A stretch of DNA of 39,903 bases from Verrucomicrobiota bacterium. Lineage in GTDB: Bacteria; Verrucomicrobiota; Verrucomicrobiia; Verrucomicrobiales; Akkermansiaceae. This document shows positions 1 through 39,903 of this stretch, one piece after another (the first letter of the stretch is position 1; every line of letters starts with the position of its first letter). A program made the translations under genes and the position numbers. The stretch is from positions 1 to 39,903 of the forward strand of contig WBXD01000005.1 of the NCBI GenBank assembly GCA_008932935.1, read 5' to 3'. The notes beneath the pieces were generated by a model, which saw nothing but the letters and a program-made list of their open reading frames with translations, did not search any database and was not told the origin of the DNA.

Positions 1-471
1 GTGATGTTTCAGAAGCACATTTACAGTGAAGGTGCCGAGAGAATCATGACTATGCGCGCCGCCGCCGACGATCTTCGCATTGAGTTGCGGCCAATTTCCA
101 TAGCTATACCATGTGCCGGGGTGCAGCATGATGACACCTTTGCCTGTGGCGACGAAATCGAACAGCGCCGTGCGCCACTCCGGCGTATCGAGTCCACCCT
201 TGTTGGCGCTGATGATGGCGACGTCTGCATTCTTGAGCTCGGTGGTGGCGGTCGCGGAGTCCTCTGTGCAATTGACCGAGTAACCGGCAGCTATGAGGAA
301 GGCACTGTCGTAATCTTCAAACCACTTCTTGAAGTCGTGAGAAGATCCTCCAGCGACGATAAGAACCTTGGTCTTGGCGGCTTCCCAGCCCAAGGGTGAG
401 GGTTTGGATGCTTCTTGGGCGACGCAGGTCATCACAGAGGCGCAGACGAGAGAGAGGGCAATATTTTTCAT
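1..471 (-). CDS. ThuA-like domain protein (partial, runs off the left edge)
   Basis: Reverse-strand reading from ATG at 471: MKNIALSLVCASVMTCVAQEASKPSPLGWEAAKTKVLIVAGGSSHDFKKWF...GKGVIMLHPGTWYSYGNWPQLNAKIVGGGAHSHD; signal peptide plus ThuA-type motif. No stop in window, so absent from the ORF track. Confidence 0.8.
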   Translation of the reverse strand, partial: MKNIALSLVCASVMTCVAQEASKPSPLGWEAAKTKVLIVAGGSSHDFKKWFEDYDSAFLIAAGYSVNCTEDSATATTELKNADVAIISANKGGLDTPEWRTALFDFVATGKGVIMLHPGTWYSYGNWPQLNAKIVGGGAHSHDSLGTFTVNVLLKHH

Positions 472-552
472 GGGCGGAGGGAGGCGGTTGCTGATTGTTT
501 GACAGCTAGGAAATTGCTTGTGAGGTGAGGGGCGTTGACGTCAGGTGGGAGC

Positions 553-996
553 TTACTTGGCACCTTGGTCAATCCAAGCGCGGATCAGGCCGATCTGTGC
601 TGGCGTGAGCGGGGGAATCTTGGCTTTGTTGTTCTTGGGAGGCATCCAGTCATCTTCGTCGCCTACGCAAGAAATGCTGGCCACCAGCAGGCTCTCTGCG
701 CTGTGGCCGGGTTCGAGGATTTTGCCATCCTCGCCGCCCTTGAGGATATCCGCCAAGCTATCGAGGCGCAGCTTGGCCTTTTGTTTGTCAGCGCCGTGGC
801 ATTTGGTGCAGGATTTTTCGAAGATTGCCTTGATATCGGCGGTGTAGGTAAGTCCCTGTTTGTCAGAGGCAGGCGGGAGTTTGCTGGCATCGACTTTGGC
901 GCGGGTTGGCTTGTCGTCGGCATGGACAACGAGCGTAGTGGCCACGGTGGCAACGACAGTGAGGATGAGTTTCGGTGAGAAGCGCTTGATTCGCAT
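553..996 (-). CDS. Small exported c-type cytochrome domain protein (PSCyt1-like)
   Basis: Signal peptide, CTKCH haem motif, 'LRLDSLADILKGGEDGKILEPGHSAESLL', C-terminal 'IGLIRAWIDQGAK'. Confidence 0.85.
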   Translation of the reverse strand: MRIKRFSPKLILTVVATVATTLVVHADDKPTRAKVDASKLPPASDKQGLTYTADIKAIFEKSCTKCHGADKQKAKLRLDSLADILKGGEDGKILEPGHSAESLLVASISCVGDEDDWMPPKNNKAKIPPLTPAQIGLIRAWIDQGAK

Positions 997-1160
997 GGTA
1001 CAGATGGGATGATAAGGGTTCAGATACTAGCAGTTTGCAGAGGCAAACTAGGACGCAGAGTCAACATGAGATCTTGCAGGGATGCCTGGATTTTTTCAGC
1101 ACATATTGAATTTTGCCTCTCCAGGACACGGGGCATAGGATAGCGGCGCAATGCGATGAT

Positions 1161-2639
1161 TCAGGCGAAGAGGCGGGTTACGGCTTCCGCCTTGACGAGC
1201 TCCCGGGGCTGGTTGAGATGATTCATCACCATGGTCGCCGGATCGATGCCGAATGCATGATAGATGGTGGCGAGCAACTCCGCGGGGTGGACGGGCTCTT
1301 CGATAGGGGCGGAGCCGGTTTTATCGGAGGCACCGTGGATGTAGCCGCGCTTGATCCCTGCACCGGCGATGCATGCTGTATAACAATACGGCCAGTGGTC
1401 GCGGCCATCAGCACTGTTGCCGTTGCCGGAGGTGCTGAGTCCCTTCTGCGGGCTGCGTCCGAATTCTCCGACTGCTACGACGAGTGTCTCTGCGAGCAGT
1501 CCGCGGGAATCCAAGTCGTCGATGAGGGCGGAGAGACCGGCATCGAGCATCGGCCCGGACTGGTTTTTCATGCGCTTGGTCAGGTCGATGTGATGATCCC
1601 ATGAGTGGTTGTCGGAGTTGGCAACTTTCGGCCAGATGATCTCGACAACCTTAGTGCCAGCTTCGATGAGGCGGCGGGCGAGCAGGCAGCTTTGGCCGAA
1701 GGTATTGCGCCCGTAGTCGTCGCGAATTTTGTCGGGCTCGTCGTTGAGAGCGAAGGCATCGCGGGCGCGGCCGGAAACGATGAGTTCGAGGGCGCGGGTG
1801 TAATGTTCGTCGAGCTTGTAACTCGCTACGGCCTTGTCGATGTCTGGCATCCGGGCGTCGATGGCATCGCGCAGCAGGGCGCGGCGGCGGAGGCGGGCGG
1901 AGAAAACATCCGGGCGGAGTTGGAGGTCATCGATATTGATGCGCGACATTTTTTCCATATCCATATCATCGCCTGGCGGATAGAGCGTGTAGGGATCGAA
2001 GGACTTGCCGAGAAAGCCACTGGCACCGCCCTTGCCGATGACGTTGCTCTCTTGGAGCGGGCGCGGCAGCATAACGAAGGGCAGCATGGGCTCGTCGGAG
2101 GGACGGAGGCGCACGATGTTGGATCCAAAGTTAGGAAAGTCCTTGGGGCTGGGCGGTTCCAGCTGGCCGGAGGGGCTGACCTTGTCGGTGGTGTAGCCGG
2201 TCATCATTTGATAGATAGCGGCGGTATGGTTGAAAAGTCCGTTAGGGCTATAGGACATTGACCGGATCATGGTCATTTTGTCATTGATTTTGGCGAGCCG
2301 GGGCAGGATTTCGGTGAAATGGACGCCGGGGATTTTGGTAGGGATGGTCTTGAATGCGGAGCGGACGTTGTCGGGCACGTCTTCCTTGGGATCCCAGAGG
2401 TCGAGGTGGCTGGGCCCGCCTTGCAGATAGACTAGGATGACGCTTTTTGCCTTGCCCCATCCGGGAGCGGCAGCGGCGGGCTTGGCGGCGGATTGGGCGG
2501 TGAGAGCTTGGATCTGGAAGATTGAGCCGAGGGTGAGTCCTAACATGCCTGAGCCCCCGACGCGGAGGAAGTCTCGGCGACTGGGGTTGAGCAGTGGATC
2601 ACAAAGATCCTTGGAGGAAGGGCCGGCGATGCGGAACAT
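1161..2639 (-). CDS. DUF1501 domain-containing protein
   Basis: '[22 protein letters not shown]', '[19 protein letters not shown]', 'GEFGRSPQ', '[31 protein letters not shown]'. Confidence 0.93.
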
Positions 2640-2684
2640 GATGCGATGGGATCGGGTTGGGCGGAAAGTTGGCTGGCCGCGAGT

Positions 2685-5600
2685 TTAGTAATTGAACAGG
2701 AAAGCGGGGCTGTTGATCAAGGCCCAGGTGAGGTCTTGGGCGGCAGTGAGGCGGGGGTTGGCGGCTTGGGCGGTACTGAGGGCCACATCACGCTCGAGGC
2801 TGGCGAGGCGCGGTGAAACGGGGGCCAAGGCCAGGAGTTTGTCAAGGGATTCGCGGGCGGCCTTGAGGTCGGCGGGTTCGGCAAGCGGAGATTTGGCTTC
2901 GGCGAGATCGCTCTGGAGGCGGTGGAGTTGGGGATCGGTGGAGCGGAAGTAGTCGGTGAGAAGTTTCGTCTGTTCGGGGTTGCGATGGTCTGAGGGGACG
3001 GCGAGGGCGGCGGCGATGGGGGCGGCGAGTCCGAGGTGGTGGGGGCGAGGATCGGAGGTGATAGAGAGGCGGAATTTGCCCAGTGAGTGATTGCCTTCTT
3101 GAAACTGCTGGCTGAGGAGGATCTTGAGTCGGGTGCCGCCAGCCGAGCCGATATTCTCCTTGGTTTCGAAGAGGGCGGTGTGGTCTTTTCCCAGTTCGGG
3201 ACTGAGTGCCCAGCCGATATTTGGATCTACTGCGTGGCCATCGACCAAGGTCTTGACGTCATAACCTGCCTGACTGAAATCTGCCTGTGCGTTCTGGAGG
3301 ACGACGGGTCGAAGTGGGTCGTTTTGCGACTTGGGTGCGGCGCTGAGGGTGAATTCTGACAGCACGATATTGCCATCGGGACCGCGCCCCGGACCTTTGG
3401 CGGGGAGTTTCTCGTCGGCGAGGGCTTCGAGGCGGATGCCGGTGATGGCCGTCAGGTCGGTATCCGCGAGCAGCGAGTATGCGGTCTTACCGTTAGGTCC
3501 GCTGACAAAGATCGAGCCATCGTCCAAGGCATCGAGTTTTGCAGCGTTAGAGGCAGTCATTTCGGTGAATTTGAGAATCGTCCAAGTCGTACCGAAGTGC
3601 CCGGCCTTCTCCCACTCCACCATCCTTGCGGGCAGGTTGTTCTCCCAGCTGGCGATTTCGGCGCTTAGTGATGCGGTTTTCAGGCGTTTGGCATTGTCAA
3701 TTTCCACCTTGAGATCGGTCCAGGCCTTGGACGCATCTGCTAGAATGGAGTGGGCTTTGGAGATGGTCTCGGCGCGGGCGGCGATGGCGGTTTTGACCTC
3801 GGGAGTGAGTTTGTCGCGGAATGCCTGGAGCGAGGAAGCCAGCTTGGAGTGTTCGGCAGGGATGGCGTGGATGGTAGCGACGCCGGCTTGGATTTCCTGG
3901 GAGGTGGCGGGGCGGTTGAGGATGCGGATAAAGAGTTCATCGACAAGTTTGGCGTCGTCCATATCGGATGAGGCCAGCTTGCTGATGACGTTGGCTGGAT
4001 CGCTGATGGCATCGCCCACGGTGGGGCCGCTGACCAGCGCCATGATGGGACCGAGTTCGAGTGAGGATACCCGCTCGCACTCGCAGGCACTTTCGCGCGG
4101 CGGGCGGCCTAGATTGCCGAGGAAGCCATCGGGCAGAGTGATGCCGGAATCGGGAAGGGCTACAGCGCGGGTACCGACTTCGACGCCCGGAAAGTGCGAT
4201 TTGGCCCCGGTAGTGGTGTAGATGGAATCGAAAAGCACCTCGGCGGGCAAGCGCCGTGCGATGGCGTGGGAGAAATTGATGGTGTCGTCCTGGTTCCATT
4301 TATTCGTGCGCACCGCGAGTTGATAGGTGCGGGATTTGCAGATGGTCCGGAACAGATGTCGGACGTCGAACTGGTGCCCGGTGAACTGTGAGGTCAACCA
4401 GTCGAGCAATTCCGGATTGGAGGCCGGGTTGCCGGCGCGGATGTCGTCGATGGGTTGGATGATGCCGATGCCGAACAGGTATCCCCAGATGCGGTTAGCG
4501 TAGGAACGGGCGAAGAGCGGGTTTTCAGCCGCAGTGATCCAGCTGGCGAGTTGTTCGCGGCGGGTGGAGTTATTCGCATCCGGGTGGGTGACCGGATAGG
4601 GGAACCCTGGGGCGACGATTTCGCCGGTGCGTTCGTGTTTTTGTTCTCCGTCGGGGTTATCGACGACGATCTCAAAGAGGGGTTTGCCTTCCTCAACCTC
4701 TGTCTTGCCGATCTGATTGTTGCCGGAGGCCGGATCTTTTTTCAAACCGGTGCGGGCAAAAAAGGCGGCAGTTTGAAAATATTGGTTCTGGGTCCAGCGT
4801 TCGAAGGGATGGTCGTGGCACTTGTTGCAGTTGAAGCGGGTGGCGAGGAAGAGGTGGGTGGTATTTTCCATCGCAGTTTCCGGAGTGCGGAGGATCTTGA
4901 AGTAGGAAGCGGCGGGATTATCCTTGTTAGATCCGGTAGCGGTGAGGATTTTACTGACGAATTGATCGTAGCGGGTGTTGTTGGACACCTCGGTGTGAAT
5001 CCAGTCGTGCAGCGACTTGGCACCTTCGGGACTGAGAAACTTGCCGTTAGCCTGTAGCAGGTCGGCCCATTTGTTAGTCCAGAATTCGATAAAATCGGGC
5101 GAGCCGACGAGTTGCTCGATGAGTTCATCGCGTTTGACGCGGGACTCACGGGGGTCGGCGATGAAAGCGCGGACGGCCTCTGGGGTGGGTGGCAGTCCGG
5201 TGAGGTCGAGGCGCACGCGGCGCAGGAATTCGGTATCTTCCGCCAGGCCGGATGGCAGGATTTTCATTCGCTGCCACTTGGCGGCGGCGAGCCCGTCGAT
5301 CTCATTGAAGCTTGGGGGAGCTTGCCACTCGAAACCCGATCGGTCGCCCATGACGGTTAGGGTGGTTGATGCGTAGGCACCTTCATAGCGTGCGAGCACT
5401 GGGGCTTCGCCGCGGCGGAGGGTTGAGACGAGGGCGAATTTATCGGTCTCTGCGACTTCGGGGTTGCTGATCTCGAGGAAGGCCTCGGCAGTGACGTCGC
5501 GTTGCCTGCCATCCGCATCGGTGGCGATCACGCAGAACTGCTGGCGGCCGCCGATGGTTTCAACCACCGGGTTTTTCGGGCTAATTGCAATGGATGCCAC

Positions 5601-7832
5601 CTTCTTCGTGGCGGGATCGAGGGTGGCGCCTTGGGCAATCCAATCGCGGATCGCCTGATAGTCAATCGAGCCGACGGTCATGCGCTGGCCGCCTTCATGG
5701 GGGACCGCGGCGGTAGCTTTGAGCAGCATGAGCGAATCGTCGGGCGAGGCGAGGTTGGTCCTGCGCGAGGCGTGGTCATCGGTGAAGGCGCGCACGTCGA
5801 AGATGGGGTCATAGCCGCGGAGGGAGAGTTTGAAGCCATTTTTGCCATCCTTGGAGCCGTGGCAGGTGCCGGCGCTGCAGCCGAGGGCAGCGATCACCGG
5901 GGTGACATCGCGGATCCAATCTGGCGCGGCGGTGGTCCCAAAGCCGGACACCTTGACGGGCACCTTGGCTTGGAAACCGCTCAAGCGAACGGACAGTTCG
6001 GCCGTTCCATCGGCGGTGGGTCTAGCGAGTCCGCGTTTGGAAATTGCGAGCAGAGGGGCGGATAGGGACCAGCTGACCTGACGGGTGACGTCAGCAGTTT
6101 CGCCGTTGTCAAAGCGAGCGGTGACAAGGATCTGGCGATAGGAGTGAGGGGAATCCAGCGCGATGTCCAGAGGCAAAACCGAGATGCCAGCGAGTGTTCG
6201 TCCTGCAGGCAGCGCTTCCGCATCGATGGCTGGGAAGGGCTTGCCGGTGGCGGCGAGATCTGCGTTGATGGCTGCTGCCCCGGGCTTGGCGACCAGCGCG
6301 GGTACATCCTGCGGGCGGGTGAGAGCCACTGGGATGAACGAGCTTGCGAGCTTGCCGGTTTCCACGTCGATGATGCGCACGACGCCGTCCTGGCCTGCGG
6401 CAGCGATTTTTGACCCATCCGGCGAAAATCGCAGTGCGAAGATCGGCGTGTCGAAATCAAGCCCTTGCAGGCGCTCGGTTCCTTCCGTTAGATACTGCTC
6501 GACGCGGGCGTTTTGCTCGGCAGAGCGTTCGGGAGTGGGCTTGTCGAAAATGCCTCTCACATCAGCTGGCAGGGCGGTGTCGAACTCGGATCTAAAAATG
6601 TGGAGAGCGCCCTTGCCGTTGAGGCTGGAGGCCGCGGCGACGCGCTTGCCGTCGGGGCGGTAAGCCACCGACCAGATGCGGCCGGGCATGCTGGGGAATT
6701 TTCGGATGAGGTTTGAGTTATCGCCGATTTTCCGCTCGGTGATGCGGAATACGCGATAGATCTGGGGGATGCCATCGGAGCCGCCGACGAGGATTTCGTC
6801 GCGGGCGGGGTGTTTGGCGACGGAGGCGAGGCCGCCCTTGAGGGCGCCCGGGGTGATCGAGGTGATGTTGTCGACGAAGCGTTCTTCATCGACCTTGGTG
6901 AGTTTGGCGGTCTGATCGCGGCCGGAGGAAATCAGATGGGTGCCATCGGTGGAGAACACGGTATCGAGCACCCAATCGCCATGCGATCCCATGAATAACA
7001 CCTGCTTGCCGGATTTTGCATCGATCACTCGGGCGGTTTTGTCAGCGCAGCCGAAGGCGATTTTGGAGCCATCTGGCGACCATGAGGCACCGTAAACAGT
7101 ATCGAAGGTGATGGGGACGGAGAGTTCGAGTTTGCGTTTTTCCACGTTCCAAACCTGCACCTCTCCCATCCGGCCAACCAAGCCACCGGTGACGGCCAAG
7201 CGGCTGCCATCCGGCGAAAATCTCACCGATTCAATCCGGTCCGATAAACCCACCAGTCGTGCCAAGGGAGTGGGGGTGCCGCTGGGGTCGATTTTCTGAA
7301 GGATGACCTCATGGAATCCGGAGATGGCCAGCAGGGTGCCATCCGGGGAATAATCGAGGGACGTGATGACCGGCGGCCGCCAATAGCTGGGGGGATGTTC
7401 GGAATCGTAGCGTTGGCGGACGTTGGGCGGCGTGTCATCGTGCGCCCCTTCGGCGATCCATTTGCGGATCCGCTCGATTTCTGCGGTGGCGAGTGGTTTA
7501 CCAAGTTTCGGCATCTCGACCTCGCCGGCCGCGTCTGGTGTGATTTGTTCGAGCAGGTGGCTCTTCTCGGGCTGTCCCGGAACGATGGCCCCAGCAGTCT
7601 TGCCCCCGGCTAGAAGTTTGTCAAACGCGGTCATTACGTACTCGCCCTTTGCCTTGGCCGGTTGATGGCAGCCATGGCAATTGGCCTGCAAGATCGGCAG
7701 CACCTCCTCATAGTAGGAAACCGCTTGATTCGGCGAGCGCGGCGGCTTGGCCCCGGGAGCGGCTGCGAAAAGCGGACTCGCGGCGATGAACCACAGAGCT
7801 GACGCGGCAAGGGTTTTAGGGAAAATAACCAT
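2685..7832 (-). CDS. 1715-aa fused PSCyt1 / WD40 / DUF1549 / DUF1553 protein
   Basis: N-terminal CHGCH cytochrome domain, multiple WD40-like 'FSPDGSKIA' repeats, 'LGCSAGTCHGSKDGKNGFKLSLRGYDPIFD', DUF1549 'CNKCHDHPFERWTQNQYF', DUF1553 'NRIWGYLFGIGIIQPIDDIRAGNPASNPELLDWL'. Confidence 0.92.
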   Translation of the reverse strand: MVIFPKTLAASALWFIAASPLFAAAPGAKPPRSPNQAVSYYEEVLPILQANCHGCHQPAKAKGEYVMTAFDKLLAGGKTAGAIVPGQPEKSHLLEQITPDAAGEVEMPKLGKPLATAEIERIRKWIAEGAHDDTPPNVRQRYDSEHPPSYWRPPVITSLDYSPDGTLLAISGFHEVILQKIDPSGTPTPLARLVGLSDRIESVRFSPDGSRLAVTGGLVGRMGEVQVWNVEKRKLELSVPITFDTVYGASWSPDGSKIAFGCADKTARVIDAKSGKQVLFMGSHGDWVLDTVFSTDGTHLISSGRDQTAKLTKVDEERFVDNITSITPGALKGGLASVAKHPARDEILVGGSDGIPQIYRVFRITERKIGDNSNLIRKFPSMPGRIWSVAYRPDGKRVAAASSLNGKGALHIFRSEFDTALPADVRGIFDKPTPERSAEQNARVEQYLTEGTERLQGLDFDTPIFALRFSPDGSKIAAAGQDGVVRIIDVETGKLASSFIPVALTRPQDVPALVAKPGAAAINADLAATGKPFPAIDAEALPAGRTLAGISVLPLDIALDSPHSYRQILVTARFDNGETADVTRQVSWSLSAPLLAISKRGLARPTADGTAELSVRLSGFQAKVPVKVSGFGTTAAPDWIRDVTPVIAALGCSAGTCHGSKDGKNGFKLSLRGYDPIFDVRAFTDDHASRRTNLASPDDSLMLLKATAAVPHEGGQRMTVGSIDYQAIRDWIAQGATLDPATKKVASIAISPKNPVVETIGGRQQFCVIATDADGRQRDVTAEAFLEISNPEVAETDKFALVSTLRRGEAPVLARYEGAYASTTLTVMGDRSGFEWQAPPSFNEIDGLAAAKWQRMKILPSGLAEDTEFLRRVRLDLTGLPPTPEAVRAFIADPRESRVKRDELIEQLVGSPDFIEFWTNKWADLLQANGKFLSPEGAKSLHDWIHTEVSNNTRYDQFVSKILTATGSNKDNPAASYFKILRTPETAMENTTHLFLATRFNCNKCHDHPFERWTQNQYFQTAAFFARTGLKKDPASGNNQIGKTEVEEGKPLFEIVVDNPDGEQKHERTGEIVAPGFPYPVTHPDANNSTRREQLASWITAAENPLFARSYANRIWGYLFGIGIIQPIDDIRAGNPASNPELLDWLTSQFTGHQFDVRHLFRTICKSRTYQLAVRTNKWNQDDTINFSHAIARRLPAEVLFDSIYTTTGAKSHFPGVEVGTRAVALPDSGITLPDGFLGNLGRPPRESACECERVSSLELGPIMALVSGPTVGDAISDPANVISKLASSDMDDAKLVDELFIRILNRPATSQEIQAGVATIHAIPAEHSKLASSLQAFRDKLTPEVKTAIAARAETISKAHSILADASKAWTDLKVEIDNAKRLKTASLSAEIASWENNLPARMVEWEKAGHFGTTWTILKFTEMTASNAAKLDALDDGSIFVSGPNGKTAYSLLADTDLTAITGIRLEALADEKLPAKGPGRGPDGNIVLSEFTLSAAPKSQNDPLRPVVLQNAQADFSQAGYDVKTLVDGHAVDPNIGWALSPELGKDHTALFETKENIGSAGGTRLKILLSQQFQEGNHSLGKFRLSITSDPRPHHLGLAAPIAAALAVPSDHRNPEQTKLLTDYFRSTDPQLHRLQSDLAEAKSPLAEPADLKAARESLDKLLALAPVSPRLASLERDVALSTAQAANPRLTAAQDLTWALINSPAFLFNY

Positions 7833-7878
7833 GAATTCTAAGGTTTTAGGGCATAGTTTACGCGGGTAGACTCACCCC

Positions 7879-8033
7879 TGAATATGCAAAGTCGAGAAAA
7901 AAGCAAGCTCAGGCTTATGCAACGCGGGTTATTTGCGCTGTCTGGCGCTGGCCTTGAATATGCAAAGTCGAGAAAAAAGCAAGCTCAGGCTTATGCAACG
8001 CGGGTTATTTGCGCTGTCTGGCGCTGGCCTTGA
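7879..8033. repeat. Exact 76-bp tandem duplication spanning the argG 3' end
   Basis: 7879-7957 is identical to 7955-8033 (offset 76): tgaatatgcaaagtcgagaaaaaagcaagctcaggcttatgcaacgcgggttatttgcgctgtctggcgctggcct. Confidence 0.97.
7970..7997 (-). terminator. Probable rho-independent terminator of argG (second near-identical copy at about 7894-7921)
   Basis: Minus strand GCATAAGC-CTGA-GCTTGC followed by TTTTTT, about 10 nt after the argG stop; duplicated with the 76-bp unit. Confidence 0.5.
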
Positions 8034-9288
8034 GGCGCAGGGCGTTGAGGGCGATGAAGCCGGTGGCGTCGTCCTGATTGTAAGCGGCTTCCTGGCCGCC
8101 TTCCATGGTAGCGATGGCTTCAGAGTAGAGGCTGTGGGGCGAGCGGCGGCCGGCGTTCATGATATTGCCCTTGTAGAGTTTGAGGCGTACCTCGCCGGAG
8201 ACGGTTTGCTGGGTGTGGCTCACCAGCGCCTGGATCGCCTCGCGCTCAGGGGCAAACCAAAACCCGTTATAAACAAGCTGGGCGTATTTGGGAATGAGCG
8301 TGTCGCGGACGTGCATCGCCTCGCGGTCAACGGTAAGCGCTTCGAGGTCGCGGTGCGCCGCTAACAAAATGGTGCCACCCGGGGTCTCATAGACGCCGCG
8401 GCTTTTCATGCCGACGAAGCGGTTTTCGACGATATCGATGCGGCCGACGCCGTGTTTGCCGCCCAGCGAGTTGAGCACGCGCATGATGCCGTAGGGTGTG
8501 AGCAACGTGTAGCCATCGCGCTCGCCGAGCACTTGGAAGTCGCCGAGGCTGGTGATGAGGGCGGCGAGACCGTCGACCTGGAGGCCGATGGCGTTGCCCT
8601 TGGCGAAGAGGATTTGGACGTACTGGGCTTGGTCTGGCGCGGCCTCCGGTGAAGTGGATAGAACATACATCTCGTCGTCAGCGGGAGTAGTGGCATCGTA
8701 CCACGGGTCTTCCAACATACCGGCTTCGAAGGAAATGTGCAGCAGGTTGCGGTCCATCGAGTAGGGTTTTTTCATCGACGCCTTGATCGGGATGGCGTTG
8801 GCCTCGGCGTAGGCGATCATTTCGGCGCGGCCGGGGAACTGGGCGCGGAATGAGGCATCGCGCCAAGGAGCGATGCACTTGAGTTGCGGGGCGAGGGTGG
8901 CGGCGGAGAGTTCGAAGCGCACTTGGTCGTTGCCCTTGCCGGTGGCACCGTGGGCGATGGCATCGGCCCCTTCGGCCAGCGCCACGTCGAGCATCCCCTT
9001 GGTGATGCAGGGCCGGGCAATCGAGGTGCCCAGCAGGTAGCGACCCTCGTAAAGCGCGTTGGCCTGGAGCATCGGAAAAATGTAGTCGCGGGCGAATTCC
9101 TCCTTCAAATCCCCGAGAAAATACTTCGAGGCCCCGGTACTCAGCGCCTTGGCTTCCAGGCCGTCCAATTCATCGGCCTGGCCGACGTCGGCGCAATACG
9201 CGATAATCTCAGCGGAATATTTTTCCTTGAGCCACTTGAGCAGGACGGAGGTATCGAGACCACCGGAATAGGCGACGAGAATTTTCAT
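8005..9288 (-). CDS. argG: Argininosuccinate synthase
   Basis: [37 protein letters not shown]; '[14 protein letters not shown]'. ATG at 9288 preferred over the TTG at 9303. Confidence 0.96.
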
Positions 9289-9502
9289 GTTGCGCGGAGG
9301 CAAGCAGGAAGCCGGGCCGCGGGCAAGCGGGAAGAAGGAAAAGGTGAAAAATCCGGGAGTGGCTTGGAGTGTGGCAGGGCAAAGGGGGGCCGCAAAGGCG
9401 GGGGAGGCGTCTCAGTGTGGGACACACTAGGCCCTATATCGGAGTGTGACCTCTCAAACCATCTCTAAGAAATAATGTGACAAAATGGCAAGCGGGGCCA
9501 TG

Positions 9503-9595
9503 GGTCTGAAAGTCGAAGGTCTGAAAGTCGAAGGTCTGAAAGTCTAAAGTTGCAAAGTCGCGAATTCTGAGCTGACCTTCGACTTTAGACTTTGA
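9503..9595. repeat. 15-bp direct repeats (GGTCTGAAAGTCGAA x3, last copy diverged) with inverted counterpart
   Basis: Units at 9503, 9518 and 9533; AAAGTCGAAGGTC (9524-9536) is the perfect reverse complement of GACCTTCGACTTT (9574-9586). Confidence 0.9.
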
Positions 9596-9652
9596 GACGC
9601 TTTCTGCACGGGCCGTAACACTCCAGCGTCGCCTTCATTCTTAGAGATGTCC

Positions 9653-10642
9653 TCAGGGGGTGGCGTCAGAGTCGCTTGACTGATTGCTGCTGGAGGTGGG
9701 AGCCGCCGCGCCGGTCTCCACGGGCAGCGGGCTGAGGAGGGTTTTCAAGTCATCACTCCACTGGCGGGCACGACCGTGGGTGAGGTATCTTTCAATGTGA
9801 GCGATCATGCGCAGCGCCGCCCCGCGCTGATCGCCACTGCGGTACAAGTCGGTTTCCATCTGCCATTGCAGGTCCGGCAGTATCTCGGTGAGAAATTTCT
9901 CCTGCTCCGGCGAGTGGCCAGAGTCGGAGGTGAGCGGGCGGCCGTTAGATTTGCTCTTGGCGTGAACATCTTCATAGACGACGCCTTCCTGATGCAGGCG
10001 TTTGAACCACCCGGCCCGCAATGCCTGGATGTTTCCGCTGGTCCGATATGGTGGCAGCAACACCGAATCGTAAATTTGCGCCAGATTGAGCGGCGAAAAC
10101 GGCCATTTATCTAACTTGACCCCCGCAATATCGTAGGCGCGGGCAAACACCGTGCTGGTGACGTTCTGCCCCAGAAGCTCCCGCTGGCTAGTGAGTGTGA
10201 GCGCGTCATTAAACAATTCATCGACGATTTGCTGGCCCTGTGTTGCGAGCTTGTTCATGTCGGCCTTGTCCGAGGCCGCCTGCAGGGTCAATACCAGCCA
10301 GCACAGTTGGTGCTGCAGCGCGCGGCGCATCGTCGGGTCGTTAAGATGATCCTCTTGCTTCTTCCTCCACTCATTAAACTCAGAGGCCTTGCGATGCTTG
10401 TCGTCAAAGTCGATCTTCTTCACACATTTCAGATAAAACTCCATCACCGCCTTCTCATCGCTCATGGCGCCGCGATAGGCGGCGATGGCGCTGCGAAACC
10501 GCGCATCCACCCGCCCGGTGACCGTCCCGCGAAGTTTTTCCAAATTCTCCAGCAGCGCTTCGCGATCGGCCGGCGACAACGTATCAGCCGCCAGTTTGCT
10601 GCAAAAAACACCGAGACACAGGACGAGGAACAGCGCACGCAT
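9653..10642 (-). CDS. Hypothetical exported protein
   Basis: Long ORF with signal peptide MRALFLVLCLGVFCSKLAAD; no family recognised. Confidence 0.75.
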   Translation of the reverse strand: MRALFLVLCLGVFCSKLAADTLSPADREALLENLEKLRGTVTGRVDARFRSAIAAYRGAMSDEKAVMEFYLKCVKKIDFDDKHRKASEFNEWRKKQEDHLNDPTMRRALQHQLCWLVLTLQAASDKADMNKLATQGQQIVDELFNDALTLTSQRELLGQNVTSTVFARAYDIAGVKLDKWPFSPLNLAQIYDSVLLPPYRTSGNIQALRAGWFKRLHQEGVVYEDVHAKSKSNGRPLTSDSGHSPEQEKFLTEILPDLQWQMETDLYRSGDQRGAALRMIAHIERYLTHGRARQWSDDLKTLLSPLPVETGAAAPTSSSNQSSDSDATP

Positions 10643-10728
10643 GGCTATCTCATGGCAAATACCCGCCACCAAGCCAAGTCCGAAGCGGCAACCACGTGGA
10701 AAATTGTCCGCTTGGCCAGTGGGTATGC

Positions 10729-10803
10729 TGGTACGCGGGGAGGGGATCGAACCCCCGACCGACCGGGTGTAAACCGGTTGCTCTACCGCTGAGCTACCCG
10801 CGC
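10729..10803 (-). tRNA. tRNA-Val (anticodon TAC), CCA encoded
   Basis: Minus strand GCGCGGGTAGCTCAGCGGTAGAGCAACCGGTTTACACCCGGTCGGTCGGGGGTTCGATCCCCTCCCCGCGTACCA; full cloverleaf. Confidence 0.95.
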
Positions 10804-10898
10804 GTCGGGGCTGAAGATGACTGCGGACTGGTGGAAATCAAGCCCCGAGTGTTGCGGACTTGCGATACTACCGGCAAAATGGTTTGTTTGCCGCACGC

Positions 10899-11363
10899 AT
10901 GCACCTACGTTTATCCGATCAAGAACTCGCCACGCTGGTGGAAATGGTCAGCCTCGCGGCGAATGTGGCCTCCTGGAATCAGAAGGACACGGCCGATATG
11001 CAGGTGGCCACGTTTGAAGCGTTGGAGAGCAAAATCCTTGAGCGCGCAGGGCATGCCGGGCTCGCCGGGTGGATTGAGTTTGATGAGGAAAACCAGCGTT
11101 TCCGGGTCAAGCCGGAGGTGGAGGAGGGATTGTTTTACCACGAGTGTTACGATGAATTCCGCAACGAGAGTTTTTGGGAGGAATTGGCGGTGCGTCTGGC
11201 CGACCGCGACTTGGTCCGCGCCATCGGCATGCAGACGTGGGAGAAACTCACCGAGGAAGAGCGCCGCACCCGCACCGCCGCTTGGGAAAAGCGCTACTGG
11301 GAGGAGTTTTCCAAACATGGGGTCGATCACATCGTCGTCGTCGCCCCTGCCGGCGAAGGCTGA
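10899..11363 (+). CDS. Conserved-looking hypothetical protein, about 154 aa
   Basis: ORF from ATG 10899: MHLRLSDQELATLVEMVSLAANVASWNQKDTADMQVATFEALESKILERAGHAG...; family not recognised. Confidence 0.7.
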   Translation: MHLRLSDQELATLVEMVSLAANVASWNQKDTADMQVATFEALESKILERAGHAGLAGWIEFDEENQRFRVKPEVEEGLFYHECYDEFRNESFWEELAVRLADRDLVRAIGMQTWEKLTEEERRTRTAAWEKRYWEEFSKHGVDHIVVVAPAGEG

Positions 11364-11388
11364 GCGCCGCGCACCAACCGTGAACATC

Positions 11389-12294
11389 ATGCTGCCCCTA
11401 ACCCGCCGCGAATTTACCAAGCAGTCGCTGACCGCCTTGCCCGCCGCGGGCTTGCTGGCCATCGTGACCCGACTCGCCGCCGCCGAGGCACCAGCCAAAC
11501 CGAACTCAAAATTTGCGGGTGTGCAAATTGGCCTCAATGTTCCCTACAGTTTGGGCAATGCGCAGATGAGCGGCGACGAGATCCTCCGAACCTGCGTCGC
11601 TCTCGGGCTCAGCGGCGTCGAGTTGCGAACCCAGCCGGTGGAGGCGTTTCTCGGCGCGCCCGCCGCCGCCGGCCAGCTCGCCCAATGGCGCCAAACCATC
11701 TCCATGGAGCGGGTGCAGGAATTTCGTCAGAAATACGAGTCGGCGGGCGTGCTCATCGAGATCGTGAAGGTGGACGGTCTGTTCAAGATGACGGATGGGG
11801 AACTGGATTATGTTTTTGCGCTGACCAAGGCGCTCGGTGGCCGGGCGCTATCCGCGGAGATATCGCTCCAGGAGGAGCAACTCAAACGCATCGGCAGCTT
11901 TGCTGACAAGCACCAGATGCGCGTCGGCTATCATGGCCACGCCAGCACCTCGCCCGCACATTGGGAAAAAGCTTTTGCCCTAGCAAAGTTCAATGGTGCA
12001 AACGTGGATCTCGGGCATTTCGTCGCCGGCAACAATGTGTCCCCCGTGGGTTTCATCAAGCAGCACCACGCGCGCATCACTCATGTGCATCTGAAAGACC
12101 GGAAGTATCATGATGGGCCGAACACGCCCTTTGGCGAGGGGGACACCCCCATCGCGGAGGTGCTGCATCTGATCCGCGACCACCAATGGAATATCCAGGC
12201 CACCATCGAATTTGAGTACCGCGTGCCCACCGGTTCCACCCGCATGGCGGAACTGGCCCGAGCCCTGAAGTTCTGCCGCGACGCCCTAGTGTAA
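11389..12294 (+). CDS. Sugar phosphate isomerase/epimerase-like TIM-barrel protein, exported
   Basis: 'TRREFTKQSLTALPAAGLLAIV' signal; 'VGYHGHASTSPAHWEKAFALAKFNGANVDLGHFVAGNNVSPVGFIKQHHARITHVHLKDRKYHDGPNTPFGEGDTPIAEVL'. Confidence 0.9.
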   Translation: MLPLTRREFTKQSLTALPAAGLLAIVTRLAAAEAPAKPNSKFAGVQIGLNVPYSLGNAQMSGDEILRTCVALGLSGVELRTQPVEAFLGAPAAAGQLAQWRQTISMERVQEFRQKYESAGVLIEIVKVDGLFKMTDGELDYVFALTKALGGRALSAEISLQEEQLKRIGSFADKHQMRVGYHGHASTSPAHWEKAFALAKFNGANVDLGHFVAGNNVSPVGFIKQHHARITHVHLKDRKYHDGPNTPFGEGDTPIAEVLHLIRDHQWNIQATIEFEYRVPTGSTRMAELARALKFCRDALV

Positions 12295-12369
12295 GCAGAT
12301 TCATCCGGTGACAGTGAGCCCGGGACCGGGCGAGCCTTCCACCCGCGCCATAAACTCTGACCCCGTGCC

Positions 12370-13407
12370 TCACGGCTCGGCTGAGTGCCCATCGCGCTGG
12401 CCGAGTTGCTCCAACGCCCATGCGGCGTGCTCGGCAATGAGGGGATGCGGATCCTCCGCGGCAAGCCGCAGGGCTGGCAGATCGTCGCCGCAACCGCTAT
12501 TGCCTAGGGCCACACACACGTTGCGCAGGAAGCGCGGACGCTTGAGCCGCGCGATGGGCGAACCGGCAAAAAGCCGCCGGAACCCGGTATCATCCAACGC
12601 CAGAAAATCCCGCAAGCGATGGCTGAAAATTTCCTCCCGCGCCTTGAATTGCAGCTCGGCGGACGCTTGTGCGAAACGGTTCCACGGGCAGGCATCCAGG
12701 CAGTCGTCGCAGCCATAGATCCGGTCGCCCATCGCCCGGCGATATTCTTCCGGGATGGGCCCCTTGTGCTCGATGCTCAGATAAGCGAGGCAGCGGCGCG
12801 CATCGACGCGGTGGGGCGCGGTGATCGCCTGGGTCGGGCAAGCCGTGATGCAACGGGTGCAACTGCCGCAGTGATCGCTGAGGGGCGCATCGGGCGGCAA
12901 CTCGAGGGTGGTCAATATTTCTGCTAGAAAAAACCAGGTGCCCAGCCGGCGGTGGATTTGCAGGGTGGATTTGCCGTTCCAGCCGAGGCCTGCGGCACTC
13001 GCGAAATCTCGTTCGAGCACGGGTCCGGTGTCCACGTATCCCCGCTGCACCCCGCCGCGGGCCTGCAGCGCGGTATCCACAGCCGCGAGCTTGGTTTCAA
13101 TCAGCGCGTGATAGTCGTCGTTCCAAGCATAGCGTGCGATGCGGTAGCCGCCGGGGGAGGTGGCCGGAAACGGGCTACTACCTGAATAGTAATTCAAGGC
13201 GAGGCAGATAATCGAGCGGCAACCTGGCAGCACTTCGCGCGGATCGCAGCGCCGCTCCGGGGTGCGGGCCAGCCAAGCCATATCGCCGTTGCAGCCATCG
13301 GAGAGCCACTGCTGGAAGGTATCGGCGTGCGCGGCGCGGGTGGCGCGGGCGATGCGGCAGTCGTCGAAGCCGAGGCTAGCGGCGAGGGCTTTCAGGGATT
13401 CTGGCAT
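12370..13407 (-). CDS. queG: Epoxyqueuosine reductase
   Basis: 'CGSCTRCITACPTQAITAPHRVDARRCLAYLSIEHKGPIPEEYRRAMGDRIYGCDDCLDACPWNRFAQ' (two 4Fe-4S motifs), C-terminal HEAT-like segment. Confidence 0.95.
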   Translation of the reverse strand: MPESLKALAASLGFDDCRIARATRAAHADTFQQWLSDGCNGDMAWLARTPERRCDPREVLPGCRSIICLALNYYSGSSPFPATSPGGYRIARYAWNDDYHALIETKLAAVDTALQARGGVQRGYVDTGPVLERDFASAAGLGWNGKSTLQIHRRLGTWFFLAEILTTLELPPDAPLSDHCGSCTRCITACPTQAITAPHRVDARRCLAYLSIEHKGPIPEEYRRAMGDRIYGCDDCLDACPWNRFAQASAELQFKAREEIFSHRLRDFLALDDTGFRRLFAGSPIARLKRPRFLRNVCVALGNSGCGDDLPALRLAAEDPHPLIAEHAAWALEQLGQRDGHSAEP

Positions 13408-13964
13408 AGGGGGTGGCGGTGGCCAGTGAAGAAATAGCGGGCGCTTTCGAGGATGCCGGTGGCAATTTCGCGGCTGCTCAGTCCGGCTGTATCGACGCTG
13501 AGGTGGGCGCATTGGCGATACCATGGTTCGCGCTGGGAGAGCAAGTCGCTGATGCGCGTGAGCGGATCTTCGGCGTGGAGCAAGGGCCGCTCATGGCTGT
13601 TGCGGGTGCGATTGACAATGACCTCCGGCGGCGCACACAACCACACTACGTAGCCGAGATGCGGCAAGGCGGCGCGGTTTTCCGGCCGGATGACCACCCC
13701 GCCGCCGGTGGCTATAATCTGCGCGGGTTGCTGCTCACCCGCCAACTCCCCCAGCAAGCCGCTTTCCATATCGCGGAAAACCCCCTCGCCGTCCTCCTCG
13801 AAAATCCGGCTGATCGGCTTGCCGGCGCGCTGCTCGATGATGGCGTCCATATCGACGAGCGGATAGCCCAGCAAGCGACGCAATTCGCGGCTGATAGTGG
13901 ATTTGCCACAGCCCATGAAACCGATGAGGACGATGTTGTTGGGGAGGGGTGCAGGCGCTTGCAT
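13392..13964 (-). CDS. aroK: Shikimate kinase
   Basis: 'NIVLIGFMGCGKSTISRELRRLLGYPLVDMDAIIEQRAGKPISRIFEEDGEGVFRDMES', 'ATGGGVV'. Confidence 0.94.
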   Translation of the reverse strand: MQAPAPLPNNIVLIGFMGCGKSTISRELRRLLGYPLVDMDAIIEQRAGKPISRIFEEDGEGVFRDMESGLLGELAGEQQPAQIIATGGGVVIRPENRAALPHLGYVVWLCAPPEVIVNRTRNSHERPLLHAEDPLTRISDLLSQREPWYRQCAHLSVDTAGLSSREIATGILESARYFFTGHRHPLCQNP

Positions 13965-14039
13965 GGCGCGAGGATAACCCTAGACCGAAAAATAGAAACC
14001 ACCGACTTCGGCGTTCGAGTTGGCTGGCCAGCGGGACAC

Positions 14040-14134
14040 GACACAAGACACAAGACACAAGACACAAGACACAAGACACAAGACACAAGACACAAGACAC
14101 AAGACACAAGACACAAGACACAAGACACAAGACA
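14040..14134. repeat. Heptamer tandem array (GACACAA)13 plus partial unit
   Basis: 13 perfect 7-bp units 14040-14130 plus GACA; followed by inverted-sense words tcttgccgtctggcgtcttgcgtct (14159-14183). Confidence 0.98.
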
Positions 14135-14194
14135 GCGCTCCCCTCGCCTCTTTTCTAGTCTTGCCGTCTGGCGTCTTGCGTCTACCCTCGCGGG

Positions 14195-15226
14195 GTGCCC
14201 GAGACCCGTATTATACAAGTAGTAGATGATGACATGCAAGACGCCCTGCGCGAGGCCTGCGCCTTGCTCCAGCAGGGGGAAATTGTCGCCCTGCCCACCG
14301 AAACCGTCTATGGCTTGGCTGCCGACGCGTTCAACCCGGAGGCCGTAGCCAAGGTATTTGCCGCCAAGCAGCGGCCGTCGTTCGACCCGCTCATCGTCCA
14401 CATCGCCGCCCGCGGCGACCTGCCAAGCGTCGCCATCGTGCCCGACGACATCGCCGCCACGGTGAGCCAACTCATCGGCAAATTTTGGCCTGGTCCGCTC
14501 ACCTTGGTGCTGCCGCGCCACCCCGACGTACCCGATCTGGTGACCAGCGGACTGCCCACGGTGGCGGTGCGGCAGAGCGCGCATCCGGTGTTTCGGGCGA
14601 TCAACAAAGCCTTGGGCCGCCCGCTGGCCGCGCCCAGCGCCAACCGGTTCGGCCGCATTTCCCCCACCTCTGCCTCCGCCGTCATCAAGGAACTCGACGG
14701 GCGCATCCCCCTCGTCGTCGATGCCGGCGCTTGTAGCGAGGGCATCGAAAGCACCATCATCTCCATCGAAAACCGCGCCGGCAAAAAACCCATCTTGCAC
14801 CTGCATCGCGCCGGCCCCATCACCAAGGAGCAACTCCAAGAGTTTGGCAGAGTAGAAAAAGTCCGCGACCCCGTCGGCCTGCCACCCCAGACACCCGGCC
14901 AACTGCCCAGTCATTACGCGCCGACAACCCCGCTCATTTTACTGCAGGACCCCGCGGATTTCCAAGCAGAGGACGGCAAACGCTACGGCCTGCTCAGCTA
15001 CACTGGTGCCGATGACGGCCCGTTCGTCGGCCTCCACGACTGGGAATGCATCGAGTCGCTGAGCCCCGGCAGCGGCAAGCTCGCCGAGGCGGCCATCCGC
15101 CTGTTCTTCGTCCTGCGCCGCCTCGACGAGGCCGGCCTCGATGCCATCATCGCCGAACCCGTCAGCGAAACCGGCCTCGGCGTCGCCATCATGGATCGCC
15201 TGCGCCGCGCCGCCGGCGCTCATTAA
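14195..15226 (+). CDS. sua5: L-threonylcarbamoyladenylate synthase, Sua5 type
   Basis: 'GEIVALPTETVYGLAADAFNPEAVAKVFAAKQRPSFDPLIVHI', 'KFWPGPLTLVLPR', 'LAAPSANRFGRISPTSA', C-terminal 'PGQLPSHYAPTTPL'. GTG start at 14195; alternative ATG at 14234. Confidence 0.95.
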   Translation: MPETRIIQVVDDDMQDALREACALLQQGEIVALPTETVYGLAADAFNPEAVAKVFAAKQRPSFDPLIVHIAARGDLPSVAIVPDDIAATVSQLIGKFWPGPLTLVLPRHPDVPDLVTSGLPTVAVRQSAHPVFRAINKALGRPLAAPSANRFGRISPTSASAVIKELDGRIPLVVDAGACSEGIESTIISIENRAGKKPILHLHRAGPITKEQLQEFGRVEKVRDPVGLPPQTPGQLPSHYAPTTPLILLQDPADFQAEDGKRYGLLSYTGADDGPFVGLHDWECIESLSPGSGKLAEAAIRLFFVLRRLDEAGLDAIIAEPVSETGLGVAIMDRLRRAAGAH

Positions 15227-15232
15227 CCTAAC

Positions 15233-15363
15233 GAGGCTGCGCCTCAGACCCAACAAGACCCAACAAGACCCAAGACCCAAGACCCAAGACCCAAGATAGG
15301 ATAAGAGAGCGCAGCGCTTGTACATCTGCTCTTCTCTTGGGTCTTGCCGTCTTGAGTTTTTTT
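15233..15363 (+). terminator. AAGACCC-repeat hairpin followed by T7 (terminator-like) downstream of sua5
   Basis: AAGACCCAAGA (15286-15296) pairs perfectly with TCTTGGGTCTT (15335-15345); T-run 15357-15363. Confidence 0.6.
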
Positions 15364-15429
15364 AGCGTCTTTGCGGTGAGATTTTTGGCGGTTATTGCCC
15401 TTGGCACACCCGAGCACGCCGGGTCCTGG

Positions 15430-16344
15430 TTAGATCGCGGTGGTTTTGCATCTTCTCAGACGGCTCAGAATCCACGGATGAAGGAGATTGGCGGTGACGA
15501 TGGTGAGGCAGCCGGCATAAAATCCCGGATGGAGATCACGGTGTTCGCCAAATATCACGGCAGCGGCCAAGATGCCGTAAATCGGTTCGCAGTTCATCGC
15601 CAGATTGCCAGTGTAGGCGCTGAGGTGACGCAGCAGGTGAATGTGATAGGCATGCGCAAACACCGTACACACCCAGGCTAGCAACAACAGCCAGAGCCAG
15701 TCCCAACCGTGCCAATCCAGCAACGCTGCATACGCCCCGGCCCCGTCGCTCCAGTGCAGACCGAGCAAACAAACGGCACAGGCGCCGGCCATTTCCCACA
15801 CGACCATCACCAGCGGATCCTGCCGCCGCTGGCGCACCATGTGCTGGTTCAATACCGGAAACACCGCCGCCAGCAGTGCGCCAAGCAGCGCCACCCCCAG
15901 ACCTAACAAACTATCCGATTCGAAACCCGCTACCAGCACGATGCCAAGGACCACCAGCAGACCGAGCCCGACTTCCAGCGGGCGCACCCGCCGCCGTTCC
16001 ATGAGCGGTTCGGTAAAGGCGGTAAAAAATGAGATAGTGGCCATGCCGGCGAGGCAAATGGAGATATTGGCGAGCTTGATCGCGCCGAAAAAGCACATCC
16101 AGTGCAGGCCCACGATGCTGCCGATGCCCAGCAGCGCCGCCGCGCTGCGCCACGGCAACCACAACTTGCGCCGCAACACCACGGCCACGACCAGCCCTGC
16201 CCCCAGCGACGCGAGCAAAGTGCGCCAGACGACCAAGCCGGTGGCCGAAAGCGTGATGAGCCGTCCAAACACCGCGGTGGTGGCGAGTAACGCGACGAGC
16301 AGGTGCAGTTTCAGATAGAGGTGGCGCGGTGTGGGCGAACTCAC
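15430..16344 (-). CDS. DMT/EamA family transporter
   Basis: About 10 hydrophobic segments; 'ALVVWRTLLASLGAG'-type EamA pattern; GTG start overlapping the lysA stop (GTGA). Confidence 0.87.
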   Translation of the reverse strand: MSSPTPRHLYLKLHLLVALLATTAVFGRLITLSATGLVVWRTLLASLGAGLVVAVVLRRKLWLPWRSAAALLGIGSIVGLHWMCFFGAIKLANISICLAGMATISFFTAFTEPLMERRRVRPLEVGLGLLVVLGIVLVAGFESDSLLGLGVALLGALLAAVFPVLNQHMVRQRRQDPLVMVVWEMAGACAVCLLGLHWSDGAGAYAALLDWHGWDWLWLLLLAWVCTVFAHAYHIHLLRHLSAYTGNLAMNCEPIYGILAAAVIFGEHRDLHPGFYAGCLTIVTANLLHPWILSRLRRCKTTAI

Positions 16345-17630
16345 AGTTCGCCCTCGATCAGGGCAGCGAGATCCTGACGCTGCCTGACAATTCTGGCGCT
16401 GCCACCCTCCACCAGCACCTCGGCGGGCAAGGGCCGCGAATTGTAGTTGGAGGCCATCGCAAAGCCATAGGCCCCAGCCGACATCAGCGCCACGCACTCG
16501 CCCGGCTGGAAGTCGGGCAGCGACCGGTCCTGACAGAAAAAGTCACCGCTTTCGCAAATCGGGCCCACCACATCCACCAGCACCCGCGCATCACTGGGCG
16601 GCTCGACGAGCGGCACAATCTCATGATGCCCCTCGTAAAGCGCCGGCCGGATCAGGTCGTTCATGCCGGCATCGACAATCTTGAATGTCTTGGCCGAACC
16701 TTTTTTCTCATATAGGCAACGGGTGAGCAACACCCCAGCGTTGCCGACAATGTAGCGGCCCGGCTCTAACAAAATCTTGAGTCCCAGATCCTTGAGTCGC
16801 GGCACCAGCGCCTTACCATAGCTCTCGATGGTCAGCGGCACGGCGGCGGCCTCTCGCTGTTGCCACCACTCGGGCGTGCCGGAGGCCAGCGAATCTTCAT
16901 AGACGATGCCGATGCCCCCGCCGATGGACCAAAACTCAATGCCGTGGCGTTCTTTGAGCAGGCGCACCAGTGGAGTGACTTTTTCCACCGCCTCGATGAA
17001 CGGCGCGATCGAGGTGAGCTGGGAGCCGATATGCATTTGCAGGCCGCGCAATTGAATGTGAGGCAGTTCCTTGGACGCGCGTTCGTAGAGGTCGACAATC
17101 GCCTCAAAGTCCACGCCGAACTTGTTCTCAGACTTGCCGGTGGAAATATATTTGTGCGTCTTGGCATCGATGTTGGGGTTGACGCGCACGGCGGCCGGGG
17201 CGATCAAGCCGAGCTCGCCAGCGACCTGGTTGAGGTAGCGTAACTCCCCTTCGCTCTCGACATTGAACGAGTAAATCCCCTGCTCAAGCGCGTAGGTGAT
17301 TTCGGCGCGGGTCTTGCCCACTCCCGCAAACGTGCAATGCGCCGGATCGCCCCCGGCCTTGAGCACCCGGAATAACTCGCCGCCGGACACAATATCAAAA
17401 CCAGCCCCTTGCGCGGCGAGCAAGCGCAGCACCGAAAGATTGGAGTTGGCCTTCACCGCGTAGGCGATGGCATGCGGCACTCCGCTGAGTGCCTCATCCA
17501 GCCGGCGAAAATGCCCGGTGATCGTGGCGCTAGAATAAACGTAGAGCGGCGTGCCGTAGGTGGCGGCTAATTCGTTCAAATCAACTTCTTCGCAGTGAAG
17601 CAAACCCTGCTTGTAGGAAAATCCGTGCAT
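16341..17630 (-). CDS. lysA: Diaminopimelate decarboxylase
   Basis: 'YGTPLYVYSSATI', 'AYAVKANSNLSVLRLLAAQGAGFDIVSGGEL', 'VDVVGPICESGDFFCQDRSLPDFQPGECVALMSAGAYGFAMASNYNSRPLPAEVLV'. Confidence 0.96.
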   Translation of the reverse strand: MHGFSYKQGLLHCEEVDLNELAATYGTPLYVYSSATITGHFRRLDEALSGVPHAIAYAVKANSNLSVLRLLAAQGAGFDIVSGGELFRVLKAGGDPAHCTFAGVGKTRAEITYALEQGIYSFNVESEGELRYLNQVAGELGLIAPAAVRVNPNIDAKTHKYISTGKSENKFGVDFEAIVDLYERASKELPHIQLRGLQMHIGSQLTSIAPFIEAVEKVTPLVRLLKERHGIEFWSIGGGIGIVYEDSLASGTPEWWQQREAAAVPLTIESYGKALVPRLKDLGLKILLEPGRYIVGNAGVLLTRCLYEKKGSAKTFKIVDAGMNDLIRPALYEGHHEIVPLVEPPSDARVLVDVVGPICESGDFFCQDRSLPDFQPGECVALMSAGAYGFAMASNYNSRPLPAEVLVEGGSARIVRQRQDLAALIEGEL

Positions 17631-17792
17631 TGCCCCACCGACATACCCGCCGGATGCGCCGCGGTAAAGTCCGAAAATGTCCAGCCCCGCATTCGTCAAT
17701 CGAAAGCGATGGCAGCGGCTGGACGAAGCGTTGCCGGTTCAGCCAATCGCCCTGCGCAATCGGCAGCCCCGCGGGCCATGCGCGACTATTGC

Positions 17793-18113
17793 CTACTCCC
17801 CCGGCTTGCCCGACGGCTTGGGCTTGGCTGCGCTGGGCGGGGTGACAATGACCGTGCCGGCCGCTGCGTCGGTTTTGGACGGTGCCGGATGGGTCGCGCT
17901 ATATTCGGTATCCCGGGGCATCACCAGCAAATCACCCGTTCGAAAACCATCTTCATCGGGTGGCTTGGGCGGCGCTTCGGGAGTGACGGCAGCGGGGGGC
18001 GGCTCCACCGCGGTGGGCGGCGGCGCGGCGACGTGCGCCTTGTTGAACGCAGCGCAGCCGACCAGCGAGCAAGCACAGGCCAAGGCGGCAATAGTTGAGG
18101 ACTGAATCATCAT
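17793..18113 (-). CDS. Small proline-rich putative lipoprotein
   Basis: MMIQSSTIAALACACSLVGCAAFNKAHVAAPPP...; lipobox LVGC. Confidence 0.65.
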   Translation of the reverse strand: MMIQSSTIAALACACSLVGCAAFNKAHVAAPPPTAVEPPPAAVTPEAPPKPPDEDGFRTGDLLVMPRDTEYSATHPAPSKTDAAAGTVIVTPPSAAKPKPSGKPGE

Positions 18114-18333
18114 GGTGGCGGCACGCACTCGATCATGGGTTTGGCACAAAATGCGCTGACACGGCGCAACAAAGCGTTTCACGCCCGCACCTGCAAGGCA
18201 GAATCGCGCTGCAGCGGCATTCTCAATCCGCGACCATGGAAAAAATCCCCCACGCGGCACCAGCAGCGAAAATTGGCGGTCGTCCCCTCCCCTCTTGGCT
18301 TGCGTGTTGGAGTGTTCGCTCCCATCTTGCGCC

Positions 18334-19014
18334 GTGGCCGCACCTTTCACCCTCGTTTTGGAAACCTCCACCCCGCAGGCATCCCTCGTCCTCGCCGGAG
18401 CTCTCGATGGCTTGACGCAACGCGAGTTTGCCAGCGACCGCAGCCACCACGCAAGTTTGTTCGCTCCCCTCGGCGAGTTGCTGCAAGCCGCCGCCGACGG
18501 ACGCCTGGAACGTGTGCTGGTGGGCAGTGGCCCGGGCAGTTACAGCGGCACCAGGGTGGGTATTGCCGCCGCCCAAGGCGTGGCGCTGGCCCGCGAATGC
18601 CCGACCGTGGCGCTGCCCTCGATTTTGGCCTTGCCCGCTGCGGCAAGCGCCGCCGGCTGCTTGGTCATCGGTGATGCACGGCGCGGCGGGTATTGGGTTG
18701 CGCAGATCACCGCTTGTCAGATGGAGGTGGGCCCGCAGCTAACAGATGCCGCTGGCCTGGCGGTGGCGGTGGCCGCGGCCGTGGAGTTAGGGCAAGCGGT
18801 GGTGAGTTTTGAAGCAGCGGAGCGGTTTCCCTTGCCGACGCATTTGGCGGCGGAGGTTGCGCAGGAGTTCCCCACTGCGGCGCGACTCTGGCAGGCCTGG
18901 GGCCTAGCCTCCGAGGCGACGCGTGCAGCGTGGGCCGCAGCACTGCCCCAGCCAATCTACCTCAAGCCACCACACATTACTCCGGCTAAACGGCCGTGGC
19001 TGGTGCCGGCGTGA
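18334..19014 (+). CDS. tsaB: tRNA threonylcarbamoyladenosine biosynthesis protein TsaB
   Basis: 'FTLVLETSTPQASLVL', 'VLVGSGPGSYSGTRVGIAAAQGVAL'. Confidence 0.88.
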   Translation: MAAPFTLVLETSTPQASLVLAGALDGLTQREFASDRSHHASLFAPLGELLQAAADGRLERVLVGSGPGSYSGTRVGIAAAQGVALARECPTVALPSILALPAAASAAGCLVIGDARRGGYWVAQITACQMEVGPQLTDAAGLAVAVAAAVELGQAVVSFEAAERFPLPTHLAAEVAQEFPTAARLWQAWGLASEATRAAWAAALPQPIYLKPPHITPAKRPWLVPA

Positions 19015-19057
19015 TTGGGCGACTCGCGGCGTGGGCGCTAGGCCAAGCGCCTGGCTG

Positions 19058-19780
19058 TCAGCGGCCTTCGGCGATGCGCTCGGCAAGCATCCGGGGCAGG
19101 CCGGCAGCGAGGATTTTCGCCTGGGTTTTGGCAATGTCGTATTCGACCCGCCGGTACACCACGAGATGATGATCGCTATCGTAAATGGCGTAACACGAGC
19201 GCCAGTCGCCATCGCGCGGTTGCCCCACCGAGCCGCAGTTGATGAAGTATTTGGCGCTTTTCTCGATGATGATCGAATCGGCCGGCACCTCGTTGACCTT
19301 GTCGGTCTTGGTATAAACCCGCGGCACGTGGGTGTGGCCGTGAAAACAAATCTGGGTGAATTGATAAGAAAAATTGGCCATTGCGTCGAAGCGGTTGGTC
19401 ACATAGTTCCAGTGTGCCGGTTGATCCAAGGTGCTATGGACCACGGTAAAATCGGCCACTTGGCGCACCATGCGCAGGCGTTGTAACCACAGTCGCTGCT
19501 CGTCACTGAGTTGGGCGCGGGTCCACTGCAGGGCGGCGGCGGCTACCGGGTTCATACTTTCCAGCGAGTGGTTGCCCGCGGCGTCCTCGTCGTGGTTGCC
19601 CTTGATGGTAGGGCAATCTAACTGGCGAATGATTTCCAAGCAGGCCCCCGGATCGGCATTGTAGCCGACCACGTCGCCCATGCACACGTAATCGCTGACG
19701 CCTTGTTTGGAAGCGTCGTCAAGCACAGCCTCCAGGGCTTCGAGGTTGGCGTGAATGTCACCGAAAATAGCGATCCGCAT
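19058..19780 (-). CDS. Metallophosphoesterase family protein
   Basis: 'MRIAIFGDIHANLEALEAVLDDA', 'CMGDVVGYNADP', 'KGNHDEDAAG', 'FHGHTHVPRVY', 'INCGSVGQPRDGDWRSCYAIYD'. Confidence 0.94.
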   Translation of the reverse strand: MRIAIFGDIHANLEALEAVLDDASKQGVSDYVCMGDVVGYNADPGACLEIIRQLDCPTIKGNHDEDAAGNHSLESMNPVAAAALQWTRAQLSDEQRLWLQRLRMVRQVADFTVVHSTLDQPAHWNYVTNRFDAMANFSYQFTQICFHGHTHVPRVYTKTDKVNEVPADSIIIEKSAKYFINCGSVGQPRDGDWRSCYAIYDSDHHLVVYRRVEYDIAKTQAKILAAGLPRMLAERIAEGR

Positions 19781-20002
19781 GGTTACTGTACGATAGGGCT
19801 GCCACAAAAATGACGCCGAAGCTGGCTTGTGTCGAGACGAAATCCCGAACCTTGAGCCAATCGCGCACTAAACCCCAGAGCTAGGCGTTTCACGACTCGG
19901 TTCGGGGTTAGATTTATTTTTCATTCCACTCATTATAAGTTAGTTACAACTTTTTCGAATGAGAGAAAGACAATTCGGTGGCGATCTGCTACACTGCGTC
20001 CG

Positions 20003-20683
20003 ATGGCCGAGGGAAACGTACCAACCAAGGAGGAACCAGACGCGCCGCTGGGGGACGTGATTCTTGGGGAGGCGTACGCGAAGACGCGCAAGAGTTTGAT
20101 TGCCAAACTCGATAACTGGGAGGACCAGAAGGCCTGGGATGAATTTTACAAGATTTACTGGCGGCTCATTTATTCGGTGGCGATGAAGGCCGGGCTGCGC
20201 TCCGACGAGGCCTTTGACTGCGTGCAGGAGACGATTTTGTCGATCGCCAAGCAGAGCAAGAAGAACCTGTACGATCCGGCGCAGGGCTCGTTTAAAACCT
20301 GGTTGATGAACATGACGCGCTGGCGCATCAACGACCAATTTCGCAAGCGCAAGAAGGATACGGCGATGGTGGTTGGAGATTTGGATAATGACCGCAAGAC
20401 GGCATTCATTGACCGGGTGGAAGATCCCAATGGCGAGGTGTTGTCGCGGCTGTGGGACATGGAGTGGAAAAAGAATGTGGCCGACGCCGCACTCACCATG
20501 GTCAAGGCCAATGTGTCGTCCAAACAATATCAGATTTTTGATTGTTACGTCATCAAGCAGTGGGACGCGAAAAAGGTGCAGGATCACTTGAATGTGAGCT
20601 TGGCTCAGGTGTACTTAGCGAAACATCGGGTGGGCGCGGTGCTCAAACGCGAACTCGCCAAACTCCAAGCAAATGTCGAGTAA
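20003..20683 (+). CDS. ECF-type RNA polymerase sigma factor
   Basis: 'WDEFYKIYWRLIYSVAMKAGLRSDEAFDCVQETILSIAKQ', 'FKTWLMNMTRWRINDQFRKRKKD', C-terminal sigma-4-like 'DHLNVSLAQVYLAKHRVGAVLKREL'. Confidence 0.93.
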   Translation: MAEGNVPTKEEPDAPLGDVILGEAYAKTRKSLIAKLDNWEDQKAWDEFYKIYWRLIYSVAMKAGLRSDEAFDCVQETILSIAKQSKKNLYDPAQGSFKTWLMNMTRWRINDQFRKRKKDTAMVVGDLDNDRKTAFIDRVEDPNGEVLSRLWDMEWKKNVADAALTMVKANVSSKQYQIFDCYVIKQWDAKKVQDHLNVSLAQVYLAKHRVGAVLKRELAKLQANVE

Positions 20684-23258
20684 GTTCCGCTTGGACCCGC
20701 TCATCCCGGATCATGAAATCCTCCGCAAAATCGGCGGCGGGGCGTATGGCGAGGTGTGGCTGGGCCGCGGGGTAACGGGTGCCTGGCGGGCAGTGAAAGT
20801 GGTATGGCGGGAGGATTTTGAGGATGCACGGACCTTTGAGCGGGAGTTTGAGGGAATCCTGAAATTCGAGCCCATCTCGCGCGATCACCCGGGCTTGGTC
20901 AACATCCTCCACGTCGGCCGCAGCCCCGACGGAATCTCGTTCTACTACTATGTGATGGAGCTGGGCGATGACGTGCGCAGCGGCCAAGATATCAATCCCA
21001 TTGAGTACGAGGCACGTACCCTGCGGCCGGATGTCAAATCGGCTACCGCCGCCTGCCTGCGCCTGCCGCTGTGCATTGACGTCGGCCTGCGACTGGCCGA
21101 AGCGCTACATCATTTGCACGAAGGCGGGCTGGCGCATCGCGACGTGAAGCCGTCGAACGTGATCTTTATCAATGGCAAGGCTAAGCTGGCGGACATCGGC
21201 TTGGTGGCGGCACACGGTCAGCGGACGTTTGTCGGAACCGAAGGCTTTGTGCCGCCGGAAGGCCCCGGTTCAACCCAGGCAGATGTGTACAGCCTCGGCA
21301 AGGTGCTCTATGAAATTGTCACCGGCAAGGACCGTCTGGATTTTCCCGAACTGCCCGATGAACTGCCAGTCGAAGCGGAGCGCAAGCGCTGGCTCGAGCT
21401 CAACAGCATTATTTGCGACGTGTGCGAACCGCGTGTCTCAAAGCGCAAAATCACCAGCGCCGCGCAACTCGCCGTGGCCCTACGGCTATTGCAGCGGGGC
21501 AAACGCCGTCCGCGCCGCACCGCTGCCACGTGGTTCACCCTGCTATTGCTCGCCACCTTCAGCCTGGCACTGTGGCAATTGGCCAAGAGCCACGATTGGC
21601 TCGCGTTTGGGCGCAGCCACGCGGCAGATTCGGTGCCAGCGGTGGTGGGCATGTACCGGGTGGTGAGCACGCCGGACACCGCGGATGTACTCGATGCGAC
21701 TGGCCGCTGGGTGGGTACCACGCCCACCGGTACCATGAGAGCAGTGGTGGGTGAAGACGTCACTTTCAGTATTCAAAAACACGGCTATCGCCCAGTCACG
21801 GTCACCGAAAGAATCGGTCCCGCCTCAGTGAACGAGCCGCAATCGATCTTCAAAGCGTTAGACGTGTATTCGCCCCCACTCTTCGGCGAGGACTGGCTCG
21901 ACCAGCACGGCGTTGCCTATCAGCCGGTGGGGGAGGAACACGTGAGCATTGACTACGTGGTCGAGGAGGAGTGGAAAAAATTCACGCAAGAGACGAAGCG
22001 AGCGGCGGGAGCGGCGGAGGTATTGGATTATTCGCAGAACGGCCAGGCCACCAAAGTGGTGCTGTGCACCGCGGAAGACTCCACCGGGTTCTGCAACTGG
22101 TTGCGCAGTGGCGGCATCAAGGCGGGTTTTCTAACCGAGGATCACGAGGTGCTGCCGCACTTCGAGCAATTGTTCAAGCACGCAGGGTTGAGCACGCGGG
22201 CACGGCGCGACGGCCTCAGGCCGTTGCGGGTGATCGTGCGCAAAATTGCCTATGCGAGCATTGAATTGACGACCCACCCGGCGGGCGCGGAGGTGTACTT
22301 GAACGGCGCGACCGTGGGTTTCGCCAGCGAAGTATTGCTCATCCCCAAGGTCAAGCCCGGCGCAGTCGAGTTGATCATCGTCCACGAGGGCTACAAGCCC
22401 GATACCCAAAAACTCACGATCAAGCCGGGCCAGACGCTGCCACTCAGCGTCACATTGCGCGAGAACAAGGGGGTAATTTTCGGCCGACCTTGGCAAAACG
22501 GCATTGGCATGAAATTCGTGCCCATCGGGCGGGACCTGATGGTGTCGATTTGGGAAACACGCGTGCGTGATTACGAGTTATTTATCAAGGAAACCAAGCA
22601 TCACCCGCCAATGGCCCCAGGGTTCGCGCAGACGCCGGACCATCCGGTAGTGCTCGTCACCCGCGATGATGCCGTGGCATTCTGCGACTGGCTGACCCAG
22701 CGCGAACGCAAACCTGGCGTCGAGCGCATCGGCGGCACCCACCTGTACCGCTTGCCCACCGATGTGGAATGGAGCCAGATGGTGGGCTTGGAGGAAAACC
22801 AGGGCCTCAGCCCGAGTTGGCGCGATGCCCGCAAGGAGCGAGTGTTTCCTTGGGGCAGCGAGTGGCCGCCGCCGAGCAAGGCCGGCAATTTCGCCGATAT
22901 ATCCGCTGCCCCGGAACCCGGCATGGCCGGCGAACGGACTATTCCTGGCTATAACGATGGCTTTGCCCAAACCGCCCCCGTCGGCTCCTTCACCCCAAAT
23001 TCCGAGGGCATTTACGATCTGAGTGGCAATGTGAGCGAGTGGGTTGCCGACGCCAACTCGTCGGTTGATCACAACCGCCTCGGGGTCCTGCGCGGCGGCG
23101 GGTGGAGCACCTATCAGGCAGAAAACCTCTACTCCGGCGCACGCTATCCACAACCCCCCGATACCACCGCCGACGTCTATGGCTTCCGGGTGGTGCTTGC
23201 CAAAATCACGCTGGCGACCGAGCAGCCGCCAGCCCCGTCTGACACCGCCCCGCCCTGA
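20673..23258 (+). CDS. Ser/Thr protein kinase with TM helix, PEGA and FGE-sulfatase (SUMF1-like) domains
   Basis: 'HRDVKPSNVIF', 'LADIGLVA', APE-like 'PPEGPGSTQADVYSLGKVLYEIVTG'; TM 'TWFTLLLLATFSLALWQLA'; PEGA 'TTHPAGAEVYLNGATVG'; FGE 'YRLPTDVEWSQMVG', 'IYDLSGNVSEWVAD', 'LRGGGWSTYQAENLYSGARY', 'YGFRVV'. Confidence 0.93.
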   Translation: MSSKFRLDPLIPDHEILRKIGGGAYGEVWLGRGVTGAWRAVKVVWREDFEDARTFEREFEGILKFEPISRDHPGLVNILHVGRSPDGISFYYYVMELGDDVRSGQDINPIEYEARTLRPDVKSATAACLRLPLCIDVGLRLAEALHHLHEGGLAHRDVKPSNVIFINGKAKLADIGLVAAHGQRTFVGTEGFVPPEGPGSTQADVYSLGKVLYEIVTGKDRLDFPELPDELPVEAERKRWLELNSIICDVCEPRVSKRKITSAAQLAVALRLLQRGKRRPRRTAATWFTLLLLATFSLALWQLAKSHDWLAFGRSHAADSVPAVVGMYRVVSTPDTADVLDATGRWVGTTPTGTMRAVVGEDVTFSIQKHGYRPVTVTERIGPASVNEPQSIFKALDVYSPPLFGEDWLDQHGVAYQPVGEEHVSIDYVVEEEWKKFTQETKRAAGAAEVLDYSQNGQATKVVLCTAEDSTGFCNWLRSGGIKAGFLTEDHEVLPHFEQLFKHAGLSTRARRDGLRPLRVIVRKIAYASIELTTHPAGAEVYLNGATVGFASEVLLIPKVKPGAVELIIVHEGYKPDTQKLTIKPGQTLPLSVTLRENKGVIFGRPWQNGIGMKFVPIGRDLMVSIWETRVRDYELFIKETKHHPPMAPGFAQTPDHPVVLVTRDDAVAFCDWLTQRERKPGVERIGGTHLYRLPTDVEWSQMVGLEENQGLSPSWRDARKERVFPWGSEWPPPSKAGNFADISAAPEPGMAGERTIPGYNDGFAQTAPVGSFTPNSEGIYDLSGNVSEWVADANSSVDHNRLGVLRGGGWSTYQAENLYSGARYPQPPDTTADVYGFRVVLAKITLATEQPPAPSDTAPP

Positions 23259-23284
23259 AGCCGCTATCCCACACCCGCACTCTA

Positions 23285-23692
23285 ATGGTTGAAATAACGA
23301 TCGAATATGCCGGCGATTTACACTGCAACGCCACCCACGGCCCCTCTGGCAGCCATCTGGCAACCGACGCACCGGTGGACAACAATGGCCGCGGCGAGGC
23401 GTTTTCGCCCACCGATTTGGTGGCCACCGCAGTGGGCACCTGCATGGCCACGGTGTTGGGTATTGTCGCCCAACGCAAGAACATCGTCCTCGCCGGCATG
23501 ACTGTGACGGTGCGCAAATACATGTCCGACGACCAACCCCGCCGCATCACCTGTTTGGAAGTAGACCTCCGCCTGCCGCTGCCGGCGAGCCATCCTGAGC
23601 GCATGATATTTGAAAGTGCAGCCTGCTCCTGCCCGGTCTATCACAGCATCCACCCCGACATCGAGGTGGTGATCAACTGGCACTGGCAGTAA
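23285..23692 (+). CDS. OsmC family protein
   Basis: 'GRGEAFSPTDLVATAVGTCMATVLGIVAQRKNI', 'ACSCPVYHSIHPDIEVVI'. Confidence 0.93.
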   Translation: MVEITIEYAGDLHCNATHGPSGSHLATDAPVDNNGRGEAFSPTDLVATAVGTCMATVLGIVAQRKNIVLAGMTVTVRKYMSDDQPRRITCLEVDLRLPLPASHPERMIFESAACSCPVYHSIHPDIEVVINWHWQ

Positions 23693-23720
23693 ACCTGGCG
23701 CAACGGCACCCAGGCGGCGC

Positions 23721-24347
23721 TTACTTTGATAGATAGCTGCTCACTCCGCTATGGTCGGGAGTCATGGCGGCGTCTCCCACCTTCCAATCCATCGGGCAGA
23801 CCTCGCCGAATTGCTCAAAGTGCTGCAGCGCGTCAATCATGCGCAGGCACTCGCTGATCGAGCGGCCCAGCGGCATGTCATTGACAACTTGGTGGCGCAC
23901 GATGCCGGCGCGGTCGATGAGGAATAAGCCGCGGTAGGCGACGAGTTCGCCGGTGACGCTGACCACGCCCTGGTCATCTGCGGACCACTCGCCTGCGAGC
24001 ACATCGTAGGCTTCGGCGATGGTTTTGTTGACGTCGGCGACGAGCGGATAAGTCACCCCTTGGATACCACCCTGTTGGCGCGGGGTTTGCAGCCACGTCC
24101 AATGCGCAAACTCCGAATCCGTCGAGCAACCCACCACCGCTACATTGCGTTTTTCAAACTCGCCGAGCTCTTCCTGGAAACGGTGCAGCTCGGTGGGACA
24201 CACGAAGGTGAAGTCCTTCGGATAGAAAAAAAGCACCACGTAGCTCTTGCCTTTATACTGCTCGAGCGAAAAATCCTCAATGATGGTGCTGACGGCGACT
24301 GCCTTGGCGCGGAACGAGGGGGCGGACTTGCCTACTAGGACTGACAT
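23721..24347 (-). CDS. 2-Cys peroxiredoxin (AhpC/TSA family)
   Basis: 'YPKDFTFVCPTELHRFQEELGEFEKRNVAVVGCSTDSEFAHWTWLQT', 'FGEVCPMDWKVGDAAMTP'. ATG at 24347. Confidence 0.96.
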   Translation of the reverse strand: MSVLVGKSAPSFRAKAVAVSTIIEDFSLEQYKGKSYVVLFFYPKDFTFVCPTELHRFQEELGEFEKRNVAVVGCSTDSEFAHWTWLQTPRQQGGIQGVTYPLVADVNKTIAEAYDVLAGEWSADDQGVVSVTGELVAYRGLFLIDRAGIVRHQVVNDMPLGRSISECLRMIDALQHFEQFGEVCPMDWKVGDAAMTPDHSGVSSYLSK

Positions 24348-24740
24348 GATGGTGGGAGTGGGGGGAGGTGGTGGTGGGGGGGTGGATTGAAAGTGGTACC
24401 CGGCCATAGCTGGCGAGTCAAGCTAATGAGTGACGGACTTTATGGTCGTGTCTTCGCCAGTGATGGATCGTGGTGCAAGCAACCCCGGAAAGACAAACTC
24501 TGAGTCCATCCCCCAGTGCGGATCCTCTTCGCATAGAAAGAGACGACCGCCGTGGCCGCAGCCTCCCGTCCGCCCTTGCCCGGGCGTTCCACCTAGAGTC
24601 CATTGGACTAAGCAATGCTGAAAAAACCGCCCACCGCACTCGTCCCTGCCTAGGGAAAGACGCCTTGCCGCAGATTCGTACATTTCCGTGTTGCCAAGAC
24701 CATGGTTCGCGGGCTAGCTTCCGCCCGCCGCAGTGCCAAC

Positions 24741-24811
24741 AGCCTCATAGTGTAATGGTAACACACCGGATTTTGATTCCGTTATTCCAGGTTCGAGCCC
24801 TGGTGAGGCTA
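24741..24811 (+). tRNA. tRNA-Gln (anticodon TTG)
   Basis: AGCCTCATAGTGTAATGGTAACACACCGGATTTTGATTCCGTTATTCCAGGTTCGAGCCCTGGTGAGGCTA; cloverleaf with one mismatch in the anticodon stem; CCA not encoded. Confidence 0.88.
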
Positions 24812-24853
24812 CTTTGCGCAACTCCGGCCACTCCAGAGTCATTTCCATTCAAA

Positions 24854-24927
24854 AGTCCCGTGGTGTAACGGTAGCACAGCAGATTCTGAATCTGCTTGTC
24901 AAGGTTCGAATCCTTGCGGGACTACCA
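24854..24927 (+). tRNA. tRNA-Gln (anticodon CTG), CCA encoded
   Basis: AGTCCCGTGGTGTAACGGTAGCACAGCAGATTCTGAATCTGCTTGTCAAGGTTCGAATCCTTGCGGGACTACCA. Confidence 0.94.
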
Positions 24928-25270
24928 TGTGACAACTTCCTGTAATTCAATGCATCAGGATGCTTCTCACGGCTCTCGCCGCTACCTCTCCCTGCCTCTT
25001 GCATGCGCCACTGCGCTACCCTCGCTAGATCCAGCACCTCACCGCCATCAATCCGCATGAGCGCAAGTGCAACCTCGCTACGCTGAGCCTGCTGCAAAAA
25101 AACCATCCTGCCAGTCGCGACCGTGGCGCCATCAGTGATGGCCCGCCACTTGGCTTGGACCGATGCACTTAGCACCGTGGCCGCTGGGTCCAGGCATTTG
25201 AGAGGACAGGCAACACGCTTCTCGACGTCGCCTAGCGCCGGATTCTTCACGCCTCATGGATCTTTCTACA

Positions 25271-25345
25271 TGGTGCGCGATACAGGGTTCGAACCTGTGA
25301 CCCCCTCCGTGTCAGGGAGGTGCTCTACCACTGAGCTAACCGCGC
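25271..25345 (-). tRNA. tRNA-Val (anticodon GAC), CCA encoded
   Basis: Minus strand GCGCGGTTAGCTCAGTGGTAGAGCACCTCCCTGACACGGAGGGGGTCACAGGTTCGAACCCTGTATCGCGCACCA. Confidence 0.95.
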
Positions 25346-25488
25346 ATCTGGCCTGCCTTGCGGCGGGCCGAAACTAGGATAGCCGCCGCCACCGATGCAA
25401 CCCCTATTTTCGCTTTTTGTGCGAAATCCGCAGGGCAACGTCCGACACGACGAACGTGCCGGACAGGTCTGCCGCGCTGCAGTGCGGC

Positions 25489-26688
25489 TCAGCGGACCTC
25501 GAGAGCCTCGCGAATGGAGGTGCAGAGATATTGGAGATTGCCTTCGGTAATGCCAGCCACATTGATGCGCCCGCCACCCACGATGTAAATGCTCTTGGCC
25601 TCCCGCAAAAACTTCACCTGCACATCGCTCAGCCCGCTAAACGAAAACATCCCCTTCTGCCGCGCGATGAACGAAAAATCCCCTTCCACTCCATGCCCGG
25701 CAAGCCCAGCAACAAATCGCACACGCGTGGCGGCAATGTGCTCACGCATCGCCGTAAGCTCACCCAGCCATTGATCGCGCAGCACCGAATCGGTTAGAAT
25801 GCGGGTCACAATCAGGCCGCCGTGGGCCGGTGGATTGGAATAGTTGACGCGGATGACAATTTCCACGTTGCTGAATGCGCTGTTGGCTGCGGCCGCGGAG
25901 CCGGCTACCAAGGTGAGCGCGCCCACCCGATCCTGATAGAGTCCGAAGTTCTTGGAAAACGAACTCGCCACCAGCAATTCGGGACATGCCGCGATGAGCG
26001 CCAGTATCCCGGCGCGGTCCTCTTCGAGTCCATCGCCATACCCTTGGTACGCAAAATCTAAAAATGGCAACCAGCCACGGCGTGCCGCGATGGCCGCCAC
26101 CGTTTGCCATTGCGCGGCGGTAAGATCCACACCGCTGGGATTGTGACAGCAGGCATGCAACAGGACAATGTCACCGGCGGGAATTTGTTCGAGCTTCTCC
26201 TGCATGCTGGCGAAATCCAGCCCGCGGCTCGTCGCATCATAATACGGGTAATCCGCAGTGGGCAAGCCCGCGGCACCAAATACCCCCTTGTGATTGGCCC
26301 AAGTCGGCGAACTCACCCACACCGTGGCCTTAGGCGCAACCTGCTTCAGAAAGTCCGCCCCGGCACGCAACGCCGCGGTGCCCCCGGGCGTGTGCGCGCT
26401 GCGGGCACGACCGCTACTGAGAATTTCATGCGTGGCCCCGAACAGCATCTCCTGCACGCAGCGAGCGTATTCGGGTGCGCCGCTGATGGGCATATACGAC
26501 TTGGTGGTCGCCGCTTGCAAAATCGCCGCTTCCGCAGCTTTCACCGCCGCGAGAATCGGCGTGTTGCCAGAGGCATCTTTATACACCCCAACTCCAAGGT
26601 TAACCTTGAGTGGGTTTGGGTCGCTTTTCCAAGAATCGGTTAGACCGAGGATCGAGTCAGGTGGTGCGGGCAGAATGGTATCGAACAT
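25489..26688 (-). CDS. Aromatic/aspartate aminotransferase (class I, AspC/TyrB-like)
   Basis: 'KVNLGVGVYKDASGNTPIL', 'LHACCHNPSGVDLT', 'PFLDFAYQGYGDGLEED', 'ASSFSKNFGLYQDRVGAL', 'RQKGMFSFSGLS'. Confidence 0.95.
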   Translation of the reverse strand: MFDTILPAPPDSILGLTDSWKSDPNPLKVNLGVGVYKDASGNTPILAAVKAAEAAILQAATTKSYMPISGAPEYARCVQEMLFGATHEILSSGRARSAHTPGGTAALRAGADFLKQVAPKATVWVSSPTWANHKGVFGAAGLPTADYPYYDATSRGLDFASMQEKLEQIPAGDIVLLHACCHNPSGVDLTAAQWQTVAAIAARRGWLPFLDFAYQGYGDGLEEDRAGILALIAACPELLVASSFSKNFGLYQDRVGALTLVAGSAAAANSAFSNVEIVIRVNYSNPPAHGGLIVTRILTDSVLRDQWLGELTAMREHIAATRVRFVAGLAGHGVEGDFSFIARQKGMFSFSGLSDVQVKFLREAKSIYIVGGGRINVAGITEGNLQYLCTSIREALEVR

Positions 26689-26765
26689 GGCGGCGGTTTA
26701 TTCGTCGTGGCGGGCACAAAAGTAAAGCCAAAAATCGCCCCGCCAGCCACACTCACACAAAAATA

Positions 26766-26791
26766 GGCGGGAGGCCCGAAGACCTCCCGCC
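26766..26791 (-). terminator. Rho-independent terminator with TTCG loop downstream of the BlaI-H1 fusion gene
   Basis: Minus strand GGCGGGAGGTC-TTCG-GGCCTCCCGCC then TATTTTTG; 11-bp stem (one G.U). Confidence 0.8.
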
Positions 26792-26872
26792 AATCACGAG
26801 ACACTCAGACAACTTGGTCAGCCGGGGCGTGTAAACACCCACAAAGCCGACATCCTGTTGCCTATGTCTGGA

Positions 26873-27736
26873 TTATTTCTTCGCAGCCTTCTTCGCGGCC
26901 TTCTTGGCAAGCTTCTTTGCCGGGGCCTTCTTCACCGCCGATTTGGCGACCTTCTTGGCCGGGGCCTTCTTGGCAAGCGCCTTCTTCACGGGTGCTGCCT
27001 TCTTGGCAACCGCCTTCTTCACGGGTGCTGCCTTCTTGGCAACCGCCTTCTTCACGGGTGCCGCCTTCTTGGCAACGGTCTTCTTGACGACCTTCTTGGC
27101 CGCTGCCTTCTTGGCGCTCTTTGCAACTTTCTTCACCGCCTTCTTAGCTACCTTTTTGGCCGACGCTTTCGGCGCAGCTTTCTTGGCGGCTTTCTTAGCC
27201 GGAGCGGCTTTCTTAGCCGGAGCGGCTTTCTTAGCCGGAGCGGCTTTCTTAGCCGGGGCCTTCTTGGCAGCTACCTTTTTGGCCGGGGCCTTCTTGGCAA
27301 CTGGTTTCACCGTTTTCTTCGCAGCCTTAACTGCGACCTTCTTTGCTGATTTTTTTGCAGCCATGGTTGTGTGTTGTTCGAGTTTGTGTTCGATGTTTGT
27401 TTTCTCGTCCGGCGTCAACATGCCGGTGGAGAGGATTGCGAGAAGCGCCTCTTCAAGGCGCCCTCCAAAAGCGTTAGTAAGAAACTCAACGCTCACCTGC
27501 CGAATCACCTGCTCGCGCGGGCAGGCCGACTCGTACACATGAGCGCGGCCAACGGCTGTGCGCTTCACGAGTTTCTTGTGCTCCAAGTTTTGCATCACGG
27601 TGAGCACCGTGGTGTAGGCGCGCACCTTGCCATCCGGCAACTGCTCATGAATCGCCGCCACCGTCGAAGGTCCGCGATGCCACAATACCGTTAGGGCTTG
27701 CAGTTCAAGATTGGTGGGTTGTGCGATGCGCGCCAT
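26873..27736 (-). CDS. BlaI/MecI/CopY-family repressor domain fused to a histone-H1-like Lys/Ala-rich tail
   Basis: N-term '[73 protein letters not shown]' (BlaI winged helix); C-term '[30 protein letters not shown]...[15 protein letters not shown]' in one uninterrupted ORF. ATG at 27736. Confidence 0.9.
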
Positions 27737-27769
27737 AGCGTAGGTCACTCGTTGCTGGAGACGAAGAAA

Positions 27770-27804
27770 ACATTAGTCAAGAAATCCGTCAAGTACTAAT
27801 GTAC
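27770..27804. promoter_or_regulatory. Candidate operator dyad upstream of the BlaI-H1 fusion gene
   Basis: ACATTAGT (27770-27777) is inverted to ACTAATGT (27795-27802); overlapping palindrome-like GTACTAATGTAC (27793-27804). Confidence 0.45.
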
Positions 27805-27876
27805 GAAATTCAAAGAAATGTTAATTTTTTATTTTTTAAAAAACCATCAACTACTATGCGCGTCGTAGTTAACGCG

Positions 27877-28863
27877 TCAGCGCGTAACGGGTCTGTCGGC
27901 GGGATGCTGGCGGTGGATGGCGGGGTTGACTTTGAGCAGCGCCTGCCAGAGTGCATCATCATCGGGATGACCGTTGAAAAGAACATGTCCATCGGTGGCG
28001 ACAAGGACCATGGTTGGAAGTGAAAAAACCCGCAACTGGCGAGCCATTGGCTGGTGGGCATTGTCTACCAGCCAAGCGCCCGCTGGTTTGGCACCGAGTG
28101 TCTTGAGGGCGGCGACGGCGTCGGCTAGAAGCTTGGCAGAGGCTTGCGGCAGGCACGAAACCACCGCGATGTTGTTAGCCATAAGGACTTTCGCGGTAAC
28201 GTTGAAGTCGGCCATCGCAGCCTCACTTTCGTCACTCCACGGCGACCAGAAATGCAGCATCAGCGCTTGGTTATCGCCTAGGAGTTTTTTTAGAGTTTTA
28301 GACTGGTTGGTGTTTATTGTTATAAACTGTGTGGCAAAGTCGATTTTGATAGAGCGCATGGCCTCTTCCAGATGCAAGCGTTCGATGTGCGGGGCGAAGG
28401 CCGCGCCCTGGCGCGGGCTGAGCCAAAATGCCTCGGTAATGTGTTGCTTGAAGGCGGGCTTGTCACCTTGGTTGAGAGCGGCGATGGCCTCTACGTATTC
28501 ATTAACGGCCAACCAGTCGTCAGTGCAGGCGAAGGATTTTGAATCGTCGAGATTGAAGTTAGCGCGGCGCTTGGTGAACTCTGGCAGCAAGGCCGCGATG
28601 CCTGCATCGTCGTGCCTATCCACCAAGAAGAGGAAGCGTGCCTCAAGGATGACTTGCTCGTTGACGCCTTGCTTGCGTGCCTGGTCGATAGCGGTTTGCA
28701 AGGCTGCAGGAGATTTGCGCTCAGTGAGCAGATTCTCCAACGCCGCATCATGCGCACTGAGCGTGACGACAGCTGGCACGGCAGGCCGCGGGGGGCTTTC
28801 CACGGCATCAAGCCAGCCCGCACAGCTGATGATCCACAGGAGGGTAGCGGCGGAGCAACGCAT
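27877..28863 (-). CDS. Exported protein with C-terminal thioredoxin-like (TlpA-like) domain
   Basis: Signal peptide; 'LMLHFWSPWSDESEAAMADFN', 'VFSLPTMVLVATDGHVLFNGHPDDDALWQAL'. Confidence 0.8.
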   Translation of the reverse strand: MRCSAATLLWIISCAGWLDAVESPPRPAVPAVVTLSAHDAALENLLTERKSPAALQTAIDQARKQGVNEQVILEARFLFLVDRHDDAGIAALLPEFTKRRANFNLDDSKSFACTDDWLAVNEYVEAIAALNQGDKPAFKQHITEAFWLSPRQGAAFAPHIERLHLEEAMRSIKIDFATQFITINTNQSKTLKKLLGDNQALMLHFWSPWSDESEAAMADFNVTAKVLMANNIAVVSCLPQASAKLLADAVAALKTLGAKPAGAWLVDNAHQPMARQLRVFSLPTMVLVATDGHVLFNGHPDDDALWQALLKVNPAIHRQHPADRPVTR

Positions 28864-28921
28864 GATTGAGCGGGTGTAGTAGCCGCACGCACACTGGCGG
28901 CTGGCGTGAATAAAGGCCAAC

Positions 28922-29368
28922 TCAATGGGCAGGTATGATCATCTTCTTGCCAAGGATCACGGTGTCATTGGTCATGTTGTTGGCCTTTTTGATCGCGGCG
29001 ATGGTCACCTTGTAGTGTTTGGCAATGCCGCCTAGCGTGTCATGAGCCACCACGATGTGTACGGTGGCAACCGCGTGGCTGACCTCCGCAGTGGTGGCGG
29101 CCGCGGCAGCTGTGGGCCGCTCCGGTGTAGTTAGAGACGGTGGTGCCACCGCCTCGGGATTCATTGGCGCGGCGGCGCTCTCCGGATAAGCGGGGGGGGT
29201 ATCATAGGTGGGATTGGCTGGCTGGCCGGGAAGATCCGCTGCAGCTGATGGCTGGCCGGCATTGGGCGTGACAGCGGACGCTTGTGTGTCGTAATCGTTT
29301 TTCTGATTGGCACAGGAAACGAGGGCGATAGCAAGCAACGAGGCGAGTAGGATGCGGGTAGGCTTCAT
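28922..29368 (-). CDS. LysM-domain lipoprotein
   Basis: Lipobox 'AIALVSCANQ'; LysM 'HIVVAHDTLGGIAKHYKVTIAAIKKANNMTNDTVILGKKMIIP'. Confidence 0.9.
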   Translation of the reverse strand: MKPTRILLASLLAIALVSCANQKNDYDTQASAVTPNAGQPSAAADLPGQPANPTYDTPPAYPESAAAPMNPEAVAPPSLTTPERPTAAAAATTAEVSHAVATVHIVVAHDTLGGIAKHYKVTIAAIKKANNMTNDTVILGKKMIIPAH

Positions 29369-29484
29369 GATGATGATGGGCTAATCAGGTTAGATGGCGG
29401 CTTGAACAAGGCGGTGGGAAAGCATGTTGTGCGTCGCATCCCACCCGGCGGGGGCTATCTGCGACACATGCAGCTTAGTCAAAT

Positions 29485-30297
29485 CTACTCAGAAGGAAAT
29501 CGAAAAAAATCATTGGCCGCTTGATTCGTGTGCGCAGCCAGCTCGGCGAGTGATTCATCGCGCAGCGTCGCAATGCGCTCGGCAGTGTGACGCATGAAGG
29601 CCGGTTCGTTACGTTGGCCGCGATGTGGCTCGGGCGCTAAATACGGCGAGTCGGTTTCTAACAGAAATGAGCCTGTGGGACAGAGGGCGATGGTGTCGCG
29701 AATGGCGCTGGCATTTTTGAACGTACTCACGCCGCCGAAGGCCAGCAGGCCACCGAGATCAAGTACTCGTTGGGCATTGGCCCAGGGTCCGATGAAACAA
29801 TGGAAGATGGCGCGCACCGCGTGGTGGAAGTCCGCGTAGATGGCCAACGCATCATCAAACGAAGCATCGCCGCTGCGGTCGCGGGTATGGATGACCAGGT
29901 TGAGATTGGCGGCGGCGGCGAGTTGGAAGTGTTGGCGCAGGAAGCGGCGCTGGCGCTCACGGAACGAGCTCTCATCCCAGCCATCGGGTGCGGCATGAAA
30001 GTAATCGAGGCCAGTCTCGCCTATCGCACACACCCGCGGATCGCCAGCGAACTCGGCGAGTTGCGAGATAGCATCGTCCGGGGCATGGTGGACATCGCAA
30101 GGATGAATGCCGATGCAGGCATGAATGTCCGGCTGTTGCGCCAGAGTCAGGTTGGCTTGGAGATCGTCCAGCGAGGTCGCTAGCGTCACCATGCGAGTGA
30201 CGCCTGCGGCATGCGCCCGGCCAATCATTGCGGGGATTTCCTCAGTGGCAAAACGCTGCGAGGCCAGATGGCAGTGGGAGTCGGTGAGCATATTCAT
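29485..30297 (-). CDS. tatD: TatD family hydrolase
   Basis: 'LTDSHCHLAS', 'CIGIHPCDVHHAP', 'AIGETGLDYFHA', 'VIHTRDRSGDASFDDAL', 'LLETDSPYLAPEPHRGQRNEP'. Confidence 0.94.
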   Translation of the reverse strand: MNMLTDSHCHLASQRFATEEIPAMIGRAHAAGVTRMVTLATSLDDLQANLTLAQQPDIHACIGIHPCDVHHAPDDAISQLAEFAGDPRVCAIGETGLDYFHAAPDGWDESSFRERQRRFLRQHFQLAAAANLNLVIHTRDRSGDASFDDALAIYADFHHAVRAIFHCFIGPWANAQRVLDLGGLLAFGGVSTFKNASAIRDTIALCPTGSFLLETDSPYLAPEPHRGQRNEPAFMRHTAERIATLRDESLAELAAHTNQAANDFFRFPSE

Positions 30298-30950
30298 GCG
30301 GACAGTGCTGCGAGCAGAGCTTGGATTTTCGCAAAGTCCTTGATGCCGGGGGTGAATTCCGCACCGGATGCGACGTCGAGCGCAACAGGGCGCACCTGGC
30401 TGGCTGCAAGTGCGGCATTTTCCACCACGATGCCACCGGCTAGAATGAGCGGCAAGCCGGGATGTTGCTGGCGGAACTCGCTGGCCACATTCCAATCAAA
30501 CACTTCACCGGTGCCACCATACACGCCAGGGGCATGCGCATCTAGCAAAATAGCCGCCGCTCCGTAGGCGCTGGCGTGAACCAAATCGCCGCGTGATTTC
30601 ACGCCGATGGCTTTGATGAGCGGAATATGTTCGGCGCGATAGACCTTGGCATCGGCCGGAGTTTCATCACCGTGCAATTGAATCACGTCGAGCAAACCGT
30701 CGCGAATCAACTCCAACGGCATCTCCACCGGTTCATTGACGAACACCCCCACCCGCAGAATCTTGCCGGCGACTTCTTGCAACCACCTGGCATCCGCCGG
30801 TGCCAGGTAACGTTTGGAACCTGGCCAAAAGTTCACGCCCAGCGCATGGACGCCGAGCGTAACGAGTTGCTCGGCATCGCGCTGGCGGGTGATACCGCAA
30901 ATTTTCAGCGAGACACTGGCGGGGTCGAGGAAGCGTTGAAGGCACGTCAC
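30294..30950 (-). CDS. trpF: Phosphoribosylanthranilate isomerase
   Basis: 'LKICGITRQRDAEQLVTLGVHALGVNFWPGSKRYL', 'DVIQLHGDETP', 'ILLDAHAPGVYGGTGEVFDWNV', 'LAGGIVVENA'. ATGA-type overlap with tatD. Confidence 0.95.
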   Translation of the reverse strand: MTCLQRFLDPASVSLKICGITRQRDAEQLVTLGVHALGVNFWPGSKRYLAPADARWLQEVAGKILRVGVFVNEPVEMPLELIRDGLLDVIQLHGDETPADAKVYRAEHIPLIKAIGVKSRGDLVHASAYGAAAILLDAHAPGVYGGTGEVFDWNVASEFRQQHPGLPLILAGGIVVENAALAASQVRPVALDVASGAEFTPGIKDFAKIQALLAALSA

Positions 30951-30978
30951 GGCGGCAGCTTAGCTGATTTTTCGCAGT

Positions 30979-33543
30979 TTGGAACTTGGAACTTGCGGCA
31001 AAATGCATTCTTCTGGGGACGTGGAAGCCATTCGGATTCGCGGAGCCCGCCAGCACAACCTTCGGAACATCGACGTCGATATTCCGCGCGGCCAACTCGT
31101 GGTCATCACCGGGCCCAGCGGCTCGGGCAAATCGTCACTCGCCTTTCACACATTGTATGCCGAGGGCCAACGGCGCTATGTCGAATCCCTGTCGGTGTAC
31201 GCCAGGCAATTCCTCGATCAATTAGAAAAGCCCGACGTAGATGCCATCGAGGGTCTCAGCCCGGCCATCGCCATCGAGCAACGCGGCGGCGGTCTTAGCC
31301 CGCGCTCGACGGTGGCCACCGCCACCGAAATTTATGACTATCTGCGGGTGCTGTGGGCCGCCGCAGGCATTCCGCATGATCCGCAAACCGGCGAGCGCCT
31401 GCAACGCATGAGTGCCGCGGATATCGTCAACGAACTCGCTGCCTTGGCGGAAGGCAGCAAAGTGGTGTTGCTGGCGCCCCTGCCGATAGAGGAAGCCGCC
31501 GAGCCCGCTCGCTTGTTAGCCGACTTGCAGCGGCAGGGCTACATCCGGGTGCGGGTGGCCGGCGAGGTACTGGAAATTGAGGAGGCTGCCAAGCGGTGGC
31601 CGGAGCAAGCCAGCGACGTGGAGATAGTGGTGGACCGCTTTGTGATACGCGCGGGTGTGGCATCGCGCTTGGCCGACTCGGTGGAAACGGCGCTGCGTCT
31701 GTGCGGCAGCGAGGCCCGCGCGGCGATCCAAGAACCGGGCAGCGAGGCATGGCGCGACCTGTCCTTTCAAACCTCGTATCGCAATCCACGCACTGGCTTT
31801 ATGGTGGGCGAACTCTCCCCCAAATATTTTTCCTTCAACTCCCACCTGGGAGCTTGCTCCGCCTGCGAGGGTTTGGGCACCGAGATGTTCTGTGATGCGG
31901 GTGCCTTGAAAGGCGCGATGGCTCACCGCCCATGCCACGTGTGCGGCGGCATGCGCCTCCAACCCGCCTGGCTCGCAGTGCGCATCGAGGGCGCCGCAAA
32001 TCACTGGTTAGGTATCCAGGATTTTTGCGCGCTGTCAGTCGCCGACGCCCTAACGTGGCTGGCTGGCTTCAAGCCGGACCCCGCCAAGGCCGTCGTTTGT
32101 CACCGGCTTGCCGCAGACGTGCGCAGCCGCCTGGCATTTCTCGAAGAGGTGGGATTGGATTATCTAACGCTCGAGCGGGGCAGTAGCACGCTCGCCGGCG
32201 GCGAGGCGCAACGCATCCGCCTAGCCACCCAACTGGGTGCCGGCCTCTCCGGCGTGATCTATGTGCTGGATGAACCGAGCATCGGCTTACACGCGGCGGA
32301 CACCGCACGCTTGATCGGCGCGCTGACCCGCCTGCGCAATCTTGGCAACACGGTGGTAGTGGTAGAACACGATGAGGAAATCATCCGTGCCGCCGACTAC
32401 GTCATCGATCTGGGCCCCGGCGCGGGCGCCGCCGGTGGCCAAGTGATGGGCGCGGGCCCGCCGGCGTTGCTTGAGTCCCCTACCGGGCAGTGGTTGCGCG
32501 GCGAAGTGTTACCACCCGTTAGAACCCCGCCCAGCGGCCCTAGCCTCGGCACGCTGGTAGTGCGCGGGGCCCACCACCACAACCTGCAGCAGCTCGACGT
32601 GGCTATTCCGTTAGGCCAACTAGTGTGCCTGTGTGGACCGAGTGGCAGCGGCAAATCTACCCTCGCCGATGATATCCTGCACCGCTCGCTCGTGCGCCAT
32701 TTTAACGGCAGCGGCGAAACTCCCGGTGCCCATGACCGCATCGACGGACTGGAATTGTTGGGAAAATGCGTGGTGGCCGACCAATCGCCGATTGGCCGCA
32801 GCCCGCGCTCTAACCCGGCGACGTTCACCGGTGCGTTTGAGGTGGTGCGCGAGTTGTTCGCCAAGCTGCCACTATCCAAACAGCGCGGCTACGGGCCGGG
32901 GCGCTTCAGCTTCAATGCCGCAGGCGGGCGTTGCGAGCGCTGCCAGGGCAACGGCCGTCTCAAGATTGAGATGCACTTTTTGCCGGATGCTTGGGTGGCA
33001 TGCCCAGCATGCAATGGCAACCGCTTCAACCGCGAAACCCTCGAGGTTACCTACAAGGGCAAATCTATTGCTGGCGTCCTCGATTTATCCGTCGGCGAGG
33101 CGCGCGAGATGTTTCGGCCGATCCCCAAGTTGCACCGCATTCTGGAGATTTTGGAAGACCTCGGCCTCGGCTACCTCCAACTCGGCCAGGCCGCCAACAC
33201 GCTATCCGGCGGCGAAGCCCAACGCCTCAAACTCGCCGTCGAACTCGCTCGCCCCCAAGCCCCGCACACCCTCTATCTGTTTGATGAACCCACCACCGGC
33301 CTGCACTTCGGCGACGTCCAACGCTTACTCACCGCGTTTTGCCGCTTGCGTGATGCCGGCCACAGCGTGCTGGTCATCGAACATCACCTCGACGTGATCG
33401 CCGCGGCCGACTGGGTCATCGAGCTCGGCCCCGGCGGCGGCATCCACGGCGGCCGACTGGTGGCAGAGGGACCGCCAGCATCGTTAGAAAAGCTCGCCGC
33501 CTCCCCCACTGGCCAGGCGCTGGTCCGCCATATGCGGCACTAG
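30979..33543 (+). CDS. uvrA: UvrA-type excinuclease ABC subunit A, short variant
   Basis: Two ABC modules ('[35 protein letters not shown]'; '[16 protein letters not shown]'), '[18 protein letters not shown]', '[21 protein letters not shown]', 'LDEPSIGLH', '[12 protein letters not shown]'. Exact start uncertain (ORF start 30979). Confidence 0.93.
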
Positions 33544-33613
33544 AGTCCTTGAAAAGCCAAAGAGGTTGCCTTCTTGGGTCTTCAAGTCTTGCGTCTTGGG
33601 TCTGAGGCACAGC

Positions 33614-34285
33614 CTACGCCAGTAGATCCGGCCGGTTGACGCGGGTGCGGGCCAACGCCTGCTGGTGTTTCCACTCGACGATGTTCCCGTGATGGCCGGA
33701 CACCAGCACCTCTGGCACGCGCAGCCCCCGATAGTCGATCGGCCGCGTGTAACTCGGCGCCTCTAACAATTTTGGATCGGAAAACGATTCATCCTCCGAT
33801 GAGCGCGCGTCGCCCAGCGCGCCAGGCAGCAGCCGGATGACGGCATCGCACACGACCGCTGCGGCCACCGCGCCGTTGGTTAGAACATAATCGCCGATGG
33901 ACAACTCCAAATCCACCAGCGCCTCGACCACGCGCTGATCCACTCCCTCATAGTGACCGCAGAGGATCAGCAGATGCGTTTGCGCCGCCAACTCCCGGGC
34001 CAGCGCTTGCTTAAAGGGCCGGCCTTGGGGCGTCATCAGCAGCACCCGCGTGTCCGGCCCGCGCAGTGCCGCCACCGCCGCAAACAGCGGCTCCGGCTGC
34101 AACACCATCCCCGGTCCACCGCCGCAGGGCGAATCGTCCACCCGCCGATGCTTGTCCAGCGACCAATCCCGCAACTGATGCGCACGTACCTCGACGATGC
34201 CCGCCGCCCGTGCCCGCTGGATGATCGAATCACTCAGCGGGGCGAGCGCCACCTCCGGAAACAACGTCACTATATCAATGCGCAT
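33614..34285 (-). CDS. trmD: tRNA (guanine37-N1)-methyltransferase
   Basis: 'MRIDIVTLFPEV', 'DDSPCGGGPGMVLQPEPLFAA', 'LCGHYEGVDQRV', 'SIGDYVLTNGAVAAAVVCDAVIRLLPGALGD'. Confidence 0.96.
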   Translation of the reverse strand: MRIDIVTLFPEVALAPLSDSIIQRARAAGIVEVRAHQLRDWSLDKHRRVDDSPCGGGPGMVLQPEPLFAAVAALRGPDTRVLLMTPQGRPFKQALARELAAQTHLLILCGHYEGVDQRVVEALVDLELSIGDYVLTNGAVAAAVVCDAVIRLLPGALGDARSSEDESFSDPKLLEAPSYTRPIDYRGLRVPEVLVSGHHGNIVEWKHQQALARTRVNRPDLLA

Positions 34286-34370
34286 GCCCGAGCTTGCCTC
34301 ATCCCGCAACGCAATGGAATCGGAAAAATCATCTGTTGGCTAGCAGTGATTGCCAGCATGGCGGTGGGGC

Positions 34371-35225
34371 TCAGGCGAGTTCGCAGGCGAGGCGGATGGC
34401 GGCGAGCATGGATGCTGGATTGGCACGGTGTTGGCCGGCGATGGCGAAGGCGGTGCCGTGGTCGGGGCTGGTGCGGGGTTTTGGCAGGCCGAGGGTGACA
34501 TTGACGGCGGAGTCGAAATCGAGCAATTTGAGCGGGATGAGCCCTTGGTCGTGGTACATGGCGATGACCGCATCAAACTCGCCGTGGGCAGCGTTACGGA
34601 ACACGGCGTCGGGTACCGCCGGGCCGGAAAACACGCCTGGCAGGAGCTGGTTGAGTTGATCGATGGCAGGGCGGATGATGCGGAGCTCCTCATCGCCGAA
34701 GGCCCCGTCCTCGCCGGCGTGGGGATTAAGGCCGGCCACAGCGATGCGCGGGGCGGCGATCCCCCGTTTGGTGAGGAAGGCGGCGGTGAGCAAGCCGATG
34801 CGCCGGATGCGTTGCTGGCTGAGCAGGGCGGGGACCTTGGCAAGGGGTTCGTGAATAGTGGCAAGGCCGACGCTGAGGGTAGCACCGGTGAGCAGCATGC
34901 CGTAATCATCTACGCCCATGGCCGCAGCAAAAAATTCGGTTTGTCCGGGAAAGGGGAAACCGATGGCTTGCAGGTGATGTTTGGAGACCGGGCCGGTGAC
35001 CACGGCGTCGGCCGTGTGGCAAGTGAGGCGCTCCGCGGCCTGATGGAGGGCATCGAGGGCGGCCTGTGCGGAGCGGGCGTCGGGCTTGCCTAGGGTGCCG
35101 GCACGCCGGTCGCCGAGGATTTCAAACTCAAAGCCTGCGGGCAAAGCGCCCGAGGCGAGGGCCATATCGATGACTTCGGGGCCGATGCCGGCGGGGTCGC
35201 CCAAGGTGATGAGGATGCGGGGCAT
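34371..35225 (-). CDS. pdxA: 4-hydroxythreonine-4-phosphate dehydrogenase
   Basis: 'ITLGDPAGIGPEVI', 'VTGPVSKHHLQ', 'GQTEFFA', 'GLNPHAGEDGAFGDEE', 'AMYHDQGLIPLKLLDF', 'PRTSPDHGTAF'. Confidence 0.95.
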   Translation of the reverse strand: MPRILITLGDPAGIGPEVIDMALASGALPAGFEFEILGDRRAGTLGKPDARSAQAALDALHQAAERLTCHTADAVVTGPVSKHHLQAIGFPFPGQTEFFAAAMGVDDYGMLLTGATLSVGLATIHEPLAKVPALLSQQRIRRIGLLTAAFLTKRGIAAPRIAVAGLNPHAGEDGAFGDEELRIIRPAIDQLNQLLPGVFSGPAVPDAVFRNAAHGEFDAVIAMYHDQGLIPLKLLDFDSAVNVTLGLPKPRTSPDHGTAFAIAGQHRANPASMLAAIRLACELA

Positions 35226-35262
35226 GGCCAGAGCATGCGGCGGCACGGGGAGCCTGACAAGG

Positions 35263-35376
35263 GTGGAAATACGGGATATCGAGCTGATCCAAAGCGAGGC
35301 GAATCTGGCAGGCATTCCCTATCAGTCACTGATATCGAGTGTCCTGCATCGCTGGGTGACAGGACAATTCAAGGAC
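35263..35376 (+). pseudogene. Remnant of a CopG-type (PF12441-like) type II antitoxin C-terminus
   Basis: Frame reads VEIRDIELIQSEANLAGIPYQSLISSVLHRWVTGQFKD, matching the family pattern 'D...I...A...GIPYQTLISS.LH...TG.L'; no N-terminal half or intact ORF. Confidence 0.65.
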
Positions 35377-35500
35377 ACTAGTTCCCATCAGACTATGTCT
35401 TGGCGGACCAAACCCCGGCAACCATGCGTCATTGTGCGCTCCGCTCACCTTATCTCAGTCACGATTTGTAATCCGACGGGAAATCTCCGAAAATCCGCCC

Positions 35501-35535
35501 AATTTGCCAGTTTGGGCTTGCTAAGTCGGCAAATT
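35501..35535. promoter_or_regulatory. Inverted repeat AATTTGCC-N19-GGCAAATT upstream of rpoZ
   Basis: 8-bp perfect arms 35501-35508 and 35528-35535. Confidence 0.4.
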
Positions 35536-35678
35536 TCTGCTTTGTCCCCCGTCCGGACTTAGCTCCGCACTCTCCCTACTCACCAATTTTTTGCGACCAG
35601 CGCCCGTCGATGCTTCCTGACAATACGGTTTTGTCCGGAGCTGCGGCGGTCTGGTTCGCAAGTCCCCGGACCCCCCCT

Positions 35679-35882
35679 ATGAAAAGCGAGCTCGTCGAAA
35701 AGGCCTCTGAAATTGTCACCGACCCCCTGGTGCTGGTCAATCTGATATCCCAGCGCGTCAGACAATTGAACAGCGGGCGCTCCCCGCTCATTCCCACCCG
35801 CCCGAGCATGGGCGCGGCCGACATTGCCCTCACCGAACTCATCGAGGGCAAAATCCGCCTGGTGCCACAAATCCCGCTGTAA
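35679..35882 (+). CDS. rpoZ: DNA-directed RNA polymerase omega subunit
   Basis: MKSELVEKASEIVTDPLVLVNLISQRVRQLNSGRSPLIPTRPSMGAADIALTELIEGKIRL. Confidence 0.88.
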   Translation: MKSELVEKASEIVTDPLVLVNLISQRVRQLNSGRSPLIPTRPSMGAADIALTELIEGKIRLVPQIPL

Positions 35883-35910
35883 GCCGCCCGGCAACGCTTG
35901 CCACAACCTC

Positions 35911-36369
35911 ATGAGTGCGGACATCGCCACCAACCGGAAAGCCGGCCGCGATTTCCACATCTTGGAAAAATACGAGGCCGGCCTTGAGCTCAAGGGCACG
36001 GAGGTGAAATCTATCCGTGCCGGCAAGGTCAATGTATCCGACGCCTTTGCCCGCGTTGAAAACAACCAGGTGTTCCTCTATGGCTGCGACATTCAGCCGT
36101 GGGAAACTGCCAGCGCGTGGTTCAACCACCCGGCCAAACGACCGCGCCGACTGCTGCTCAACAAGCGCGAAATCCTCAAGCTAGCCACCGCCACCACCAT
36201 CAAGGGCTGCACCTTGCCGCTGCTGCGTATGTATTGGAAAAACCGCCGCGTCAAAGTGGAACTCGGCGTCGGCAAGGGCAAAACCCACTCAGATCAACGC
36301 CACGACTTGAAAAATCAGGTCGAACTGCGCGAGGCCCAACGCGAAATGGCCCGCTTCAACCAGCGCTAA
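35911..36369 (+). CDS. smpB: SsrA-binding protein
   Basis: 'NRKAGRDFHILEKYEAGLELKGTEVKSIRAGKVNVSDAFARVENNQVFLYGCDIQPW', 'LGVGKGKTHSDQRHDLKNQVELREAQREMARF'. Confidence 0.96.
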   Translation: MSADIATNRKAGRDFHILEKYEAGLELKGTEVKSIRAGKVNVSDAFARVENNQVFLYGCDIQPWETASAWFNHPAKRPRRLLLNKREILKLATATTIKGCTLPLLRMYWKNRRVKVELGVGKGKTHSDQRHDLKNQVELREAQREMARFNQR

Positions 36370-36375
36370 GCACGC

Positions 36376-36920
36376 GCCGGGCCAATGGCGGCGAGACGCC
36401 ATCCCTCCTTGAGTGCGGTGGCTCGCCACCGCCCGGCCCAGCCAGCTTGCTGGCGCGTGGCGGCATCAAGGAGCGGGGGCAGCTTGCCCCCTAGCCCATG
36501 GGACGCGCAAGAGCAAGCCGCCATGCGGCTACCCTTGCTCTATCCATGGCCCATGGCGGTTGGCAACCGCCGCTCCTTGAGTGCGGTGGCTCGCCACCGC
36601 CTGGCCAAGCCAGCTTGCTGGCGCGTGGCGGCATCAAGGAGCGGGGGCAGCTTGCCCCCTGGCCCATGAGATGCGTAAGAGCAAGCCGCCATGCGACTGC
36701 CCTTACTCTATCCATGGCCCATGGCGGTTGGCAACCGCCACTCCTTGAGTGCGGTGACTCGCCACCGCCCGGCCACAAGCCAGCTTGCTGGCGCGTGGCG
36801 GCATCAAGGAGCGGGGGCAGCTTGCCCCCCCTAGCCCATGAGACGCGTAAGAGCAAGCCGCCATGCGGCTACCCTTGCTCTATCCATGGCCCATGGCGGC
36901 GGGACGCCACCCCTCCTTGA
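36376..36920. repeat. Three tandem ~168-bp multi-hairpin units plus flanking partial units
   Basis: CTCCTTGA landmark at 36405, 36573, 36741, 36913 (offsets 168, 168, 172). Each unit contains GCGGTGGC-TC-GCCACCGC, GCCAGC-TT-GCTGGC, GGGGGCA-GCT-TGCCCCC, AGAGCAAGCCGCCATGCGGCTACCCTTGCTCT and GGCGGTTGGCAACCGCC-type stems. Confidence 0.95.
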
Positions 36921-36927
36921 GACTGAC

Positions 36928-38301
36928 TCACGACACCTGCGGCGGGGCGAAGCCATCGCGGTAGGCGCGCCGGACGAGGGTGGCGGAAGCTTCCGGGTGA
37001 TTGGTGAAGCTCAGACTGGCTTTGTCCCAGCGGAGTTCCTGGCCGGGAAAGCGGCCGGCCTTCACGGCGAGTTGGACCGCCTCGGTGATGCGCAGCGCGT
37101 CGCGGAACGGGCTGCGCAATTCAGTCGCTTTGCCGAGGCAATTGTCCACCCAGGCATGCCAGTGGTTGAGCGGCCCAAACTCCGGCAAACCCGGCATTTT
37201 CAACCCGGCAGTGAGTTTGCCCTCGCGCCAAATCTCGAGCCTGCCCGGCGCCGTAAGGGTGAGTACTCCACCTTCACAAACGACCACCGTCATGTTGTCG
37301 TCAGCAAACTGTCCGGCAGGCAGGCCCAGCGCGGCACGTGAAACAGCCTGGGCGGAATCGCTGTAATAGATGGGAAATTGTTTGCGCACAAACTGCGGGG
37401 AATCCACCGCATAGGTGATGGTGCTGCGGCACGGATGGGGGTGAAAGTCGGGCTTGGGTGACTGCTGGCAGTGGTTTAAAACGGCAATGGGTGAGCGCAA
37501 TTCATCATAGGCATAGAACAGGACATCGAGCACATGGCAGCCCCAATCGCCCAGCCCGTTGCTGCCGTAATTCCACCACGAGCGCCACACCACCGGAGCC
37601 ATCCCGGCGCGGTACGGCACCTCGGCGCAAGGGCCGAGCCACAGGTTCCAATCGAGGCCGGGCGATGGCGGCGTGGGCTCGGCGATGACCCGGTCGAGGT
37701 TAAAATAAGCGCGGTCATTGGGCGAGCCGATCCAGATGTGGGCCTCCAGCGCCTTGCCCAACATCCCATGGCGCAGAATTTCCACCGCCGCCCGCCGCCC
37801 GGCCAAGGCCATGCGCTGGTTGCCGAGTTGGGTGACTAGGGCGGGCCGCGCGGCCAACGCCCTTTCCATCATGGCGAGTTCTTCCAACTGATGGACCAGG
37901 GGTTTCTGGCCATAGACGTGCTTGCCACACGCCAGCGCGCTGAGCATGATCGGGGCATGGCTGTGATCAGGCGTAGACACGATCACCGCATCGAATTGGT
38001 CGCCTTTGTCGGCAAACGCCTCCCGGTAATCCCGGCACTGGAATGCCTGCGGGTGATCCTTGGCGGCTTGGGCCAAGGCCCCAGCATCCACGTCGCACAA
38101 CCCCGTAATGTCCACCAGCGGATGGCTCGCCACCTGCCGGCGATCCTCGCCGCCGATAGTGCCCACCACGCCAATGCACAGCACCCGCAGCCGGGTGGCG
38201 GGTGCCACCGCCGGCGCTTGCGCCCGTACCCCGGCGGATAGAGCGAGGCCACCGACACCCGTGGTCCACAGGAAACGGCGGCGATTGATTGAAGGAGGCA
38301 T
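36928..38301 (-). CDS. Gfo/Idh/MocA family oxidoreductase, exported (Tat-like signal)
   Basis: 'SINRRRFLWTTGVGGLALSAGVRAQA', 'DAVIVSTPDHSHAPIMLSALACGKHVYGQKPLVHQLEE', 'GLGDWGCHVLDVLFYA'. Start among 38331/38313/38301 uncertain. Confidence 0.93.
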   Translation of the reverse strand: MPPSINRRRFLWTTGVGGLALSAGVRAQAPAVAPATRLRVLCIGVVGTIGGEDRRQVASHPLVDITGLCDVDAGALAQAAKDHPQAFQCRDYREAFADKGDQFDAVIVSTPDHSHAPIMLSALACGKHVYGQKPLVHQLEELAMMERALAARPALVTQLGNQRMALAGRRAAVEILRHGMLGKALEAHIWIGSPNDRAYFNLDRVIAEPTPPSPGLDWNLWLGPCAEVPYRAGMAPVVWRSWWNYGSNGLGDWGCHVLDVLFYAYDELRSPIAVLNHCQQSPKPDFHPHPCRSTITYAVDSPQFVRKQFPIYYSDSAQAVSRAALGLPAGQFADDNMTVVVCEGGVLTLTAPGRLEIWREGKLTAGLKMPGLPEFGPLNHWHAWVDNCLGKATELRSPFRDALRITEAVQLAVKAGRFPGQELRWDKASLSFTNHPEASATLVRRAYRDGFAPPQVS

Positions 38302-38356
38302 GCCCGGGGTCATACTGACGAGTCGCTGCATCTATTTCAACAAAACCGCGTTGCGC

Positions 38357-38806
38357 TCACGCCGGGTATTGGCCGCTGAGGTAGCCGGTGAGTTGTTGGA
38401 TCGCATGGCGCTGGGCGTGTATGATCCAATTGACGACGTCGCCAATGGACACCAGGCCGACGAGGTGCTCGTCCTCCATCACCGGCAAATGGCGAATCCG
38501 GTGGAGGGTCATGCGTGCCATGCATTCCTCGATGCTGTCGTCCAGCGCAATGCTGATGACCGGACGCGAGAGGATTTCGCCGACGCGGGTGTTGCGCGAG
38601 GTTCGCCCTTGCAGAATGACCTTGCGGCTGTAGTCGCTCTCGGAAAATACCCCCGCCACGCTCCCGCCTTCCATAACGACGAGAGCGCCGATATTCTTTT
38701 CGCCCATCAGCGTGAGAGCGTCGAAAACCAGCGTGTCTGGGGTGGTGGTGGTAACCTCGGAGCCCTTGCTGGCGAGGATTTGACGGGCAGTACCGGAAAT
38801 TTCCAT
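38357..38806 (-). CDS. CBS domain-containing protein
   Basis: 'VFDALTLMGEKNIGALVVMEGGSVAGVFSESDYSRKVI', 'ECMARMTLHRIRHLPVMEDEHLVGLVSIGDVVNWII'. Start 38806 or 38833. Confidence 0.93.
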   Translation of the reverse strand: MEISGTARQILASKGSEVTTTTPDTLVFDALTLMGEKNIGALVVMEGGSVAGVFSESDYSRKVILQGRTSRNTRVGEILSRPVISIALDDSIEECMARMTLHRIRHLPVMEDEHLVGLVSIGDVVNWIIHAQRHAIQQLTGYLSGQYPA

Positions 38807-38880
38807 GACTTGATGGGTTGGATTAAGATGCAAACCTAGGCAGCATTTCCCACAGTGGCAAGCAATCTCGCCGGAATTCT

Positions 38881-39010
38881 GACAAGACTCAAGATACCAG
38901 ACAGAAGACCGCTGCGCTCAAAGACACAAGACACAAGAGAAGAGCCAATGAAGAGGCGAAGCTCTTTTGCTTGTCTTGCGTCTTGCCGTTTTGCCGTCTT
39001 GCGTCTTGCC
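38881..39010. repeat. AAGAC/GTCTT imperfect long inverted repeat element
   Basis: Left arm caagactcaagataccagacagaagaccgctgcgctcaaagacacaagacacaagag; inner stem AAGAGC (38940-38945)/GCTCTT (38961-38966); right arm cttgtcttgcgtcttgccgttttgccgtcttgcgtcttgcc. Confidence 0.85.
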
Positions 39011-39034
39011 TACGGCTGCAGCTAGAGTCGGGCC

Positions 39035-39757
39035 GTGAACGATTTGATTCAATCCACTCGCAAGCTGGCCGACGCGCTGCGGGGCCTGGAGTTTTCGCCA
39101 CCGGTGGCGCAGGTGTACCGGCCCTTGGACTACGCCTGGCAACCCCATCAGGTGTATTTGCAACGTTTTGGCAGCGGACCCAAGCGAGTGCTGTTCCTTG
39201 GCATGAATCCAGGCCCCTTCGGCATGGCGCAAACCGGCGTGCCCTTCGGCGAAATCGCCGCCGTGCGCGATTGGATGGGCATCCAGGCCGCAGTGGCCAA
39301 ACCGCCCTGCGAGCATCCCAAACGGCCCATCGACGGCTTCGCCTGCCAGCGCTCGGAAGTCAGTGGGCAGCGGCTGTGGGGCTTGTTCGCCGCCCGCCAT
39401 CCGCTCGCCGCAGACTTTTTCGCCGACCACTTTGTGCAGAATTTCTGCCCGCTGGTGTGGATGAGCGCTAGCGGCGCCAATCTAACACCAGACAAGCTCG
39501 CCGCCGCTGATATGCAACCGGTGGAGGACGCCTGTCTGACGCACCTAACGGAGGTTATCGAACTACTACGGCCCTCGTACCTAATCGGCGTGGGCGGCTT
39601 TGCCGAAGCCCGGCTGCGCCTCGCCGCGGCGGCGTGTGGCAGTTCGGCCGCCATCGGGCGGGTGCTGCATCCCTCGCCCGCCTCCCCCGCCGCCAACCGC
39701 GGCTGGGCCGAGGCCGCCACCCGCCAGCTCCAAGCCCTCGGGGTGTGGCCGATTTAA
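39035..39757 (+). CDS. SMUG-type single-strand-selective uracil-DNA glycosylase
   Basis: 'VLFLGMNPGPFGMAQTGVPFGEIAAVRDWM', 'QNFCPLVWMSASGANLTPDKL', 'LIGVGGFAE', 'VLHPSPASPAANRGW'. Confidence 0.92.
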   Translation: MNDLIQSTRKLADALRGLEFSPPVAQVYRPLDYAWQPHQVYLQRFGSGPKRVLFLGMNPGPFGMAQTGVPFGEIAAVRDWMGIQAAVAKPPCEHPKRPIDGFACQRSEVSGQRLWGLFAARHPLAADFFADHFVQNFCPLVWMSASGANLTPDKLAAADMQPVEDACLTHLTEVIELLRPSYLIGVGGFAEARLRLAAAACGSSAAIGRVLHPSPASPAANRGWAEAATRQLQALGVWPI

Positions 39758-39779
39758 GACTCAAGACTGGAAGACGCAA

Positions 39780-39884
39780 GACACAAGACACAAGACACAA
39801 GACACAAGACACAAGACACAAGACACAAGACACAAGACACAAGACACAAGACACAAGACACAAGACACAAGACACAAGACACAA
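39780..39884. repeat. Heptamer tandem array (GACACAA)15
   Basis: 15 perfect 7-bp units, preceded by GACGCAA and followed by GACGAAC. Confidence 0.98.
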
Positions 39885-39903
39885 GACGAACATTGAACGC
39901 CGA

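Follow-up and report, generated by a model that had tools for sequence, protein, structure and literature searches.

The gap between smpB and an oxidoreductase gene in the window (the whole 39,903-nt stretch of DNA that was analysed) is filled almost entirely by near-identical, hairpin-rich units, raising the question of whether they represent a mobile or REP/BIME-like structured repeat or a processed 3'UTR or ncRNA, the two readings offered by an earlier note made from the sequence alone. We therefore asked what the units are made of, where else they occur, and which transposases share their palindromes.

Composition of the array

The flanking genes are convergent, SmpB (PF01668) having its stop at 36369 and a GFO/IDH/MocA oxidoreductase, on the minus strand, at 36928. 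Between them the array spans 36386-36921 and consists of three tandem units of 168, 168 and 172 bp on the plus strand (36405..36572, 36573..36740 and 36741..36912). Start positions of CTCCTTGA at 36405, 36573, 36741 and 36913 give these same offsets, and TRF returned a period of 168, 2.9 copies, 93% matches and a score of 877; coordinates, spacing and structure all agreed with the initial description. The array is not a CRISPR, since whole 168-bp units are near-identical and carry no spacers, and the ORFs of 94-140 aa that can be read across it in several frames look spurious, in keeping with its description as noncoding. Elsewhere in the window, near-perfect 7-bp tandem repeats (ACAAGAC, CAAGACC, AAGACAC) of up to ~17 copies lie at 14036-14134, 15264-15296 and 39771-39887.

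Each unit joins palindromes from two REP families. Module B of unit 1 (36405..36473, plus strand; further copies at 36573-36641 and 36741-36811) comprises two hairpins inside a CTCCTTGA/TCAAGGAG stem and is homologous to the left half of a GGAGTGCGG REPIN. Its first hairpin, H1 (GCGGTGGC-TC-GCCACCGC, 36415..36432, plus strand), is the REP hairpin of RAYT family 1 and has the tag GAGT directly 5' of the stem, and its second, H2 (GCCAGC-TT-GCTGGC, 36441..36454, plus strand), is common to GGAGTGCGG REPINs. When one unit was folded as single-stranded DNA, CTCCTTGA and TCAAGGAG paired to enclose H1 and H2, so that the hairpins and outer stem named beforehand were recovered. The remainder, element A (TCAAGGAG[H3-H4-H5]CTCCTTGA), lies at 36466..36580 on the plus strand in its first copy and at 36634-36748 and 36804-36920 in the others. 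It contains, on the same strand, a left tagged hairpin H3 (GGGGGCA-GCT-TGCCCCC, 36475..36491), a nested internal hairpin H4 that folds (36510..36541), and a right tagged hairpin H5 (GGCGGTT-GGC-AACCGCC, 36555..36571), which is the amplified variant.

The array edges had been described as alternative half-units. The hairpins in question are present on the plus strand, but they are not arbitrary, representing instead the original end of element A: TGGCGGCGAGACGCCA (36386..36401) is what remains of a TCAAGGAG element at its right end and shows the ancestral form of H5, TGGCGGCGGGACGCCA (36894..36909) keeps the right end of the final element A in its ancestral form, and a terminal CTCCTTGAG tag (36913..36921, plus strand) closes the array. 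Hairpins of the TGGCGGCGAGACGCCA type also terminate stand-alone elements in the same genome (L026 and L030) and in sister species, and one occurs at the orthologous site of the sister species G048 (L220). Along the array TCAAGGAG and CTCCTTGA alternate, giving the alternating palindromes in tandem modules by which BIMEs and REPINs are recognised.

Two palindrome families and their RAYTs

RAYTs are HuH/Y1 tyrosine transposases that work on hairpins in single-stranded DNA, and for each of the two palindrome families we found a RAYT family flanked by matching tagged palindromes. About 41 GGAGTGCGG REPs were counted in the bacterium's own genome (G000, a 2.24-Mb draft that is 71% complete), compared with 0 in reversed-pattern controls, as expected of a many-copy intergenic palindrome of 20-40 bp. 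Stand-alone GGAGTGCGG REPINs on contigs C66 and C78 (L144 and L147) have GGAGTGCGG and its hairpin followed by GCCAGC..GCTGGC and, ~80 bp on, an inverted GGAGTGCGG hairpin; H1-H2 is the left half of such a REPIN.

The genome search proposed in the earlier note did yield a REP-associated transposase. A single copy of RAYT family 1, a 161-aa HuH/Y1 protein encoded at G000:C19:23134-23616, lies between GGAGTGCGG REPs of the same kind as H1-H2. The remark that no recombinase is adjacent to the array was thus true locally, but RAYTs are encoded elsewhere in the genome. The family is characterised by the motifs NHYH, WHN, YVHxN[AP] and WPxxP; NCBIfam REP_Tyr_transpos (NF047646) matched 10/10 aligned members, whose alignment (A2) keeps H48, H50, Y110 and N114, the HxH, Tyr and Asn of the HuH/Y1 active-site motifs, invariant. 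The G000 protein itself scored 64.5 bits with NF047646, below the cut-off of 80, and 21.8 with Pfam Y1_Tnp against a cut-off of 23, and its ORF lacks in frame the conserved N-terminal WPxxP segment that is present in 76/80 relatives. Possible reasons are a defective gene copy and an assembly error at this point.

Relatives of RAYT-1 numbered 330 in public genomes, in hosts labelled Verrucomicrobiota, Acidobacteria and Planctomycetes. Among the best 80 of these 330, which were fetched, 76 had enough flank, and GGA[CG]T-tagged hairpins lay on both sides (≤450 bp) in 54/76 loci versus 7/134 windows a kilobase off, while control tags were found in 0-1/76. A RAYT between its own inverted palindromes was therefore observed for family 1 both in the bacterium's genome and in these 54 relatives. 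RAYT-1 was not detected in G048, G072 or G019, which do carry GGAGTGCGG or similar REPs, and across the genus the presence of RAYT-1 showed no simple correlation with REP count.

Element A is a separate element of ~117 bp, TCAAGGAG...CTCCTTGA, with perfect 8-9-bp inverted repeats at its ends, and it stands alone in G000 (L026, L030) as well as in G019, G072, G075, G061 and G048. Its palindromes match those around RAYT family 2 (LPHWQ, NHVH), which is distinct from family 1. Hairpins of the TCAAGGAG type flank this RAYT in G019 and G006, a hairpin near-identical to H3 flanks it in G072, and CAAGGAG- or GGAG-tagged GTGGGC..GCCCAC hairpins lie alongside it in the 11 closest loci. The REP of the G072 RAYT-2 (AGTGGGCGTCCCGCCCAC) differs from the end of element A (AGTGGGCATCTTGCCCAC) in the loop region alone. 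Such a gene with cognate palindromes was found in G019, G072, G061, G006 and others but not in the bacterium's own genome: no TCAAGGAG-flanked RAYT-2 was found in the 71%-complete draft, and RAYT-2 was not found in G075 although element A is present there.

The only close RAYT-2 of the own genome lies in frame inside ispG (GcpE) within an 891-aa ORF (L046:454-3126; G000:C6:13780-14361) and has other palindromes of its own, GGTGGCTGCGGCGTCCCGCCGCAG. A comparable arrangement was seen in leuS of at least 12 species: a RAYT-2 (Y1_Tnp) and its flanking REPs sit in frame in the part that encodes the editing domain, following ..GTGAIMAVPAHDERDFEFA... These loci of sister species (L338-L348, L350, L352, L353, L358, L362 and L364; for example L339:37-3480, 1148 aa) were checked with Pfam in three cases and otherwise judged by ORF length and flanks; the REPs inside leuS translate as ..SRSVGVPPT.. 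and ..GGTPTLLE.., and our literature search found no earlier description of a RAYT inside leuS. A larger inverted-repeat element, whose ends are GACGGGCNTCTTGCCCAATNCNGTTCAATTAG, surrounds element A at L195, L227 and L230-L232 (G019, G072, G075).

Dispersal, hairpin change and turnover

The earlier note had reasoned that a unit found nowhere else would point to a one-off local duplication, and the outcome was the opposite. With the array as query, we obtained 49 matches in the own 2.24-Mb draft, ~9 of them at contig ends, and read 28 of the matched loci. The fused repeat is dispersed in 20 copies or more. Besides the array studied here there are ~15 tandem arrays, with units 167-172 bp long, that differ in copy number and end points, several starting precisely at GGAGTGCGGTGGCTCGCC. 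Short-read assembly breaks at such repeat arrays, and since several of them reach contig ends the true number must be higher. Exact TCAAGGAG..CTCCTTGA pairs occurred at 15 places, compared with 0 for the reversed-pattern control, and CAAGGAGCGGGGGCAGCTTGCCCCC, the H3 form of this species, gave 0 matches in an exact scan of a collection of contigs from named genomes. The array flanks are intergenic, the genes beside the copies are unrelated, and some copies are single half-units. Between convergent genes lay 8/13 copies with two callable neighbours (p ~0.006 if 25% is expected, a crude estimate made with a simple ORF caller). Units were 95.2% identical within arrays versus 89.4% between arrays (0/2000 label permutations), and the nearest neighbour came from the same array for 12/16 units, indicating local amplification or homogenisation after arrival.

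The tagged hairpins are maintained by compensatory change. One unit folded as single-stranded DNA better than 200/200 dinucleotide shuffles (z -3.6), compared with a z of -2.1 for the same unit as RNA, and the whole gap as RNA folded better than 100/100 shuffles (z -7.6). In the REP alignment that includes H1 (A3), three base pairs showed two-sided changes, amounting to 14 cells versus 4.3 after shuffling and ≤1 in slid controls. Element A gave 37 covarying cells versus 19.2 shuffled, the count of pairs with two-sided change not exceeding that of shuffles. H3 carries a compensatory G-C to U-A change, and H5 carries two adjacent ones relative to the ancestral GGCGGCG/CGCCACC form. H4 showed no compensatory change in the element A alignment, with 76-79% of its cells paired. 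The covariation that the earlier note had proposed to look for was thus present in H1, H3 and H5 but not in H4, and this variation on both sides of the end hairpins and not of the internal one fits recognition of ends by a transposase and not one conserved RNA fold. The changes are few in kind, and some may have arisen once and then been inherited by many copies.

Comparison with sister species revealed rapid turnover at this site. In G048, where the same two genes (78-81% aligned identity) surround the gap, the orthologous position (L220) is occupied by three REP modules together with an element A that has degraded, the 168-bp tandem being absent, which indicates that the content of the gap turns over quickly. 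For four further loci (L002, L007, L013 and L015), G048 likewise lacks the array next to the orthologous gene, a comparison made from one flank because gene order or contig ends barred clean two-flank empty sites. The same fused unit is repeated in tandem in G072 (L226) at a period of ~170, which indicates that the fusion predates the bacterium's own species.

Origin of the array and its relation to known systems

Taken together, the dispersed copies, the alternating tagged palindromes and the RAYT genes with matching palindromes in the own genome and in relatives favour the first reading of the earlier note, and the array is probably a hybrid BIME-like element with non-canonical guide tags, moved by RAYTs and then amplified in place. 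End-to-end fusion would have linked H1-H2, a REP module of GGAGTGCGG type, to H3-H4-H5, a REPIN of TCAAGGAG type, each palindrome family serving as the recognition and cleavage substrate of its own RAYT, and one RAYT may have been able to move the fused unit. The unit would then have spread into numerous intergenic gaps, most of them located at the 3' ends of genes, and after each arrival would have multiplied in tandem by slippage, unequal recombination or repeated cutting and joining by RAYT. The array can be explained without a host function, and it may, as a side effect, influence the two convergent transcripts at their 3' ends.

The second reading, a structured ncRNA or processed 3'UTR which could for instance terminate transcription in both directions or give smpB and the oxidoreductase gene an RNase-resistant 3' end, draws on the convergent gap, on the 8/13 callable copies in that setting (crude ORF calls) and on the strong RNA folding, but we consider it unlikely. 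The DNA fold stands out more than the RNA fold, the array has no terminator-like T-run, H4 lacks compensatory change, neighbouring genes are unrelated, some copies are single half-units, and the content of the gap is not conserved in G048. Nothing was seen to indicate an RNA product, and no Rfam match rose above threshold; the best, Acido-1 RNA, was rejected at 23.1 bits, far under the cut-off of 50. Purely local tandem duplication of GC-rich hairpin DNA by replication slippage, with a transposase never involved, certainly contributes, given the higher similarity of units within arrays, and remains part of the mechanism. As the whole story it is refuted by the dispersed copies, as slippage cannot place the unit at 20 or more unrelated loci or its stand-alone components in several species, and we regard a transposase-free origin as extremely unlikely.

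Two other routes of transposition also have to be weighed. It is very unlikely that element A is a MITE derived from a conventional DNA transposon, in which case TCAAGGAG would be the terminal inverted repeat and a target-site duplication would be present: the inverted ends of element A are perfect, but at 8-9 bp they fall short of the 15-30 bp expected and are always followed by a hairpin, as in REPs, and the same tagged hairpins flank HuH/Y1 genes. Copy L026 has GG or GAAGG on both sides, yet this apparent duplication falls within a pre-existing 15-bp repeat and is hence ambiguous. Movement by a Y1 insertion sequence of ~380 aa is the least likely of the explanations considered; this transposase is present in the own genome in at least 8 copies (L039, L042-L045, L048), but its borders, ACAGGGTGACAGATAAATAGTAGAGAATC, are unrelated to the array, and 0 of the loci read were flanked by TCAAGGAG tags. 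A single RAYT with GGGTCAGTCCC ends (L047) was likewise rejected as mover because these ends do not match the array. At L047 (G000:C67) and L238 (G048:C20) the RAYT-like gene has the ends GGGGTCAGTCCC..GGGACTGACCC, and a similar palindrome pair occurs alone in G048.

As a hybrid BIME-like element, the array has several known counterparts. One comparison is with the hybrid BIMEs of Stenotrophomonas maltophilia, which combine REPs of two RAYTs in regular tandem modules of alternating orientation, with palindromes kept by complementary changes (PMC2817692); here, the tags and host phylum are different, an additional internal hairpin is present in the partner that is a REPIN, and that partner's RAYT family lies in frame inside leuS of related species. 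The GI-GIII arrays of Pseudomonas fluorescens SBW25 similarly alternate two REP types at two fixed spacings (112 and 72 bp), with several arrays per genome, but have their own REP sequences and RAYTs, in contrast to the GGAGT and CAAGGAG tags and 168-172-bp unit described here (PMC3116915); the legend to Figure S11 of that paper mentions a 'clover' fold of REPINs, which is less stable. Escherichia coli BIME-2 is known for binding gyrase. Built of Y and Z2 palindromic units, it shares extragenic tandem arrays, alternate palindromes and a RAYT gene between the same palindromes, but is unrelated in sequence (PMC2817692).

Published guide tags at the hairpin foot are GTAG/GTGG and CGTC (PMC3733652, PMC6006769), and GGAGT and CAAGGAG belong to neither set. 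The superfamilies so defined, which include the REPs of O. terrae, resemble the present system in short tagged hairpins, dimers, clusters, several families per genome and a verrucomicrobial host, but GGA[CG]T and CAAGGAG tags fit neither (PMC3733652). By protein motifs, RAYT family 1 resembles TnpA_REP subclass 2.8, with its HuH motif NHYH, a proline-rich N-terminus and a W that precedes H or Y; that subclass is from Cyanobacteria with GT[AG]G tags, whereas family 1 occurs in other phyla with GGA[CG]T tags (PMC6006769, Table 1). The array thus behaves as a BIME while standing outside strict REP membership by guide tag, and, hybrid BIMEs being already known, it is better placed in an established class of bacterial repeats than among RNA genes. 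A third REP family, GTAG-tagged (GTAGCGGCGNGTCTATGACCGCCG), was seen at L015:1317-1340, L080, L197 and L246, with many related copies in G048.

We further propose, tentatively and with somewhat less than even confidence, that the fused unit is a composite replicating element needing two separate RAYT systems with tags beyond the published sets (GGA[CG]T and CAAGGAG), of which RAYT-2, lying in frame inside the essential leuS of sister species, would be shielded against loss as its palindromes disperse and give rise to hybrid arrays. If confirmed, the in-frame retention of a RAYT inside leuS would help to address why RAYTs persist, a question still under debate. A caution is that arrays of this kind interrupt draft assemblies and can yield spurious ORFs with LECGGSPPP-type translations. 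With these findings the RAYT/REP system also covers a large group of Verrucomicrobiota, Acidobacteriota and Planctomycetota whose guide tags lie beyond both described superfamilies, and the fusion of two RAYT/REP systems in one amplifying unit can serve as a natural experiment on the choice of hairpins by RAYTs and on the formation of BIME arrays.
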